64,000 bases of DNA, taken from assembly GCF_003590775.1 (NCBI RefSeq), contig NZ_QYUM01000002.1:62001-126000 (forward strand), read 5' to 3'. Positions 1 through 64,000 of this stretch are shown one piece after another. The first letter of the stretch is position 1, and each line of letters starts with the position of its first letter. The notes under the pieces are model-generated. The model saw only the letters and a list, made by a program, of their open reading frames with translations, did no database searches and had not been told where the DNA came from. The position numbers and the translations under genes were made by a program. This DNA comes from Sphingomonas cavernae (lineage in GTDB: Bacteria; Pseudomonadota; Alphaproteobacteria; Sphingomonadales; Sphingomonadaceae).

Positions 1-2
1 GT

Positions 3-377
3 GTAGAGGTCAACATCAAGGGCAACGAGCTGCCGCAGGCGCCAAACTTCAAATTCTCCGCCGGCCTGCAGTACACGCTCGATTTCGAGAACGGCATGTC
101 GCTCGTCCCGCGCATCGACATGACCTACACCGGCGAAAGCTATGCGAGCATCTTCAACGGCAATATCGATCGCATGCCGGGCTATGAGGTGATCAACGCG
201 CAGGTTCAGTTGAACGGAGAGGACAATCGCTGGTTCGTCCGCGCCTTCGTTCAGAACCTTACTAAGAACAACGCGATCACCGGCCAGTACGTCACCGACC
301 AGTCATCGGGTCTGTTCACCAACGTGTTCACGCTGGAACCGCGTCGCTACGGCCTCGCCGCCGGCTTCAAGTTCTGA
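3..377 (+). CDS. TonB-dependent receptor, C-terminal fragment
   Basis: This is the 3' end of an outer-membrane TonB-dependent receptor whose start lies left of the window. The open frame is already in phase at base 3 and ends at the TGA at 375-377. The visible 124 residues show alternating beta-strand segments such as FKFSAGLQY and LVPRIDMTYTGESY, the region FVQNLTKNNA that is typical of the penultimate strands, and a C-terminal RRYGLAAGFKF. A terminal aromatic Phe is the usual barrel-assembly signal of these receptors. The ligand cannot be inferred from this part. A strong terminator follows immediately. Confidence 0.85.
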   Translation, partial: VEVNIKGNELPQAPNFKFSAGLQYTLDFENGMSLVPRIDMTYTGESYASIFNGNIDRMPGYEVINAQVQLNGEDNRWFVRAFVQNLTKNNAITGQYVTDQSSGLFTNVFTLEPRRYGLAAGFKF

Positions 378-399
378 CGCGGCAAGCCGCGCAGATGCT

Positions 400-431
400 G
401 CCCTGGTCCGCAAGGACCGGGGCATTTTTTT
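400..431 (+). terminator. Rho-independent terminator of the TonB receptor
   Basis: A 10-bp stem (400-409 with 414-423, one G-T pair) closed by a GCAA tetraloop is followed by ATTTTTTT at 424-431. It lies 23 bases after the receptor stop codon. Confidence 0.9.
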
Positions 432-491
432 GCCCTTGGCGCTGCCCTTGCCCTTCACGACAGGTGGCGTGCCTTCGATATGCGAGAAAGG

Positions 492-568
492 TGGTAGCGG
501 AGGAGGGACTTGAACCCCCGACACGCGGATTATGATTCCGCTGCTCTAACCAGCTGAGCTACTCCGCC
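492..568 (-). tRNA. tRNA-Met (anticodon CAT)
   Basis: The minus strand folds into a full cloverleaf: acceptor GGCGGAG/CTCCGCT with a G-T first pair, D arm GCTC/GAGC, anticodon stem GCGGA/TCCGC with loop ATCATAA (anticodon CAT), T arm GGGGG/CCCTC with loop TTCAAGT, and an encoded 3' ACCA. CAT is shared by elongator Met, initiator Met and the lysidine-modified Ile tRNA. The G1-U72 pair is not the mismatched start typical of initiators, so elongator Met is the best reading. Confidence 0.9.
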
Positions 569-639
569 CCATGGGCCTCGCGCTTGGTGCGCGGACGGGC
601 GCTATAGTCAGCGCCGTCGGGGTGGTCAACAGGCCATTG

Positions 640-1116
640 CTATCCAAAGCGATGTCGCGATAGCGGCTCCCATAGCCCACCGCGATAACGCCACGCGGCG
701 AGCCCCGCGATTGCGAGCGGACGCGGCCTGAACGCCTGCTCCAGAGTATCCGCGAGCGCCCTCGCCGCACTTGGCTCGACCTTGTTCTGGATCGTGATAT
801 GCGGCCGCCAGCCCGCCTGATCCTGCACGATCAAGAGCCCATGAAAATGTTCGGCAAGCTGCGCGCGAATCTCGTCGAGCGCGGGGCTGCCCACGCGCAG
901 TGCGACGCCCCGGTCGAGCCGCATCACGCCCGTGACGCGTGCGGCCGGCGACGGCATGCCGCGCGTCGCAGCCGAAAGCTGATCGCGAAGTTCGGGCTCG
1001 ATAGCAGGCGGCAGGTGCTGGAACAGTGTCAGGTGCGCGGGCACGCGGTTGTGCTCCGCCGGGTAATGCGCGCGCCGCAGCCCATCGAGCCATGCAAAAT
1101 CCGCGTCGCCGAACAA
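640..1116 (-). CDS. 2'-5' RNA ligase-like 2H phosphoesterase
   Basis: A 158-residue protein of the 2H phosphoesterase (LigT/ThpR-like) superfamily, which acts on 2'-5' or cyclic phosphodiester linkages. The two catalytic tetrads are visible as HLTLF (H28, T30) and HITIQ (H106, T108), about 78 residues apart as expected. The only usual start codon is TTG at 1116. However, eight in-frame codons upstream encode PIIVSA, which looks like the first beta strand of the fold, and no ATG, GTG or TTG precedes it. The real N-terminus is therefore unsettled. The gene follows kup at once and may be cotranscribed with it. The natural substrate is unknown. Confidence 0.8.
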   Translation of the reverse strand: MFGDADFAWLDGLRRAHYPAEHNRVPAHLTLFQHLPPAIEPELRDQLSAATRGMPSPAARVTGVMRLDRGVALRVGSPALDEIRAQLAEHFHGLLIVQDQAGWRPHITIQNKVEPSAARALADTLEQAFRPRPLAIAGLAAWRYRGGLWEPLSRHRFG

Positions 1117-1139
1117 CGCGGAGACGATGATCGGGGCGC

Positions 1140-3059
1140 CTATATCTCGACCTGGCTGCCGAGTTCGACGACGCGATTCGTCGGCAGCTTGAAGAAGTCC
1201 ATCGCGCTTTCGGCGTTGCGCATCATCCAGGCGAACAGCCTTTCACGCCACAGCGCCATGCCGGGCCGGGCCGAGGGCAGCAGCGTCTGCCGCGCGAGGA
1301 AGAAGCTGGTGTCCATCATCTTGAACTCGGGCCCGCAGCCCGTGGTCAACCTGAGCGCCTCGGGAACGTCAGGCTCCTGCATGAAGCCGTAGCGGATGAC
1401 GAGGCGGTGGAAGCCGTGACCGAGGTCCTTCAGCCCGCAACGCTGCTCCATCGCGACATAGGGCACGTCCTCGATCTTCACGGTCAACAGGATGACGCGC
1501 TCGTGCAGCACCTTGTTGTGCTTCAGATTGTGGAGCAGCGCATGGGGTACGCCGTCGGCGGTAGAGGTCATGAATACCGCCGTGCCGGGCACGCGCGTCG
1601 CCGAGTTCGCGGCCGAGTTGACGAACACCGCGATCGGCATCGCCGCTTCGCGCATCCGGTCCATCATCAGCTTGCGCCCCTTTGCCCAGGTCGTGAGCAG
1701 CGTGAAGGCGAACAGGCCGACGAGCAGCGGGAACCAGCCGCCATCGGGCACCTTGGTCAGGTTGGCTGCGAAATAGGCGGTGTCGACGATGAAGAAGACG
1801 GCGAGCACAACCACAGCGATCGCCTTGTTCCAGCGCCACAGGCTGAACAGCACGACCGCGAGCAGGCAGGTGTCGATGAACATCGCCCCCGTCACCGCGA
1901 TGCCGTAAGCCGCCGCCAGATTGCTCGACGAACCAAAGAACAGCACGAGCAGGATCACCATCACCATCAACGCCCAGTTGATCACGGGGATATAGATCTG
2001 CCCGGCCGCGCTGGCGCTGGTGTGCTGGATGCGCAGGCGCGGGATGAAGCCGAGCTGGATCGCCTGCTGGGTGAGAGAAAAGGCGCCCGATATGACGGCC
2101 TGGCTGGCGATCACCGTCGCGAGCAGCGCGAGGATGACGAGCGGCAGTCGCACCGGCTCGGGCGCAAGCAGGAAGAACGGGTTCTTGATCGCCTCCGCAG
2201 CCCCGGCGGGATCGAGTGAAAGGATCATCGCCCCCTGCCCCAGATAATTGAGCATCAGCCCCGGCAGTACGAAAAAGAGCCACGAGACGCGGATGGGATT
2301 GCGCCCGAAATGCCCCATGTCGGCGTACAGCGCCTCGGCGCCCGTGACCGCGAGCACCACCGAACCCAGCGCCAGGAATGCCAGCGTGCCGTCGGTCATG
2401 AAGAACTGGACCGCATACCACGGATTTAGCGCGATCAGGATCGAGGGCGAATGGACGATCTGCATCACTCCGAGCACCGCAAGCACGACGAAATAGACCA
2501 TCATGATCGGCCCGAAGAGTTGACCGACCTTGGCCGTGCCGTGCCCCTGGATGGAGAACAGCCCGATGAGAATGGCCACCGCGATCGGCAAGACCCAGGG
2601 ACCAAAATGGGAATCGACCGTCACAAGCCCCTCGGCGGCAGACAAGACCGACATTGCGGGCGTGATCATGCTGTCGCCGTAGAACAGCGCAGTTGCGAAC
2701 ACGCCGAGCATCACGATCGGCGCGCTCCAGCGCTTGCCTTCGGACTGGCGGTTGATCAGCGCGAGCAGGGCAAGGCTACCGCCCTCTCCCTTGTTGTCGG
2801 CGCGCATGATGATCGAGACATATTTGATCGTCACCACGATCATCATCGACCAGAAGATCAGGCTCAGCACGCCATAGATGTGCAGGACATCGGGCGTCAG
2901 CGGGTGGTGCCCCGCAAAGGTTTCGCGAAACGCGTAAATGGGACTCGTGCCGATATCGCCGAACACGATGCCGATGGCCGCCACGGCCAGCTTCGCAAGA
3001 GGCTGGTCGCTTTGGGCCTGCGAGGCGTGCGCCTCCGCTGCCGTTGCTGTGGTGCTCAT
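1140..3059 (-). CDS. kup: Potassium uptake protein Kup (KUP/HAK/KT family)
   Basis: A 639-residue inner-membrane potassium/proton symporter, the normal length for Kup. The N-terminal family signature is clear after about 25 residues ([22 protein letters not shown]), followed by a series of about twelve hydrophobic segments to around residue 460. A C-terminal soluble domain follows and ends [15 protein letters not shown]. Conserved elements seen include the [10 protein letters not shown] region and the [23 protein letters not shown] loop. ATG at 3059 begins the [10 protein letters not shown] leader. The gene is monocistronic or followed by the 2H phosphoesterase. Kup usually gives low-pH or constitutive potassium uptake. 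Confidence 0.95.
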
Positions 3060-3179
3060 CGAGCGTTCAGTTAGCTCGCGTCATACTGACAAAGGCCATA
3101 AAAAAGCCGTCTCTCTTCGCCGGACAAAGGGCGTCGCGGGCCCTAGCATTTCGCATCTGCACTATCAACTGCGGCTTCA

Positions 3180-3629
3180 TCACTCGTCGACGGCGAGCGT
3201 GCGGATCGTGAATTGCGTCACCAATCGCTGCACGCCCGGCAACGTCGCGAGAACTTCGCGGTGCACGCGTTCATAGCTGTCCTCCGCACGAATCAGCACT
3301 TTGAGCAGATAATCCGATTCGCCACTCATGAGGTGCGCTTCGCGAATGACCGATGTCCTCAGCAGCGCGTCCTCGAAGGCGGCGAGCGTGACCTGACGCT
3401 GATCCACCAGCGTGACCGACACGAAGACGGTCGAGGGATTGCCCCGCGCCGCAGGCGATAGCCGGGCGCGATAGCCGAGGATCATGCCGTTTTCCTCGAG
3501 CAGCTTCACCCGGCGATGCGCGGCCGATGGCGAAAGCCCGATGCGCGCGCCCAGTCTTTCGCTGGTGCTGCCCGAATCATGCGCCAGTATCTCAAGGATC
3601 TTGCGGTCAGTTGCATCCAGCCTGATCAT
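3180..3629 (-). CDS. Lrp/AsnC-family transcriptional regulator, likely regulator of ald
   Basis: A 149-residue Lrp/AsnC regulator. The N-terminal helix-turn-helix is recognisable (LDATDRKILEIL ... GLSPSAAHRRVKLLEENGMI), and a C-terminal RAM ligand-binding domain follows (EAHLMSGESDYLLKVLI). I chose ATG at 3629 (MIRLDATDRKIL). The open frame extends nine residues further, but that piece does not look like the family and the family start fits here. The gene is divergent from alanine dehydrogenase across a 127-bp region with palindromes. This is the standard arrangement of AldR-type activators, so control of ald, probably with alanine as effector, is inferred. Confidence 0.9.
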   Translation of the reverse strand: MIRLDATDRKILEILAHDSGSTSERLGARIGLSPSAAHRRVKLLEENGMILGYRARLSPAARGNPSTVFVSVTLVDQRQVTLAAFEDALLRTSVIREAHLMSGESDYLLKVLIRAEDSYERVHREVLATLPGVQRLVTQFTIRTLAVDE

Positions 3630-3652
3630 TTTCGAATAACATCCCCTGAATC

Positions 3653-3695
3653 GCAAAATTTTCTCAATTCACGCGCGCGTGAAGGATAATTTTGC
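3653..3695. promoter_or_regulatory. Palindromic Lrp-type operator region between regulator and ald
   Basis: GCAAAATT at 3653-3660 is mirrored by AATTTTGC at 3688-3695. Between them lies a perfect 16-bp palindrome, TTCACGCGCGCGTGAA (3668-3683). The left arm and flank (TCGCAAAATTTTCTC) match 12 of 15 positions of the E. coli Lrp consensus YAGHAWATTWTDCTR. The position between divergent lrp and ald genes supports an operator; binding is inferred. Confidence 0.55.
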
Positions 3696-3756
3696 AAACA
3701 CTTCCAGCCGATCTGGAGATATTCTGCGCGAAAGCAAGCGTTTCAGGAGACGGATC

Positions 3757-4860
3757 ATGAAAGTCGGCGTTCCCAAGGAAATCAAGAATCACGAATATCG
3801 GGTCGGCCTGACCCCGCCGTCGGTCGCCGAACTAACGGCCGCAGGGCATGAGGTTTTCGTCGAGACACAGGCAGGCAGCGGCATTGATTTCGACGATGCC
3901 GATTATGTCGAGGCAGGTGCAAAGATCCTCGGTACTGCTGCCGAGGTGTTCGCGGCCGCCGACATGATCGTGAAGGTCAAGGAGCCGCAGCCGCAGGAGA
4001 TCGCGCTGCTCGAGCCGCGACATCTGCTCTTCACCTATCTCCACCTCGCCGCGGACAAGCCGCAGGCAGAAGGATTGATGAAGTCGGGCGCGACCTGCAT
4101 CGCCTATGAGACCGTCACCTCACGCACCGGCTCGCTGCCGCTGTTGAAGCCCATGTCCGAAGTGGCAGGCCGCATGTCGATCCAGGTCGGCGCGCATTAT
4201 CTCGAAAAGGAACAGGGCGGCCGCGGCGTGCTCCTCGGCGGCGTTCCGGGCGTTGCGCCTGCGCGTGTCGCGATCCTTGGCGGCGGCGTCGCCGGCGTCA
4301 ACGCCGCGCAGATGGCGGTCGGCCAGCGCGCCGATGTCACGATCTACGACATCTCCAACGAACGCCTCGCCGAGCTCGACATGTTCTTCGGCAGCCAGAT
4401 CAAAACGGCCTACGCCTCCAAGTCCGCGATCGCCGCGGCAGTGAAGAATGCCCACCTTGTCATCGGTGCGGTTCTCGTGCCCGGCGCCGCTGCACCCAAG
4501 CTCGTCACGCGCGACATGCTCAAGACGATGAAGCGCGGCTCGGTGATCGTCGACATCGCGATCGATCAGGGCGGCTGCTTCGAGACGTCGCACGCCACCA
4601 CCCACGCCAACCCGGTATTCGAGGTTGAGGGCGTGATCCACTATTGCGTCGCGAACATGCCCGGCGCGGTCGCGCGCACTTCAGCCTTTGCGCTCAACAA
4701 CGCGACGCTGCCCTTTGCGCTGAAGCTGGCAAATATGGGCGCGGAAGCCGCGATGAAGGCTGACCCGCATCTGGCCGCCGGGCTCAACGTGTCCGACGGC
4801 AAGATCCGGCATCAGGCCGTCGCCGAAGCGCTTGACCTGCCCTATTCGCCCTGGGGCTGA
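3757..4860 (+). CDS. ald: Alanine dehydrogenase
   Basis: A 367-residue NAD-dependent L-alanine dehydrogenase (alanine to pyruvate, ammonium and NADH; cytosolic). The N-terminus MKVGVPKEIKNHEYRVGLTP is diagnostic, K75 and H96 sit at the known catalytic positions, and the Rossmann motif ILGGGVAGVNAA lies near residue 175. ATG 3757 was chosen because AGGAGA at 3745-3750 is correctly spaced; the open frame reaches 26 codons further upstream without family similarity. It is divergent from an Lrp-type regulator. Its last 19 bases overlap the 3' end of the convergent ccmI. Confidence 0.95.
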   Translation: MKVGVPKEIKNHEYRVGLTPPSVAELTAAGHEVFVETQAGSGIDFDDADYVEAGAKILGTAAEVFAAADMIVKVKEPQPQEIALLEPRHLLFTYLHLAADKPQAEGLMKSGATCIAYETVTSRTGSLPLLKPMSEVAGRMSIQVGAHYLEKEQGGRGVLLGGVPGVAPARVAILGGGVAGVNAAQMAVGQRADVTIYDISNERLAELDMFFGSQIKTAYASKSAIAAAVKNAHLVIGAVLVPGAAAPKLVTRDMLKTMKRGSVIVDIAIDQGGCFETSHATTHANPVFEVEGVIHYCVANMPGAVARTSAFALNNATLPFALKLANMGAEAAMKADPHLAAGLNVSDGKIRHQAVAEALDLPYSPWG

Positions 4861-5495
4861 GCCAACGTCGGGGAAACCACGCCCATCTGCGCCCTGAGCA
4901 TGCCGAGCTTGGCTTCAAGATCGGCACGCCACGGCGCGTCGGCGGGCGTCTGCGCAAGCAATTCGGACCACAGCGTTTCGGCTTTGTCGAGTTGACCCGA
5001 CTGCGCCAGCGCAAGACCCATGAAGAAGGGCGGGCCCGGATGCTCGGGTGAAAGCTGCGCCGCCTTCTGGAAGGCATATTGGGCGGCAGGCGAAATCATT
5101 CCGTCGCCATGCGCAACCAGCGCATTGCCGAGACCGACCCAGAGATCAGCGCTCTTCGGATAGGCGTGAACCGCGCCGCGCATCACCGTGACCGCCGCCC
5201 GCGTCGAGCCTAACCGGCCATAGGTGTCCGCGGTGTCGAGCCACTGGGCCTCAGTGCCGAACTGGCCCATCATCGCCTTGCGCTGCTCGATCAGCTTGGG
5301 GTCGATATTGGCGGTATCCGCGCGCGCCTGGACGGGGCTGCCGATCTGGCCGGGGTGACCCTGCCATGCATAGCCCGCGAGCCCCAGCAGCAGCGCCGCG
5401 CCGATCAGCTCATAGCTCAAGCGCGGCACGCGGCCGAAGCGCCAGAGCAGCAGCCAGATGGCGAGCGCCAGCGCCACGACGATGATCCAGCCCAT
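4842..5495 (-). CDS. ccmI: Cytochrome c biogenesis protein CcmI/CycH-like, TPR protein
   Basis: A 217-residue membrane protein with two N-terminal hydrophobic segments (GWIIVVALALAIWLLLW and ELIGAALLLGLAGYAW) and a periplasmic TPR region (residues about 90-210). CcmI-type proteins present apocytochrome c to the CcmF/H haem lyase. ATG 5495 overlaps the ccmH stop as TGATG, which fixes the start; 41 upstream in-frame codons lie inside ccmH. It is the last gene of the ccm operon and lacks the long C-terminal domain of some CcmI proteins. It converges on ald with a 19-bp overlap. Confidence 0.85.
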   Translation of the reverse strand: MGWIIVVALALAIWLLLWRFGRVPRLSYELIGAALLLGLAGYAWQGHPGQIGSPVQARADTANIDPKLIEQRKAMMGQFGTEAQWLDTADTYGRLGSTRAAVTVMRGAVHAYPKSADLWVGLGNALVAHGDGMISPAAQYAFQKAAQLSPEHPGPPFFMGLALAQSGQLDKAETLWSELLAQTPADAPWRADLEAKLGMLRAQMGVVSPTLAQPQGE

Positions 5496-5905
5496 CAGTT
5501 CTTCTTTCTCGTACGGAGCCGCCCGCGCGCGAGCCAGATTCCGCCGGCCAGCAACAGCAGCGGCGCGATCCAGAGCGGCGCGGTGCCTGCCGAAAATCCG
5601 GGCTTGTAGCTCACCCACTCGCCATAGCGCTCGACCATCCAGGCACGGATCTGCTCGGGGCTCTCACCCTTCTGGATGCGCTCGCGCACCATCGCACGCA
5701 TGTCTCCGGCAATCTCCGCATCGCTGTCGGCGATCGACTGCCCCTGACACACGACGCAACGCAGCGTCTCCATGAGGGCGACGGCCTTTGCCTCCTGCTT
5801 CGGATCGCGAAGCTGTGTATCGGCGAGTTCGGCGGCGGGCATGGTCGAATCCGCCCACGCCGCCACGGACGCGGTCATCAGCAAAAGGGCGAGAAGCGCT
5901 CTCAC
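5495..5905 (-). CDS. ccmH: Cytochrome c maturation protein CcmH/CycL
   Basis: A 136-residue thiol-oxidoreductase subunit of the haem lyase complex. It has an N-terminal signal sequence (MRALLALLLMTASVAAWA), the family motif LRCVVCQGQSI with C50 and C53, and a C-terminal transmembrane helix (APLWIAPLLLLAGGIWLA). It reduces the CXXCH cysteines of apocytochrome c in the periplasm together with CcmG. The start overlaps the ccmG stop by four bases (ATGA), indicating translational coupling. Confidence 0.93.
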   Translation of the reverse strand: MRALLALLLMTASVAAWADSTMPAAELADTQLRDPKQEAKAVALMETLRCVVCQGQSIADSDAEIAGDMRAMVRERIQKGESPEQIRAWMVERYGEWVSYKPGFSAGTAPLWIAPLLLLAGGIWLARGRLRTRKKN

Positions 5906-6429
5906 CGCGCTTTCCGCAACTCTTCGAGGATCGTCGGCACATGCTCGGGCCGGATATCGCCGACATGCTGGTAGCGAATCACGCCCTTGCCATCGATCAC
6001 GAAGGTTTCGGGCACGCCCGAGGAGCCCATGGCGAGCTGGACCGAGCTTTTCACGTCCGATCCAATGCGCTGATAAGGATTGCCGTTGCGCCTGAGAAAG
6101 GCGGCGACGTCCTCGGGCTTGTCCCTGATCGCAATGGCGTCGATCGGCACGCCCTGCTTCGCCATGCCCTCAAGCACGGGTGCTTCCGCGATGCACGGCA
6201 GACACCAGCTCGCGAAGACGTTGAGCAGCCGCGGTTCACCTTTGCCGAAATCGGCGCTGGCGAGCGCGGGTCGGCCATCATAGGCGGCGGGCAGTGCGAA
6301 TTGCGGCAGCGGCTTGCCGATCATCTTTGATTCGATCGTCCGGTCGGCCGGATTGATCAGGCCATAGGCAACGATGCCGAAGAAGAGGCCGAAAAGGGCC
6401 AGCGGCACCCATAAAATGGTACGCTTCAT
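5902..6429 (-). CDS. ccmG: Thiol:disulfide interchange protein CcmG/DsbE
   Basis: A 175-residue membrane-anchored thioredoxin-fold protein. It has one N-terminal transmembrane helix, then the thioredoxin domain with WCLPC (C76, C79) in FASWCLPCIAEAPVLEG and the cis-Pro loop GVPETFVIDGKG. It supplies reductant for haem attachment to c-type cytochromes in the periplasm. It lies 12 bases after ccmF and overlaps ccmH. Confidence 0.95.
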   Translation of the reverse strand: MKRTILWVPLALFGLFFGIVAYGLINPADRTIESKMIGKPLPQFALPAAYDGRPALASADFGKGEPRLLNVFASWCLPCIAEAPVLEGMAKQGVPIDAIAIRDKPEDVAAFLRRNGNPYQRIGSDVKSSVQLAMGSSGVPETFVIDGKGVIRYQHVGDIRPEHVPTILEELRKAR

Positions 6430-6441
6430 GTCCTCATATCC

Positions 6442-8364
6442 TCACGCATATGCCTTGCGATCATAGGCCTTGCGCTCGCGACGCGCACGACCGATCAACG
6501 AAAGCAAACCGCCAAGCGCGATCAATCCGCCACCAAGCCAGATCAGCGTTACCCAAGGCTTCCACCACAGCCGGAGCTGCCAGCGACCCTGCGTGTCTTC
6601 CTTGCCGAGCACGGTGTAGAGCTGGCCGTCGAGCCGCGTCGCGATCGCCGCCTCGCTCGTTTCGGTCGGCGGCGACGGGAACATGCGCGCTTGCGGTTTC
6701 AGGATGAAGGTTTTGCCGTCACCGCGCCGCGCAGTGAGCGTTGCCTCGAGCGCAGTCCAGTTGGGGCCCGCGACGGGCTCTACGCTGTCGAGCCGCACCG
6801 TGAAGGGACCAACGCTCTGCGTTTCGCCTACACGCGCAGCGACGAGCGTTTCCTTGGTGAAGGCGCTTTCGCAAGCCATGCCCGCCAGACAAACCGCAAT
6901 CCCGAAATGCGCGATCACCATGCCCCAGGTGAAGAGCGGGGTGCGACGCAGGTTGCGCTTCCACAACGGCGCGACACTCGCCGCAGCAACGCCGCCCGCG
7001 AGCATGAGCCCGAGCAGCGGAAAGATTCCGGTTCCCGGCGCAAGCACCACCAGCGCGAGCAGCGCGACGGCGCTGATCAGGATCGGCCCCGCGATACGGT
7101 GGAGCAGCGCCTTTGCGTCGTCGCGACGCCAGCGCAGCAGCGGTCCTGCTGCCATCATCGTAACAAGCAGCAGCGCAATCGGCCCCGCCGCGGTGTTGAA
7201 ATAGGGCGGCCCGACCGAAAGCTTGTCGCCGGACACCGCCTCAGCGGCGAGCGGGTAGAGCGTCCCTACAAGCACGACGCCAAGAATCGCCGAGAGCAGC
7301 AGGTTGTTGGCGACGAGCGCGCCTTCGCGGCTGACAAGATCGAACTGCGATCCTTCGCGCACCGTTCCGACGCGCAAGGCATAGAGCGCGAGCGCGCCGC
7401 CGATATAGATAACGAGCAGCGCGAGAATGAAGCTGCCGCGCGTCGGATCCACCGCAAAGGCGTGGACGCTGGTCAAAATGCCCGAGCGGACAAGAAAGGT
7501 CCCTACCATCGACATAGAGAAGGCGACGACCGCGAGCATCACGGTCCAGGCGCGCAGCCCGTCGCGCGTTGCGAGCACGGTCACCGAATGCAGCAGCGCG
7601 GTCGCGGCGAGCCAGGGCATGAGCGAGGCGTTTTCCACGGGGTCCCAGAACCACCAGCCGCCCCAGCCCAGCTCATAATAGGCCCAATAGCTGCCCGCGG
7701 TGATACCGAGCGTCAGGAATACCCAGCTTATCAGCACCCAGGGCCGCATCGCGCGCGCGAAATCGGGACCGACATCGCGGGTTACAAGCGCGCCAACCGC
7801 GAAGGAAAAGGCAATCGATATACCGACATAGCCGAAATAGAGCGTCGGCGGATGGAAGGCGAGGCCCGGATCCTGCAGCAGCGGGTTAAGCCCCTGCCCC
7901 TCCTGCGCCGCAGGAATCAGCCGCGCAAAGGGATTGGAGGCGAAGAGCAGAAACGCATAGAAACCAAGCCCGATGAACGCCTGCGCGGCCAGCGTCGCCA
8001 TCAGCGTCCGTTCGTTCAGCCGCCGCTCGAACAGCGCCACGAGCGCGCCGGCAAGCGCGAGGATCGTGACCCAGAGCAGCATCGAGCCCTCATGGTTTCC
8101 CCAGGTGCCTGCGAACTTGTAGAGCCAGGGTTTTGCCGAATGACTGTTGGCCGCAACCAGCGCCACCGACATGTCCGACCTGAGAAACAGCCAGATCAGC
8201 AGAGCGAAGGCGGTGACCGTCAGCAGCCCCTGCACCGCCGCCACGGGCCGGACGGCCTGGAGCAGCGTGTCGCGCCCCCAAAGCCCGATCACGCCAAGCG
8301 CAAGTTGCAAGGCGGCGAGTGCGAAGGCGAGCCACAAGGCGGCCAGACCGGCTTCGGCGATCAT
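6442..8364 (-). CDS. ccmF: Haem lyase subunit CcmF
   Basis: A 640-residue polytopic membrane protein of the CcmF/CycK family. The tryptophan-rich haem-handling segment (GWGGWWFWDPVENASLMPW) lies near residues 230-250, and hydrophobic segments run through the protein. CcmF with CcmH transfers haem from holo-CcmE to apocytochrome c. A stretch of about 140 bases separates it from ccmE and contains an inverted repeat, unlike the other tightly packed junctions of this operon. Confidence 0.96.
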   Translation of the reverse strand: MIAEAGLAALWLAFALAALQLALGVIGLWGRDTLLQAVRPVAAVQGLLTVTAFALLIWLFLRSDMSVALVAANSHSAKPWLYKFAGTWGNHEGSMLLWVTILALAGALVALFERRLNERTLMATLAAQAFIGLGFYAFLLFASNPFARLIPAAQEGQGLNPLLQDPGLAFHPPTLYFGYVGISIAFSFAVGALVTRDVGPDFARAMRPWVLISWVFLTLGITAGSYWAYYELGWGGWWFWDPVENASLMPWLAATALLHSVTVLATRDGLRAWTVMLAVVAFSMSMVGTFLVRSGILTSVHAFAVDPTRGSFILALLVIYIGGALALYALRVGTVREGSQFDLVSREGALVANNLLLSAILGVVLVGTLYPLAAEAVSGDKLSVGPPYFNTAAGPIALLLVTMMAAGPLLRWRRDDAKALLHRIAGPILISAVALLALVVLAPGTGIFPLLGLMLAGGVAAASVAPLWKRNLRRTPLFTWGMVIAHFGIAVCLAGMACESAFTKETLVAARVGETQSVGPFTVRLDSVEPVAGPNWTALEATLTARRGDGKTFILKPQARMFPSPPTETSEAAIATRLDGQLYTVLGKEDTQGRWQLRLWWKPWVTLIWLGGGLIALGGLLSLIGRARRERKAYDRKAYA

Positions 8365-8402
8365 TGCCGGAAGATCCCAGCGAGATCGGAATCACCCACA
8401 GC

Positions 8403-8489
8403 GTCATGCTGAACTTGTTTCAGCATCCATGCACACACCCGAACAACAGCGCGGCTGCAAGATTGACCCTGAGACAAGTTCAGGGTGAC
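8403..8489. repeat. Paired palindromic intergenic repeat between ccmE and ccmF
   Basis: Two 25-base arms, 8403-8427 and 8465-8489, are inverted copies of each other with a few mismatches. Each arm also folds on itself: ATGCTGAA/TTCAGCAT in the first, ACCCTGA/TCAGGGT in the second. The core CTGAACTTGTTTCAG-type sequence resembles the short dispersed intergenic repeats seen in sphingomonad genomes; that resemblance is from memory and was not searched. Confidence 0.6.
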
Positions 8490-8506
8490 GGGGTAGGTGG
8501 TAGCGA

Positions 8507-8938
8507 TCATTCTACCTTGCCAGTCTTGTGCATTTCGCCTTCGAGTTGGGGCGGCATGTAGCGCTCGTCATGCTTGGCGAGGATATTGTCGGCGACGAAG
8601 GTGCCGTCGGCTGCGAAGCTTCCTTCAGCCACGACGCCCGAATTTTCCTTGAAGAGATCGGGCACGATCCCCTTGAACCGCACGGGCACACTCTCGCTGT
8701 TGTCGTGGACGACGAAACGGATGGTCACGCCGTCAGGCTCGTGCACGATAGAGCCGCCCGTCACCATGCCGCCCAGCCGGATCGCCTGCCCCGTCGGCAC
8801 GCCCGCCTTTTTGGCGTCGCTCGGCGAGTAGAAATAAGCCGCCTGATCCTTGAGCGCGGACATGGCGAGCAACCCGGCGCCGATGATCGCAATAAGCGCG
8901 ATAATGCCGAGCGTCAGGCGCTGATGCTTTGCCTTCAC
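8507..8938 (-). CDS. ccmE: Periplasmic haem chaperone CcmE
   Basis: A 143-residue haem chaperone with one N-terminal transmembrane helix and an OB-fold periplasmic domain. The covalent haem ligand motif is seen near the C-terminus as AKHDERYMPP (H123, Y127). The start is taken as GTG 8938 (VKAKHQRL) because it overlaps the ccmD stop as GTGA; the upstream frame extension lies within ccmD. CcmE receives haem from CcmC/D and passes it to CcmF. Confidence 0.93.
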   Translation of the reverse strand: MKAKHQRLTLGIIALIAIIGAGLLAMSALKDQAAYFYSPSDAKKAGVPTGQAIRLGGMVTGGSIVHEPDGVTIRFVVHDNSESVPVRFKGIVPDLFKENSGVVAEGSFAADGTFVADNILAKHDERYMPPQLEGEMHKTGKVE

Positions 8939-9066
8939 CTGTCGCGCCTCAATTGATCGGCCAGTCTCTCGGCCCGGCGCATGGACGCCCATGCCCAGCC
9001 GGTTACGCCAAGCGTGCCGGCGATGGTCAGCGCGTAGGCGGCGACGATAAACGGCCAGTGATTCAT
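8935..9066 (-). CDS. ccmD: Haem exporter protein CcmD
   Basis: A 43-residue single-span membrane peptide, MNHWPFIVAAYALTIAG and onward, with a positively charged tail ending in RRDR. Size, topology and position between ccmC and ccmE identify CcmD, which helps release holo-CcmE from CcmC. The start overlaps the ccmC stop as ATGA and the stop overlaps the ccmE GTG. Confidence 0.9.
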   Translation of the reverse strand: MNHWPFIVAAYALTIAGTLGVTGWAWASMRRAERLADQLRRDR

Positions 9067-9779
9067 GCTTCCGCCATCCGCTTCAGTCTTGCCTCGACGC
9101 GGATCTCGGCAAGGCTCGCACGCATCCGCATGAGGACGATCGCGCCGAACAGCAGCGAAAAACCGAGTGTCGTCAGGCCGAGCGGCCACAGAATCGAGCT
9201 GTCGATGGTCGAGCCCTTGAGCGTGATGCTCGGCCCCTGGTGGAGCGAATTCCACCAGACCACCGAACGGTTGATGATGGGAATGTTGATCGCACCGACC
9301 AGTCCGAAGATCGCGGTCACGCGGCTGACGCTGCCCTTTTCCTCGCTCGCATTGGCGAGCGCGACATAGCCGAAATAGAGGAAGAGGAGTACGAGCATGG
9401 AGGTCATGCGCCCGTCCCATTCCCACCAGGTACCCCAGGTGGGACGTCCCCAGATCGACCCTGTGATCAGGCATAACGCGGTAAACAACGCACCCGGCAC
9501 GGCGATCGCGCGCGCCGCCACGCCGCTCAGAGGATGCCGCCATACGAGCTGCATCAGGCTGGCGATCGCGATACCGGTCCAGCCGCCCATGCCCAGCCAC
9601 GCGGCGGGCACATGAACGTACATGATGCGGACGCTCTCACCCTGCAGATAGTCGGGGGGCGTCAGGAACAGTCCCGCAATCATGCCGACGGCGATGAGCA
9701 GCGCTCCGCCCCAGCCAAACCAGGCGGTCAGCGGTCGTGCGACTTTCAGGAAACGTGCCGGATTGGCGTAACCGTGCAT
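9063..9779 (-). CDS. ccmC: Haem transporter/handler CcmC
   Basis: A 238-residue, six-helix membrane protein carrying the tryptophan-rich WWD-type motif (WGTWWEWDGRMTS, about residues 122-134). CcmC loads haem onto CcmE. It is the first gene of the ccm operon in this window. The ABC subunits CcmA and CcmB are not upstream, so they must lie elsewhere. About 98 bases separate it from the leucine dehydrogenase gene; a short hairpin (9824-9842) followed after some distance by a T run (minus strand) lies there. Confidence 0.94.
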   Translation of the reverse strand: MHGYANPARFLKVARPLTAWFGWGGALLIAVGMIAGLFLTPPDYLQGESVRIMYVHVPAAWLGMGGWTGIAIASLMQLVWRHPLSGVAARAIAVPGALFTALCLITGSIWGRPTWGTWWEWDGRMTSMLVLLFLYFGYVALANASEEKGSVSRVTAIFGLVGAINIPIINRSVVWWNSLHQGPSITLKGSTIDSSILWPLGLTTLGFSLLFGAIVLMRMRASLAEIRVEARLKRMAEA

Positions 9780-9877
9780 CGGTGAAGCGATGAAACCTCA
9801 AAAAATTGGTGCAGCGATGCGACCCGCGCAGCTTTCGCGCGGCCTTGTGCCACTTTCGTTCCCCAAAGGAAAGAGGG

Positions 9878-10927
9878 TCAGCCGCGCCCGATCAGCCTTT
9901 TCGCGATCCGGTCTGCGACGTCAGAGGCCGGGTCGCCCGTTGCCTCGCTCTCGTCCCAAACCTGGCGAAGGCGATCGGGGATACGATGAATGCGCTCCTC
10001 GACCTCAGCGCGGTCGCCATGCCCCAGATATTCGAGGCCCACATTGATGATGCCGCCCGCATTGATGACGTAATCGGGCGCATAGAGGATACCGCGCGCC
10101 TTGAGGCGCTCGCCGTCTGCATGCGTCGCGAGCTGGTTGTTAGCGCCGCCTGCAATGATCGTGGTCCGCAGCGCCGCGATCGACGCCTCGGTCAGGATCG
10201 CGCCAAGCGCATTGGGGCTGATGATATCGGCCTCGATTCCGAGAATCTCGTCCGCCGCGGTGGCCGTGGCGCCGAGTTCGTCGGCCAGGGCTTTCGCGCG
10301 GTCTGCGTTCACGTCGGCAAGCGTCAGTTTCGCGCCCTCTTTGGCGAGCAGGCGGGCCAGACCGCCGCCGACGCTGCCCACGCCCTGGATCGCTACATGG
10401 ACGCCGGCCATGTCGGTTTTGCCGAGGCCACGCTCGGCCGCGGCCTTGACGCCCAGGAAGACGCCGAGCGCAGTGAACGGCCCCGGATCGCCTCCAGCAT
10501 TGCCATGTTCGACGGGCAGGCCCGAAACGTGGCGCGTGCTCGCGGAGATCTGAACCATGTCGACGTCGGTGATACCCACATCCTCCGCCGTCACATATTT
10601 GCCGCCGAGCGATTCGACCGCGCGCCCGAATGCAGCCAGCAATTCAGGGGTTTTTTCAGCGCCCGGGCCCGCCAGAATCACGCCCTTGCCGCCGCCGAGC
10701 GGCAGGTCAGCCATCGCGTTCTTGAAGCTCATGCCGCGCGACAGGCGCAGAGCATCGGTGATCGCCTTGCTCTTGTCGGTATAGGACCAGTAGCGCACGC
10801 CGCCCATGCCCGGACCAAGATGCGTGCTGTGGACTGCAACGACCGCGGTCAGGCCCGAAGCCGGGTCCCGAAAGAGGTGAATGCCCTCATGATCGTCAAA
10901 ATCGGGATATTCCCACACCGAGTCCAT
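9878..10927 (-). CDS. Glu/Leu/Phe/Val dehydrogenase, leucine dehydrogenase type
   Basis: A 349-residue NAD-dependent amino-acid dehydrogenase. The glycine-rich catalytic region LPLGGGKGVI contains K81, and FKNA contains K69, matching the two active-site lysines of leucine dehydrogenases. The Rossmann motif AIQGVGSVGGGLARLL lies near residues 180-195. Its length matches the Leu/Val/Phe subgroup rather than hexameric glutamate dehydrogenase. It would deaminate branched-chain or aromatic amino acids oxidatively. Exact substrate choice is not readable from sequence. Confidence 0.9.
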   Translation of the reverse strand: MDSVWEYPDFDDHEGIHLFRDPASGLTAVVAVHSTHLGPGMGGVRYWSYTDKSKAITDALRLSRGMSFKNAMADLPLGGGKGVILAGPGAEKTPELLAAFGRAVESLGGKYVTAEDVGITDVDMVQISASTRHVSGLPVEHGNAGGDPGPFTALGVFLGVKAAAERGLGKTDMAGVHVAIQGVGSVGGGLARLLAKEGAKLTLADVNADRAKALADELGATATAADEILGIEADIISPNALGAILTEASIAALRTTIIAGGANNQLATHADGERLKARGILYAPDYVINAGGIINVGLEYLGHGDRAEVEERIHRIPDRLRQVWDESEATGDPASDVADRIAKRLIGRG

Positions 10928-10948
10928 TGCCGCTCACCTGAAAATTAA

Positions 10949-10966
10949 ATTACCGGTGACCGTAAT
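10949..10966. promoter_or_regulatory. Imperfect palindrome in the leucine dehydrogenase promoter region
   Basis: An 18-bp imperfect palindrome, ATTACCGGTGACCGTAAT, lies 22 bases upstream of the ATG at 10927 in an AT-rich tract (10940-10980). It may be an operator or part of the promoter; no regulator is assigned. Confidence 0.3.
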
Positions 10967-11014
10967 AATATTATCAAACTCTGATTGCGAGTCCGAAGTG
11001 CTGCGGGGAGAAAA

Positions 11015-11092
11015 TGGGGCGACCGAGGGGACTTGAACCCCCGACCCCTGGTACCACAAACCAGTGCTCTAACCAACTGAGCTACGATCGCC
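11015..11092 (-). tRNA. tRNA-His (anticodon GTG)
   Basis: The minus strand folds as a cloverleaf: acceptor GCGATCG/CGGTCGC, D arm GCTC/GAGC, anticodon stem CTGGT/ACCAG with loop TTGTGGT (anticodon GTG), T arm with loop TTCAAGT, and encoded CCA. An extra encoded G at -1 (11092) can pair with C73, the histidine identity element. Confidence 0.92.
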
Positions 11093-11154
11093 ATATGTGC
11101 CGCTCGGGCCGCGCGCTCATAAGTGCGCGCTCCTCCAGCGTCAAGCGACGTCTA

Positions 11155-11877
11155 TCAGAAACGGCCCTGCAGCGAAAATACATATCCGTCCTGCGTCTGG
11201 CGGAATCCCGAAAGCAGAAGCTTGGGCCCCAGTGCAGGGTCGGCGGTCCGCACCGCAAGGTCGAACTCATAGCGCCCGTCCTCGAACAGTTTGATCGCCA
11301 GCCGCTCCATTCCCGATTGGCCCTGGAGAGGCAGCAGCAGCGCCCCGCCGTCGCAGCGCGCATTGCCGCCCAGCCCCTGACCGAGGTTGATTCCAGCAAT
11401 GTCGCCGGCGACAGTCGCGCGAACCCGACCTTCGGCATGGTCGCACTGGCCATCCTTGAAGCGCACGCTGACGTCGGACAGATCGAGCGTGTCGACAGGA
11501 AGCGGCGCGAACACTGCGGCCACGGGAATCGCCGCGGTCATATCGTCGATCCCGATGGTGTTGCGGCTCACGCCGAACGCTCCCTTCATCGGTGGAGCGC
11601 TTTCGTCGGTGCCTTCAAGATCGACGCGCGCGCGGCCGACCAGAAGCTGGATCGGAGAAAGCCGTGCCCCCAGATCGCCCAGTGGCGCATCGCCGAACCG
11701 GGCTTCGGTAAGCCGGCCCAGCCAGACGCTGCCTTCGGCCTTGCGCGCTGAAAGCCCCTGCTCATCGAGCGTGAACCAGTCGAGTGCGAGTCTCAACGGC
11801 AGCAGCGCGATCAACGCGATCAGGAACGCGCACAGAAAATAAAGGCCTCGTCCCAACGGCATCCGGATGCGCTTCAT
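11155..11877 (-). CDS. gspN: Type II secretion protein GspN
   Basis: A 240-residue inner-membrane protein with one N-terminal transmembrane helix (GLYFLCAFLIALIALLPLRLAL) and a periplasmic beta-rich domain, typical of GspN. GspN is an accessory T2SS component present in some lineages. It ends the gsp operon; its start overlaps gspM by four bases (ATGA). tRNA-His follows 60 bases downstream on the same strand. Confidence 0.85.
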   Translation of the reverse strand: MKRIRMPLGRGLYFLCAFLIALIALLPLRLALDWFTLDEQGLSARKAEGSVWLGRLTEARFGDAPLGDLGARLSPIQLLVGRARVDLEGTDESAPPMKGAFGVSRNTIGIDDMTAAIPVAAVFAPLPVDTLDLSDVSVRFKDGQCDHAEGRVRATVAGDIAGINLGQGLGGNARCDGGALLLPLQGQSGMERLAIKLFEDGRYEFDLAVRTADPALGPKLLLSGFRQTQDGYVFSLQGRF

Positions 11878-12350
11878 TGCCCGCGGCCCCTCAACGTCGC
11901 CTCGATGCTCAGCGTCCGGTCGCTATTGGCGCGCGCAACGAGCTTTTCGGGCACGATGCCGCGCCGCTCGAGATCGGTCAGCCATCCAAAAAAGGCGTTG
12001 GGGCGCGCGGAACCAATGGCAATCGTCACGCGGTCGCGTCCTTCCGGTTCGCCGCGGGTCAGCACGAAGCCAATCTCGGCGGCCGCCTGCCCCACCACCG
12101 TATCGATCTGCGCCGGCAGCGGCGGCGGCGCGCGCTTCTGATAGTCGCGCAACGCCTCCACCTTGGCCGCGACCCGCGCATGGTCGACCACCGCCAGACC
12201 ATGGTGTTCTCGCGCCGACGACACGCCATTGCCCACCCAGAGGATCAGCATCCACGCAAGGACGACGCCCATCAGCGCGAACATCACGAGCAACATCCGC
12301 TGCTCGCGCGTCGTGCGCAGCGTCCACCAGGCCTTGAACTTCTCGGTCAT
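11874..12350 (-). CDS. gspM: Type II secretion protein GspM
   Basis: A 158-residue protein with a short cytoplasmic N-terminus (MTEKFKAWWTLRTTREQRML), one transmembrane helix and a periplasmic ferredoxin-like domain. This is the standard GspM layout. GspM partners GspL in the assembly platform that couples the GspE ATPase to the inner membrane. It is coupled by ATGA overlaps to both gspL and gspN. Confidence 0.88.
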   Translation of the reverse strand: MTEKFKAWWTLRTTREQRMLLVMFALMGVVLAWMLILWVGNGVSSAREHHGLAVVDHARVAAKVEALRDYQKRAPPPLPAQIDTVVGQAAAEIGFVLTRGEPEGRDRVTIAIGSARPNAFFGWLTDLERRGIVPEKLVARANSDRTLSIEATLRGRGQ

Positions 12351-13465
12351 GGCAGCTTCACCGTCATCTCCACGATCTGGCGCCCTGCCGCCTGTTGCGG
12401 TGCGCTCGCCGTGCCATCGAAGCCATAGCGCTCGAGTTGGGCCTGGAACGCCGGGATGTCGCCGGGCGTCGCGGCGGCGATGCCGATCCGCAGCGTTCCA
12501 TCAATGCCGAAATCAAAGCTGGTCAGCTCGACATTGGGCACCGCGCGCACTGCCGAGAAAATCGCAGCCGTTGTCGCCGAGAAACCCGCGCCACCGCCGC
12601 GATAACCGGCAAGCCGGTCATCGAGCGCCTGGATAGCACCCTCGTCGCTCGTCGCATCGGGAACGACGGTACGTGCGAGGTTTGTTGTCCGCAGCTCGAG
12701 CGCATCGGCCGCGTAGTGATATTTGAGAATGAGCGCGACGTTGATCGCGAGCAGCACTCCGACGATCCCGATGCCGATCGCGGCCAGCCGTCGGATCAGT
12801 CCCCAATCGAGCGCCCAGCGGCGCCTGCGGGCGTAGTTTGCCTGACGCAAATTGATCGGCAGCGCCGAAAGCGCAGCGATCCATTCGGATCGGGCAGCCC
12901 CATTGGACAGCGTTTCAATCGGCGCATCACCCACGATCAGCGAAGTCAGCGCTTCGTCGTCGGCGAAGACGCTGCCTGGCCCCGCGACGATCGTTTCGCC
13001 CAATATGTCGGCCTTTACGAAGCCATTTTCGGGCCGCGAAAGTAACAGCGACGCGGGCACCAGCGCATCGGGATCGAAACCCGATGCCTGCGCCGCGCCG
13101 AGCCAGTGGGCGATACGCGCATGATCGACGGTGACGACGAGACGGTCGCCGCCTTCACGCTCCTCACCCACCGCGACGTGCAGCGAATCGAGCGGCGAGA
13201 TGCTGTTCTCCGATGCGAGGAGCCGCGCCGCCGCGCGTGCTTGCGCATCGGCCAGACCCGGCAGTTCGGCCCAGTTGACCGTGACGTCTGCGGCGGGCGC
13301 AATCGCGATGACGCGCTCCTCGGCGAGTTGCTTGTCGTCAGCGGGCCGAATCGCGACAAGATCATCGCCTTGTTCGACGATCGCGCCATCAGCCACGCGC
13401 AACCAGTGGACCGGCGCATCGGCATCGGGCAAGAATCGCAGGATCAGGAAGCGATCTTCGCTCAT
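12347..13465 (-). CDS. gspL: Type II secretion protein GspL
   Basis: A 372-residue bitopic protein with an actin-like cytoplasmic domain (residues about 1-220), a transmembrane helix (LAAIGIGIVGVLLAINVALIL) and a periplasmic ferredoxin-like domain. It recruits GspE to the membrane. ATG 13465 (MSEDRFLIL) was chosen over the in-frame codon at 13480 because it forms the ATGA overlap with the gspK stop, matching the other junctions in this operon. Confidence 0.88.
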   Translation of the reverse strand: MSEDRFLILRFLPDADAPVHWLRVADGAIVEQGDDLVAIRPADDKQLAEERVIAIAPAADVTVNWAELPGLADAQARAAARLLASENSISPLDSLHVAVGEEREGGDRLVVTVDHARIAHWLGAAQASGFDPDALVPASLLLSRPENGFVKADILGETIVAGPGSVFADDEALTSLIVGDAPIETLSNGAARSEWIAALSALPINLRQANYARRRRWALDWGLIRRLAAIGIGIVGVLLAINVALILKYHYAADALELRTTNLARTVVPDATSDEGAIQALDDRLAGYRGGGAGFSATTAAIFSAVRAVPNVELTSFDFGIDGTLRIGIAAATPGDIPAFQAQLERYGFDGTASAPQQAAGRQIVEMTVKLP

Positions 13466-14442
13466 GAAGGATCGCCCCATTGCCGGCTCACCAGTCGCGC
13501 CGGCTTCAACGCACCATCAATCAGGGCAGTCTCCTGCAATTCTGCGCTGCCCAACTCGATCGTGATGTCGAGCGCGAACCAGCGCGTCGTGAGTTTGGTC
13601 TGACTTTGCACTTCCTGCCCCGGGGTAAGCGCCTGGAGCGCCGGTCGCCTCCAGAAATCCACGAGGCTGCCATAGCCATCGGCGGGCCTTTCGGCGAGCA
13701 TTTTGCGTGCGGTCTGAACGTTGAGCTGTCCGGGTATCAGCATCGCGAACAACGGTGCCTGTTCGGGGAGCAGCGTGTTCACATTGATGGGCGAAAGCTC
13801 GCTGTTGGGCAGCGCGCACACCCAAGGCCGCAGCCGCGCATAAAGCTCGGGCGTAACCCCGGCCACCGCGCGCAGCTCGCTGACGTCATATAGCCGCGTA
13901 TTGGCCGCGAGATACGGGCTGGCGAGCCCCTGATAATAGGCATCCTCGGCGCCATCGCTACCTGGCACATCGTCGCTGTCGACCCAGTCGGCGAGCGAAG
14001 CCGCAACGCGGCGGGCAACATCGGGCCGTATCTCGATCGCCTCCATCAGCGCGACGAACTGCCCGATGCCCGTGGGGCTGGCGGCGAGTTCGGTTGCGGA
14101 CTGCCCACGCGAGACGCTGTTGAGGTTGAAACAATTGCCGCCATCGCGCACCCGCGCCTCGGCGATCCCTCCGGGAATGGGCAGGTTGGTGCGCTGCCCA
14201 TTCCAGCCGCCCGCAAGCGTCGTCTTGGCGGCATCGCGCTCGACAAGATCGGTAATCCGCATCAACGCCAGCGTTTCGGCGGCATGGCTGAACGCGCGCG
14301 CCTGATCCATTGCCGCACCATTGGCCGCCAGATGCGTTGAAAGGCGCAGCTTTTCGAGCGCGGCCGCCGCCAGAACCGCCATGACCGCCACCAGCAGCAA
14401 AACGCTCAGCAGCGCCGCACCCTCCTCGCCCCGACGCGGCAT
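13462..14442 (-). CDS. gspK: Minor pseudopilin GspK
   Basis: A 326-residue large minor pseudopilin that caps the pseudopilus. The prepilin-like leader is short (MPRRGEEG then AALLSVLLLVAVMAVLAAAA). The residue at mature position 5 is not Glu, as expected for GspK. A large globular domain follows, with DSDDVPGSDGAEDAYY resembling the known calcium-binding region. The start overlaps the gspJ stop as TGATG. Unlike its neighbours gspH, I and J, its leader has no repeat expansion. Confidence 0.93.
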   Translation of the reverse strand: MPRRGEEGAALLSVLLLVAVMAVLAAAALEKLRLSTHLAANGAAMDQARAFSHAAETLALMRITDLVERDAAKTTLAGGWNGQRTNLPIPGGIAEARVRDGGNCFNLNSVSRGQSATELAASPTGIGQFVALMEAIEIRPDVARRVAASLADWVDSDDVPGSDGAEDAYYQGLASPYLAANTRLYDVSELRAVAGVTPELYARLRPWVCALPNSELSPINVNTLLPEQAPLFAMLIPGQLNVQTARKMLAERPADGYGSLVDFWRRPALQALTPGQEVQSQTKLTTRWFALDITIELGSAELQETALIDGALKPARLVSRQWGDPS

Positions 14443-15137
14443 CAGTAGCTCGAGCCCACGAGGAAAAGTTGACGGATCTCGGCTCCATCGACGGGCTTCA
14501 CCACCAGTTCAACGGCATCGGGCATCGCCTCTGGCTGCGTTGCGTCCCATGCATCGCGCCATTCGTTGTCGACACGAAAGCGCACGCGCACCGCCTCGAC
14601 ATCGCTGAAGATCACGGCCGCGGGCAGTTCTTCACCGCCATCAAGCATCGCATAGCCGATGCGAAGCAGATTGCCGTTCTCGAACCGGTATTCGACGCGC
14701 TGCAGCGAGGCGCGTGCCGCGCCCGCACCGTTGCTCCAGCCCGAGCGGACGAAAGTCAGCAAGGGCGCCTCGGTGCCCGGCGGGGATGCCTGAAAGGCTG
14801 GAGTGCGATCGCCACGTGCATCGCGCGGCATACGCGGAGCTGCCTGGGCGAGATCGCCGGTCAGGACCGCGCCAAACCGGCGTATCTCGGCCATATCGGC
14901 CAGACGCTCCTTCGCGGCGTCCTGCGCCCGCACGCTGAAGGTCAGCAACGCCACGCCCGCTGCCGACAATATGCCGAAGATAAGCAGCGAAACCATCAGT
15001 TCGACAAGCGTGAAGCCGTGTTCGGCGGAACGCCTCACGAGCCCGAAGCCGTGTTCGGCGGAACGCCTCACGGGCGTGAAGCCGTGTTCGGCGGAACGCT
15101 TTGGGACCATGAAGCCGTGTTCGGCGGAACGCCTCAT
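14442..15137 (-). CDS. gspJ: Minor pseudopilin GspJ with four-fold repeated leader
   Basis: A 231-residue minor pseudopilin. The mature protein begins at F42, inside RRSAEHG-F-TLVELMVSLLIFGIL, with Glu5 present; the rest matches GspJ in length and position. The leader is 41 residues and consists of four copies of (R/K)RSAEHGF at an exact 11-residue period, with linkers MVP, TPV and GLV. The start codon at 15137 opens the first copy and overlaps the gspI stop as ATGA. Only the last copy precedes the hydrophobic helix, so only G41/F42 should be cleaved by prepilin peptidase. No prepilin peptidase gene lies in the window. Confidence 0.92.
   Translation of the reverse strand: MRRSAEHGFMVPKRSAEHGFTPVRRSAEHGFGLVRRSAEHGFTLVELMVSLLIFGILSAAGVALLTFSVRAQDAAKERLADMAEIRRFGAVLTGDLAQAAPRMPRDARGDRTPAFQASPPGTEAPLLTFVRSGWSNGAGAARASLQRVEYRFENGNLLRIGYAMLDGGEELPAAVIFSDVEAVRVRFRVDNEWRDAWDATQPEAMPDAVELVVKPVDGAEIRQLFLVGSSY
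15012..15137 (-). repeat. 33-bp tandem repeat, four units, gspJ leader
   Basis: Four units spaced exactly 33 bp (plus-strand GAAGCC starts at 15012, 15045, 15078 and 15111). The 18-base core gccgtgttcggcggaacg is identical in all four. Each unit encodes (R/K)RSAEHGF and three linker residues. The core contains the inverted repeat GTTC-N4-GAAC. Confidence 0.95.
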
Positions 15138-15586
15138 TTCACCTGCCTCACTATCGTGAGACCGGCCTGGTTCCGCCCGGCCATATCCAGCACCGCGATA
15201 TCGATGCGGACGATCCGCTGGTCGCCGGGACGCGTGGTGCGCCGCTGCCAGCGCCAGCGGTGGCCGGCATTTGCCTCCTCGCCACTCGTCTCGCCGAGCG
15301 CGGGCGCCATCGGGTCAGTGAGCGTTTCCACCGCAACATTCCGCGCGACGATCTGCGCGATGAGTTTCTGGTCGAGGTCAGCGGTGCTCGAAAGCGTCGC
15401 ACCCTCAAGCCGCAACAGCGCAAGTGCCGCAAGGCTGAACACCGCCAATGCAACAATCATCTCTATCAGCGTGAAGCCGTGTTCGGCGGAACGCCTTGGG
15501 GCCATGAAACCATGTTCGGCGGAACGCCTCGCGGGCCCGAAGCCGTGTTCGGCGACAACCGGCACGAAGCCTTTACGATCCGACAT
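15134..15586 (-). CDS. gspI: Minor pseudopilin GspI with repeated leader
   Basis: A 150-residue minor pseudopilin. The cleavage motif RRSAEHG-F-TLIEMIVALAVFSLAAL puts mature F1 at residue 38, with Glu5. The leader of 37 residues reads MSDRKGFVPVV, then AEHGF, then two further RRSAEHGF units at 11-residue spacing with linkers GPA and MAP. ATG 15586 overlaps the end of gspH by 14 bases. GspI with GspJ and GspK forms the pseudopilus tip. Confidence 0.92.
   Translation of the reverse strand: MSDRKGFVPVVAEHGFGPARRSAEHGFMAPRRSAEHGFTLIEMIVALAVFSLAALALLRLEGATLSSTADLDQKLIAQIVARNVAVETLTDPMAPALGETSGEEANAGHRWRWQRRTTRPGDQRIVRIDIAVLDMAGRNQAGLTIVRQVK
15473..15553 (-). repeat. 33-bp tandem repeat, three units, gspI leader
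   Basis: Units with plus-strand starts at 15473, 15506 and 15539, again 33 bp apart. The first carries the exact 18-base core, the second has one change within it (gaaacc and catg in place of gaagcc and cgtg), and the third is truncated after AEHGF (no RRS). Confidence 0.93.
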
Positions 15587-16103
15587 TGATCGTTCCGTCC
15601 TGCCCGATCGCGATTGCGATCTCCTCGCCCTCGCGACGCAAGGTTACCGTCGCTGGCTCGCTCGCCAGCCCCGTGGTGTCGAAGATGATCGTCTTGCGCG
15701 AATCGCGACCGATCGTGACGCGCGTGCCCTGCGGCCAGTCTGCGCGCGCGAGTGCGCGTTGCTGCATCGGTCGCCATTCGCCGCGGCGCCGTTCCTGAAA
15801 GCCGTAACCCAGGGGATCGACGGTCAGGCTCATCTCGCGCCCGTCAATCACAGCGCCGTCGCGCGCCACCTGAACACGCGCAGCGAAACGCTCGGCCTCA
15901 TCCATCAGGCGGCCGCGTGGATCGGGCATGGTCAGGATCACGACAGCCGACATCAGACCGACGATCGCGAGCACGATCATCAGTTCGACCAGCGTGAAGC
16001 CGTGTTCGGCGGAACGTCTCACGGGCGTGAAGCCGTGTTCGGCGGAACGCCTCACAAGCCTGAAGCCGTGTTCGGCCTTATCGCCAGTTGCCGAGATCCG
16101 CAT
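15573..16103 (-). CDS. gspH: Minor pseudopilin GspH with repeated leader
   Basis: A 176-residue pseudopilin. F36 is mature residue 1 in RRSAEHG-F-TLVELMIVLAIVGLM, with Glu5. The leader is 35 residues: MRISATGDK, AEHGF, then two RRSAEHGF units with linkers RLV and TPV. I chose ATG 16103 because a purine-rich GGGAGAG lies just upstream; it overlaps gspG by 26 bases. An in-frame codon at 16136 is a less likely start. A GspH-like globular domain follows. Confidence 0.9.
   Translation of the reverse strand: MRISATGDKAEHGFRLVRRSAEHGFTPVRRSAEHGFTLVELMIVLAIVGLMSAVVILTMPDPRGRLMDEAERFAARVQVARDGAVIDGREMSLTVDPLGYGFQERRRGEWRPMQQRALARADWPQGTRVTIGRDSRKTIIFDTTGLASEPATVTLRREGEEIAIAIGQDGTINVGS
15996..16076 (-). 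repeat. 33-bp tandem repeat, three units, gspH leader
   Basis: Units with plus-strand starts at 15996, 16029 and 16062 (33-bp spacing). Two carry the exact 18-base core; the one nearest the start codon retains only AEHGF. A related single copy without expansion (gaagccgtgttcg) is at 16477 in gspG. Confidence 0.93.
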
Positions 16104-16560
16104 TCTCTCCCTCGCCGCCCTCGGCGCCGTCGGCACCCAGAGAAAAGACGTCGAACGTGCCGTTTCGTCCGGGAACCGTATAGAGATACGGACGTCCCCA
16201 GGGATCGTCGGGCAAGCGCTTGACGTAGCCGCCGCGACGATAGCGATCGGGCTGCGCCAGCGACGCCGGTGGCTGGACGAGCGCGCGCAGACCGTCCGAT
16301 GCGGTCGGATAGGTCAGGTTGTCGAGCCGGTACATCTCGATCGCCTGTTCGAGCAGCGCGATGTCGGCCTCGGCCTTCTTGCCCATCGCCTTGTCCTGGC
16401 TCGGCAATACGTTGATGACGACGATGGTGGTGAGCAGGCCGATGATCACGATCACCACCATGAGCTCGACCAGCGTGAAGCCGTGTTCGCGCTTGCGTCC
16501 GCGCCTTGCCCCCTCGGGCGCCTTTTCAGGCGTTTCTTGGATGAAAATGTCTGTAATCAT
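16078..16560 (-). CDS. gspG: Major pseudopilin GspG
   Basis: A 160-residue major pseudopilin that forms the T2SS pseudopilus shaft. KREHG-F-TLVELMVVIVIIGLL gives cleavage after G27, with Glu5 in the mature protein. The C-terminal half shows the conserved TDGLRALV/DPWGRPYLY-type segments and an acidic calcium-loop region (GADGAEGGEGENAD). ATG 16560 is preferred over TTG 16572 because GAGG lies about seven bases upstream. Its leader holds one EHGF only. Confidence 0.95.
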   Translation of the reverse strand: MITDIFIQETPEKAPEGARRGRKREHGFTLVELMVVIVIIGLLTTIVVINVLPSQDKAMGKKAEADIALLEQAIEMYRLDNLTYPTASDGLRALVQPPASLAQPDRYRRGGYVKRLPDDPWGRPYLYTVPGRNGTFDVFSLGADGAEGGEGENADLGNWR

Positions 16561-16568
16561 TTGGAACC

Positions 16569-17795
16569 TCAAATACCGGCAAGCGATTGGAGCTGGAGGA
16601 TGGGAAGCAGGATCGACAATACGATAAGCGCCACGATACCACCCATCACGACAATGATCAGCGGTTCGAGCAGCGACAGCGCCGCCGTGGTGAAACCGTC
16701 GAATTCGCGCTCTAGATAATCTGCGGCGCGTTCGAGCGTCAGATCGAGCTTGCCCGCGGCTTCACCGCTGGCGGCGAGGTAAACGAGCAGCGGCGGAAAA
16801 ACATTGGCGCGCTTGAGCGCGACAGACAGGCTGCCGCCACCGCGGATCGCCTCGACAATGTCTTCGGACGCGGTACGCAGCGCGCGGTTGTGGATCGTCG
16901 GCGTGGTGAGCGCGAGCCCCTCCAGCAGTGGCAGGCGGCTCGCCACCATCGTCGCCAGCGTGCGCGACATGCGCGCCGCGTGGAGGTCGCGGATCAAGCG
17001 GCCGATCAGCGGAATGCGCAGCAGCGAGCGATCGAAGCGCAGCCGGATCGCGGGATCGCTGAGCGCGCGCCATGCGACAACGCCAAGCAAAGCGATCAAC
17101 GCCAGCAACAGCCACCACCAGTTGACCAGAAAATCGGAAATCCCGATGACGATGCGGGTCAGCAGCGGAAGCGCCTGCCCCACCGTGTCGAACTGCTCGA
17201 CCACCTTGGGCACGACGAACACCATGAGCGCGATCACGACGAACACCGCGACGATCGCGAGCACGACGGGATAGGCCATTGCGCTCAACACCTTGCCACG
17301 CACCTGTGCCTGCCGCTCGAGCAGGTCGGCAAGCCGCTCGAGGATCGTATCGAGCGTGCCGGAGCTTTCACCCGCCGAAACCATCGCACGGTAGAGCGGC
17401 GGGAAGCTTTTGGGTTCGCGTGCCATCGCCTCGGACAGCCGCCGTCCCTCGACCACCGCGGCATGCACCGTCTGGAGGATCGTGCGGACATGCACCTGCT
17501 CGCTCTGGCGCGAAATCGTGCGCAGCGATTCCTCGAGCGGCGTCACCTGAACGAGAGTCGCGAGCTGGCGCGTGAAGAGCGTAAGCTGCTTGGGGCTCAG
17601 CTTCTTGCGCGCAAAGGCCCTGCCCGAGAGCAGCGACGGCGCTTGCTGCGCCTGCCCGGTCCCGGGCTCGATCCGCACGACGTAGAAGCGCCGCTGGTCG
17701 AGCCGCGCACGCGCGTCCTCGACGCTCGGCGCGGCGACGGTCCCCCGCCGCTCGCGCCCGCTGGTGTCGAGCGCCAGATAGTCCCAGTCAGGCAT
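16569..17795 (-). CDS. gspF: Type II secretion inner-membrane protein GspF
   Basis: A 408-residue polytopic platform protein. It begins MPDWDYLALDTSGRERRGTV and contains two T2SF domains (about residues 70-190 and 270-390), each followed by hydrophobic helices. Motifs such as AMVSAGESSGTLDTIL and YLAASGEAAGKLDLTLERAA are typical. It interacts with GspE and GspL. It overlaps gspE by eight bases. Confidence 0.95.
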   Translation of the reverse strand: MPDWDYLALDTSGRERRGTVAAPSVEDARARLDQRRFYVVRIEPGTGQAQQAPSLLSGRAFARKKLSPKQLTLFTRQLATLVQVTPLEESLRTISRQSEQVHVRTILQTVHAAVVEGRRLSEAMAREPKSFPPLYRAMVSAGESSGTLDTILERLADLLERQAQVRGKVLSAMAYPVVLAIVAVFVVIALMVFVVPKVVEQFDTVGQALPLLTRIVIGISDFLVNWWWLLLALIALLGVVAWRALSDPAIRLRFDRSLLRIPLIGRLIRDLHAARMSRTLATMVASRLPLLEGLALTTPTIHNRALRTASEDIVEAIRGGGSLSVALKRANVFPPLLVYLAASGEAAGKLDLTLERAADYLEREFDGFTTAALSLLEPLIIVVMGGIVALIVLSILLPILQLQSLAGI

Positions 17796-19344
17796 CGACC
17801 GCTTCGCGACGCGATATCCGGACCGCCTCCTCGGGCGTGGTCAGCCCCTCGCGCACGAGCTTGCGCGCGGCCGATCCGAGATTGGGGTGATTGAGAAAGG
17901 CGTGGCGCGCGATGATCGCCTCGTCGCCGCCGTCGTTGATGAGGCGGCGGATGGTCTCGTCGATGCGGATCGCCTCGAACACGCCGATCCGGCCCTTGAA
18001 GCCGGTGTGGTTGCAATTGTCGCAGCCGACGGGCTCGTAGATCACCGTGCCCGGATCGAAGCCGAGCAGCGAGCTGACCGATCCCGACGCCTGCACAGGA
18101 CGGCGGCAATCGGGGCAAAGCCGCCGAACGAGGCGCTGCGCAATCACGGCGCGCAATGTCGAGGCAAGCAGGAAGGGCTCGATCCGCATGTCACGCATAC
18201 GCGTGATCGCGCCGACCGCGTCGTTGGTGTGGACCGTCGACAGCACGAGGTGGCCGGTGAGCGACGCCTGCACCGCGATCTCGGCGGTCTCGCGGTCGCG
18301 GATTTCGCCGACCATGACGACATCGGGATCCTGACGAAGGATTGCGCGCAGCCCCGCGGCGAAGGTCAGCCCGACCTTGGCGTTGACCTGCGTCTGCCCG
18401 ACACCCTCGATCGCATATTCGACAGGATCCTCGACGGTCAAGATATTGCGCGTGCCGTCGTTGAGCAGGCGCAAGCCGGCATAGAGCGTGGTCGTCTTGC
18501 CCGAACCGGTCGGCCCGGTGACGAGAATAATACCATTGGGCTCGGCCAGTGCTTCGCGCAGCAACGCGTTGGTTTCTTCGGACATGCCAAGCACGTCGAG
18601 CGTGATCCCGGCATTTTCCTTGTCGAGAATGCGTAGCACCACGCGCTCGCCGGCGCGGCTGGGCAACGTCGAGACGCGGACGTCGAGCAGCTTGCCGCCC
18701 AAGGTCAGTCCGATGCGCCCGTCCTGTGGCACCCGCCGCTCGGCGATGTCGAGCCGCGCCATGACCTTGATGCGGCTGACGACGACGGGCGCGACGTGCG
18801 GCGGCATGCGCAGCGTTTCGCGCAATACGCCGTCGATGCGCATGCGGACGATCAGCCCGGTTTCATAGGGCTCGATATGGATGTCGGACACGCCCTGCCG
18901 CGCGGCATCGGCGATGATGCCATTGATCAGCCGGATCGCGGGCGCGTCGTCGGCCGTGTCGAGCAGGTCGTCCGCGGTGGGCAAATCGGTCGCGAGAAGG
19001 TCGAGATCGTCGCCCAGTCCCAGCGAACCCGCCGCCATGGCCGCCGCCTCACCACCCAGTGCGTAACGTTCGGACAGCAGCGTGTCGAACGCCGACGGCG
19101 TGACGAACTCGACGGCAAATGGCTGGCCCAGCCAGCGTCGAACCTCAAGCAACGCACGCGGATCAGCACCCTCACGCATGGCGATGCCGAAACGGCCCTG
19201 CTCGTCCTTCTCCTTCAATACCACGCCGAACTTGCGGGCGAAGCCATAGGGTATGTTGACGATCAGGACGGGGCTGTGCGCCCCTTCGGGCGGGAGCGTT
19301 TCGGCCGCAGGCTCGGCAGTCGTCTCTCCGCGACGAATCTTCAT
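17788..19344 (-). CDS. gspE: Type II secretion ATPase GspE
   Basis: A 518-residue cytoplasmic ATPase that drives pseudopilus assembly. Walker A GPTGSGKT is at residues 277-284, an Asp box lies at ILTVEDPVEY, Walker B is in DPDVVMVGEIRDRETAE, and the His box is HLVLSTVHTND. The tetracysteine zinc motif of the GspE/PilB family is complete (C410, C413, C441, C444). The N1E region is short. The start overlaps the gspD stop as ATGA. Confidence 0.96.
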   Translation of the reverse strand: MKIRRGETTAEPAAETLPPEGAHSPVLIVNIPYGFARKFGVVLKEKDEQGRFGIAMREGADPRALLEVRRWLGQPFAVEFVTPSAFDTLLSERYALGGEAAAMAAGSLGLGDDLDLLATDLPTADDLLDTADDAPAIRLINGIIADAARQGVSDIHIEPYETGLIVRMRIDGVLRETLRMPPHVAPVVVSRIKVMARLDIAERRVPQDGRIGLTLGGKLLDVRVSTLPSRAGERVVLRILDKENAGITLDVLGMSEETNALLREALAEPNGIILVTGPTGSGKTTTLYAGLRLLNDGTRNILTVEDPVEYAIEGVGQTQVNAKVGLTFAAGLRAILRQDPDVVMVGEIRDRETAEIAVQASLTGHLVLSTVHTNDAVGAITRMRDMRIEPFLLASTLRAVIAQRLVRRLCPDCRRPVQASGSVSSLLGFDPGTVIYEPVGCDNCNHTGFKGRIGVFEAIRIDETIRRLINDGGDEAIIARHAFLNHPNLGSAARKLVREGLTTPEEAVRISRREAVDA

Positions 19345-21545
19345 TGTGGCGCCTCACTGACTGGGACTTCAACGGGCCTGATCGTCTGAGTCGAGCTGCG
19401 CTGACGGATCTCGCCCGGAGCGGGTTCGGGTTCGGCAGCCGCTGGTGCAGGCAATGCAGGCACGGACGCTGGCTGCCTCTGCTCGACGGGAATCGGCGGC
19501 GACATGTTGAGATAGTCGCGCACCAGTTCGTCGAGCGTGGGCTCACGATCAGGCCGTGCGAGAAGCTGCTCGCGCCGCGCATAGCCATAACGCTGCTCGG
19601 TGATCGCGCGCGCCTCAGAGGCGCTGCGGACGATCGTCGGACGGATGAAGATCATCAGGTTGGTCTTGCTGCGCTGGCGTGCCTTGGCACGGAACAGCGC
19701 GCCGATTCCGGGGAGGTCGCCCAGAAACGGAATTTTCTCGATGGTACGGCGTTCATTGTCATCGAGCAGGCCGCCCAACGCCACGATCTCGCCATCGTCG
19801 ACGGTGATCGTCGTCTCGATCTCGCGCTTGTTGAGGATCAGCTCGTTGAAATCATCCGAAACGGGACCTGCGATCGAGCTGACTTCCTGACGCAGGAACA
19901 GCTTGATCGCGCCGCCCGAGTTGATCTGGGGTTTCACTTCGAGCTGGATGCCCACATTCTGGCGCTGGATCGTGCGGAACGCGTTGTCGAAATTGTCGCT
20001 GAGCGCTTCGCCCGTCGACACCGGAATTTCCTGCCCCACGAGGATCTTCGCTTCCTTGTTGTCGAGCGTGTAGAGCCAGGGTGTCGACAGGATGTTGGAC
20101 TTGTTGTCGGATTTCACCGCGTTGATGATGGCGCCGAAAATGCCGTCCTCTCCGATCTTGGTAGCAATGCCGGCAATGCCGCCGCTCGCACTGAGCACCT
20201 CCTGCAACGCCGCCTGTTCGAGGTCGCTGAGCCCCGAATCGTCGTCGTCGGTGTCGTCGTCATTCTTTTTAAGCTCGCGCTCTGCGACCGCGGCGCCCAA
20301 GACGCCGATGCGCGGCGCGACGTTGGAATAGTTGGTAATTCCGAAGGGCAGATTGCTGCCCGGCTTGCCCCCGAACAGGAACTGGACGCCTAGCTGTTTT
20401 GCCGCGATGTCTGACATCTCGACGATGATCGCCTCGACCAGCACCTGTTCGCGGCGCGTGTCGAGCTGGCGGACCACTTCGCCCAATTGGCGCTGCACGT
20501 CAGCGGGCGCGGATATGATGATCGCATTGGCGCCTTCATACCGGGTCACGATCGCCGCCCCCCTGCCGGGAGTGCCCAGCGGATTGACCCCCGTCGACAC
20601 CGGCATCGACACGGGGATGGCCATGGCGTTGCCGTTGCCATTCCCGTTGCCGCCACCGCCCGACGCCGCGGCCGGCGTGGGCATGGTCGGCTGTTGCCCG
20701 ATGAGCTGTTGAAGCACGGGAAGCAACAGCGCTGCATCGGCATGTTCGAGCCAGACGACTCGGATTTCGGTGCCGCTCGCCGCTCGTACGTCGAGGTCAC
20801 GTGCGATCTCGACCAGTCGCGCAACGGTCGAAGGATCGCCCCTGAGCGCGATCGAGTTGCTGCTGTCGATAGGCACGATGGTGGCTGCGGGTCCGCGGCC
20901 CGGCGCGCCCTCGGCTCCCGCCACCCCAGCGCCGACAAGTTGCTGCAGCGAAGCAGCGATCTCGCGCGCGCCCGCATTCTTCAGCGGCACGACCGTGGTT
21001 GACGCGCTGTCCCTGTCGATCTGGTTCACGAGCTGGCGGATACGCCGGACATTGTCGGCAAAGTCCGCCACGACGATCGAATTGCCGCTGCGGTTGGCGG
21101 TGACCGAGCCCTCCTTGCTGACGAGCGGACGTAAGGTCTCGACTGCCGAAGTCGCATCGATCGATTTCAACCGGAAGACTTCGGTGACGAAGGCATTCTG
21201 CGCACCGCCGCGAGTGCCGACGCGTCCGGGCTGCGAGGCCGCGGTGTCGGCGGGCTGGACGCGAAACGCCCCACCCGCGGTCGGTACTGCGACGAGACCA
21301 TTGGCGCGTAGCGTGGAGAGGAACACCTCGAAATATTCGGAACGCGAGAGCGGCCGGTCGGTCACCACCGACACCTTCCCCTGCACCCGCTGGTCGATAA
21401 TGAACGTGCGTCCGGTGACACGCGCCGCGTCCTGAATGAACGCGCGGATATCGGCATCGCGGACATTCAGCGTGTGTTGTGCGGCCAGTGGCTGGGCCAC
21501 GATCAGCGCAAGGGCCGTGGCGGCACCGGTCAGGAATTTTTTCAT
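19341..21545 (-). CDS. gspD: Type II secretion outer-membrane secretin GspD
   Basis: A 734-residue secretin. It has a signal peptide (MKKFLTGAATALALIVAQPLAAQ), an N0 domain (LNVRDADIRAFIQDAARVTGRTF), N1-N3 repeats with a Gly/Asn-rich spacer around residue 310 (GGGGNGNGNGNAM), and a C-terminal secretin domain with the VxxxPxLGxxP-type region (IEKIPFLGDLPGIGALF). An acidic insert (DDDTDDDDSG) lies in the middle. No lipobox is present and no pilotin gene is seen nearby. The start overlaps the gspC stop as TAATG. Confidence 0.96.
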   Translation of the reverse strand: MKKFLTGAATALALIVAQPLAAQHTLNVRDADIRAFIQDAARVTGRTFIIDQRVQGKVSVVTDRPLSRSEYFEVFLSTLRANGLVAVPTAGGAFRVQPADTAASQPGRVGTRGGAQNAFVTEVFRLKSIDATSAVETLRPLVSKEGSVTANRSGNSIVVADFADNVRRIRQLVNQIDRDSASTTVVPLKNAGAREIAASLQQLVGAGVAGAEGAPGRGPAATIVPIDSSNSIALRGDPSTVARLVEIARDLDVRAASGTEIRVVWLEHADAALLLPVLQQLIGQQPTMPTPAAASGGGGNGNGNGNAMAIPVSMPVSTGVNPLGTPGRGAAIVTRYEGANAIIISAPADVQRQLGEVVRQLDTRREQVLVEAIIVEMSDIAAKQLGVQFLFGGKPGSNLPFGITNYSNVAPRIGVLGAAVAERELKKNDDDTDDDDSGLSDLEQAALQEVLSASGGIAGIATKIGEDGIFGAIINAVKSDNKSNILSTPWLYTLDNKEAKILVGQEIPVSTGEALSDNFDNAFRTIQRQNVGIQLEVKPQINSGGAIKLFLRQEVSSIAGPVSDDFNELILNKREIETTITVDDGEIVALGGLLDDNERRTIEKIPFLGDLPGIGALFRAKARQRSKTNLMIFIRPTIVRSASEARAITEQRYGYARREQLLARPDREPTLDELVRDYLNMSPPIPVEQRQPASVPALPAPAAAEPEPAPGEIRQRSSTQTIRPVEVPVSEAPQ

Positions 21546-22372
21546 TATCTCGCTATCGCAATGGCAATGGGAATGACTTCGGCGCCGCGTTCGACGGTGA
21601 CCGAAAGGGTGGAGCCGGGCCGCGCCGCCGCCGAAAGCCGCGTCGCGTCGTCGGGCGATCCGATGGGCTGCCCGTTGATGGCGACCAGGATGTCGCCGTC
21701 GCGGAAACCCGCCGAACGGAATGCGGTTCCATCGCCGCCCGAACGGACGACGAGGCCGGTGATACGGCCGCCTTCGGTGCGCGGCAGGAACTGGATGCCC
21801 TGGCGGATCTGATCGACGCTGACGGGTGCACCGCCAGAGGCGTCGAGCGTGGAGTCGGTCGCAACGCCGGGCGCGATCTCGGCCGCCTGCGGGGCTGCGA
21901 CAGATTGGTCGATATAGAGCTGCTCGATCGCACCGCCGCGATCGATGCTGACGCTGTCGAACGCCACCGATTTCAGGATCACGCCGGGCAGAATCTCGTC
22001 GCCCACTGCAAAGCTGGTCTGCACGCCGTCAGGGCCGGCAATGATCGCCGATCCGCGCCCCGACACCTCATCAAGGCGTGTACCGAAAAGCGTCAGTTGA
22101 AGCGAGGTCACGACCGCCGTCCCCGAATCCTGCAGCCGGAAGAAGGGATCGAAACTGCGGAAAAGCTCGACGCGATTGGCCACCGCGCCCGCCGCTCGAT
22201 CCTGCAATCGCCAGGTGCCGAGTGGATTCACGGGGGTAACGATCGTCCACACCAGCCGTGCGCAAAGCGCCGCGAGCACCGCGAGGAGCACGAGTTCTGC
22301 AACGCTGTACGCGCTGTAGCGCGGCAGGCGCCGCAACAGCCGCTTGGCTCTGCCATCAAGACTAAGACGCAA
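21545..22372 (-). CDS. gspC: Type II secretion protein GspC
   Basis: A 275-residue bitopic protein with a short cytoplasmic N-terminus, a transmembrane helix (VAELVLLAVLAALCARLVW), a periplasmic HR domain and a C-terminal PDZ-like domain (VVRSGGDGTAFRSAGFRDGDILVAINGQPIGSPDDA). It links the inner-membrane platform to GspD and may select substrates. The start is TTG 22372 with GGGGAG about seven bases upstream. It is the first gene of the gsp operon, divergent from the 2OG oxygenase gene across 175 bases. Confidence 0.92.
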   Translation of the reverse strand: MRLSLDGRAKRLLRRLPRYSAYSVAELVLLAVLAALCARLVWTIVTPVNPLGTWRLQDRAAGAVANRVELFRSFDPFFRLQDSGTAVVTSLQLTLFGTRLDEVSGRGSAIIAGPDGVQTSFAVGDEILPGVILKSVAFDSVSIDRGGAIEQLYIDQSVAAPQAAEIAPGVATDSTLDASGGAPVSVDQIRQGIQFLPRTEGGRITGLVVRSGGDGTAFRSAGFRDGDILVAINGQPIGSPDDATRLSAAARPGSTLSVTVERGAEVIPIAIAIAR

Positions 22373-22547
22373 TTGCTGCTCCCCGGACGAGACGGCTGCG
22401 CTAGTGCGGCATTGTTACCTGTCCATGACGGTCATATTGCCACAATGTGACATTGAGCAACTGCTTCTACGGTTCTACTCCGTAATTCGTCCGGATTTCC
22501 GGCCTGCCCACTTGAAATCGACGCGGTGCCTCGGCTTATGATCGGGC

Positions 22548-23198
22548 ATGGCGACCACCATCCATAACGGCGTCGGCAATTCGTCAGCCGATCATCTTGC
22601 AGCACAGCCACGGGTGCAGCGCGTGCCCACTCCGAAACTCAACCTGTTCATCCGCAAGGGTTTTCTTGACCATGATCGCTGTGCGCATATCATGGCGCGC
22701 ATTGACGAACGCAGACGCCCCTCCACGCTTTCGGACCATAATGGCGACGCGACCTACAGAACGAGCGAAACCTGCGATCTCGACTGGAACGATTCGGCGG
22801 TCATCGCACTCGATGCGATGCTCTGCGATCTTCTGGCGATCGACCCGCAGTTCGGGGAGCCGATCCAGGGCCAACGCTATGCCGTGGGGCAGGAATTCAA
22901 GGCGCACACCGATTATTTCGAACCGCGCGGAGAGGATTTCATGAAATATTGCGCGGTGTCAGGCCAGCGGACCTGGACTGCGATGCTCTATCTGAACGAA
23001 CCCGATGCGGGCGGCGCGACGCGCTTCAAAGCGATCGACAAGATCGTGCAGCCCGAAACCGGCAAGCTGCTGTGCTGGAGCAATCTACGCCCCGACGGCT
23101 CGCCAAATCCGGCGACGATCCGTCATGGGATGAAGGTGCGGCAAGGCACCAAGTACATCATTACCAAATGGTTTCGGGAAAGGCCCTGGCCGCGGTGA
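22548..23198 (+). CDS. 2OG-Fe(II) oxygenase, prolyl 4-hydroxylase type
   Basis: A 216-residue non-haem iron/2-oxoglutarate oxygenase of the P4Hc class. The iron triad HTD (H120, D122) and distal H193, and the 2-oxoglutarate-binding basic residue (K202 in GTKYIITKWF), are in order. YAVGQEFKAHTDYF and AMLYLNEPDAGGATRF are characteristic. The substrate is unknown; bacterial members hydroxylate prolyl residues of peptides or proteins. It is divergent from gspC, and a hairpin with a T run follows downstream. Confidence 0.9.
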   Translation: MATTIHNGVGNSSADHLAAQPRVQRVPTPKLNLFIRKGFLDHDRCAHIMARIDERRRPSTLSDHNGDATYRTSETCDLDWNDSAVIALDAMLCDLLAIDPQFGEPIQGQRYAVGQEFKAHTDYFEPRGEDFMKYCAVSGQRTWTAMLYLNEPDAGGATRFKAIDKIVQPETGKLLCWSNLRPDGSPNPATIRHGMKVRQGTKYIITKWFRERPWPR

Positions 23199-23215
23199 GA
23201 TCAGACCAGGCCAAG

Positions 23216-23358
23216 CCGTCATCCCAGCGAAAGAGCATCGGGTCGGATCGTCCCCCGGACGATCCTTGAACATGCGGGGCATGTTCAACCCGATGCTGAT
23301 CTGCCACCGAATAGCGCGCGATCTGGTTGGCAGATGCCAGCCTCCGCTGGCATGACGG
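23216..23358. repeat. 143-bp hairpin-rich element with 14-bp terminal inverted repeats
   Basis: The ends CCGTCATCCCAGCG (23216-23229) and CGCTGGCATGACGG (23345-23358) are inverted repeats with one mismatch. Inside, an outer 10-bp stem (23234-23243 with 23288-23297) encloses two perfect hairpins, 23245-23265 (8-bp stem) and 23268-23286 (7-bp stem), giving a three-way junction. A further hairpin at 23335-23352 precedes ATTTTTTT (23359-23366) and may end the upstream oxygenase transcript. No ORF is present. The form suggests a MITE or REP-type element. Confidence 0.75.
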
Positions 23359-23397
23359 ATTTTTTTGGGAGACGGCTTGATCCGCCCCCCTGTTCCC

Positions 23398-26094
23398 TCA
23401 GAACTTCATCTCAACGCCCAGCGACAGGCTGGTGCCCACATCATAGCTGTTGATGTCGACGCGGTTGTCGCCCGCCTGCTGATATTCCTCGTATCTCTGG
23501 CCCGTTATGTTCCGCGCCTCGAACTTGAGCTCAAATTCCTTGCCGAGGAACTCGACGCCCTCGCGCATCACGAAATCGAGGCGGATGCCAGGCTTCTCGA
23601 CGATATCGGGCTGAACGCCGAGCCCCTGGATCGGGCCGCGATTGGTGACCCGCTTGCTGGCATAGGTAAGCATCAGCGTCTGCTGGGAAAGCCCGTCGGT
23701 GCTCTCCATACCGACCTGAATATTGGCGAGGTGGTCCGACTGGCCGGTCAGCGGACGCGAGCGGCCCGGAGCGAAGAAATTGGCCGCGGGTATGACGTTG
23801 CCGAACGAGTCGATCACCGTGTCCGTATCGCTGAATTTGATCTTGGAATCGGTGTAGGTGTAGTTGCCGATCAGCACGAGACGACGCGACGCGAAGAAGT
23901 CCATGTCGGACAGATTGTCGAGCGCGACATATTTCTGGATCTCGATCTCGGCGCCGTAAAGCTGGGCCTCGGGCACGTTGATGAAGCTGGTCTGCAAGGT
24001 GTCGCCACCCGCCAGGAAGCCATAGGCCTCGATCGGATCGTTGATCTTCTTGTAGAAGCCCGCGATCGTCACGCGCTGCCCTTGGTCGAAGTACCATTCA
24101 TAACGCGCCTCGGCGTTGATGAGCGTGCTGTCCTGCAGGAAGGGGTTGCCGAAATACTGGCGGTCGCTCTCGGGATCCTGATAGACCTGAAGGGCGAGTT
24201 CGCGGAACTGCGGCCGCGCGATCGTCTTTGAGGAAGCAAGACGGAACTGCATGTCTTCGGCGAAGTTCCAGGTCAGCGTCGCCCCCGGCAGCCAGTAATC
24301 GTTGTTGATGCGCGTCGGCGGACTTCCCGCGCCCGTGCCGAACAGGTCGGTCGGCGTCACGCTCTGCTTGCCGTCCTCGTAGCGCACGCCCGCCGAGAAG
24401 CGGACAGAGGGAACCAGCTCGGCCTCGAACTGCGCATAGCCGGCCTGAACCTCGAGATCCGCACTATACGCCGCGGCACCCGACTGACCCGAGGTTTCGG
24501 TCAACTGGATGTTGTGCGTGTAGATGTTGAAGTCCGAGAGCAGATAGTCGGGCCGTTCCTGCGCCACGGGGCCCAGCGGGGCGCCCGCGGGCACGAAACG
24601 GAACTCGCGGCGTACCGAATCGCGCTCGGTCTTCGTGTAAGCATAGCCCGCACTCAGCGTGATCGGCATCGATGTCGGCAGCTTGTACGAAAGGTCCAGG
24701 CCCCCGGCATAAACGTCCTCGTTCAGGTCGCTGAACGCGATACGCGCGCTTTGGCCCGGCGAGGTCAGGTTGTTGACGAAATCATCGACGCTGGAGTCAT
24801 AGGCGTAGCTGAAGCTGCGCTCATAAGGCGATTCACGTTTGGTATTGGCATAGGTGCCGCGCACATCGACGGAAAGGTCGTCGAACTTGAACTCGCCGAC
24901 GAACTGCGTGTCGAACAATTGCCGCTCGAACCAGCCGGTGTTCTGGATGATGACCGGGGTGTCTTCGTCGAGGCTCAGCAGGTCGAAACCACGCGAAAGC
25001 TTGCCCTGCTTGATCGTGTCGTGGATGTAGACGTTGGTCCATCGGACCTTTTGATCGCCCCATTCCGCGCCAAGGCCGAGCAGGCCGTTTAGCACAATGC
25101 GGTTGTCGGTGATCACCGCGCGGAAGTCTCGCGACAGTGAGCCTTCGAGATTGGGGTCGCTCGAGGTCTGCTGGATCGCGTCACGCGTGCGCCAGCTATT
25201 GCTGAACGACGCGCTGGCGATCAGGCCCAACTGGCCATCGTCGCCGAAATCCCAGCTCTTTCCGCCCGAAATATCGGTCGAAAAATTGGCGGGAATTTGA
25301 GAATTGCGTTGCAGCACCGTCGTCGGCGCGTTGGTCAGGCTCGCGGTGATATCCTGCATGTCGCGCGCGGTGAAGTTGGCGCCTTCGGTGATCAGATTGC
25401 CGCTGTCGAACGCAGCCTGGAGCGGACCGGGGACATCGCGTGCGCCATCGTCATAGCCCGACCAGTCGGTATCGCTGCCATAATAGGTGTAACCGAGCTG
25501 ACCCGTCGTTTCCGTGTCGCCGCTGATGCCGACACCCATTTTGAAAAAGGGCTCGTCGGGGATCGCCTTGGTGGTCAGGTTGATGACGCCACCGCCGAAT
25601 TCGCCCGGATAGTTGGCCGAATAGCTTTTCTGGACGAGCGCGCTCGCGACCAGGCTCGACGGGAAGATGTCGAGCGGGACGACGCGCTTGAGCGGTTCCG
25701 GCGAAGGCAGCGGAGAGCCGTTGAGAAGCGCCAGCGAATAGCGGTCGCCAAGTCCGCGGACATAGACGAAGCCGTTGCCGACGACGCTGAGGCCGGTGAC
25801 GCGCTGAAGCGCGCCGGCAATATCGCCTTCACCCGTACGCTCGATGTCGGCGGTCGAAAGCACCGAGATGACCTCGGGTGTCGCGCGCACCGGTTCGGGG
25901 ATGTAGCGGCCGGTGACGACAATGTCTTCGACCATGTCGCCGCCGGGTGTGGAGACCTCGACGGTCTCTTCCTGAGGCTCGTCCTGGGCCGCAGCCGCAT
26001 CGCTTTGGGCCGGGGTGGTCTGCGCGATCGCGGCAGGCGCGATCAGCGCGGTGGTGATGAGGAGCAGGCTCCCAAGAGTCAGCGGCTTCTTCAT
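23398..26094 (-). CDS. TonB-dependent outer-membrane receptor
   Basis: An 898-residue receptor with a signal peptide (MKKPLTLGSLLLITTALIAPAAIAQ), a plug domain (EDIVVTGRYIP ... DIERTGEGDIAGALQRVTGLSVVGNGFVYVRGLGDRYSLALLNGSPLPSPEPLKRVVPLDIFPS) and a 22-strand-type barrel ending LSLGVEMKF. The plug signature with GLGDRY and PLDIFP belongs to the large sphingomonad/Caulobacter class whose ligands are mostly unknown. ATG 26094 is chosen over 26112 because GGGGA precedes it. It is downstream of, and probably cotranscribed with, the lipoprotein gene; a 9-bp hairpin (26124-26153) lies in the 77-base gap. Confidence 0.93.
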   Translation of the reverse strand: MKKPLTLGSLLLITTALIAPAAIAQTTPAQSDAAAAQDEPQEETVEVSTPGGDMVEDIVVTGRYIPEPVRATPEVISVLSTADIERTGEGDIAGALQRVTGLSVVGNGFVYVRGLGDRYSLALLNGSPLPSPEPLKRVVPLDIFPSSLVASALVQKSYSANYPGEFGGGVINLTTKAIPDEPFFKMGVGISGDTETTGQLGYTYYGSDTDWSGYDDGARDVPGPLQAAFDSGNLITEGANFTARDMQDITASLTNAPTTVLQRNSQIPANFSTDISGGKSWDFGDDGQLGLIASASFSNSWRTRDAIQQTSSDPNLEGSLSRDFRAVITDNRIVLNGLLGLGAEWGDQKVRWTNVYIHDTIKQGKLSRGFDLLSLDEDTPVIIQNTGWFERQLFDTQFVGEFKFDDLSVDVRGTYANTKRESPYERSFSYAYDSSVDDFVNNLTSPGQSARIAFSDLNEDVYAGGLDLSYKLPTSMPITLSAGYAYTKTERDSVRREFRFVPAGAPLGPVAQERPDYLLSDFNIYTHNIQLTETSGQSGAAAYSADLEVQAGYAQFEAELVPSVRFSAGVRYEDGKQSVTPTDLFGTGAGSPPTRINNDYWLPGATLTWNFAEDMQFRLASSKTIARPQFRELALQVYQDPESDRQYFGNPFLQDSTLINAEARYEWYFDQGQRVTIAGFYKKINDPIEAYGFLAGGDTLQTSFINVPEAQLYGAEIEIQKYVALDNLSDMDFFASRRLVLIGNYTYTDSKIKFSDTDTVIDSFGNVIPAANFFAPGRSRPLTGQSDHLANIQVGMESTDGLSQQTLMLTYASKRVTNRGPIQGLGVQPDIVEKPGIRLDFVMREGVEFLGKEFELKFEARNITGQRYEEYQQAGDNRVDINSYDVGTSLSLGVEMKF

Positions 26095-26123
26095 GAAGTA
26101 TCCCCGGATCATATATAAGATGC

Positions 26124-26153
26124 CGGGACGGCAGCTTGTTGGCCGCCGTCCCG
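26124..26153 (-). other. Intercistronic hairpin between lipoprotein and TonB receptor genes
   Basis: CGGGACGGC (26124-26132) pairs with GCCGTCCCG (26145-26153). There is no T run on the minus strand, so it looks like an mRNA-stabilising or attenuating stem rather than a full terminator. Confidence 0.5.
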
Positions 26154-26171
26154 AGCTCGTTTTCGTCAGCT

Positions 26172-27707
26172 TCAGGCGGCGGGCAGCGCGGTGCAGGCCG
26201 AGTTGCTGCCGAAGTTCGCTGTCGCGGAGTCGCAGGTCCAGCCGCGGTACCAGGTATCGTTCGCGTCGCGGACGGCGCCGATATAGGTCGTCGTCGTGAA
26301 GAACGCGTCGATCGTGGCCGCGTTGAATGCCGTCACCGCGGTTTCGTTGGCGCCGTTGACGAACACATTGGCGAGCGATGCGGTGAAGGCCGAGTTGTTG
26401 TTGGTACCCGCGTTAAAGGCTGCGGCCACGGCGGCCTCGTTGCCGTCGGTGCGGAAGGCGCCGGCGGTGCACTGCATCACCACCGATTGGAACACCGGCG
26501 GGCCAGCCTCGTCGAGCGCAGCGTTGGTCGCCTGCGTCGTCGCTGCGTCGTCGAAATCGAGGCAGAAGCGTGGGCTGGTGATCACACCGTTGAAGAACGA
26601 ATAGTCGGTGCCGCCACGCAGCAGGACCGCGTTGGATCCCGTCGCAGCGCCGGTCTGGCGGTGGACGAAGGTGAAGTTGGCCAGGCGCACGTTATCACGC
26701 GGGGTTGCGTCGTCGTTTCCGGTGGTTTGCGCTTCGATCATCGTGTCGCCGCTCGTGCCGCCGGCGCGCTGCACCGCGATCACGAACTGGAGGAAGCCCT
26801 TGTAACCATTGTCGGTGTCGATCCCGTCATCGTCGGCGCCAGTCACGATCAGATGCTTCACGTTCTGGCGGCCGCCGAAGAACTCGACACCGTCGTCCGA
26901 GCTGTTGTGGATCTGGACGTGATCGATCGTGGTAGCCGAGCCGACGCCGCCCGTGGTCAGGCCCTGGAGCTCGTTACCCGGCGCGATTTCGAAGCCCGAA
27001 TAGCGGATCTGGACATAGCGGAGCTGGCCGCTGTTGTCGGCGGGCGCCGCGCCGCCATAGAGCGCGTTGGTGGTGCCTTCGATCTGGTTCTGGCAGCCGA
27101 CGCTGCCGCCCGGGACCGCCTGGCTGCAAGCGTTGATCGGTGCGCGACCGAGCAGTACGACGCCGCCCCACTGGCCCTGCGTGTCATCGGTGGCGGTGCC
27201 GACGACGTTGGCGCGCGCGGTGAAGATGATCGGCTGCGTCGCGGTGCCGACGGCATTCAGGCGCGAGCCGCGGTTGACGACGAGGAAGTCGTTGCCCGAC
27301 GAGGCGAAGATGACGACGCCCGGATCGATCGTCAGCGTAGCGGACTGCCCGCCCGCTGCGAGACCATCGCCACCGACGTCAGTGCCGACATCGACGCGGC
27401 CGGCGAGCGAGTAGATCGTGCCGGGCAGATTGGCGATCTGGAAATTGGTGCTGATACGGCCGGTGATCTGGCAGTTGCGACGGTTGGCGATGACGCCCTG
27501 ATCGGTCGTCCCCGTCGGGCAGCTCGCCGCCGGCGGAGTCGGCGTGGGAGTCGGTGTCGGCGTGGGGGTGGGCGTCGGCGTCGGAGTGGGCGTCACTATG
27601 ATGCTGCCGTCACCCGGCGACGCGATGTCGTCCGCACCGCATGCTGCCAGCGTGCTCAGCGCGCAACCCGCGAGGAAGATCGAGCTAATCCGTTTGATCG
27701 AGGCCAT
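26172..27707 (-). CDS. Outer-membrane lipoprotein with PT-repeat linker and predicted beta-helix
   Basis: A 511-residue predicted lipoprotein: signal MASIKRISSIFLAGCALSTLAAC with lipobox LAAC, then a (Pro-Thr)n linker of about 12 dipeptides (residues about 38-60), then a long domain rich in Asn, Gly, Thr and Val. Segments such as VDVGTDVGGDG, ATLTIDPGVVIFASSGNDFLVVNRGSRLNAVGTATQPIIFTA and TIDHVQIHNSSDDGVEFFGG suggest a right-handed parallel beta-helix. ATG 27707 was chosen because the lipoprotein signal starts there; the frame is open 20 codons further. It heads a probable two-gene operon with the TonB receptor, so a role in capturing ligand on the surface is inferred. Ligand unknown. Confidence 0.85.
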   Translation of the reverse strand: MASIKRISSIFLAGCALSTLAACGADDIASPGDGSIIVTPTPTPTPTPTPTPTPTPTPPAASCPTGTTDQGVIANRRNCQITGRISTNFQIANLPGTIYSLAGRVDVGTDVGGDGLAAGGQSATLTIDPGVVIFASSGNDFLVVNRGSRLNAVGTATQPIIFTARANVVGTATDDTQGQWGGVVLLGRAPINACSQAVPGGSVGCQNQIEGTTNALYGGAAPADNSGQLRYVQIRYSGFEIAPGNELQGLTTGGVGSATTIDHVQIHNSSDDGVEFFGGRQNVKHLIVTGADDDGIDTDNGYKGFLQFVIAVQRAGGTSGDTMIEAQTTGNDDATPRDNVRLANFTFVHRQTGAATGSNAVLLRGGTDYSFFNGVITSPRFCLDFDDAATTQATNAALDEAGPPVFQSVVMQCTAGAFRTDGNEAAVAAAFNAGTNNNSAFTASLANVFVNGANETAVTAFNAATIDAFFTTTTYIGAVRDANDTWYRGWTCDSATANFGSNSACTALPAA

Positions 27708-27808
27708 GATATATTTGCTCCGGCTATCCGGTTTCAGGAATGAGCTGGCGGAGAATGGCCGAATCAAAGCCCCCTTCTTCCCGCCCTCCGGTGCGGTCCC
27801 TAGAGGCG

Positions 27809-27866
27809 GTTGATGACGGCGTTGTGCGAGTCAGATGACGCTTTGGAGACTGTCACATGACGCTTT
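27809..27866 (-). promoter_or_regulatory. Three direct repeats at 22-bp spacing upstream of the lipoprotein operon
   Basis: ATGACG (CGTCAT on the minus strand) occurs at 27813, 27835 and 27857, exactly 22 bp apart. The last two are extended to 15 bp: GTCAGATGACGCTTT (27830-27844) and GTCACATGACGCTTT (27852-27866), one mismatch. The repeats lie 106-160 bp upstream of the lipoprotein start. Two-turn spacing is what a response regulator such as PhoB would need; the regulator itself is unknown. Confidence 0.5.
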
Positions 27867-27901
27867 TATTTCGCACAATCGCGCGATTGCAGGAAATGCA
27901 A

Positions 27902-27930
27902 GGGGCCATGCCGCATTGCGGCATGGCCCC
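27902..27930 (-). terminator. Strong hairpin after the OMF gene
   Basis: A perfect 13-bp stem (27902-27914 with 27918-27930, loop ATT) lies 36 bases after the stop of the efflux outer-membrane gene. No clear T run follows on the minus strand. Confidence 0.6.
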
Positions 27931-27965
27931 GGTGTAAGCGTTGCGAAAATAAGTTTACAGTGCCG

Positions 27966-29384
27966 TCAACTTTCGCCCGTCTGCCAGCCTCCACCCAGTG
28001 CGCGGAAGAGATCGACCTGCGCGGTCGCCACGCGCGCATCGGAAAGCGCAAGGTCCGCCTCCGCCCCCGCCAGCGTCCGTTCGGCATCGAGCACTGCGAG
28101 CGAGTCGGTCTTGCCTTCACGCAGTCGCGCGCGCTCGATCCGCGCCGCGGTTTCGGCCTGTTCGCGCGCAGAGGTCAGCGCAGTGCGACGATCGAGTTCG
28201 TTGGCGTAGAGCGACAGCGCGGTTTCGGTTTCCTGCAGCGCGCGCAGCACCGTGCCGTCGAAGCTGGCGAGCGCTGCCTGCGTCGTCGCCTCGGCCTGCT
28301 CGATCCGCGCGCGATTGGCCTCCTGATTGGGGAACGACCAGCTCAAAAGTGAACCCAGTACCCAGCGCAGTGGCCCGCCGCCGAACATGTCGCCGATAGA
28401 CGAACCCGTCGATCCGATCGAACCGCCGAAGCTGATCCGCGGATAGAGGTCGGCAGTCGCAACCCCGATACGCGCAGTTTCCGCCGCGAGCCGGCGTTCT
28501 GCCTCGCGGATGTCGGGCCGTCTTGCCAGCAGCGCGCGGCCGTCGCCTACCGGGATCGGCTGGTCAAGGCGCAAGGTGGTCCGGCGCGCGCCCGCCTGGG
28601 TGGGGAGCTCGGCGGGCGCGCGACCGGTGAGCGTGGCGAGGCGGAACAATGCCCCGTCGCGCTCGGCTCGAAGCGGAGGGAGTGCGGCGCGTTGCTGATC
28701 GCGGAGGGATGTGACGCGAGCAACGTCGAGCCGGGTTCCACGCCCTGCTTCGTAGCGTTTGGTAGTCAGGTTGAGGGTCTGGTCGATAAGCTGGACCGTG
28801 CGCTCCGCAACCGCGAGCCGTTCGGCCGCTGACGCAGCATCGGCATAGGCGCGCGCGGTTTCCGCGGCGACCGCCACACGGACCACATCGTGCGTCGCCG
28901 CGACGGCATCCGCATCGGCATTGGCCGCCTCGATCGAGCGCGTCACGCGGCCGAAGAGGTCGACTTCATAGGAGATATCGAGCCCGGCGTCGAAGCTCCA
29001 GTCCTCGCGCTGCGCGCCGGGCGCGCGCTGCTCCGACGGTATGCGGCCATAGCTGGCGCCCGCGCCGATCGTCGTCTGGGGGAGACGACCGGCGCGGGTC
29101 TCACGCAGCACCGCACGGGCGCGCGCAAGATTGGCGGTGGCGATGCGCAGATCGGTGTTCGCCGCAAAGGCGTCCGCGATCAGGCTGTCGAGTACGGGAT
29201 CGTTGTAGAGGCGCCACCAGTTGGCGTCGGGCTCGGCGGTGTTCACCACCGGGCTGGCCGATCCGATGAACGCACCTGCCGAAGTGGAAGGCGTCGCTGG
29301 CGCCCGAAAATCGGGGCCCACGGTGCAGGCGGCAAGCGTCAGCATGCTGGCGAAACCGAGTGCGATTGAACGAATGCGGGACAT
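27966..29384 (-). CDS. RND efflux outer-membrane factor, NodT-family lipoprotein
   Basis: A 472-residue TolC/OprM-type channel lipoprotein. The signal peptide ends in LTLAAC (lipobox Cys20), followed by TVGPDFRAP, the usual NodT-family start. Two repeated alpha-helical/OEP regions follow. ATG 29384 was chosen because AAGGAG lies 7-12 bases upstream; a much longer open frame (to 30215) runs out of phase through the RND gene and is not real. It completes the tripartite pump with the preceding MFP and RND genes. Confidence 0.94.
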   Translation of the reverse strand: MSRIRSIALGFASMLTLAACTVGPDFRAPATPSTSAGAFIGSASPVVNTAEPDANWWRLYNDPVLDSLIADAFAANTDLRIATANLARARAVLRETRAGRLPQTTIGAGASYGRIPSEQRAPGAQREDWSFDAGLDISYEVDLFGRVTRSIEAANADADAVAATHDVVRVAVAAETARAYADAASAAERLAVAERTVQLIDQTLNLTTKRYEAGRGTRLDVARVTSLRDQQRAALPPLRAERDGALFRLATLTGRAPAELPTQAGARRTTLRLDQPIPVGDGRALLARRPDIREAERRLAAETARIGVATADLYPRISFGGSIGSTGSSIGDMFGGGPLRWVLGSLLSWSFPNQEANRARIEQAEATTQAALASFDGTVLRALQETETALSLYANELDRRTALTSAREQAETAARIERARLREGKTDSLAVLDAERTLAGAEADLALSDARVATAQVDLFRALGGGWQTGES

Positions 29385-29395
29385 TGCTTGTCTCC

Positions 29396-32300
29396 TTATT
29401 CTGCTGGCTGCAGCGCTTCTGGCTGCTGCGACCGCCGCCGGGCGAAGCGCTCGGCGAGGCTCCGGCTGGCGACGTAGAAGGTGGGCGTGAAGACGAGGCC
29501 GAAGAAGGTGACGCCGATCATGCCGTAGAACACCGCGGTACCCAGCGCCTGACGAAGCTCCGCGCCCGGCCCCGATGCGAACACCAGCGGAACTACGCCC
29601 AGAATGAAAGCAAAGCTGGTCATCAGGATCGGCCGGAGCCGTGCCCGCGCGGCTTCGACCGCAGCGTCGACGATGCCTGCCCCCCTCTCCTCCGCCTGCT
29701 TGGCGAACTCGACGATCAGGATCGCGTTCTTCGCCGCGAGGCCGATCAGCACGACCAGACCGATCTGGGTAAGGATGTTGTTGTCCAATCCGCGCAAATT
29801 GACGCCCGCCATCGCGGCCAGCAGCGTCATCGGCACGATCAGGATGATCGCAAGCGGCAGGATCAGGCTTTCGAACTGCGCCGCCAGCACGAGGAAGACG
29901 AACACCACCGCCATCGCGAAGACGATCGCCGCGGTGTTGCCCGCCGCCTTTTGCTGAAAGGCGATGTCGGTCCACTCGCCACCGAAACCGGCAGGCAGCT
30001 CTTCGGCGATCTTCTCCATCGCGACGATCGACTGGCCCGACGAATAGCCCTTGGCGACCTCGCCATCGATCTCGACCGCGGGGAAGAGATTGTAGCGGGT
30101 GACGCGGTAGGGTCCGGTCTTGTCCTCGAAGGTCGCAACTGCACCGATCGGCACCATCTGCCCCGAGTTGGAGCGCGTCTTGAGCTGCGGAATGTCCGCC
30201 GGATCGTCGCGCCATGCGGCCTCCGCCTGCGCAGTCACGCGGTAGGTGCGGCCGAGCAGGTTGAAGTCGTTGACATAGGCCGAGCCGAGATAGACCTGCA
30301 GCGCCTCGAACACGCGCTCCGGCGGCACGCCCAGCATGTCCGCCTTGGCACGGTCGATATCTGCGTACACGCGCGGCGTAGCCGTATTGTAGAGCGTATA
30401 GACATTGGCGAGGCCGAGGGTCTGGTTGGCCTTGCCGATCAGGCCGCCCGCGGCCTGTTCAAGCGCGCGTGCGCCCTGCCCCGTGCGATCCTGGACCATC
30501 ATGCGATAGCCACCCGCCGCACCCAGCCCCTGGATCACCGGCGGCGGAATGACGAACACCATGGAGTCGTCGAGGTCCGCGACGGCGGCGCGCATGTCGG
30601 CCGTGATCGCGGCTTCGGTGCGCCCGGTGCCGGCACGTTCCTCGAACGGCTTGAAGGTGATGTAGGCAGCCGCCGCATTGGATGCCTGTGTTCCCGACGC
30701 GCCATCGAAGCCCGAGAACATCACCGCATCCTGCACGCCATCGACTTCGAGCAGTTTCTTCACTCCCTTCTTGAGCACCGCATCGGTACGTTCGATCGAT
30801 GTGCCCGCGGGAAGCTGGAAGGCAGCCAGGACGTAGCCCTGGTCCTGCGCCGGGATGAAGCCCGCGGGCGTCACCCAGAACAGGCCGATGGTCGCTGCGA
30901 TCAGGCCCGCATAGGTGACAAGCATCTTCTTTGGCTGATGGACGAGCCGGCGCGTGATATCGCCATACCAGACGCTCAGCCTGTCAAAGCCGGTGTTGAA
31001 ACGCTGCGCGCCGATAAAGGCCATGCGCCGCCATCCGCTTGCCGGCGCCTCGGTCGCCTTGGGCTTTAAAAGCCGTGCGGCGAGCGCCGGCGACAGCGTC
31101 AGCGAAAGGATAAGCGAGATGATCGTGGCGGTCGAGATCGTCACCGCGAACTGGCGGTAGAACTGACCCGATATGCCCGTAATGAACAATGTGGGGATGA
31201 ACACCGCGCACAGCACGAGCACGATCGCGATCAGCGCCATCGAGACCTCGTCCATCGAACGGTGCGCCGCTTCGCGGGGAGATAGCCCGTGCTCGAGATT
31301 ACGTTCGACATTCTCGACCACGACGATGGCGTCGTCGACGACGATGCCAATCGCGAGCACCAGCCCGAAGAGCGACAACGAGTTGAGCGAATAGCCGAGG
31401 CCCGCGAGCACCGCGAAGGTGCCGATCAGCGATACCGGGATCGCAATCACGGGGATAACCGCCGCGCGCCAGCTCTGGAGGAAGATGAGGATAACGATGA
31501 CGACGAGCACGACCGCCTCGAGCAGCGTTTCCTGCACTGCGTCGATCGACTTGCTGATGAATTCGGTCGGGTTCCAGATCACCCGATAGGCCATGCCCTT
31601 CGGGAATTTCTGCGAGGCGGCCTCCATCTCATCGAGAATGCCGTCCGCAGCGGCAAGCGCGTTGGTGCCGGGCCGCTGGGTGATGCCGAGCACGAGTGAG
31701 TCCTGGCCCGAGAGATAGGCGTTCACGCCATAGTCCTCGGCGCCCAACTCGACGCGTGCGACGTCCGTCAAGCGCGTGATCTGGCCTTCTGCGCCCGTCT
31801 TGATGACGATGTTGCCGAATTCGCGCGGATCCTTGAAGCGGCCCTGCGTCTCGACATTGAGCTGATAGGCAGCGCCCGTGTCATAGGGCGGCTGGCCGAC
31901 CGAACCGGCGGCGACCTGCACGTTCTGCGCGCGCAGCGCCGCGACGATCTCGCCCCCCGTCATGCCGAGCGCCGAGGCGCGGCCGGGATCGATCCACACG
32001 CGCATCGCATAATCGCGCGCGCCGAAGAGCTGCACGTCGCCGATGCCGTCGACGCGTGTCAGCCGGTCGCGGACCTGCGAAAGCACATAGTTGGAGACAT
32101 AGGCGCGATCGAGCGAGTTGTCGGGCGAATAGACGTTGACCGCCATCAGCCAGGACGGCGACGTCTTGCGCACCACGACGCCCAGCCGCCGGACTTCCTC
32201 GGGAAGCCTTGCCTCGGCCAGCGCGACGCGGTTCTGGACAAGCACCTGCGCCTGATCGAGATCGGTGCCGAGCTTGAAGGTAACCGTGACGGTCAACCTG

Positions 32301-32563
32301 CCGTCGCCCGTCGACTGGCTCGATATATAGAGCATGTCGTCGACGCCGTTGATCTCTTGCTCGAGTGGCGCAGCGACCGTGTCTGCGACCGTTTCAGCCG
32401 AGGCGCCCGGATAGCTCGTGCTCACGGTGATCGTGGGCGGAACGACGTCGGGATATTGCGACACGGGCAGCCCGAAAAAGGCGATCGCGCCGACAATGGT
32501 GATGATGACCGCGATGACGCCCGCGAAGATGGGGCGCGCGATGAAGATATGGCTCAGGCGCAT
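29396..32563 (-). CDS. RND multidrug efflux permease (HAE-1 family)
   Basis: A 1055-residue inner-membrane proton-driven drug exporter of the AcrB/MexB type. The N-terminus FIARPIFAGVIAVIITIVGAIAF begins TM1, TM4 carries the proton-relay pair in GIVVDDAIVVVENVERN, and the porter domain motifs (YPDVVPPTITVSTSYPGASAETV) are conserved. The C-terminus ends after TM12 with RRSQQPEALQPAE. It follows the MFP gene; the 60-base gap holds an 11-bp GC hairpin (32582-32611). Specific drugs cannot be predicted. Confidence 0.96.
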   Translation of the reverse strand: MRLSHIFIARPIFAGVIAVIITIVGAIAFFGLPVSQYPDVVPPTITVSTSYPGASAETVADTVAAPLEQEINGVDDMLYISSQSTGDGRLTVTVTFKLGTDLDQAQVLVQNRVALAEARLPEEVRRLGVVVRKTSPSWLMAVNVYSPDNSLDRAYVSNYVLSQVRDRLTRVDGIGDVQLFGARDYAMRVWIDPGRASALGMTGGEIVAALRAQNVQVAAGSVGQPPYDTGAAYQLNVETQGRFKDPREFGNIVIKTGAEGQITRLTDVARVELGAEDYGVNAYLSGQDSLVLGITQRPGTNALAAADGILDEMEAASQKFPKGMAYRVIWNPTEFISKSIDAVQETLLEAVVLVVIVILIFLQSWRAAVIPVIAIPVSLIGTFAVLAGLGYSLNSLSLFGLVLAIGIVVDDAIVVVENVERNLEHGLSPREAAHRSMDEVSMALIAIVLVLCAVFIPTLFITGISGQFYRQFAVTISTATIISLILSLTLSPALAARLLKPKATEAPASGWRRMAFIGAQRFNTGFDRLSVWYGDITRRLVHQPKKMLVTYAGLIAATIGLFWVTPAGFIPAQDQGYVLAAFQLPAGTSIERTDAVLKKGVKKLLEVDGVQDAVMFSGFDGASGTQASNAAAAYITFKPFEERAGTGRTEAAITADMRAAVADLDDSMVFVIPPPVIQGLGAAGGYRMMVQDRTGQGARALEQAAGGLIGKANQTLGLANVYTLYNTATPRVYADIDRAKADMLGVPPERVFEALQVYLGSAYVNDFNLLGRTYRVTAQAEAAWRDDPADIPQLKTRSNSGQMVPIGAVATFEDKTGPYRVTRYNLFPAVEIDGEVAKGYSSGQSIVAMEKIAEELPAGFGGEWTDIAFQQKAAGNTAAIVFAMAVVFVFLVLAAQFESLILPLAIILIVPMTLLAAMAGVNLRGLDNNILTQIGLVVLIGLAAKNAILIVEFAKQAEERGAGIVDAAVEAARARLRPILMTSFAFILGVVPLVFASGPGAELRQALGTAVFYGMIGVTFFGLVFTPTFYVASRSLAERFARRRSQQPEALQPAE

Positions 32564-32581
32564 ATCGGTTCTCTCTCTTTC

Positions 32582-32611
32582 CCGCCGCCCCGCAAGGGAA
32601 CGGGGCGGCGG
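32582..32611 (-). other. GC-rich intercistronic hairpin between MFP and RND genes
   Basis: An 11-bp perfect stem CCGCCGCCCCG/CGGGGCGGCGG with an 8-base loop and no T run. It may tune RND expression relative to MFP. Confidence 0.5.
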
Positions 32612-32623
32612 ACGGGTTTGAAA

Positions 32624-33907
32624 TCAGCGCGTGGCGAGCGTCGCTTGCGACGCTGCTGGTGCCGAGAAGGACGCCGCAGGCCCCGCCTGTGCGGGCGGCA
32701 CGACCTTGCCGGGACGCGTGGCAACCTTGCTGCCTGGCTGCGCGAACTGGACGCCGGAGATGACGACCTTGTCGTTCGCGCCGAGACCCGAGCGGACACT
32801 GCGCAGGCCGTTGACCAGCGGGCCGATCTCGACGGGCCGGACCGCGACGCTGCCGTCCTTGCCGACGACATAGACGACCTTGCGCGTCTGATCGGTCTGA
32901 ACCGCGGCGTCGGGGATCAGCAGTGCATCGCGCGTGCCTGCGGCGGACAACCGCATGTTGCCGAACATGCCGGGCGCCAGGAAATAATCGGGGTTGGAGA
33001 CGACCGCACGCCCGCGCATCGTGCCCGAACCGGGATTGATGGCATTGTCGGTGAAGTCCACCCTACCCTTCCAGCTATAGCCCGCCTCGTCCTGCAGGCG
33101 GATCTCCGCCTGCTGGTCGGGCGCCTTGCCCGCCTGCTTCTCGCGCAGCGACTTGAGGTAGAGCGCCTCCGATCCGTCGAAACTGAAATAGATCGGGTCA
33201 AGCGCGAGCACCGTCGTCAGCATCGACTCGTTCGCCGAGACGAGATTGCCGATGTCGACGCGGCGATCGGAAATGCGCCCCGTCACCGGTGCCCGCACCT
33301 GCGTGAACTCCACGTCGAGCGCGCGCTGGCGGATCACCGCGTTGGCGGCCGCCACGCCTGCCTCGGCCGAACGCGCCGCGGCGCGGAGCGTATCGACTTC
33401 CTCCTGCGACACCGCATCGTCATCGACGAGCCGCGACGCGCGCGCCAGTTCGCTGCGTGCCAGCGCGAGCTGGGTCTGCGCGCTCGCGGCACGCGCCCGC
33501 GCCTCGTTGAGTGAAGCGAGGAACGGACGCTGGTCGATGGTGAAAAGCAGTTGGCCCTTCTGGACGATGTCACCGTCCCTGAAATGGATGGCCTGGAGCT
33601 GCCCCGAGACGCGTGGCCGGATCTCGACAGACTGGCTCGCCTCGAAGCGCCCGACATAATCGTCCCATTCGACGATGCTGCGCTGGAGCGGTGCGCTCAC
33701 CGTTACCGTCGGAATCGGCGGAGCGTCGGCCTTGGCCTCCTGGCCACCAAACCCCTTGATGCCCACAAGCGCGAGCACACCCAGCGACACGGCAGCGATG
33801 CCCCCCTTTGCCCGTCGTGAAAGCCTGCGCGCGAGCGGACCGGTCTCGGGTTGGGGGTCGATGTTACGCTCAGCCTGGTCCACAGGCTTCGGAAAGAACT
33901 GGTACAT
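32624..33907 (-). CDS. RND efflux periplasmic adaptor (membrane fusion protein)
   Basis: A 427-residue AcrA/MexA-type adaptor. The N-terminal transmembrane anchor (GGIAAVSLGVLALVGIKGFG) is near residues 35-54. The barrel-sandwich halves (VEIRPRVSGQLQAIHFRDGDIVQKGQLLFTID and VRAPVTGRISDRRVDIGNLV) flank an alpha-hairpin. It links the RND permease to the outer-membrane channel. It is cotranscribed with the upstream unknown 131-aa gene. Confidence 0.94.
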   Translation of the reverse strand: MYQFFPKPVDQAERNIDPQPETGPLARRLSRRAKGGIAAVSLGVLALVGIKGFGGQEAKADAPPIPTVTVSAPLQRSIVEWDDYVGRFEASQSVEIRPRVSGQLQAIHFRDGDIVQKGQLLFTIDQRPFLASLNEARARAASAQTQLALARSELARASRLVDDDAVSQEEVDTLRAAARSAEAGVAAANAVIRQRALDVEFTQVRAPVTGRISDRRVDIGNLVSANESMLTTVLALDPIYFSFDGSEALYLKSLREKQAGKAPDQQAEIRLQDEAGYSWKGRVDFTDNAINPGSGTMRGRAVVSNPDYFLAPGMFGNMRLSAAGTRDALLIPDAAVQTDQTRKVVYVVGKDGSVAVRPVEIGPLVNGLRSVRSGLGANDKVVISGVQFAQPGSKVATRPGKVVPPAQAGPAASFSAPAASQATLATR

Positions 33908-33928
33908 GATGATCCCTCTCGTGCCCGT

Positions 33929-34324
33929 TCAGTGGGCGAAAAATGCTGCGCGCGCGTTGCTTCTCAACCACGCGGCCTGCGCGCGGTTGAAGCCAGCGCG
34001 CAGGAATGCGTTGACCTCCATGTCGGCGAGCCGGTCGCCCGCGGTCCGCGCAAGGATTGCGAAGCGCCTGAGCGCCTCGAGCCGGGGATCGGCGAGCGGG
34101 TTTGCGCGCCTGATCGCGAACAGCGCCGCGATAAAGGCGCCAATCCGCGAGGGCGGCTCAAGGCTGGCCACCGTTTCTCCCCTGGACAGCGCGATCACGC
34201 TCAGTTCCAGCGCGGAGAAAGGCAGATGGTTCTGGACCGGATCGGCGGCGCCGAGCTGTGCGTCCGCAACGGGCGCATCTGCGACGGGCGCGAAAAGTCC
34301 TTCGTCGAAGGCACGATATGCCAT
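33929..34324 (-). CDS. Unknown protein heading the RND efflux operon
   Basis: A 131-residue soluble protein that I do not recognise. It has a short acidic Ala/Val/Asp-rich N-terminal part (APVADAPVADAQLGAADP) and a helical remainder (ALELSVIALSRGETVASLEPPSRIGAFIAALFAIRRANPL ... LEALRRFAILARTAGDRLADMEVNAFLRAGFNRAQAAWL). GGGAG lies eight bases before ATG 34324. It starts 56 bases from the TetR-type operator and ends 21 bases before the adaptor gene, so it should be induced with the pump. The role is unknown. Confidence 0.75.
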   Translation of the reverse strand: MAYRAFDEGLFAPVADAPVADAQLGAADPVQNHLPFSALELSVIALSRGETVASLEPPSRIGAFIAALFAIRRANPLADPRLEALRRFAILARTAGDRLADMEVNAFLRAGFNRAQAAWLRSNARAAFFAH

Positions 34325-34379
34325 CGGAAAACTCCCTGTTTTGCTATGCCGTTGACGAAACCGAATCGGGTGACAATAA

Positions 34380-34426
34380 TGTTACTGACTGGTACGTCCT
34401 GATATGTTACGTACCGTTCAGTAACA
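34380..34426. promoter_or_regulatory. TetR-type operator between RND operon and its regulator
   Basis: TGTTACTGACTGGTACGT (34380-34397) and ACGTACCGTTCAGTAACA (34409-34426) are inverted repeats identical at 16 of 18 positions, separated by 11 bases. They lie between the divergent efflux operon and the tetR gene, so autoregulation and repression of the pump are inferred. Confidence 0.75.
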
Positions 34427-34460
34427 TTTCGTCAAGTCGAAACTTTTGGATGAACCGCAC

Positions 34461-35093
34461 ATGAAGGCCAAAGAAAAGCTATCAGGGTGTAAAGGGGATG
34501 CGCTGGAACCGCGGAAAAACGCGGCACAGCGGGTATTCGAGACCGCGCAGGAACTTTTTTACCAACGCGGTATCCGTGCCGTGGGCGTCGACGAGATCGT
34601 CAGCCAGGCGGGGGTCACCAAGCCGAGTCTCTATCGCAGCTTTGCCTCGAAGGACGAACTCGTCACCGCGTGCCTCGACAAATATGCAGAGGACGCATGG
34701 GCACAGATCGACGCCGCGATTGCCGCGGCGGGCGATGATCCGCGTGCCCAGCTCGACGCCTTTATCGGCCACTATGCTGATCAGATACGGCAACCCGACT
34801 TCCGTGGCTGCCCTATGGCGAACACCGCGGTCGAGTTTCCCGAGCCCGGCTATCCCGGGCGCACCAAGGCTGAGACCTGCAAGGTCGAGGTGCGTGCACG
34901 CCTGCTCGACATGACCCGACGGCTGCCCGCGCACGATCCGGAAGCACTGGCGGACGGACTGCTGATGCTCGTCGAGGGTGCCTACAGCACATATCATGTC
35001 TTCGGCAGTCAGGGCCCTGCAAGCACGCTGGTCCAATCGGCGCGAACGCTTATCGACGCGTATGTTGCAAATGGGTCACAGCGCTCGGGCTAG
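34461..35093 (+). CDS. TetR/AcrR-family regulator of the RND pump
   Basis: A 210-residue TetR-family repressor. The N-terminal HTH is clear (RVFETAQELFYQRGIRAVGVDEIVSQAGVTKPSLYRSFASKDELVTACL), and an all-helical ligand domain follows with Cys in FRGCPMANTAVEF. The start is ATG 34461; TTG 34446 is an alternative five codons upstream. The gene is divergent from the efflux operon with a long inverted repeat in between, so it most likely represses the pump and responds to an effector drug or metabolite. Confidence 0.9.
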   Translation: MKAKEKLSGCKGDALEPRKNAAQRVFETAQELFYQRGIRAVGVDEIVSQAGVTKPSLYRSFASKDELVTACLDKYAEDAWAQIDAAIAAAGDDPRAQLDAFIGHYADQIRQPDFRGCPMANTAVEFPEPGYPGRTKAETCKVEVRARLLDMTRRLPAHDPEALADGLLMLVEGAYSTYHVFGSQGPASTLVQSARTLIDAYVANGSQRSG

Positions 35094-35173
35094 TTTGCCA
35101 CTTTCTGGGTCTGTTTATCCTGCGTTCAGGTGGTCGCTGGGAATGTCGCGCCCTTGCCCGACAAGAAAGCGAC

Positions 35174-36103
35174 ATGCGCTTCGATTTGAATCTTCTGAGA
35201 AATCTGGCGATGCTGCTGCACACCCGAAGTGTCACCAGCGCCGCGCAGAGGCTCAATATGAGTCAGCCGGCGATGAGCCGGTCACTCGCGGAACTGCGCC
35301 ATTTGCTGGGCGATCCGCTGCTTGTGCGCACACGCGGCGGCATGCTGCTTACGCGCCGCGCCGAGGAGTTGGTTGCACCGGTTCAGCAATGGCTGCACGA
35401 AGCCCAGCGGCTCGTCCGCCCGCCGCACATCGACCTCGCAACGCTTGAACGCCGCTTCCAGATCTGCGCGACCGACTATGGCGTGCTTTCGGTGCTTCGC
35501 ACGGCGCTGCCGGCGATCATGGCGGCAGCCCCAGGCGTCTCGCTCGATATCCGACAGAATACAGGGGATGTCGTCGCACGGCTTGCCGCGGGCGAAGTCG
35601 ATCTTGTGCTCAGTTGCACCGAACCCGATCGCACGCTCGTCCATGAACGGCATTTGCGCCGCGAGGATTTTGTTTGTCTCGTCAGGCATGACCATCCGCT
35701 GGCGCTTCAGCGTGGCGTTCCTACACTCGACGATATCCTCGCCTGGCCACATGTCAGCGTGAGTGTCAGCGAACCGACCGACGATCCGGTCTCGATCGCG
35801 CTTGCCAGACGGGGGCTGGCGCGGCGCACAGTAGCTACGACACCCTATTTCGCCGGTGCGCAGAGCCTGCTCAACGAAACCGACATGGTGCTAACCCTGC
35901 CGGCAAGCATTGCGCAGAACCCGGCGGTGAGCACGGGGCTGCGCCTGATCCCGGCGCCTCCCGAAATGGGCGGCTTCGACTATTGGCTCATGTGGCATAC
36001 ACGTAGCCAGAGCGATCCTGCAACACATTGGCTGATCAACATTATCTCCCGGGAATGCGCGAGGGAGGCGTGCGACGAGCCGTTGCTTATTGCCGCTGAA
36101 TAA
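35174..36103 (+). CDS. LysR-family transcriptional regulator
   Basis: A 309-residue LysR-type regulator. The HTH occupies residues about 3-60 (LNLLRNLAMLLHTRSVTSAAQRLNMSQPAMSRSLAELRHLLGDPLLVRTRGGMLLT), followed by a NodD/NahR-like substrate-binding domain. The target is uncertain. No divergent partner exists: tetR lies upstream on the same strand and the autotransporter downstream on the same strand. Confidence 0.9.
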   Translation: MRFDLNLLRNLAMLLHTRSVTSAAQRLNMSQPAMSRSLAELRHLLGDPLLVRTRGGMLLTRRAEELVAPVQQWLHEAQRLVRPPHIDLATLERRFQICATDYGVLSVLRTALPAIMAAAPGVSLDIRQNTGDVVARLAAGEVDLVLSCTEPDRTLVHERHLRREDFVCLVRHDHPLALQRGVPTLDDILAWPHVSVSVSEPTDDPVSIALARRGLARRTVATTPYFAGAQSLLNETDMVLTLPASIAQNPAVSTGLRLIPAPPEMGGFDYWLMWHTRSQSDPATHWLINIISRECAREACDEPLLIAAE

Positions 36104-36322
36104 CACTTATCCGGTATCGGCATTTTCCTTCCCTCCTGCCTTCTGACATGAACCCGTCCAACAGGGGAAATTGACAACAGAACCGCGCATGCGCGGTCGC
36201 CAGGGTGTGCCCGCCAGCCGGGTTCGCCCACGCGTCCTTGCGTGCTCGAAACGGAGCTTCCCGCCGTCGCATCGCTGATGCGCACCTGCATCCCCTTCCC
36301 GCCCTCAAGGACATTACCGCCA

Positions 36323-39300
36323 ATGCGTAGCCTGCTTGCTGCAACCTGTCTCACGCCCGTCGCGTTGCTCTCGACGACCGGCCAGCTCTTCGCCGAAACC
36401 GTCGTCAGCACTTCGGTGACAACGCCATACAGGACGTCCATCGCGGCCAATGGCGCGCGCGACGATGTTCGCGTGGCGTCCAACGGGGCGGTGAAGCCCG
36501 TATCGGGGGTCGCGATCACGCTCGACAGCAACAACACCGTCAAGAACGAAGGCACGATCCAGATTACCGACGCCAACGATGCGACCGGCATTCTCGCGAC
36601 GCCCGGCGTTTCCGGTTCGATCACCAACTCCGGCAAGATCATCATCGACGAGAGCTACACGCCCGCCGATGCCGACAAGGACGGGGACAACGACGGGCCG
36701 CTGGCGCAGGGAGCGCGTCGCTTCGGCATACGCATTGCGCCTGGAGGCACCTTTACCGGCAGCATCACCAGCAGCGGAGAAATCACGGTTGAAGGCAACG
36801 ATTCCGCGGGTATCGCAATCGACAGCGCGCTCGCCGGATCGCTCAATAACAGCGGAGCAATTTCAGTCACTGGCGATCGCAGCTATGGCATCCGCGCAGG
36901 CGACGTTTCGGGCGATGTTACGCTGAGGGGCGCGATCTCGGTGCGTGGCGCCGAGTCCGTGGGCGCCGCGCTGGACGGCGATATCGGTGGCAAGCTTGTC
37001 ATCCAGAGTGGCATCACTTCGACGGGGTATCGCACAAGCGCACCGCCGTCCGACACCTCCAAACTCGACACGGACGACCTTCTGCAGGGCGGACCCGCGC
37101 TCCGCATTGCCGGAAATGTGACCGGCGGCATCCTCTTCGACGTTGCTCCGGCGGACAAGGATCCCAAGGACGCCGATGAAGACAAGGATGGCATTCCTGA
37201 TGCAAGCGAAGGCGCCGCCGCGATATCCTCGATCGGCGCAGCCCCCGCGGTACTGATTGGCTCGACAACCGAGGACATCGCCATAGGTGCGGTTGCGGGC
37301 AATGCCAGCGGGCACGGCATCGTTATGAAGGGCGCGATCAGCGGTGCGGGCACGTACAAGGATGTCGCTGCAAACGGCATGGTGATCGGGGGGCTTGGCG
37401 GCGCGGTGAACATCGCGGGCGGGATGACCGTCGAAGGGTCGATCATCGCCACCTCGACCGGCGCCAACGCCACCGCGCTGCGTATCGGCAATGAAGCCAG
37501 CGTCGCGACGATCGCGGTGTCCGGGCGCGTCGAAGCCGCAGGTGGCAGCGTCGCGACATCGAATGTTGCAGCCGTCGCGATCGATGCAGGCGCCAATGTC
37601 GGCAAGATCACCAACAGCGGCCTCGTCCGTGCGACACGGACGGGTGCGGATGGCACCGCGGTCGCGATCGTCGATCGTTCGGGCACGCTCGCGCTCATCG
37701 AGAATACGGGCGCCATCACCGTGGCCGGCCCCGCCGCAGATTCGGGCAAGGCCATTGCGATCGACCTGAGCACCAACACCGCTGGCGCCACCGTGCGCCA
37801 GACCGTCGTCACCGGCGCCGGTCCTACCATCACCGGTAACATATTGTTTGGCTCGGGCGCAGACGTCCTCGATATCGCCGATGGCTCGGTTACAGGCACG
37901 ACACGCTTCGGCGCGGGCGCCAACCGGCTGAATCTTGCGGGCGATTCGACCTATGCCGGCAATGTCGTGTTCGGCGCGGACGCCGACACCGTGACGCTTG
38001 CAGGGACCGCCAGCCAGGCCGGCAGTATCGATTTCGGTGGCGGCGCGGACGCGTTGTCGATTTCGGGCACCGCGAGCTTCACGGGAACGCTTTCGGGGGC
38101 GAACGGGCTGGCGGTGAACGTCGCAAGTGGCTCGCTCAATCTTACAGGCACCGGAGCGGCCGCGATTGCATCGCTCAACGTTGGCGCCACCGGAGCGATC
38201 GGCGTCAATATCGACGGAGCCACCGGGGCACACACCACCTATCAGGTCATAGGCAACGCCAGCTTCGCACAGGGTTCAAAGGTGCTGGTCCGCATGTCGA
38301 GCCTGGGCGCAGCCGAAGGCCAGTACGTGATCGTCCGCGCTGGCAGCCTGACCGGCGCCGCCAATCTCACCAGCGCCGACACCGTCCTGCCCTATATATT
38401 CGCGAGCACGCTGAGCGCCGACACCAACGCCGGCCAGATCTCGCTCAACGTGCGCCGCAAGAACGCGACCGAGCTCGGGCTCAACCGTTCGGAAACGGCG
38501 GCCTACGACGCGATCTATGCCGCGCTCCGGGCCGACAAGCCGCTGGGCGACACCTTTCTGACGATCGCCGATGGCGACAACTTCCGCGGCCAGCTCCGCC
38601 AGATGCTGCCCGAACATGCCGGCGGCATTTTCGAGACGGTGACGCAGGGCTCGCGCGCAACCGCGCGGCTCCTTGCCGATCCCAAAGGGCCGTTCAAGGC
38701 CGAAGACGGATGGCGTTTCTGGATCCAGCAGGTCGCCTGGGGCACGAGCAAGAATCTCGGCGACACCGCCGCCTATGACGTTACCGGCTGGGGCATATCG
38801 GGCGGCGCGGAGATCGTCACCGAGAGCGTCGGCAATTTCGGGTTCTCGCTCGCCTATCTCAATGGCAAGGACGCCGACGGCGAAACCGCCAATGAGGTTC
38901 TGTCGGGGCAGTATGAAGCGGCCGCCTACTGGCGCGGACAATGGGGCGCACTGCGTGCCCACGCTCGCGCATCCGCAGCCTATGTCGACCTGTCCGGCAG
39001 CCGCTTCTTCAAGGCGGGCGACGGGGCCTCGGCCGTCTCGCGCGCCGCGGCGGGCGAGTGGAACGGCATGCTCTATTCGGCCTCGGGCGGCGCGTCCTAT
39101 GAGATCAAACTCGGGCGGCTGAGCCTGCGTCCCACCGGCTCGCTCGACTATTACCGCCTCAAGGAAGACGGCTACACCGAAACCGGCGGCGGCACCGGCT
39201 TCAACCTGATCGTTGACGACCGTACCAGCGACGAGTTCGCAGCCTCTGGCACACTGGCACTCGCCTACGACTTTGGCGGCAAGGCGGTCGACTCAGGCTG

Positions 39301-39547
39301 GTTCCGTGCCGAAATTGAGGGCGGACGCCGGCAGCTCATCGGCGGAGCACTTGGCGCCACAACCGCGCATTTTGCGGGCGGACAGGAATTCGCGCTGCTT
39401 GCGGAAGAACGTGAAAGCGGCTGGATCGGCGCACTGCGTCTGATCGGCGGCAATGCGGGCTTCCGGCTTGGCGGCGAGTTCAACGCGGAGGAGCAACAGG
39501 GTCGCGCCGCGGTTGCCTTCCGCGCCTCCCTGCAGATCGGCCTCTAG
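36323..39547 (+). CDS. Autotransporter with C-terminal beta-barrel
   Basis: A 1074-residue type V secretion protein. ATG 36323 opens a signal peptide (MRSLLAATCLTPVALLSTTGQLFA). The passenger (residues about 50-780) consists of NxGxI-type repeats that predict a beta-helix (NEGTIQITDANDATGI, NSGKIIIDE, NNSGAISVTGDRSYGI, NSGLVRATRTGADGT). Two Asp-rich calcium-like inserts (DADKDGDNDG and DADEDKDGIPDASEG) interrupt it. The C-terminal autotransporter barrel runs from about residue 815 (WRFWIQQVAWGTSKNLGDTAAYDVTGWGISGGAEI) to the end. The passenger's role is unknown. Confidence 0.9.
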   Translation: MRSLLAATCLTPVALLSTTGQLFAETVVSTSVTTPYRTSIAANGARDDVRVASNGAVKPVSGVAITLDSNNTVKNEGTIQITDANDATGILATPGVSGSITNSGKIIIDESYTPADADKDGDNDGPLAQGARRFGIRIAPGGTFTGSITSSGEITVEGNDSAGIAIDSALAGSLNNSGAISVTGDRSYGIRAGDVSGDVTLRGAISVRGAESVGAALDGDIGGKLVIQSGITSTGYRTSAPPSDTSKLDTDDLLQGGPALRIAGNVTGGILFDVAPADKDPKDADEDKDGIPDASEGAAAISSIGAAPAVLIGSTTEDIAIGAVAGNASGHGIVMKGAISGAGTYKDVAANGMVIGGLGGAVNIAGGMTVEGSIIATSTGANATALRIGNEASVATIAVSGRVEAAGGSVATSNVAAVAIDAGANVGKITNSGLVRATRTGADGTAVAIVDRSGTLALIENTGAITVAGPAADSGKAIAIDLSTNTAGATVRQTVVTGAGPTITGNILFGSGADVLDIADGSVTGTTRFGAGANRLNLAGDSTYAGNVVFGADADTVTLAGTASQAGSIDFGGGADALSISGTASFTGTLSGANGLAVNVASGSLNLTGTGAAAIASLNVGATGAIGVNIDGATGAHTTYQVIGNASFAQGSKVLVRMSSLGAAEGQYVIVRAGSLTGAANLTSADTVLPYIFASTLSADTNAGQISLNVRRKNATELGLNRSETAAYDAIYAALRADKPLGDTFLTIADGDNFRGQLRQMLPEHAGGIFETVTQGSRATARLLADPKGPFKAEDGWRFWIQQVAWGTSKNLGDTAAYDVTGWGISGGAEIVTESVGNFGFSLAYLNGKDADGETANEVLSGQYEAAAYWRGQWGALRAHARASAAYVDLSGSRFFKAGDGASAVSRAAAGEWNGMLYSASGGASYEIKLGRLSLRPTGSLDYYRLKEDGYTETGGGTGFNLIVDDRTSDEFAASGTLALAYDFGGKAVDSGWFRAEIEGGRRQLIGGALGATTAHFAGGQEFALLAEERESGWIGALRLIGGNAGFRLGGEFNAEEQQGRAAVAFRASLQIGL

Positions 39548-39571
39548 CGTACGCTAGGGCGATCTGCCGGG

Positions 39572-39611
39572 CATGGCCCGCGCCGTTCCCAACACTTCGG
39601 CGCGGGCCATG
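39572..39611 (+). terminator. Hairpin after the autotransporter gene
   Basis: A 14-bp perfect stem (39572-39585 with 39598-39611) lies 25 bases after the stop, without a strong T run. A separate 14-bp palindrome CTAGCGTACGCTAG (39544-39557) includes the stop codon. Confidence 0.55.
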
Positions 39612-39691
39612 GTTGGCCTGCGATCTTTTCCTTGCATCCGGCGGCCCCGACGACTTTATCGGCGACGAACCGGCTGACGAAAGGAACAGAT

Positions 39692-40444
39692 ATGAGCGGA
39701 ACCGTCCTCATCACGGGCGCTACGGCGGGAATCGGCGCGGCCGCTGCGCGACGTTTCACGCGTAATGGCTGGAAAGTGGTGGCGACGGGTCGGCGGCAGG
39801 AGCGGCTCGAAGCGCTCGTGGCAGAGCTTGGCGCTGACAAGGTGCATGCCAGCGCTTTCGACATGCGCGACGCTGCCGCGATCGACAATGCCGTTGCCGC
39901 GCTGCCCGATGGCTTTCGTGACATCGATGTCCTGATCAACAATGCCGGACTCGCACTCGGGACGGGGCCGGCGCAAGACGCCGACCTCGCCCAGTGGCGC
40001 CAGATGATCGACACCAACATCACCGGCCTCATCACGATCACGCACCGGCTGTTGCCCATCTTGATCGAGCGCAAGGGCGCGATCCTCAACATCAGTTCGA
40101 CCGCCGCCACCTACCCCTATCGCGGCGGAAACGCCTATGGCGGCACCAAGGCATTCGTCTCGCAATTTTCGCTCGGGCTTCGCTCCGACCTTCACGGCAC
40201 TGGCGTACGCGTCACTTCGATCGAGCCGGGTATGGTCGAAACTGAATTCACGGTGGTGCGCACAGGCGGCGATCAGGCCGCGTCCGACATACTCTATGGC
40301 GGCGCCGACCCGATGACCGCCGAAGATATCGCGGAAACGCTGCATTGGGTCGCAACCCAACCCGCGCACCTAAACGTCAACCGCATCGAATTGATGCCCG
40401 TCTCGCAATCCTTCGCCGGATTCCAGGTCGCGCGCGGCGGCTAA
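39692..40444 (+). CDS. Short-chain dehydrogenase/reductase
   Basis: A 250-residue classical SDR. The cofactor motif TGATAGIGAAAARRF lies at residues 8-22, NNAG at about 84-87, and the catalytic Ser (NISSTAAT) and YGGTK follow. The ATGRRQERLEALVAEL region suggests NADP preference, similar to YdfG/serine 3-dehydrogenase-type reductases. ATG 39692 follows AAAGGA; the longer open frame begins 20 codons upstream without SDR similarity. Substrate unknown. The tetR gene downstream is convergent. Confidence 0.9.
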   Translation: MSGTVLITGATAGIGAAAARRFTRNGWKVVATGRRQERLEALVAELGADKVHASAFDMRDAAAIDNAVAALPDGFRDIDVLINNAGLALGTGPAQDADLAQWRQMIDTNITGLITITHRLLPILIERKGAILNISSTAATYPYRGGNAYGGTKAFVSQFSLGLRSDLHGTGVRVTSIEPGMVETEFTVVRTGGDQAASDILYGGADPMTAEDIAETLHWVATQPAHLNVNRIELMPVSQSFAGFQVARGG

Positions 40445-40453
40445 AACGGCACG

Positions 40454-41059
40454 CTACTCGATGACCGGCCCCGTCAGCACTGCCCGCGCCAAGGCAAGCG
40501 CTTCTTCGGTGCCCGCGCCGCCGGGCGCCTCCTCGTCCTCGAAACGAACGAGCGTATCCAGAAATACCAGCGAAGCGCTGCCCAGCCGTCGGTTAAATGT
40601 CGCCGGTGTCATGCCAGGCAGGGATTGCCGCAAGCGCTCCACAATATTTTGCGCAGCCGGGGCGATCTCGTCAAAGGCAGCGCGCGCCGATCGCGCATTC
40701 GCAGTAAGCTGGTAGAGGAACCCTGCAAATCTGCGCCGACCGCTCGCATCAAGCACCTCGCTGATCGGACGAAGCAACGCCTCAAGCAACGCGGCCGGTT
40801 CTTGGACACATCCTCTGGCCTCGGTTTCGGCTAGAAGAATCGCGCGCCGCGTTTCGAGTTGCGGAAGCCGATACTCGAACACCGCCTCGATCAGGCGCTG
40901 CCGGTCCCCGAAATGATACTGGACCGCCACCTTGTTGGCCGAACCCGCAGCCTGTCCGATTTCGCGCAGCGGGACGCCCAGTCCCTGCGTTGCGATCAAC
41001 CGCTCGGCGGCTTCGATCAGCGCCTTGGCTGGCTTTTTGTAAGCGTTTTTCATCCGCAT
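40454..41059 (-). CDS. TetR-family transcriptional regulator
   Basis: A 201-residue TetR regulator: HTH in KALIEAAERLIATQGLGVPLREIGQAAGSANKVAVQYHFGDRQRLIEAVF, then a helical effector domain. ATG 41059 (MRMKNAYKK) is my choice; 41053 or an upstream codon at 41125 are possible. It is divergent from the sulfatase gene. The intergenic region has a small palindrome TTAAGGCTTAA (41127-41137) that could be an operator, with low confidence. Confidence 0.88.
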   Translation of the reverse strand: MRMKNAYKKPAKALIEAAERLIATQGLGVPLREIGQAAGSANKVAVQYHFGDRQRLIEAVFEYRLPQLETRRAILLAETEARGCVQEPAALLEALLRPISEVLDASGRRRFAGFLYQLTANARSARAAFDEIAPAAQNIVERLRQSLPGMTPATFNRRLGSASLVFLDTLVRFEDEEAPGGAGTEEALALARAVLTGPVIE

Positions 41060-41225
41060 CGTGCCTAGCGTTGGAGACGTGCGCAATCCAGCATCCCTCT
41101 CTACGACCATCACTGCCACGATCATTTTAAGGCTTAAGGATTAATTTTATTGACGCGCGCGGGGGCACGCGCCAGCGGACAGGTGGAGAACTCTTAGAAA
41201 CCCGGTTGATCAAGGAGATGCGGCA

Positions 41226-43553
41226 ATGAAACGGACGCTCGCGCATACGGCTGCGGCGGCAGCGCTCGTCATCGGCGCGCAGGGCCATGCGCAGACGGCG
41301 CGCACGGCATTACCCGTTTCTCCGCCGCCTTTCGACGGAGTCATCAAGGATAATGTCCTGGACTCCAGGCCAACCCCGCTTCAGGCGGTGCGTGCGCCGC
41401 AGGGTGCGCCAAATATCTTCCTGTTCATGAGCGACGATGTGGGATTCGCCATGTCGACCAGCTTCGGCGGCCCGGTTCCGACCCCGAACATGGATCGCCT
41501 TGCAGCCTCAGGCCAGCGCTACAACCGCTTTCATACCACCGGAATCTGCTCGCCCACCCGCGCGGCACTGCTCACCGGGCGCAACCATCACAATGTCGGT
41601 ACCGGCTATCTGGCCGACCTGCCCACTGGCTTTCCCGGCTACACCGCGCACATTCCATCGTCCGCCGCCACCGTCGCGCAGACGCTCCGCCTTAATGGCT
41701 ACAACACCGCGATGTTTGGCAAACATCACAACATACCCAACGGTGAGGAATCGGCCGCAGGCCCGTTCGATCAGTGGCCAACCGGGCTGGGCTTCGAATA
41801 TTTCTACGGCTTCGTCGGCGGCGATACTGACCAATGGAATCCACGCCTCTATCGCGGCACCTCTCGCTTGCCCGACCAGACGGAGCTCGCCGCGCTGCTG
41901 GATCGCCGCCTTGCCGAAGACGCCATCGGCTGGATCCACAATCAAAAGGCCGCCGCGCCTGACAAGCCCTTCTTCATCTATTTTGCCCCGGGCTCCATGC
42001 ACGCGCCGCATCAGGCGCCCCGCGAATATATCGATCGCTTCAAGGGCAAGTTCGATCAGGGTTGGGATGCAGTGCGCGAGGAAACTCACCAGCGGCAACT
42101 GGCGCAAGGGATCATCCCGCCGGGCACGCAGCTAACCACGCGCCCTGACGGCATCCCTGCGTGGGACTCGCTCACATCGCAGCAAAAGGCATTCGCGGTG
42201 CGGACGATGGAGGTCGCCGCGGGGATGCTTGCCTATCAGGACGAGCAACTCGGTCGTATCATGGACGAGCTCGCGCGGATGGGCGAACTGGACAACACGC
42301 TGGTCGCGATCATTCAGGGCGACAATGGCGCCGCCACCGAGGTTGGCCCCAGGGGCACCCTCAACGAGCTTGGCAACATCAACGGCCTGGAAGAGGACGA
42401 TGCGTGGCTCGCCGCCAATATCGACAAGCTAGGCGGTCCCGACACCTACCCCACCTACCCCGCCGGCTGGGCATTGGCGATGAACACGCCGCTGCGCTGG
42501 ACCAAGCAATATGCGTCGATGCTGGGCGCGATCCGCAATGGCATGATCGTTTCGTGGAAGGGCCATGTCGCGCGGCCTGACACCGTCTGCGCCCGGTTCG
42601 GCCATGTCGTCGACATCGCGCCAACACTGCTCGAGGCGGCAGGCATCACCGCGCCCGACACGGTTTACGGCGTGAAGCAGAAACCCTTCGACGGCGAAAG
42701 CCTGGTTTCTAGCCTGAAGTCCTGCGAGCCGGATAAGCCGCGCACGCAATATTTCGAGATCGGAGGCAAGGTCGGCCTGTATCACGATGGCTGGTTTGCC
42801 AGCTTCGACGACGGGCGCAAGCCTTGGGAAGCCGTCCCACCAGGCGGCGTGCGCCCCCAGACGCAATGGACGCTCTACAACCTCAGCAACGACTTCTCGC
42901 AGGCGAACGAAGTGTCAGCGGCACATCCCGAGCGCATGAAGCAGATGATCGCGTTGTGGCAGGATGTCGCGCGGAAGAACAATGTGCTTCCACTCGATCA
43001 TCGCTTCGGTCCCGCCAGAGGCGCGGGGCATATGGTCCCGGGACGCAGCCGGTATGAATATTGGGGCAAGGACGTCAGTGTTCTTGCGATCAGGGAACCC
43101 AATTTCGCGGGACGATCCTTCACGCTTGAGGCCGATGTTCGGCTCGACAAGCCCGATGGTTCTGGCGTCGTGGTGGCTCTTGGCAGCCATTTTGCGGGCT
43201 GGAGCCTGTTTCTCGACAAGGGCCGCCCTATGTTCGCCTATGCGCGATCGACGAACCCCGACGATATCGTAAAGATCGCCGCGAAACGGCGGCTCCCCGC
43301 CGGGTCAGGCAAGCTGCGCATGACCTTCACGTCGAAAGGCATTCGCAAAGGCGCGCATGTCGAGATCGCCAGCGGCGACCAGATTTTTGCCACCGGCGAG
43401 ATCGCGAAGACCTTCATCCTGCCCGCGGGGCTGGGCGAAACCCTCGATATCGGTCGCGATACCGGTGTCACCGTAACCCGTTATCGAACTGCGCACGGTG
43501 CGATCGAAGGGGATGTTCCCCATGTCGCAATCGACTTTGGCAAGGGGCACTAA
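41226..43553 (+). CDS. Secreted arylsulfatase-type sulfatase
   Basis: A 775-residue sulfatase with a signal peptide (MKRTLAHTAAAAALVIGAQGHAQ). The formylglycine motif CSPTR with C108 (GICSPTRAALLTGRN) is intact, and the metal-binding DD is at residues 70-71 (FLFMSDDVGF). FFIYFAPGSMHAPHQAP and IIQGDNGAATEVGPRG are also family features. It hydrolyses sulfate esters in the periplasm or outside the cell. A C-terminal region of about 160 residues looks like a beta-sandwich domain. No sulfatase-modifying enzyme gene is nearby. Divergent from tetR and convergent with the cytochrome c gene. Confidence 0.92.
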   Translation: MKRTLAHTAAAAALVIGAQGHAQTARTALPVSPPPFDGVIKDNVLDSRPTPLQAVRAPQGAPNIFLFMSDDVGFAMSTSFGGPVPTPNMDRLAASGQRYNRFHTTGICSPTRAALLTGRNHHNVGTGYLADLPTGFPGYTAHIPSSAATVAQTLRLNGYNTAMFGKHHNIPNGEESAAGPFDQWPTGLGFEYFYGFVGGDTDQWNPRLYRGTSRLPDQTELAALLDRRLAEDAIGWIHNQKAAAPDKPFFIYFAPGSMHAPHQAPREYIDRFKGKFDQGWDAVREETHQRQLAQGIIPPGTQLTTRPDGIPAWDSLTSQQKAFAVRTMEVAAGMLAYQDEQLGRIMDELARMGELDNTLVAIIQGDNGAATEVGPRGTLNELGNINGLEEDDAWLAANIDKLGGPDTYPTYPAGWALAMNTPLRWTKQYASMLGAIRNGMIVSWKGHVARPDTVCARFGHVVDIAPTLLEAAGITAPDTVYGVKQKPFDGESLVSSLKSCEPDKPRTQYFEIGGKVGLYHDGWFASFDDGRKPWEAVPPGGVRPQTQWTLYNLSNDFSQANEVSAAHPERMKQMIALWQDVARKNNVLPLDHRFGPARGAGHMVPGRSRYEYWGKDVSVLAIREPNFAGRSFTLEADVRLDKPDGSGVVVALGSHFAGWSLFLDKGRPMFAYARSTNPDDIVKIAAKRRLPAGSGKLRMTFTSKGIRKGAHVEIASGDQIFATGEIAKTFILPAGLGETLDIGRDTGVTVTRYRTAHGAIEGDVPHVAIDFGKGH

Positions 43554-43595
43554 GCTTGTCCGACCGCGACACCCCGCGCCTCGGATTCCGTTGAA

Positions 43596-43982
43596 CTACT
43601 GTGCCGTATCGCCAAGGTAGCGGATCAGTTCCCCACGCTGCTTCGCGTCCGGAACCGATATAACCATCCGTGTTCCGGGGACTGCTTTCGTCGGACTGGC
43701 AAGATATCGGTCAAGATTTGCCGGGTTCCACACGAGCCCAGAGCTTTTCAGCGCGGGCGAGTATCGGAAATCCGTGCTGCCCGCGCGGCGACCCACGACG
43801 CCGGCCAGATTTGGTCCCAGTGGCGCAGGGGCTCCCGGCTTGAGCGAATGGCAATTCTGGCAGCGCTGCTTGAACAGCGCCATGCCGGCACCGTCGGCGG
43901 GCGCTGCCGCAGAAGTCTGGCCCAGCACCAGCATCACGCTACCAAGGAGAAACGCGGAAGTCAGGAAATGGCGTTTACGCAT
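43596..43982 (-). CDS. Small class I cytochrome c
   Basis: A 128-residue periplasmic cytochrome c. It has a signal peptide (MRKRHFLTSAFLLGSVMLVLGQTSAAA), one haem motif CQNCH, GPNLAGVVGRRAG and a likely Met axial ligand in GTRM. ATG 43982 follows GAGGTG at the right spacing; GTG 43988 is an alternative. It is the last gene of the periplasmic oxidation operon and the likely electron acceptor of the molybdenum hydroxylase or the PQQ enzyme. Confidence 0.92.
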   Translation of the reverse strand: MRKRHFLTSAFLLGSVMLVLGQTSAAAPADGAGMALFKQRCQNCHSLKPGAPAPLGPNLAGVVGRRAGSTDFRYSPALKSSGLVWNPANLDRYLASPTKAVPGTRMVISVPDAKQRGELIRYLGDTAQ

Positions 43983-44008
43983 ATGCACCTCACAACATGG
44001 GTCGCGCT

Positions 44009-46309
44009 TCAGCGGGAAAGGGATGTCACCACCACACCGGTTTCGCTCGCGATGTCGGCGGCTGTCCGCGACAGGTCATGCTTGCGGAAGGGCGTGGTCC
44101 GTAGACGCTTGCCCGTCGCCTGAAAGATCGCGTTGCCGACCGCCGGACCGATCGGCCCCATCGGTGCCTCTCCGATCATCTCGAAACGGTCGTTGTTCGA
44201 CAGCGCGTCAAAATGGACATTGATCAGCCGCGGTGCGTCGGCGAGGCGCAGGATGGGATATTCGTCGAAATTGCCTTCGACGATCGCGCCGTCCTTCACC
44301 GTCACCTCCTCGTTCAGCGCCGTATTGAGCCCAAAGATGACGCCACCCTCGATCTGCGCGCGGACGGCGTCCTGATTGGCCACGCGGCCGCAGTCGAACG
44401 CAACATCGACCTGCTTCACCGAAATGGTGCCCTCCTCGCTCACCGCGACGTGGGCGACCATGCACATCGTCGTGCCCTCATTTCGCAAGGCACCTTTCGG
44501 CCAGTTGGAGATCGCGATGCCTCGCCCTTCACCCTTGGTGAGCGGTTTGCCCCAGCCCGCTTTTTCGGCGGCTATCTTGAGGCAATCGGACCATGACTTG
44601 TCCCACTTGCCGAGCAGCCGCAGCCGGTATTCGAGCGGGTCGATGCCCGCCGCGATCGCGCATTCGTCGATGAAGGTTTCGGTGATGAAGGCGTGCGAGT
44701 TGTAGCAGGGCGCACGATAGGCGCCCGTCAATATGTTGAGCGGCAGGTCACTGGTCGCCAGACGCACATTGGGAATGATGCCGCTGGTGAAATAGGGCAT
44801 GTCGGCATAGCCCATCGGCAGCGCCATCCCGGTCGCGTTCGCTTCCGCACTCACCGCCTTGGGCAGCCCGGTCTGCTCGTCGAGGATCGCCTTGAACCGG
44901 GTCATGACGGGGTTGCGGTAGCGCCCTTGACGCATCGTCTCCTCGCGCGACCAGATCACCTTGACCGGCTTGCCCGGATATTCCTTCGCAACCGCCAGCA
45001 CCATGCGCGCATCGTCGGACAGCGTGCGTCGGCCAAACCCGCCGCCGACATAGGTCTGATGGACCTTCACCTTTTCGGGGGCGATGCCGGTTTCGTCGAC
45101 GACGACCCAGAAAGCCTGGCCCTGATCCTGCGAAGGCAGCCAAGCCTCCACGGCGTCCCCGGTCACCAGCGCCGTGCCATTGAGCGGTTCCAGCGTCGCA
45201 TTCTCGCATAGCGGCGTCGCGTAGAGTCCCTCGACAACCTTGCCGCCAGAGACCGCATCGACATCGCCCGCCTTTCGGATCGACTTGCCAGCCGCCTTGG
45301 CAAGAATCGCCCTACGCGCCTCATTGATCGCCTCGGTCGAGGTCCACTGCGCACCGGGGCCCGCATCCCATTCAACGGGAAGCGCGTCGAGCGCCATTTT
45401 CGCCTGCCAGTAATGGTCGGCGATCACGGCCACGCCGCTCTGGGCCGCAGTTCCCTGAAGCCCGAAGGTCGCCTTTGGCTTGACCGGCGCGCCCTTCGTC
45501 TTCGCGGGATCGACGACGACGACCGCACGGACGCCGGGCATGCGCAGCACCGCTTCGGGCTGGTGGCTCTTCAAACGGCCGCCTTGGGCCGGTGCCTGCA
45601 TCAACGCCGCGTAGACCATGCCGGGGAGTTGCACGTCTATCCCATAGACAGTCTCGCCTTTGACCATCTCGGGCAGATTGAGCTTTCCGGGAGACGCCTT
45701 GCCCAGAAAAGTCCATTCAGACTGTGATTTGAGCGCCGGCTCGGCGGCAAGCTTTATCCGCCCTGCCTCCGCTGCCACCTCGCCAAAGCGCAGCTTGCGG
45801 CCCGTCGGCTGGTGAACCAGAAGACTCGGGCGCGTCTCAATCTCGTCGACTGGCACTTTCCAGCGCGCCGCGGCGGCCGCCTTCAACCGTTCGCGCGCGC
45901 TCGCGCCCAGTTGAAGCGCCTGCTTCATGCGCACCGGATCTGTGCCATGGCCGCTGAAGAACGGCAGAAATCCGGAGGTATAGCTTCCGCCTTCGACGAA
46001 ATCCCGATGAATGGATGCGAACTCGGCCCGTACCTTGGACCAGTCGCATCCGAGCTCCTCGGTCACGTTCATCGCCACTTGCGTCATCGCGCCATTGCCG
46101 ATTTCAGGGGTAGGCACGCGCACTGTCACCACATCGTCCGGCGCGATCTCAATCCAGGGCGACAGTTCGATGCCGGCGGGTGCGTCAGCACCCCACGGAC
46201 CGCTCCGGCCCGGCTGCCCGGCTGCGCGTGCTGCGCCGAGCGCCATGCCACCCGCGAACACCGTCGCCGAGACGAGGAAGCTGCGCCGGTCCATCGAGAG
46301 ATCGTTCAT
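44009..46309 (-). CDS. Molybdenum hydroxylase large subunit (isoquinoline 1-oxidoreductase beta/aldehyde dehydrogenase type)
   Basis: A 766-residue xanthine oxidase-family subunit binding the molybdopterin cofactor. The N-terminus MNDLSMDRRSFLVSATVFAGG is a twin-arginine signal, so the enzyme is exported folded. VGGGFGRRTLSD, GAYRAPCYNSHAF and IGEAPMGPIGPAVGNAI are family cofactor and active-site segments, the last with the catalytic Glu. ATG 46309 follows AGGAGG. The partner 2Fe-2S subunit is 10 bases upstream. It probably oxidises an aldehyde or N-heterocycle; the substrate is not known. Confidence 0.92.
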   Translation of the reverse strand: MNDLSMDRRSFLVSATVFAGGMALGAARAAGQPGRSGPWGADAPAGIELSPWIEIAPDDVVTVRVPTPEIGNGAMTQVAMNVTEELGCDWSKVRAEFASIHRDFVEGGSYTSGFLPFFSGHGTDPVRMKQALQLGASARERLKAAAAARWKVPVDEIETRPSLLVHQPTGRKLRFGEVAAEAGRIKLAAEPALKSQSEWTFLGKASPGKLNLPEMVKGETVYGIDVQLPGMVYAALMQAPAQGGRLKSHQPEAVLRMPGVRAVVVVDPAKTKGAPVKPKATFGLQGTAAQSGVAVIADHYWQAKMALDALPVEWDAGPGAQWTSTEAINEARRAILAKAAGKSIRKAGDVDAVSGGKVVEGLYATPLCENATLEPLNGTALVTGDAVEAWLPSQDQGQAFWVVVDETGIAPEKVKVHQTYVGGGFGRRTLSDDARMVLAVAKEYPGKPVKVIWSREETMRQGRYRNPVMTRFKAILDEQTGLPKAVSAEANATGMALPMGYADMPYFTSGIIPNVRLATSDLPLNILTGAYRAPCYNSHAFITETFIDECAIAAGIDPLEYRLRLLGKWDKSWSDCLKIAAEKAGWGKPLTKGEGRGIAISNWPKGALRNEGTTMCMVAHVAVSEEGTISVKQVDVAFDCGRVANQDAVRAQIEGGVIFGLNTALNEEVTVKDGAIVEGNFDEYPILRLADAPRLINVHFDALSNNDRFEMIGEAPMGPIGPAVGNAIFQATGKRLRTTPFRKHDLSRTAADIASETGVVVTSLSR

Positions 46310-46319
46310 GACCGCCTCC

Positions 46320-46778
46320 TCAGCTCTGCTCTGCCACGGCGCGGTGGATTGCCATGCGGACGCGCGGATAGGTGCCGCAGCGGCAGATGTTCGAAAGCGC
46401 ACCGTCAATGTCCGCGTCGCTGGGCCTGGCATTCTTCTTCAGCAGGTCGGCCGCCGCCATCAGCATGCCTGCCTGGCAATAGCCGCATTGCGGCACATTG
46501 AGTTCGACCCACAGCTTCTGCAGGAAGTGATCGCCCTGCTTCGACAGCCCCTCTATCGTCACCACATCGGCGCCGCTCAGATCCTCCAGGCGCACCTGGC
46601 AGGATGGCACGGCGCCGCCGTTCAGATGGACCGTGCAAGCGCCGCATTGGGCTATGCCGCAACCATATTTGGTGCCCGTAAGCTGCAGATGATCGCGCAG
46701 CACCCAGAGCAAGGGCGTGGACGGATCAGCGTCGACCGATCGCGCCTTCCCGTTCACGCGGAAACGAACGGTTGCCAT
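46320..46778 (-). CDS. 2Fe-2S subunit of molybdenum hydroxylase (isoquinoline 1-oxidoreductase alpha type)
   Basis: A 152-residue protein with two 2Fe-2S clusters: plant-type C40, C45, C48 and C60 (KYGCGIAQCGACTVHLNG) and helical-domain C98, C101, C132 and C134 (PQCGYCQAG, NICRCGTY). ATG 46778 (MATVRFRVNG) follows GGGAGG. It carries no signal and presumably exports with the twin-arginine-bearing large subunit. It passes electrons from molybdenum to a cytochrome c. Confidence 0.95.
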   Translation of the reverse strand: MATVRFRVNGKARSVDADPSTPLLWVLRDHLQLTGTKYGCGIAQCGACTVHLNGGAVPSCQVRLEDLSGADVVTIEGLSKQGDHFLQKLWVELNVPQCGYCQAGMLMAAADLLKKNARPSDADIDGALSNICRCGTYPRVRMAIHRAVAEQS

Positions 46779-46834
46779 CGAAACCTCCCCATATGGGCCC
46801 GGCCTTCGCGGATCGTGCGAAGGCCGGGTGAACG

Positions 46835-47149
46835 TCACTTCTTGGCGGGCAGCTTGGCCAGATCGGCGTCGATCTTCGCCAGAACCTCATCACTGAACTT
46901 CTCGGGCTCGTAGGTCTGCACCTGTTTCAGTGTCATCGGCCGCGCCATGTCGATCTGCGGATTTGTCGTCATGCCCGGTACGTGCTTTTCGAGAATGGCT
47001 TTCGTTTCCGGATTATCGAGCAGCGTGCCGATATCGGTCTCGGCCGCGCTATACGCCGCGGACGCCGCCTGCGCGACAGCCACAGGCGCAGCGAGGCCCG
47101 CAGTCATTGAAACAGCGAATGCGCTTGCGATGATCAGCTTGCGAAACAT
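46835..47149 (-). CDS. Small secreted protein between PQQ dehydrogenase and molybdenum hydroxylase
   Basis: A 104-residue protein with a clear signal peptide (MFRKLIIASAFAVSMTAGLAAPVAVAQA). The mature part of about 75 residues (YSAAETDIGTLLDNPETKAILEKHVPGMTTNPQIDMARPMTLKQVQTYEPEKFSDEVLAKIDADLAKLP) is helical with no Cys. I do not recognise a characterised family. GGAGAG precedes ATG 47149. The operon position suggests a periplasmic accessory or substrate-related role in the oxidation module. Confidence 0.85.
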   Translation of the reverse strand: MFRKLIIASAFAVSMTAGLAAPVAVAQAASAAYSAAETDIGTLLDNPETKAILEKHVPGMTTNPQIDMARPMTLKQVQTYEPEKFSDEVLAKIDADLAKLPAKK

Positions 47150-47211
47150 AGTTATACTCTCCTCGTTGATTATGGTGGTGAAATGGTGCGGTCGATCGCG
47201 TGCCCTCCCGT

Positions 47212-49302
47212 TCAAAACCGCGACGCGCCTTGGACCTCCGATGTCTTGCGGGTTCCGTTGGCCTCACGCGCGGTGGCACGAATATAGGACCAGAGATTGT
47301 GGACCTGTCCACGCGTCAGTTGCGGAAATGCCGGCATCCCGCGTTCGATCATCGCCCCGTCATGAAGGACGGTCCAAAGATCATCTTCGGACATCGCGAT
47401 CGCCGATTCCCTAAGATCGGGTCCGGGCGTGCCGGCGCTGTGCATGTTCGCGCCGTGACACGCCATGCACATGATCGACAGCCCCTGCCCCTTGGCGACG
47501 CTTTTCTCATCGAGCGTGATCGAAGGATCGTCGAGCGGACGTACGGTCATGTCGCGGCCGGGCGAAGGCGGCAGCTTGCCCGTGCCACCGATCGCAAACG
47601 TCAGCAGCCGGCGCGGCTGCGCACCATATTTCCAGCCAACATCGAGAATGTGGGAAAGCGCCGCCGTCGTTCCGCCATAGCCGACGAGTACCGAGACATA
47701 TTGTTTGCCGCCCGCCACGTAGCTGATCGGCGCGGCAATGATCCCGAGCCCGGCGTTGAACCGCCACACGCGTTTTCCGGTCTTCGCGTCATAGGCGGAA
47801 AAATAGCCGTCGGCGGTCCCCTGAAAGACCAGCCCGCCCGCCGTCGTCAGCGTGCCGCCATTCCAGAGCGTTTCGATCGGGACTTTCCAGCGCTGCTCCT
47901 GTTTCACCGGATCCCAGGCGAGCAGAGCGCCGGTGCCGTCATCGGGGTCCTGCTTCCACGCCTGTACGGTCATACCACCAAAGGCCAACTCCCCTGGCTT
48001 GACGCTGGTCGAATAGCGCGCGCCCAGCTTCATATAGGGAATATACACCAACCCGGTCTTGGGGTTGTACGACATGTCCTGCCAGTTATGCGTGCCGAGC
48101 ATGCTCGGATACAGGATCGACTCGCCCGTCTCGTAACGGATATTGGCGGCCTCGACGGGGCGTCCTGTCTTGAGGTCGATCCGTTCCGCCCAGGTGACCT
48201 TGCCCGTCTTCTCCGCCGAGATCAGCTTGCCCGTTTCGCGGTCGATGACATAGAAAAAGCCGTTGGTGGGTGCCTGCATCAGCACTTTGCGCGGGGCGCC
48301 GTCGATTGGAAGCGTGGCGAGGATCATGTTCGCCGTGGCCTTGTAATCCCACGCCTCGCCGGGATTGACCTGATAATGCCAGATATACTTCCCGCTATCC
48401 GCGTCCAGCGCGACGATCGAGGCAAGGAACAGGTTGTCGCCGCCACCGGGGCTGCGCAGCTTGGGGTTATAGGGCCCGCCATTGCCCGTCCCGAGATATA
48501 TCCGGTTCAGCTCGGGATCGAAGGTGATGCCGTTCCACACGGTGCCGCCCAGGCCCTGCTTCCAGAACTCGCCGCCCCATGTCTTTGCCGCCATTTCCAT
48601 GGCCGGGTCGCCGGCATTGGCCTCGGGCGATCCCGGCACCGTATAGAAGCGCCATAGTTGCCTGCCCGTCACTTGGTCATAGGCTGTGACATAGCCGCGC
48701 TGATTGGCGTCGGCGCCTGCGTTGCCGATGATGACCTTGCCATTGAAGGTCCGCGGCGCCCCGGTGATCGTGTGCAAGGTCCGCGGTGGGAGCGTGTCGA
48801 CGCTCCACTGCTCCTTGCCCGTCGCCGCGTCGAGCGCGACGAGCCGCCCGTCGAGCACGCCCACGAAAACACGCCCGTCGGCATAGGCGACGCCCCGGTT
48901 CACGCCGAAGTTCATCCCCATCTTCGCGGGATTCACTTTCCAGATCTGCGGATCATATTTCCAGCGCAGCGTGCCCGTCGCAGCGTCGACCGCATACACC
49001 GACGAGTAGCTTCCCGTGAAATACAGGACGCCGTCTACCGCGAGCGGCGTGGCCTCGAGCGTGGCCTCGCCGTCGAGGTCAAGCCAGTTGGCAAGGCCAA
49101 GCGCCTCCGCATTTTCGACCCTGATCTGATCGAGCCGGCTATAGCCTGCTTCGTCACTGCCGCCGCCGTGGCTGGCCCAGTTCTCGGCCGTGCCGGTGAT
49201 TTGTGCCGCATTTGTCGACGGCGCCGACCGATCACCCTGCACGCCAGTGCAGTTCACGAGGGATGCCATCGCGGCGAGCATGACGAGGCGATATTTCGGC
49301 AA
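47212..49302 (-). CDS. PQQ-dependent alcohol dehydrogenase-like quinohaemoprotein, lipoprotein
   Basis: A 696-residue quinoprotein. The start is TTG 49302 with GGGGAG upstream, giving MPKYRLVMLAAMASLVNC, a lipobox-bearing signal. An eight-bladed PQQ propeller follows (repeated W-motifs such as ALDAATGKEQWSVDTL and VYAVDAATGTLRW), with the active-site WDYK region in NPGEAWDYKAT. A C-terminal cytochrome c domain carries MCMACH. The vicinal Cys-Cys disulfide of typical PQQ alcohol dehydrogenases is absent; its place reads MGMNFGVNRG. It should oxidise an alcohol in the periplasm and heads the five-gene operon. Confidence 0.92.
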   Translation of the reverse strand: MPKYRLVMLAAMASLVNCTGVQGDRSAPSTNAAQITGTAENWASHGGGSDEAGYSRLDQIRVENAEALGLANWLDLDGEATLEATPLAVDGVLYFTGSYSSVYAVDAATGTLRWKYDPQIWKVNPAKMGMNFGVNRGVAYADGRVFVGVLDGRLVALDAATGKEQWSVDTLPPRTLHTITGAPRTFNGKVIIGNAGADANQRGYVTAYDQVTGRQLWRFYTVPGSPEANAGDPAMEMAAKTWGGEFWKQGLGGTVWNGITFDPELNRIYLGTGNGGPYNPKLRSPGGGDNLFLASIVALDADSGKYIWHYQVNPGEAWDYKATANMILATLPIDGAPRKVLMQAPTNGFFYVIDRETGKLISAEKTGKVTWAERIDLKTGRPVEAANIRYETGESILYPSMLGTHNWQDMSYNPKTGLVYIPYMKLGARYSTSVKPGELAFGGMTVQAWKQDPDDGTGALLAWDPVKQEQRWKVPIETLWNGGTLTTAGGLVFQGTADGYFSAYDAKTGKRVWRFNAGLGIIAAPISYVAGGKQYVSVLVGYGGTTAALSHILDVGWKYGAQPRRLLTFAIGGTGKLPPSPGRDMTVRPLDDPSITLDEKSVAKGQGLSIMCMACHGANMHSAGTPGPDLRESAIAMSEDDLWTVLHDGAMIERGMPAFPQLTRGQVHNLWSYIRATAREANGTRKTSEVQGASRF

Positions 49303-49368
49303 GCGTGATTCTCCCCATCTCTGGCCGATGCTCACGTCGCGCAGCGCGAGACGTACGGGAACCGCCAC

Positions 49369-49390
49369 GAGTTATGAAACACGGTAACTC
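49369..49390. promoter_or_regulatory. Inverted repeat upstream of the PQQ dehydrogenase operon
   Basis: GAGTTA (49369-49374) and TAACTC (49385-49390) flank a 10-base spacer, 67 bases upstream of the TTG start. This could be an operator for a dimeric regulator. The 49303-49586 interval otherwise holds no supported gene. Confidence 0.35.
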
Positions 49391-49586
49391 ATAGTTTCGT
49401 TTTTCGGGTCTCGTCAACTTCGTCCGGCATCTGCGCTTTGAACACGTCCCCGCTCGTCGTGCGGCCAGGCACCGAAATGGCCCATCCCGCCCCTCGCTCC
49501 CGCCGGAACGATGCTTCGGGTTGTGCAGTGAGCAGTCTGTCAATCATCGCGCCCGTGATGCCGAAGCGCCCCCTCGGCACGACGCC

Positions 49587-49751
49587 TCAATCGCGGCCGA
49601 ACAGTTTGAATTCCGCGAACCGGATGGCGCGGCCAGGACGCTGGCGCATCACGGCGCGCACGCGGCTTTGCGCGTGCGCGGCCGTCGTCGTGGTGATGGC
49701 TGCCGCGGACAGCAGAAACGCTGCCGCAGCGCGGCGCAGGGTTCCAATCAT
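49587..49751 (-). CDS. Short secreted peptide or truncated gene remnant
   Basis: A 54-residue ORF with a convincing signal peptide (MIGTLRRAAAAFLLSAAAITTTTAAHAQ) and a good ribosome site (GGGAGAGGAA before ATG 49751), 17 bases after the sugar dehydrogenase stop. Only 26 mature residues follow (SRVRAVMRQRPGRAIRFAEF and onward). It may be a small secreted peptide or the 5' stub of a deleted exported enzyme. I could not recognise a continuation in the next 300 bases. Confidence 0.45.
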   Translation of the reverse strand: MIGTLRRAAAAFLLSAAAITTTTAAHAQSRVRAVMRQRPGRAIRFAEFKLFGRD

Positions 49752-49767
49752 TTCCTCTCCCTCAATC

Positions 49768-50694
49768 TTAATCGTGGAACGCGTCGGTGATCTCGCGCCG
49801 TCCGCGCAGGAAGGCGTCGGCCACCAGGCGCAGCGGATCGGTGTCGACATCGCTGCGGCCACCGCGGATCAATGTGGAAAAACGGCCATAAAGACCGGGA
49901 TACTCATGATCCTCGTTATGCTCCGTGCCGCTGGGGATCGAGAGCACCGCGCCGCCATTGGAGAGCTTCAGCGTCCCCGCATCGGTCTCGACGATGATGT
50001 CCCAGCTCTGCGGTCCGGTCTGCCGCCAATCGAGGTCCATGATGATCGGTGCGCCGGCCGTATCGCGAAACTCCATATCGGCAGCGATGGGCGCAGCGCG
50101 ATTGGCGGGAAGGACGAGTGTCGCCGATTTCAGGAAGAAGGGACGCGGCAGGATATGGGTGATGATCGACAGCGCATTGATGCCCGGATCGAACACACCG
50201 AGCCCGCCGGGCTCCCAGATCCACGCCTGGCCGGGATGCCAGACGCGGACATCCTCGCGCCAGATGACCGAAACGCTCTCGATCCTGCGTTCGGCCAGCC
50301 AGGCGCGTGCGGGGGCGACCCCGGACGCGAAGCGCGAATGCCAGCCCGCGAACAGCGTCGCCCCCACCTTGTCGGCGCGCGCGCTGAGCGCTGCCACTTC
50401 GGCCAGTGTCGCACCCGGCGGCTTTTCGAGAAAGACATGGATGCCGCGTTTGAGCGCCATGGCGGCGAGGTCGTAACGAACCTGCGGCGGCGTGCAGAGC
50501 GCAACCGCGTCCACCGCCGGCCCCTCATCCAGCAGCGTCTCGAGGCTGCGATGATGCGGAGTGCCGGGAACGCCCGGATCGCGCGGACTGACCGTCGCGG
50601 CGAGGCTGAAGGCGGCATTGCCGGCGATCGCAGGCAAATGCTGGTCGCGCGCGATCTTGCCCATGCCGACGACGGCGATGCGGATCGGGTCCAT
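49768..50694 (-). CDS. Gfo/Idh/MocA-family D-galactose/L-arabinose 1-dehydrogenase
   Basis: A 308-residue NAD(P)-dependent oxidoreductase. N-terminal Rossmann motif AVVGMGKIARDQHLPAI, then FLEKPPGATLAEV with the conserved EKP lysine, and a C-terminal beta-sheet substrate domain (GVFDPGINALSIITHILP). Length and context match Azospirillum-type L-arabinose/D-galactose 1-dehydrogenase, which makes the aldonolactone. It lies two bases after the AraD1-like gene in the operon. Exact sugar specificity is inferred from the pathway. Confidence 0.88.
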   Translation of the reverse strand: MDPIRIAVVGMGKIARDQHLPAIAGNAAFSLAATVSPRDPGVPGTPHHRSLETLLDEGPAVDAVALCTPPQVRYDLAAMALKRGIHVFLEKPPGATLAEVAALSARADKVGATLFAGWHSRFASGVAPARAWLAERRIESVSVIWREDVRVWHPGQAWIWEPGGLGVFDPGINALSIITHILPRPFFLKSATLVLPANRAAPIAADMEFRDTAGAPIIMDLDWRQTGPQSWDIIVETDAGTLKLSNGGAVLSIPSGTEHNEDHEYPGLYGRFSTLIRGGRSDVDTDPLRLVADAFLRGRREITDAFHD

Positions 50695-50696
50695 GA

Positions 50697-51689
50697 TCAG
50701 AGCGCCTTGACGGTCACGATCGCCTTGTCGGCGCGCGCCAGCGGATTGCGCAGCGGCAGTGTGAACGGCGCGGCCTCGATCTCGAACACATCGCCTTCCT
50801 CGGTCCGCACACCATCGGAGAACGACAGCGTCGCCGTGCCGTAGAAATGGACATGAACGTCGCCGGGGCGGCGGAACAGATCATATTTGAAATGGTGCGC
50901 CTCGAGATTGGCGAAGCTGTGCGACATGTTCGCTTCGCCCGAAAGAAAGGGCTTTTCCCACAATGTCTTGCCGTCCCGCAGGATGCGGCTTGCGCCCTTT
51001 ACATGCTCTGGAAGGTCGCCCACCAGCAGTTCGGGACCGAGCGCTGCCTGGCGCAGCTTGGAATGGGCGAGCCACAGATAGTTGTGACGCTCGGTCACAT
51101 GGTCGCTGAATTCGTTGGCAAGGCACAGGCCAAGGCGGAAGGGCGTGCCATCGGGACCGATGATGTAGATGCCCGCCAGTTCGGGCTCCTCGCCGCCGTC
51201 CTGCGCGAAAGCAGGCATGGTGAGCGCGGCGCCCGGGGCGACCAGTTGCGACCCGTCGCCCTTGTAGAACCATTCGGGCTGCTGGCCGGTCTCGCCGTGC
51301 GAAGGTTTGCCGCCCTCGAGCCCTTCAAGGAACATTCGCATCGAATCGGTCTTGGCGTCTGACGCCGCTGCCTCACGGTGCATCTTGTCACGCCCCTCGG
51401 CGGAACCAAGATGCGTGAGGCCGGTGCCGCTGAGCAGCACATGCGCCGGATCCTCGTGATCGATCGGCGAGATCAGACGACCGGCGGTAAGTTCTTCGCC
51501 AAGGTCCACGGCCGCGCCCGAACCGCATTCGGCCACCACATCGGCAAGCCCCTTGCCCTCGGCGATGGCGCGCAGCGCAAGCTCGCGGATGCTCGTCACG
51601 CCCGGAACAAAGGCGGCGGTATCGCCACGCGCGGCAATCACCGAGCGCGCACCATCAGCGCTGCGATGTTGCAGCAGACGCAATGCCAT
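50697..51689 (-). CDS. AraD1/GguC-family FAH-fold protein
   Basis: A 330-residue protein related to the AraD1/GguC group of the fumarylacetoacetate hydrolase superfamily. Motifs such as GTGLTHLGSAEGRDKMH, GDGSQLVAPGAALTMPAFAQDGGEEPELAGIYIIGPDGTPFRLGLCLANEFSDHVTE and HSKLRQAALGPELLVGDLP are typical. It is expected to act on 2-keto-3-deoxy pentonate in the non-phosphorylating arabinose/galactose route, upstream of ketoglutarate semialdehyde. The activity of this group is less firmly established than its neighbours'. Confidence 0.82.
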   Translation of the reverse strand: MALRLLQHRSADGARSVIAARGDTAAFVPGVTSIRELALRAIAEGKGLADVVAECGSGAAVDLGEELTAGRLISPIDHEDPAHVLLSGTGLTHLGSAEGRDKMHREAAASDAKTDSMRMFLEGLEGGKPSHGETGQQPEWFYKGDGSQLVAPGAALTMPAFAQDGGEEPELAGIYIIGPDGTPFRLGLCLANEFSDHVTERHNYLWLAHSKLRQAALGPELLVGDLPEHVKGASRILRDGKTLWEKPFLSGEANMSHSFANLEAHHFKYDLFRRPGDVHVHFYGTATLSFSDGVRTEEGDVFEIEAAPFTLPLRNPLARADKAIVTVKAL

Positions 51690-51780
51690 GAAAACTCTCC
51701 CTTCAAGGCGCCGCCATTGCGGGCGCCGTCATATTGCCACTGCGGGCCGGCATCTGATCGATGCCGACCCGCTCGTTCGA

Positions 51781-53349
51781 TCAGTTGACGATAAGCACCC
51801 CATCGACGAGGCGCGGCACACCGTCGCCGCGCGCGTCATCGCGCAGTTCCGCCGGGAGCAGTGCTGGTGAAAGGTTCTGGTACGAAACCGGCCGCAGGAA
51901 GCGATCGATCGCGAGGCTGCCCACCGAGGCGGTGCGCGCATCCGATGTCGCGGGGAACGGCCCGCCATGCACCATCGCATGACAGACTTCGACACCCGTC
52001 GGCCAGCCATTGGCGAGAATGCGGCCGACCTTGCGCTCGAGCACGGGCAACAAGCGGCCGGCAAGCTCCGCATCGGCATCGTCCATGTGCAGCGTCGCGG
52101 TGAGCTGTCCTTCAAGGCCACCGAGCACGGTGCGCAGTTCGGCCTCGTCGCGGCAACGAACGATGATCGACGAGGCGCCGAACACTTCATGGCCCAGCGC
52201 CTTGTCGGCCAGAAAGGCCTCGGCCGTGGTCTGGAACAGCATTGCCTGACCCCGCGTGCAGCCATTGCCTTCGCCGCCGCGCGCCAGCGTCTCGACGTCA
52301 GCGCTACCGCCCAGCGCCGCGGCGCCCTTTTCATATGCAGCATGGATACCGGTGGTCAGCATGACCTGCGAATCGGCCCCGCTCACCGCCTCCGTCGCCG
52401 CCGCGACGAAATCGTCCAGCCCCTCGCTCTCTATGGTGAGGACGAGGCCGGGATTGGTGCAGAACTGCCCCGCACCCATGGTCAACGAGCCGGCAAAGGC
52501 GGCGCCCAGCGCTGCCCCGCGCGTCTTCAGCGCCTCGGGCAGAAGCAGCACAGGGTTGATGCTCGACATTTCGGCATAGACGGGGATCGGCACCGGACGA
52601 GCCTGGGTCAGCGCCAGCAGCGCAAGACCGCCGCCACGCGATCCCGTGAAGCCGACCGCCGCGATGCGCGGATCCTGCACCAGTGCGGCGCCAAGATCGT
52701 TGCCCGGACCGACGAGATGCGAAAACACACCTTCGGGCAGCCCGCAGGCCACCACCGCGCGGGCGATGGCGTCGGCCACCAGTGCGCCGGTCTGGGGGTG
52801 CGCAGGATGCCCCTTCACCACCACTGGGCAGCCTGCGGCGAGCGCCGATGCAGTGTCGCCGCCCGCGGTCGAGAAGGCGAGCGGGAAGTTGGACGCTCCG
52901 AACACCGCGACGGGGCCCAGCGGAATCATCCTGAGACGCAGGTCGGGGCGAGGCAGCGGCTGGCGATCGGGCATTGCCGGATCGACGCGCAAGCCAAGCC
53001 ACGCGCCGCTCCGCACAACACTGGCGAACATGCGCAACTGGCCGATGGTGCGGCCGCGCTCGCCCTCCAGACGGGCGCGCGGCAGGCCAGATTCGCGCAT
53101 GGCTGCAACGACCAGGTCGTCGCCGATCGCCAGAATCTCCTCGGCGATTCGCTCAAGGAAGGCGGCACGGCTCTCGCGATCGGTGGCGCGGTACGCGTCG
53201 AAGGCCGCCTCGGCCGCGGCGCAGGCGACCGCCACATCTGCGGGGCCATGGACCGGGAATTCCGCGCCATCAGGTTGCCCCGTCTCTGCGGTTACAGAAC
53301 GAAAGCCATCATGCTTCACACGGTCGATCAAGCTGGCGTCAGCAGTCAT
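51781..53349 (-). CDS. 2,5-dioxovalerate (alpha-ketoglutarate semialdehyde) dehydrogenase
   Basis: A 522-residue NADP-preferring aldehyde dehydrogenase. Catalytic C297 is in [11 protein letters not shown] and the general base is E260 ([15 protein letters not shown]). [36 protein letters not shown] is diagnostic of the KGSADH subgroup. It oxidises ketoglutarate semialdehyde to 2-oxoglutarate, the last step of the oxidative pentose/galactose pathway. AAGGAG precedes ATG 53349. It is divergent from the FCD regulator. Confidence 0.93.
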
Positions 53350-53363
53350 TTACGTCTCCTTAT

Positions 53364-53374
53364 TACTCCGACAT
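53364..53374. promoter_or_regulatory. Degenerate FCD-regulator half-match near the KGSADH start
   Basis: TACTCCGACAT (minus strand ATGTCGGAGTA) matches 9 of 11 positions of the better site TTGTCGGACTA at 55686. It lies 15 bases upstream of the KGSADH start. Confidence 0.35.
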
Positions 53375-53455
53375 ATTACAGCGTTGCGGGGATGGCAATG
53401 TTTACCGTTTCGCGATCTCGTCGCCGCTGGTAATTGTCTGCGTAGAGGGAAAATC

Positions 53456-54223
53456 ATGGAGAAGACCAAAGTGGGGGGCGAAGCAGAGGAAGGCGGCGGC
53501 CAGGCACAGGCGCCGGCCAAGACGCGGGGGCCGGGCAGACGCTTGCATGGCGCGGTCGCGCACAAGCTGGGCACGGCGATCCTGTCGGGCGAATATGCGC
53601 CCGGCGATACGCTTTCGGGCGAGGTCGCCTTTGCCGAGGAGCTAGAAATTTCGCGCAGCGCCTATCGCGAGGCGGTGCAGGTGCTCACCGCCAAGGGCCT
53701 CGTCGAAAGCCGCCCCAAGGCCGGCACGCGGGTCCTGCCGCGCAACCGCTGGAACCTGCTGGATCCCGATGTGCTCGCCTGGGCCTTTGCGGGCGAACCC
53801 GACATCGAATTCATCCGCAACCTGTTCGAACTGCGCTCCATCGTTGAACCCGCCGCCGCGCGTCTGGCCGCCGAACGGCGCGATAAGTCGGACATCAAGA
53901 TGATGAAGGAGGCGCTGGCGGCGATGCGGCGCCATACGCTCGCCACCGAGGCAGGCCGCGCGGCCGATCGCGACTTTCACAACGCGATACTGCGCGCGAC
54001 GCACAATGACGCGCTGATGGCGCTTACTGCAAGCATCGGAGCTGCGGTCAACTGGACCACCCAGTTCAAGCAGCGCGCACGAGCGCTCCCGCGCAACCCG
54101 ATCCCCGATCATGCCCGCGTCTACGATGCGATCGCCGCCAGCGACGGCGAGGCCGCGAGCGAAGCGATGCGTGTGCTGATAGACCTCGCGCTCGAGGATA
54201 CGCGCAGTTCGATTCAAAGCTGA
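53456..54223 (+). CDS. GntR/FadR-family (FCD) regulator of the sugar pathway
   Basis: A 255-residue GntR-type regulator of the FadR subfamily. Winged helix at residues about 30-95 (LHGAVAHKLGTAILSGEYAPGDTLSGEVAFAEELEISRSAYREAVQVLTAKGLVESRPKAGTRVLPR), then the FCD effector domain with Asp/His metal ligands (DRDFHNAILRATHNDAL). ATG 53456 follows GAGGG; a longer open frame to 52646 is antisense to KGSADH and not real. It sits between the two halves of the sugar pathway and probably represses both, with a keto-deoxy sugar acid as effector. Confidence 0.9.
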   Translation: MEKTKVGGEAEEGGGQAQAPAKTRGPGRRLHGAVAHKLGTAILSGEYAPGDTLSGEVAFAEELEISRSAYREAVQVLTAKGLVESRPKAGTRVLPRNRWNLLDPDVLAWAFAGEPDIEFIRNLFELRSIVEPAAARLAAERRDKSDIKMMKEALAAMRRHTLATEAGRAADRDFHNAILRATHNDALMALTASIGAAVNWTTQFKQRARALPRNPIPDHARVYDAIAASDGEAASEAMRVLIDLALEDTRSSIQS

Positions 54224-54244
54224 CGACGCAGCCAGCGCTGCAGG

Positions 54245-54283
54245 AAAAGGCCCCGCCTCCATGACGGAAGCGGGGCCTTTTTT
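54245..54283. terminator. Bidirectional terminator between the FCD regulator and the symporter
   Basis: A 12-bp stem AAAAGGCCCCGC/GCGGGGCCTTTT (54245-54256 with 54270-54281) has T runs on both strands and separates the convergent genes. Confidence 0.92.
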
Positions 54284-54312
54284 AGCTGCTCACCCGGGCG
54301 AATCGACGCATC

Positions 54313-55620
54313 TCAATCGACATGCTGGTCAGGCAGGGCGTGTGTCGGACGCGAACCCCATAGCGCATAGAACAGAATGTAGAGTTCGCAGACGGCGGTC
54401 AGCAGGAACGAGGTCTGCAGGCCATAAATATCCGCCAGCCAGCCCTGGACGACGACCAGCGCGCCGCCCGCGATCGCCATGATCAGCAGCCCAGAGCCCT
54501 CCTCGGTCAACGGACCAAGCCCCTTGATGCCCAGCGTGAAGATGGTCGGGAACATGATCGAGTGGAACAGTCCGACAAGGATGAGCGACCACATCGCGAC
54601 CGGGCCATGCGCAAACACCGTGATTATCATGACGATGAACGCGCCGATCGAAAAGACGGCGAGCACCTTGGCGGCATCGATTCGCTGCATGATTGCCGAA
54701 CCAATGAATCGCCCCACCATCATGCCGCCCCAGAGAAACGTCAGATAGCGGCCCGCCTGCTCATGAGTCAGATTCGCGATGTCGGGCTGGCTGACGAAGT
54801 TGACGAATAGATTGGCGACGCCGATTTCGGCGATCAGATAGATGAAGATCGCCGGAACGCCGAACACCAGATTGCGGTGCGCCCACAGCGAATGCTTTTT
54901 GCGTTCCTCCTTGGCCATGCGCATCGTCGCGGCCCCCATGCTGGGCAGCGGAAAGCGCGCGATGACGACGGCGAGCACGAGAAGCACGACGGCAACCAGA
55001 CCGTAAGGCAGGATCACCGACTGTGCGTCGGCGAGCCGCTCGGCCTGCGTCAGTATCACGCCCGTCTCGGCCGTGCCGCCCTTGGATCGGCCGAGAATGA
55101 GGTAGGCGCCGAACAAGGGAGCCAGCATCGTCCCCGCAGAATTCATCGCCTGCACCAGATTGAGGCGTGAAGAGGCGGTTTCGGGCTTGCCGACCACCGC
55201 GACATAAGGATTGGCGGCGACCTGCAGCAAGGTGATGCCGCTCGCGATCACGAACAGCATGACAAGTGTGACGCCATAGGACGGGATGCTGGCCGCGAGC
55301 ATCATGCCCAGCGAGCCGGCCGCCATGACCAGCAGGCCCACCACCAGGGATTTCTGATAACCGATGCGCTCGATCAGCTTGGCCGAGGGAATCGAGGCAA
55401 CGAAATACGCGATGAACCAGACCGATTCGATTAGTGTTGTCTGGGTATAGCTGAGGTCAAATACGCTGCGCAGATGCGGCAGCAGCGTGTTGTTGATGAC
55501 GGTGATGAAGCCCCACATGAAAAAGAGGCTCGCGAGCAGGGTGAGCGCCGAGCGGTAGCTCGTGCCTTCCATTCCCGGCCCTGCGGCCGGTGTTGCGGAC
55601 GTCGATATCGGTGAAGCCAT
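54313..55620 (-). CDS. fucP: FucP-type sugar:proton symporter (MFS, FHS family)
   Basis: A 435-residue, twelve-helix MFS transporter of the fucose-galactose-glucose group. LLASLFFMWGFITVINNTLLPHLRSVF is the diagnostic first helix, and ITLLQVAANPYVAVVG and SRLNLVQAMNSAGTMLAPLFGAYLIL are FHS signatures. It should import L-fucose, D-galactose, glucose or arabinose with protons; galactose or arabinose fits the neighbouring catabolic genes. It is divergent from galM with an FCD operator between them. Confidence 0.92.
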   Translation of the reverse strand: MASPISTSATPAAGPGMEGTSYRSALTLLASLFFMWGFITVINNTLLPHLRSVFDLSYTQTTLIESVWFIAYFVASIPSAKLIERIGYQKSLVVGLLVMAAGSLGMMLAASIPSYGVTLVMLFVIASGITLLQVAANPYVAVVGKPETASSRLNLVQAMNSAGTMLAPLFGAYLILGRSKGGTAETGVILTQAERLADAQSVILPYGLVAVVLLVLAVVIARFPLPSMGAATMRMAKEERKKHSLWAHRNLVFGVPAIFIYLIAEIGVANLFVNFVSQPDIANLTHEQAGRYLTFLWGGMMVGRFIGSAIMQRIDAAKVLAVFSIGAFIVMIITVFAHGPVAMWSLILVGLFHSIMFPTIFTLGIKGLGPLTEEGSGLLIMAIAGGALVVVQGWLADIYGLQTSFLLTAVCELYILFYALWGSRPTHALPDQHVD

Positions 55621-55685
55621 GCCACCCTTCTCCAGATTTATGCCCCGTCCGCGATCATTGCCGACACGGCTTGCGCTTGTTTATT

Positions 55686-55696
55686 TTGTCGGACTA
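55686..55696. promoter_or_regulatory. FCD/GntR operator between symporter and galM genes
   Basis: TTGTCGGACTA fits the FadR-subfamily consensus TNGTNNNACNA at every fixed position. It lies 66 bases from the symporter start and 52 bases from galM. The FCD regulator is encoded 1.5 kb away. Confidence 0.55.
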
Positions 55697-55747
55697 TATG
55701 CAGAGCAAGATTGCGTCAATGGGCGCCCATAACCGGGAGGGATAGAA

Positions 55748-56896
55748 ATGCGAAGGCTGGTCAGGACGAGTGCGGCGCTGGGCTGTCTGGCGACTGCACT
55801 GATGGCGGGCCCCGCAGCGCTCGCCACCGAGGCCAACCGCGTGCCCGCGGGCACACTCAAGGATGGCACCGCGATCGAGGCGATCACGCTCAGCAACAGT
55901 CACGGCGTGTCGGCGACGATCCTCACCTACGGCGCGACGCTGCAATCGCTCGTCGCCCCGGATCGGGCCGGCAAGACCGCCGATGTCGTGCTCGGCTATG
56001 ACGACCTCGCCGCCTATGTCGACCATCCCAATTATTTCGGCGTGACGGTCGGCCGTTACGCCAATCGCATCGCCGGAGGCCGCTTCACCATCGAAGGTCG
56101 GTCCTACCAGTTGCCGCTCAACGACAAGACCAATTCGCTGCATGGCGGCGGCAAGGGCTTCGACAAGGTCGCGTGGAAAGTCGTGTCAGCGAAGAGCGGT
56201 CCGACCGCGACGCTGGTGCTGTCCTACAGCAGCCCCGACGGCGATTCGGACTATCCCGGCAAGCTCGACGCCACCGTCACCTATTCGCTCGACGAAGCCG
56301 GCGCACTGACCATCGCCTTCGACGCGAAGACCGACAAGCCAACGGTCGTCAACATGACCAACCATGCGATCTTCAACCTGGCCGGCGAAGGATCGGCTGA
56401 CGGCGCCACCGGCCATCTGCTGACGATCCCCGCCAAGGCCTACACACCGGTCGATGAAAGGCTGATCCCGACGGGCGAGCTACGCCCTGTGCAAGGCACG
56501 GTGTTCGATTTCCGCACCCCCCGTCGCGTCGCCGACGGCATCCGTGATGGCCGCGATCAGCAGATCCGTTTCGGCCGCGGCTACGATCACAATTTCGCGC
56601 TCGACAAGGGGCTCACGAAGGCGCCCGAACTCGTCGCCAAGCTGGAGGATCCGCAATCGGGCCGCGTGCTCGAGGTGCTCAGCACTGAGCCGGGCGTTCA
56701 GTTCTATGCCGGCAACTTTCTCGACGGCACGCTCATTGGCAAGCAGGGACATGTCTACCGCATGGGCGACGGTATCGCGCTCGAGCCGCAGAAATTCCCC
56801 GACGCCCCGAACCAGCCAAGCTTTCTCTCCGCGCGCGTGGACCCCGGCAAGCCTTACCGGCACGTGATGATCTACCGCCTGTCCACGACCCGTTGA
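55748..56896 (+). CDS. galM: Secreted aldose 1-epimerase (mutarotase)
   Basis: A 382-residue galactose mutarotase with a signal peptide ([26 protein letters not shown]), so it works in the periplasm. [31 protein letters not shown] (active-site His) and [14 protein letters not shown] (second His) are conserved, and the catalytic Glu is in [14 protein letters not shown]. It interconverts sugar anomers before uptake or oxidation. It overlaps the 3' neighbour's upstream region; the dehydratase start is 12 bases after its stop. Confidence 0.92.
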
Positions 56897-56907
56897 ACGG
56901 ATACCCA

Positions 56908-58704
56908 ATGACCGACACTTCCACGCCCCGGCTCCGTTCACGCGCCTGGTTCGACAACCCCGACAATATCGACATGACCGCGCTTTATCTGGAGCGGTAC
57001 CTGAACTTCGGCCTCAGCCTGGAGGAATTGCGCTCGGGCAAGCCGATCATCGGCATCGCCCAGACGGGCAGCGATCTTTCGCCGTGCAACCGTCATCATC
57101 TCGTGCTCGCCGAACGCATCCGCGAGGGCATTCGCGAGGCGGGCGGCATCGCGCTGGAATTCCCGGTCCATCCGATCCAGGAAACCGGCAAACGTCCGAC
57201 CGCGGGGCTTGATCGCAACCTCGCCTATCTCGGTCTCGTCGAGGCGCTCTACGGCTATCCGATCGACGGCGTGGTGCTGACGACCGGCTGCGACAAGACG
57301 ACGCCTGCCTGCCTGATGGCAGCGGCCACCGTGAACATTCCGGCGATCGCGCTGTCGGTGGGCCCGATGCTCAACGGTTGGCACAAGGGCGAGTGGACCG
57401 GTTCGGGTACGATCGTCTGGAAGGGCCGGCAGATGCTCGCCGCCGGGGAGATCGACGATGCCGGCTTCATCAAGCTAGTCGCCTCGTCGGCGCCGTCGAC
57501 GGGCTATTGCAACACCATGGGTACGGCGACGACGATGAACAGCCTGGCCGAAGCGCTGGGCATGATGTTGCCCGGCTCGGCGGCGATTCCGGCTCCCTAT
57601 CGCGACCGGCAGGAAGTCGCCTATCTGACCGGCAAGCGCATCGTCGAGATGGTGGCCGAGGACCTCAAGCCGTCCGACATCCTGACGCTTGACGCCTTCC
57701 ACAACGCGATCGTCGTCAACTCCGCGATCGGCGGCTCGACCAACGCGCCGATCCACCTCGCCGCGATCGCGCGCCATATCGGGGTCGAACTGCCGCTCAA
57801 GGACTGGGAGACCAAGGGGCACAAGGTGCCGCTGCTGGTCAACCTGCAACCCGCCGGCGAGTATCTCGGCGAGGATTACTATCGTGCCGGCGGCGTCCCC
57901 GCCGTGGTCGCCCAGTTGATGGGCCAGGGCCTGATCCGCGAGCAGGCAATGACGGTCAATGGGCAGACGATGGGCGAGAATTGCCGCGATGCCACAATCG
58001 AGGACGAACGCGTGATTCGCCGTTTCGATCAGCCGCTCAGGGAGGAGGCCGGCTTCCTCGTCCTTTCGGGCAATTTGTTCGACGCCGCGATCATGAAGAC
58101 CAGCGTGATCGACGAAGCTTTCCGCACGCGCTACCTCTCCAATCCCGACGATCCCAATGCCTTTGAAGGGCCGGTTGTCGTTTTCGACGGGCCCGAGGAC
58201 TATCACCATCGCATCGACGACCCGGCGCTCGGCATCACGCCTGAAACCCTGTTGTTCATGCGCGGCGCCGGGCCGATCGGCTATCCGGGTGCGGCGGAAG
58301 TCGTCAACATGCGCCCGCCCGCCTATCTGATCACCGAAGGCATCGGTGCGCTCCCCTGTGTTGGCGACGGCCGTCAGTCGGGCACCAGCGGGAGCCCTTC
58401 GATCCTGAACGCGAGCCCCGAGGCCGCGGCGAATGGCGGCCTCGCGCTGCTCCGGACGGGCGACCGCGTCCGCGTCGACCTCAACAAGGGCACGGTCGAC
58501 GTGCTGATCGCCGCGGAGGAGCTGGCCGATCGTCGCAGCGCGCTGGAAGCGGCGGGCGGCTATGCCTATCCTGCGTCGCAAACGCCGTGGCAGGAGATCC
58601 AGCGTTCGATTGTCGGGCAAATGGACAGCGGCGCGATCCTCGAAGGATCGGAGAAATACCAGCGCATCGCGCAGACCCAGGGCCTGCCGCGCGACAATCA
58701 TTGA
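56908..58704 (+). CDS. IlvD/Edd-family sugar-acid dehydratase (arabinonate/galactonate type)
   Basis: A 598-residue Fe-S dehydratase. Cluster cysteines are in [21 protein letters not shown] and [24 protein letters not shown]. The length and sequence [37 protein letters not shown] match L-arabinonate/D-xylonate dehydratases rather than IlvD itself. It converts the aldonate to the 2-keto-3-deoxy acid. I prefer ATG 56908; TTG 56893 overlapping the galM stop is possible. Confidence 0.9.
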
Positions 58705-58733
58705 TCGCGGGCGGCGAACAAGGCGGGAGCATC

Positions 58734-59591
58734 ATGGCCGAATGGACGATTGTCGCGCGTGACGTGCGCGACCAGTTGGGCGAAGGCGCCCTGTGGTCGG
58801 AGCGTGACAATGCGGTCTACTGGGTGGACATCCTTGGCCCGGCGCTGAACCGGCTGGAACTCTCCACCGGCGCGGTCACGCGCTGGCCAATGTCCGAGCC
58901 GCTCGGCTGGGTGGTCGAACGCATCGGCGGCGGCTTCATCGGCGGCTTCAAGAGCGGGTTCGCTGAAATCGATCTCGCCCCGTTCGCCATCCGCCCGATC
59001 GGCGATCCCGAGCCGGAATTTCCCGGCAATCGCATGAACGACGGCAAAGCGGATGCTCATGGCTGCATCTGGTGCGGTACGATGGACATGGCCGAGGAAC
59101 AGGACAGCGGCTCGCTCTATCGCTTCGATCCTGACCGCCGCTGGACACGCCTGGACAGCGGCTACCGCGTGCCCAACGGCCCCGCCTTCTCCGATTGCGG
59201 GCGCTGGCTCTACCACGCTGATACCGGCCGCCGCGTCATCTACCGCTTTGCACGCAGCAAGGACGGTGCGATCGTCGATCGCCAGCCCTTCATCCATTTC
59301 GCTGAAGCCGATGGATGTCCCGACGGCATGACCGTGGACGCGGAAGGCCATCTCTGGGTAGCGCATTGGGGCGGCGGACGCATCAGCCGCTTCACGCCCG
59401 ACGGCGCACTCGGCCGTTCGATCGCCCTGCCCGCCCGTCAGGTCACCAACATAACCTTCGCCGGCGCTGATCTCGACCGCATGTTCGTCACCTCGGCTGC
59501 CACGGGGCTGACCGAGGGCCCCCATGACGGCGCGCTCTTCGAGGTTGACTGCGGAATCCGCGGCCTGCCGACTCATTACTTCGGCGGCTGA
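58734..59591 (+). CDS. SMP-30/gluconolactonase-family aldonolactonase
   Basis: A 285-residue six-bladed propeller lactonase. Metal ligands of the family are seen as LGEGALWSE (E17), NRMNDGKADAHG, VPNGPAFS and CPDGMTVDAEGHLWVA. It hydrolyses the lactone made by the sugar 1-dehydrogenase. GGGAG precedes ATG 58734. It is the last gene of the galM-dehydratase-lactonase group. Confidence 0.93.
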   Translation: MAEWTIVARDVRDQLGEGALWSERDNAVYWVDILGPALNRLELSTGAVTRWPMSEPLGWVVERIGGGFIGGFKSGFAEIDLAPFAIRPIGDPEPEFPGNRMNDGKADAHGCIWCGTMDMAEEQDSGSLYRFDPDRRWTRLDSGYRVPNGPAFSDCGRWLYHADTGRRVIYRFARSKDGAIVDRQPFIHFAEADGCPDGMTVDAEGHLWVAHWGGGRISRFTPDGALGRSIALPARQVTNITFAGADLDRMFVTSAATGLTEGPHDGALFEVDCGIRGLPTHYFGG

Positions 59592-59609
59592 ATCCCGAGC
59601 GGAAGACGC

Positions 59610-60839
59610 TCAGTCGTTTGCTTTAACATCCGCCGCCGGTGGCTTCGCCAACGCCTCGCATAAACGATCGGTGGCCAACGCGATACGCGATTCGGCGGTC
59701 GAGCGGTTGGCGGCGCTGTTCTCAACGGCGCGCGTTTCCGTGTTGAACGCGAGCAGGCTGCCGACGCGCTGGTCCGGACACAGGCTGAGATAGGCACGGA
59801 AGCCGTTCTGATCGCCGTTGTGCCCGATGATGCGTACCGTCTGGCCCTGGTCGATGAAGAAGGAAAGCCCGCTTTGCGTCGTCTCGGTCATGCGACCTTG
59901 CGTGAAGTCTTCGCCCGCCGCGATTTGCGGCCGCCACATCTCCTCGAGCGAGGATCGCTTCAGGACAAGGTCGTACGCGGATTGTCGCGTCGTATCGCCA
60001 AGCAGGAAGGCCAGATATTTCGCCATGTCGGGCAACGGCGCGTTGAGCCCGCCGTTCGACACGGTCACGCCGGTATCGACGTCGAATGGCGCCGCGACAC
60101 GTTTGGCTTCGCGGATGTAATAGCTGTGCGACCGGTAGCGCAGGAGATGCGGCGGCGTGCGATCGAAATAGCTGGCGTGCATGCTTAGCGGCTTCAAGAT
60201 GTTCTTGTCGATAAAGACTTCGAAATCCTCACCCGAAAGCCGCTCGATCACTTGCCCCAGATAGACGATGCCGGGATTGGAATAGCTGAAACGCGTCCCG
60301 GGCCGGAACTGGACCTCGGTATAGGGAAGCATCGCCGCGAGTTGGGTCCAGACCTTGGGTTCGAATGGCTGCCAGTCGTGATCCCGCCAGGGCCATGTGG
60401 GACCCCCAAACCCGGCGCTGTGGCTCATCAAATGGCGCAGCGTGATCGCGCTCGCGTCGCCGAATGGGTTATGCACCGTGGCGAGTTCGGGGACGTAGCG
60501 GATGATGGGATCATCGAGCGTCAACAGTCCGCGATCACGCAGTTGCATGATCGCAATCCCGGTCATGGTCTTGGTGATGGATGCCCAGTGATAGATGGTT
60601 TGGGCATCGACGGGGACGTGCGCATTGACGTCCTGCTCGCCCAGATGATCGGCGACGACGGTGCGACCGTCGCGCACGACGTAGAAGCTGCTTCCGGCAA
60701 TGCCGGAACGCCGCATTTCGGTGCGGTGAAGCTTGCGAAAGTCGCTCAGCGCTGCCTCGAAGGAGCGCTCGCCAGCCGCAGCCGGGCCGGCGATCTGCGA
60801 AGCAGCAAGCAGCAATGTGGCAGCGAGCCAACGCGACAT
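59610..60839 (-). CDS. Secreted serine hydrolase, beta-lactamase/class C-like
   Basis: A 409-residue serine hydrolase of the beta-lactamase superfamily (AmpC/EstB/D-aminopeptidase-like). Signal peptide MSRWLAATLLLAASQIAGPAAA; catalytic SxxK is S87-ITK (HWASITKTMTG), the YSN motif is in RFSYSNPGIVYLGQ, and HNGD replaces the KTG box. Such proteins are often esterases or peptidases, so beta-lactam hydrolysis should not be assumed. It is convergent with the lactonase gene. Confidence 0.9.
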   Translation of the reverse strand: MSRWLAATLLLAASQIAGPAAAGERSFEAALSDFRKLHRTEMRRSGIAGSSFYVVRDGRTVVADHLGEQDVNAHVPVDAQTIYHWASITKTMTGIAIMQLRDRGLLTLDDPIIRYVPELATVHNPFGDASAITLRHLMSHSAGFGGPTWPWRDHDWQPFEPKVWTQLAAMLPYTEVQFRPGTRFSYSNPGIVYLGQVIERLSGEDFEVFIDKNILKPLSMHASYFDRTPPHLLRYRSHSYYIREAKRVAAPFDVDTGVTVSNGGLNAPLPDMAKYLAFLLGDTTRQSAYDLVLKRSSLEEMWRPQIAAGEDFTQGRMTETTQSGLSFFIDQGQTVRIIGHNGDQNGFRAYLSLCPDQRVGSLLAFNTETRAVENSAANRSTAESRIALATDRLCEALAKPPAADVKAND

Positions 60840-61384
60840 GGTGATCTTCCCCCGTACTTTTCGGTGACTGAGCTACCTTGGCGGAGGGTTTATCCACCTG
60901 ACAACTGGAAATCTTCCTGCTGCCAATTCGTCGCCCAGTGCCTGATTCTTCTGCCGGGTGAAGCGAGAAGCGGCCAAAAATCAGCCACCATCACTTGCAA
61001 GGGTTGGTGCCCCACCCTGGATAAACATAACGAGTACGTCTCGCCGTTAGAACTACTATAGGGCCGCTGTTTGTTGCCGGCTACTGGCTTACGCCGCATC
61101 GCAGTGCCGCTTAGCCCTGCGACGGGTAAAAGTGCGCCGCTCGCGGCAGCGGACGTGCCTTTGCTCAGGGTTTTTCCCGATAGGATTTGATCCGTCAGCA
61201 CAATAGTCTTTTGGCTCACTATCCCGAAAGACGATGTCCGTGAACGACGCGGACCGCCTTGTAACGATGCGTTTCTCACTACAGCCGATAAGCCCGCGCA
61301 CCGCCATGTGGAGGGTATATGGGACATCTGAACTTCAACAGTCGCACGAAGATTCCACGCGTCAAACGCGCGAGCAGCACGCGC
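60840..61384. other. Intergenic region without a supported gene
   Basis: About 545 bases of lower GC than its surroundings lie between the divergent serine hydrolase and peptidase genes. A minus-strand frame (60890-61402) is open but shows no family features or codon bias. A hairpin GTCCG/CGGAC is at 61232-61250. Promoters of both flanking genes must lie here. Confidence 0.5.
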
Positions 61385-63097
61385 ATGTCGTGCATTACGC
61401 ACGATTTCAATGCATGCAGGCGCGTCCTATGGTCACTATTCCTGATCGTATGCGTGGGCGTCACGGCCTGCAACGCGCCGCAGGACAAGGCGTCCCCCCA
61501 TACCCAAGCGCCGACATTCGATCCCAGGCGCTTGTCAGAAGAGGTAAGAACCCTCTCGTCAGAAGCGTTCGAAGGTCGCGGTCCCGGAACGCCCGGCGAA
61601 ATCAAGACTATCGAGCATATCTCTGCGCGGCTTCAGGCCGACGGCCTGCAGCCTGGCGGCGATCTCAAGGACGGCAAGCGCCTCTGGACGCAGGCGGTCC
61701 CATTGTTGCGCGCGGAGATCACCGGCACGCCCACCGTGTCGCTCAATATCGGCGGCAAGTCGCAGGCGTTGACGCAGGGTCAACAGATCGCGCTGCGCCC
61801 CGCGCTGAACGGCGACACGCACGTCACCGTCAAGGACGCCCCGCTGGTGTTCGCCGGTTATGGCGTGAAGGCGCCGGGGCGCAACTGGGACGACTTCAAG
61901 GGCCTGAACGTCAAGGGCAAGATTCTGGTGGTCCTGATCAACGATCCCGATTTCGAAACCGGTCAAGGCGATTTCGGCGGCAAGGCCGCGACCTACTACG
62001 GCCGCTGGACTTACAAGTATGAGGAAGCCGCTCGCTTGGGTGCCGCAGGCCTGCTGATCGTCCATGAGGATGCGCCGGCCGCGTACGGCTGGGAGACGGT
62101 GAAGAATTCCTACACCCACGACCTGTACGACATGGTGCGCGACGACCCCAAATCGGCGCATGTGCCGCTGGAAGGCTGGATTCAGCGCGACCTCGCGGTG
62201 GCTCTGTTCAGGCAGGCCGGTCTGGATTTCGATGCAGTGAAGAAGCAGGCGCAAACGCGCGACTTCAAGCCAATCGATCTCAGGGCGAACCTCAGCGCCG
62301 ACTACACCGTCGATGCCAAGGTCATCACCACGCACAACATCGTCGGCCGCCTCGAAGGTAGCCAGCGCCCGAACGAGACGGTGATCTACAGCGCGCACTG
62401 GGACCATTTGGGCGTCGGCGAGCCCGACGCCAAGGGCGACCGCATCTACAACGGTGCGCTCGACAATGCGACTGGCACAGCGGCCTTGCTCGAACTGGGC
62501 CGCGCTTTCGCCCAGGCAAAGCAGAAGCCCGCACGCTCGCTGGTGTTTCTCTACACCACCGCGGAGGAGAAAAACCTGCTGGGCGCGGAATATTATGCGT
62601 CCAAGCCACTTTATCCGCTGGCCCAGACGGTCGCGGTGATCAATGTCGACTCGCTTCAACCATTTGGTCCGACGCGCGACTTCAGCGTCCTTGGCGACGC
62701 CAAATCCGATCTGCTCGACCAGTTGAGCGCCCTCGCAGCGAAGTGGGACGTGCGTTACTCACCTGACATCATGCCCGAAGCAGGCTTCTTCTTCCGCGGC
62801 GACCAGTTTCCATTCGCCCAGCGTGGTGTGCCGGCGTTCTGGTTCAATTCGGGCAGCGACCGCATCGACGGCGGTGTTGCAGCGACCAAGGCATGGAGTT
62901 CTGCTTATTTTCGCGACAGTTATCACCAGCCGTCAGACGAATGGCATGCCGACTGGCCGTTTACTGGCATGGCGCGTGATTTGCAGATCATCTACACGCT
63001 CGGCAGCGACCTCGCCAACGCGACGACCTGGCCGAACTGGGCACCGGATTCGGAGTATCGCGCCGCACGCGACGCCAGCGCGGATGAACGCAAGTAG
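61385..63097 (+). CDS. M28-family metallopeptidase, lipoprotein
   Basis: A 570-residue zinc aminopeptidase-like protein. The N-terminal signal ends LFLIVCVGVTAC, a lipobox. A PA-domain insert (residues about 100-230, VFAGYGVKAPGRNWDDFKGLNVKGKILVVLINDPDF) precedes the peptidase core with zinc ligands SAHWDHLG, LDNATGTA, TTAEEKNLLG, VINVDSLQ and DSYHQPSDEW. The start is uncertain: 61385 gives the compact signal, and the frame is open to 61319. The likely role is periplasmic or surface cleavage of N-terminal residues. Confidence 0.9.
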   Translation: MSCITHDFNACRRVLWSLFLIVCVGVTACNAPQDKASPHTQAPTFDPRRLSEEVRTLSSEAFEGRGPGTPGEIKTIEHISARLQADGLQPGGDLKDGKRLWTQAVPLLRAEITGTPTVSLNIGGKSQALTQGQQIALRPALNGDTHVTVKDAPLVFAGYGVKAPGRNWDDFKGLNVKGKILVVLINDPDFETGQGDFGGKAATYYGRWTYKYEEAARLGAAGLLIVHEDAPAAYGWETVKNSYTHDLYDMVRDDPKSAHVPLEGWIQRDLAVALFRQAGLDFDAVKKQAQTRDFKPIDLRANLSADYTVDAKVITTHNIVGRLEGSQRPNETVIYSAHWDHLGVGEPDAKGDRIYNGALDNATGTAALLELGRAFAQAKQKPARSLVFLYTTAEEKNLLGAEYYASKPLYPLAQTVAVINVDSLQPFGPTRDFSVLGDAKSDLLDQLSALAAKWDVRYSPDIMPEAGFFFRGDQFPFAQRGVPAFWFNSGSDRIDGGVAATKAWSSAYFRDSYHQPSDEWHADWPFTGMARDLQIIYTLGSDLANATTWPNWAPDSEYRAARDASADERK

Positions 63098-63141
63098 CCG
63101 CGGGATGGTCATGCGATGCTAAGTCAGGAGTTTGGCGCGCC

Positions 63142-63525
63142 GTGACGCTACGCACCCTGTTGAAACTGCAGTTCCTTTACGCCCTGCTCGGGCTCATCTA
63201 TTTGGCCGTCAGCTTCATCCGGATTCAGGGAGGCGAGGCAGGGCTGAGCAAGGCTCCGCCGGCTCCAGCGGCGGCAGCGTTCGTGGTCTACGCGCTTTGC
63301 GTGTACGTTTTCGGTGTCAGGTATAGGGAAAAGCCCTACCGCATAGCCATGGCGATCGCCATCCCGGTGCTGGCCTTCGGCGGCGTATTGGTGAACATCG
63401 TCAGCTATTTCCGTATCGGGCTGGAGGGGTACCACTCGTTCGGGGCCTGGGCCATTGGCACGGCTATCAATATCTACGGCGTAATCTGGAACATCGTCGC
63501 CGCTTTTGGGAAATACGAACGTTAA
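63142..63525 (+). CDS. Small membrane protein, unknown
   Basis: A 127-residue protein with about four hydrophobic segments (LQFLYALLGLIYLAVSFI, AAAAFVVYALCVYVFGV, IAMAIAIPVLAFGGVLVNIV, AWAIGTAINIYGVIWNIVAAF). The start is GTG 63142. I recognise no named family. It follows the peptidase gene by 44 bases and may be cotranscribed. Confidence 0.75.
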   Translation: MTLRTLLKLQFLYALLGLIYLAVSFIRIQGGEAGLSKAPPAPAAAAFVVYALCVYVFGVRYREKPYRIAMAIAIPVLAFGGVLVNIVSYFRIGLEGYHSFGAWAIGTAINIYGVIWNIVAAFGKYER

Positions 63526-63547
63526 CGTCCGGAATGATCGCGACCCG

Positions 63548-63796
63548 ATGCGGACAAAGGGGAACGCCAATGAGCCCGGCGCGGTCACGGCGGGCGATGA
63601 CAAGCAGATCAACAATGACGGCACCGTTCCGCGAACGGAGCCGCCCGCCGAACCGGATGCCCCAGACGCGCCGCCCGCTCCAGACCCGGCAACCGAAATA
63701 GCCTATTGGGGGGTCGACCCGAGCAAGCTTGTCCCGATGCTTGTTCTCGAAATTCAGCATTTGCGCGGTCGGATCGCGGCGCTGGAAAGCGCCTAG
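63548..63796 (+). CDS. Small hypothetical protein, Pro/Asp-rich
   Basis: An 82-residue ORF with a disordered, Pro/Asp/Ala-rich middle (EPPAEPDAPDAPPAPDPATE) and a short C-terminal helical motif (LVPMLVLEIQHLRGRIAALESA) that could be a coiled coil. ATG 63548 is used; TTG 63506 would overlap the preceding gene by 20 bases. Function unknown. Confidence 0.6.
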   Translation: MRTKGNANEPGAVTAGDDKQINNDGTVPRTEPPAEPDAPDAPPAPDPATEIAYWGVDPSKLVPMLVLEIQHLRGRIAALESA

Positions 63797-63850
63797 CCGG
63801 GGGACGATTCGCCCGATTTCATGTTCTTTTCATGTACCGTCGAGAAAAAA

Positions 63851-63930
63851 CCGTAACCCCGCGTGCGTCGATGTGCGTTGACGTAACTCCGCGTAACTCC
63901 GCGTAACTCCGCGTAACTCCACGTAATTCA
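63851..63930. repeat. 10-bp tandem repeat (gcgtaactcc), about five clear units
   Basis: Units start at 63881, 63891, 63901, 63911 and 63921; the middle three are identical. Three weaker units (from 63851) keep the same 10-base phase. TGTACCGTC occurs as a direct repeat at 63833 and 63934, and TTTCATGTTCT (63817) is inverted as AGAACATGAAA (63947), framing the array. Confidence 0.85.
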
Positions 63931-63954
63931 CCGTGTACCGTCAAATAGAACATG

Positions 63955-63981
63955 AAAAAACCCGGCGGAGTTAGCGCCGGG
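63955..63981 (-). terminator. Rho-independent terminator of a gene right of the window
   Basis: CCCGGCG/CGCCGGG (63961-63967 with 63975-63981) is followed on the minus strand by TTTTTT (63960-63955). Confidence 0.8.
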
Positions 63982-64000
63982 CTCTTAAGGTGTTGGTTTT

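Follow-up and report, generated by a model that had tools for sequence, protein, structure and literature searches.

A 33-nt in-frame repeat fills the leaders of three adjacent pseudopilin genes, gspJ, gspI, and gspH, in the 64-kb stretch of DNA analyzed here (the window), and arrays of the same unit occur patchily in pseudopilin leaders across the Sphingomonadaceae. The repeat is probably a hairpin-prone coding minisatellite seated at the pseudopilin cleavage junction, which would spread by conversion from leader to leader and be tolerated through removal of its product by the peptidase. To the tandem amplification that a first-pass annotation of this DNA had described, we add three points: the patchiness of the arrays across the family, gspG included; a palindrome at the DNA level; and apparent entry behind an older Gly-Phe junction in about half of the unit-bearing leaders.

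Tandem arrays in three adjacent pseudopilin leaders

The window carries a T2SS operon on its minus strand, comprising gspC, gspD, gspE, gspF, gspG, gspH, gspI, gspJ, gspK, and gspL (Table 1), and comes from a genome assembled in 5 contigs. GspG, GspH, GspI, GspJ, and GspK were each named by an NCBIfam model above its cut-off, which places the first four among the T2SS pseudopilins; the match of GspC to its model was below the curated cut-off. At the places of gspM and gspN, the open reading frames (ORFs) at 11874-12350 and 11155-11877 matched no NCBIfam model.

Table 1. Genes and leader arrays of the T2SS locus, in window coordinates (hyphens within peptides mark the cleavage junction)
Feature	Positions	Strand	Remarks
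gspL	12347..13480	-	Same operon
gspK	13462..14442	-	NF037980; EEG-A, without unit
gspJ, minor pseudopilin	14442..15137	-	TIGR01711 above cut-off
gspJ leader array	15003..15134	-	Four 33-nt units: 15102-15134, 15069-15101, 15036-15068, 15003-15035; G-F before TLVEL in last unit
gspI, minor pseudopilin	15134..15586	-	TIGR01707 above cut-off
gspI leader array	15464..15562	-	Three 33-nt units: 15530-15562 (degenerate), 15497-15529, 15464-15496
Lys-Gly-Phe of gspI (MSDRKGF)	15566..15574	-	May be the original cleavage junction; its Gly is nine residues, instead of eleven, ahead of the Gly of the first unit
gspH, minor pseudopilin	15573..16103	-	TIGR01708 above cut-off; start placed at the ATG of 16103, within the end of gspG
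gspH leader array	15987..16085	-	Three units: 16053-16085 (degenerate), 16020-16052, 15987-16019
gspG, major pseudopilin	16078..16560	-	TIGR01710 above cut-off; single EHG-F, without array in the window
gspF, gspE, gspD, gspC	16569..22372	-	Same operon as gspG-gspK

Each unit encodes 11 residues in frame, (R)RSAEHGF followed by three more. The sequence and its ORFs confirmed the earlier count of four, three, and three AEHGF copies in gspJ, gspI, and gspH at an exact period of 33 nt, or 11 codons. GspJ starts with MRRSAEHGFMVPKRSAEHGFTPVRRSAEHGFGLVRRSAEHG before FTLVEL (four copies), GspI with MSDRKGFVPVVAEHGFGPARRSAEHGFMAPRRSAEHG before FTLIEM (three copies and one KGF), and GspH with MRISATGDKAEHGFRLVRRSAEHGFTPVRRSAEHG before FTLVEL (three copies). 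TRF scored the three arrays at 190, 122, and 144, the top three among its 19 rows for the window. The 18-base core GAAGCCGTGTTCGGCGGA, which had been reported as identical in 7 of the 10 copies, occurs seven times on the plus strand of the window (15012, 15045, 15078, 15111, 15473, 15996, and 16029), and a search of both strands of the whole source genome for a 19-base core with up to two mismatches gave nine matches, all at the gsp locus. Within the 64 kb, an 18-mer is repeated 33 nt on at 30 positions (first 15012-15014, last 15997-15999); among the other periods from 20 to 60, 18-mers recurred at period 20 alone (two). Not one of 500 dinucleotide shuffles of 14900-16200 contained even a single 12-mer repeated at +33. 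The arrays of the window are far beyond chance.

The ORF translations also bore out the reading that gspG has one unexpanded EHGF and gspK none. As had been noted, only the final copy in each array precedes TLVEL or TLIEM, and the prepilin-domain model TIGR02532 passes once per protein, at that copy (GspJ 40-61, GspI 36-58, and GspH 34-56). All three proteins show the class III prepilin leader, with a G-F(T/S)LxE junction before a hydrophobic helix. The idea of internal start codons within each unit (GTG or TTG at its edge) was abandoned when inspection showed that the spacer codons vary.

Patchy distribution and copy-number turnover

The first-pass annotation had proposed aligning the leaders across related genomes, and had held that leaders fixed and near identical in all relatives would speak against amplification. 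Units matching at least 18 of 24 bases were counted in a genus sample of five genomes. For gspH, gspI, and gspJ, the window has 3, 3, and 4 units; its closest relative (G003) has 3, 0, and 4, with gspI keeping a leader without units, MSDRESG-FTLIEM; G001 has 2, 2, and 3; and G002 has 1, 4, and 3. The remaining genus-mate (G004) has plain leaders, without units bar one weak match in gspJ. Unit number therefore differs within the genus, gene sets and copy numbers both vary, and the interpretation as a tandem 33-bp amplification, with an exact period and units that vary in number between relatives, was upheld.

Across the family, the exact 23-nt core (three free positions) was found in 25 of 397 Sphingomonadaceae genomes and 13 of 96 genera, a lower bound in that it counts exact cores only and is taken over all 397 genomes rather than over the T2SS-bearing ones; the reversed control pattern gave no match in the same 397 genomes. 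The hosts of the repeat are soil and water bacteria. In a set of 80 named loci retrieved through GspG similarity, those of Sphingobium and Sphingomonas carry units in differing combinations of gspG, gspH, gspI, and gspJ, and arrays are present in gspG of other genera, though absent from gspG of the window. No units were seen in the Xanthomonas and Brevundimonas loci of the unit-count set. All of these loci were fetched by GspG similarity or by presence of the core, and do not form a random sample.

With one mismatch allowed, a class-wide sample of 385 genomes yielded two matches, the source genome and a genome outside the family (G477); the latter is a single site that does not lie in a pilin gene and was rejected. 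When nine genomes were searched at up to two mismatches, all zero- and one-mismatch sites fell within the gsp cluster. The 46 sites outside it all had two mismatches and were matched by 46 for the reversed control pattern; the source genome alone had 9 such sites versus 3 for the control. A dispersed mobile element is thus unsupported, since over the nine genomes the outside matches equal the control. The confinement of zero- and one-mismatch sites to gsp, together with the spread over 13 genera, argues that the unit is neither dispersed nor the oddity of one strain.

The unit-count set comprised 106 loci, of which 81 had gspG, gspI, and gspJ and 77 remained after removal of four duplicates; among the 25 dropped because a gene was missing or unrecognized, L024, L088, L139, L151, L152, L155, and L156 bear arrays. 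Because the 18-of-24 threshold yields single "units" in ordinary leaders (Stenotrophomonas L050, gspJ of G004, and gspG of the window), counting only arrays of two or more is safer. The 52 unit-bearing loci contributed 109 leaders, with one unit in 48, two in 25, three in 21, four in 11, five in 3, and six in 1. On a quick tree built from mature GspG, GspI, and GspJ of the 77 loci (26 open forks), 50 rows of the Sphingomonas-Sphingobium clade were scored, and 24 of them have an array in some gene; the state of two or more units requires at least 8 changes in gspG, 11 in gspH, 6 in gspI, and 11 in gspJ. This comparison, with one genome per species, indicates that the arrays turn over quickly. 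In-frame tandem units differing in number between relatives are what a coding minisatellite would present.

One genome, G141, has 27 exact cores, and its locus is split over two contigs that are 99.7% identical across a 1753-nt overlap and differ in array length (gspG, 4 versus at least 7 units; gspJ, 9 versus 5). As both contigs end at arrays, the disagreement may be an assembly effect and was not counted as within-strain variation.

Conservation of the unit as a DNA palindrome

In units selected by peptide alone, Arg was CGT in 91% of last and 94% of upstream units, compared with 10% for the mature portions of these loci. The corresponding values were 95% and 96% versus 14% for TCC among Ser codons, 97% and 99% versus 33% for GCC among Ala codons, and 99% and 88% versus 39% for GAA among Glu codons; these unit sets, and those used for the stem below, include L194, which overlaps L136. 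With codons nearly fixed across genera against local usage, the conserved entity is the DNA, a palindrome, and not just a peptide motif.

The unit is an imperfect palindrome, GGCGU-UCC-GCCG-AACA-CGGC-UUC-ACGCC, with a predicted folding energy of -14.2 kcal/mol (z = -3.5) over 30 nt. The bare 24-nt core has a fold z of just -1.5 to -1.6, and the gspJ array as a whole shows no unusual stability (z = -1.95 as RNA and -0.64 as DNA). A common variant, SAQQG for SAEHG, alters both bases of the loop-adjacent stem pair (GCCG..CGGC to GCCC..GGGC). This pair, at positions 12/17, is G-C in 173, C-G in 21, G-T in 7, and other in 9 of the 210 units (148, 20, 7, and 9 of the 184 distinct units). It has the top mutual information among core column pairs (0.317; next, 0.166), and its pairing was equaled by 0 of 500 shuffles in either the last or the upstream unit set. 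For the outer stem, 2 of 10 tests exceeded shuffles: pair 2/27 in last units (0/500) and pair 4/25 in upstream units (5/500). A single gspH array of G141 contains both half-changed forms, AEQG and AQHG, so the paired stem change may pass through intermediates or be corrected by template switching.

Exchange between paralogous leaders

The first-pass annotation had seen homogenization among the neighboring leaders. When last-unit cores were compared between different genomes, similarity within a gene (0.851) and between genes (0.852) was the same, and 126 of 200 label permutations reached the difference, so no ortholog signal was found. Inside one genome, last-unit cores were more alike (0.876, reached by 1 of 200 permutations). 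Upstream units showed a weak gene signal (10/200) and a clear genome signal (0/200). For mature DNA at nt 24-60 in 24 array-bearing genomes, similarity was 0.814 for the same gene in other genomes, compared with 0.527 for other genes between genomes and 0.529 for other genes within the same genome. Since the leader units are genome-like but the mature parts gene-specific, exchange seems limited to the leader plus the first few codons.

The clearest case is in G272 (locus L140), where the gspH and gspJ leaders are identical at all 60 bases preceding the junction Gly codon and at 19 of 20 bases from that codon on, a match that we read as a visible conversion tract. Together with the same-genome signal, it upholds the homogenization first noted and suggests that units move between the leaders of paralogues.

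Apparent entry behind an older Gly-Phe junction

Of 96 unit-bearing leaders, 47 have a Gly precisely 11 residues before the Gly of the first unit, compared with 0 to 13 at ten neighboring offsets. In 37 of the 47 the next residue is F, L, V, or M (F in 32), a set that includes five near-identical Sphingomonas relatives (L094, L095, L096, L098, and L101) and a unit cut by a contig end (L136). The upstream Gly-Phe often lies within a plain leader, as in DERG-F, PAERG-F, or REAG-F. These observations suggest that about half of the unit-bearing leaders received the unit right behind an older Gly-Phe junction (GGCTTC^ACG) and that the old site may have been left as a fossil.

The other 49 of the 96 leaders have no Gly at the exact one-period spacing, and neither do the three leaders of the window. 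In gspJ of the window the leader opens directly with the first unit, and gspH has no upstream G-F. The KGF of gspI is two residues off the exact spacing and was therefore not counted as a fossil. For this gspI, the unit-free gspI leader of G003 serves as an empty-site comparison.

Leader processing and tolerance

In a structure prediction for GspJ built on a 23-sequence alignment, residues 1-40 have no secondary structure (pLDDT block means, 51-57), a helix spans 44-97, and most of the mature part is confidently folded. According to PMC10191384, prepilin leaders vary in length and stay cytoplasmic until removed by the peptidase. All 8 genomes examined for a prepilin peptidase, the source genome among them, gave a family match. 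The TLxE and hydrophobic segment come after the last copy and are missing behind the upstream ones. Cutting would be expected at the last junction only; the peptidase probably trims the extra peptide, the finished protein being the same. The N/S ratio was 2.21 in upstream units versus 2.77 expected, and 2.02 in last units, in a test biased by the recognition of units through their G and F residues. In this group, leaders carry unrelated repeat peptides as well, e.g., SRESGNP.

Proposed mechanism and alternative explanations

We propose that the unit, which consists of a core (CGTTCCGCCGAACACGGCTTCAC) and a variable spacer and resides at the prepilin-cleavage junction in pseudopilin genes, arrives or is duplicated immediately after the Gly-Phe codons, at the GGCTTC^ACG common to gspG, gspH, gspI, and gspJ. 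The old Gly-Phe would thereby be pushed upstream while a new, complete RRSAEHG-F junction is supplied in frame. Arrays could then grow or shrink by whole units via slippage or unequal recombination, which the hairpin might promote, and the leaders of the four adjacent paralogues may overwrite one another by gene conversion. Gains would bring the cell no advantage but would be tolerated, as the leader is a disordered peptide that lies in the cytoplasm and is discarded, and a cut at the last junction would give an unchanged mature protein. Several observations sit less easily with a minisatellite of this kind: an exactly spaced Gly is absent from 49 of the 96 leaders and from all three in the window, upstream units keep their weak gene signal, just two outer-stem tests stand out, and both bare core and whole array fold weakly. 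Moreover, near-identical DNA in 13 genera is unlike a purely neutral repeat and calls for either some constraint or lateral spread. A bolder form of the proposal, which we offer tentatively, holds that the palindrome is a selfish micro-element that enters only at the prepilin peptidase cut, always rebuilds the site, has its peptide excised from every protein it invades, and spreads between the four pseudopilin genes and between genera. If true, it would be a protein-level counterpart of the intron or intein, with the host peptidase as the eraser.

One alternative is a selected role for the RNA: a unit hairpin near the gspG, gspH, gspI, and gspJ starts might tune translation or transcript stability, with compensatory stem changes kept by selection. 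The z score of the 30-nt hairpin, the paired G-C to C-G change in 21 of 210 units, the two outer stem pairs that exceed shuffles, the near fixation of synonymous codons across genera, and the position of units adjoining overlapping start codons are all consistent with it. We nevertheless consider it unlikely, given the erratic presence of units among close relatives, the ordinary stability of the bare core and the full array, and the lack of any Rfam family at gathering score in a scan of 13000-18000. The stem change itself is open to another account, as template switching is described in PMC8794818 as a route to compensatory stem change without selection, and both half-changed intermediates stand in one G141 array. 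Selection might instead act on the peptide, with the repeated basic RRSAEHGF leader providing, for example, several docking sites for the peptidase or a cytoplasmic spacer that times pseudopilus assembly. Units do stay in frame with basic residues and G-F mostly kept, and every genome tested has a peptidase match, but this reading is improbable: upstream copies are without TLxE and the hydrophobic segment, their amino-acid change is near neutral (by the biased test), the same genes are array-free in relatives, leaders also accommodate unrelated repeat peptides (SRESGNP, for one), and the GspJ leader is predicted to be without structure.

We give little credence to a dedicated mobile micro-element with its own recombinase targeting the GGCTTCACG junction. 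Such an element would explain the near-identical DNA in 13 of 96 genera, the precise spacing from an older Gly that about half of the leaders show, and the patchy distribution; however, no exact or one-mismatch copy lies outside gsp in the nine genomes, a phage collection and IMG/VR held no copies, plasmids held none save one marginal 30-nt match in Caballeronia (E = 9e-3), and short homology at the shared junction could account for the target. Assembly error is suggested by the two G141 contigs that disagree on gspG and gspJ copy number, but as a general explanation it is very unlikely, since arrays with differing units recur in numerous independent assemblies, among them G097 and G060, which comprise 1 and 2 contigs.

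The minisatellite interpretation would show how a DNA repeat could persist in working genes if its product is always trimmed, and the arrays provide a natural experiment on how much of the prepilin leader is important. They also make it testable whether compensatory change in a coding palindrome arises from RNA function or from replication template switching. On a practical level, pseudopilin start sites and leader lengths are easily misjudged in these bacteria, and at least one draft assembly (G141) breaks inside the arrays.

Comparison with known systems

Coding minisatellites, or VNTRs, are in-frame tandem repeats whose copy number changes by whole units. The gsp unit shares this behavior and differs in occupying up to four neighboring genes, in having a DNA core common to several genera, in recreating a processing site, and in the older Gly found in about half of the leaders. 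Rickettsia palindromic elements (RPEs) are palindromic DNA lying in frame within protein genes; they are longer and spread through many unrelated genes. Like them, the gsp unit is an in-frame palindrome that appears to be tolerated, but it was found in pseudopilin leaders only, and in the source genome and the nine genomes it is not spread through unrelated genes. REP/RAYT elements have many dispersed extragenic copies, whereas the gsp unit showed no such dispersal in the same genomes. A palindrome that we label REP-like, TCCCGCGAAAGCGGGAATC, has 68 copies in the source genome (34 per strand, at most one mismatch) and occurs in the gspG leaders of G001 and G002 (L103 and L104) as well; it is dispersed, unlike the RRSAEHGF unit confined to gsp, yet both land in pseudopilin leaders.

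The nearest published kind that we found is PARCEL, which, as described in PMC2996958, consists of coding repeats in tandem that have dyad symmetry, vary in copy number, and are patchily distributed, all as in the gsp unit, and for which, as here, lateral spread is suspected together with intragenomic shuffling. PARCEL repeats are described there as 25 residues long, with conserved hydrophobic positions, in ORFs without assigned function. The gsp unit has the dyad symmetry, as an imperfect palindrome, but not the 25-residue motif; it has 11 residues, is confined to the leaders of four named paralogues, and rebuilds a protease site. The class III prepilin signal peptide, as outlined in PMC10191384, is a hydrophilic leader of variable length ending in Gly. 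The gsp leaders are alike, with Gly then Phe and a hydrophobic helix, and differ in carrying several repeated junctions in one leader. A phage-resistance paper containing "tandem repeat" and "leader peptide" (PMC9765573) proved unrelated, the repeat term standing in its reference list. In titles and abstract starts of open-licence PMC papers, we found no description of repeated junctions in prepilin leaders. Set against these systems, the gsp unit seems to work like a coding minisatellite and to be tolerated like a Rickettsia palindromic element, yet its range is a single processing site in four paralogues.

Repeat arrays and pairs of contigs at gsp loci

Two contigs of one same genome, G141 (C53 and C84, holding the gsp loci L136 and L194), were 99.7% identical where they overlapped across the gsp locus. 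Despite this overlap, the leader arrays differed in length between the two contigs, both of which terminated in the arrays. Within the gspH array of L136, consecutive units read RRFAEQGF, RRFAEHGF and RRFAQHGF, such that both intermediates between the AEHG and AQQG forms were present in a single array. In Sphingobium sp. AP50, gsp loci were found on two contigs of one genome (L052 and L053). The mature gspG DNA was identical between them, and therefore the AP50 gsp locus was either duplicated or assembled twice.

Other repeats and features of the window

A dispersed palindrome that we term REP-like, TCCCGCGAAAGCGGGAATC, was present in 68 copies (with at most 1 mismatch) in the S. cavernae genome. 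Its in-frame reading, SRESGNP, was observed in the gspG leaders of two same-genus genomes (G001 and G002, loci L103 and L104), and leaders at other loci held further repeat-like peptides of the types FDKLRAN, WVPAFAGTR and PSTSSGRT. In the window, a long antisense open reading frame across three pseudopilin genes is probably a by-product of base composition.

Table. Additional features of the window
Feature	Position	Strand	Remarks
Antisense ORF, 584 codons	14469-16223	+	Spans gspJ, gspI and gspH, including their arrays
Tandem repeat, 10-nt unit CGTAACTCCG	63882-63926		4.5 copies, 97% match
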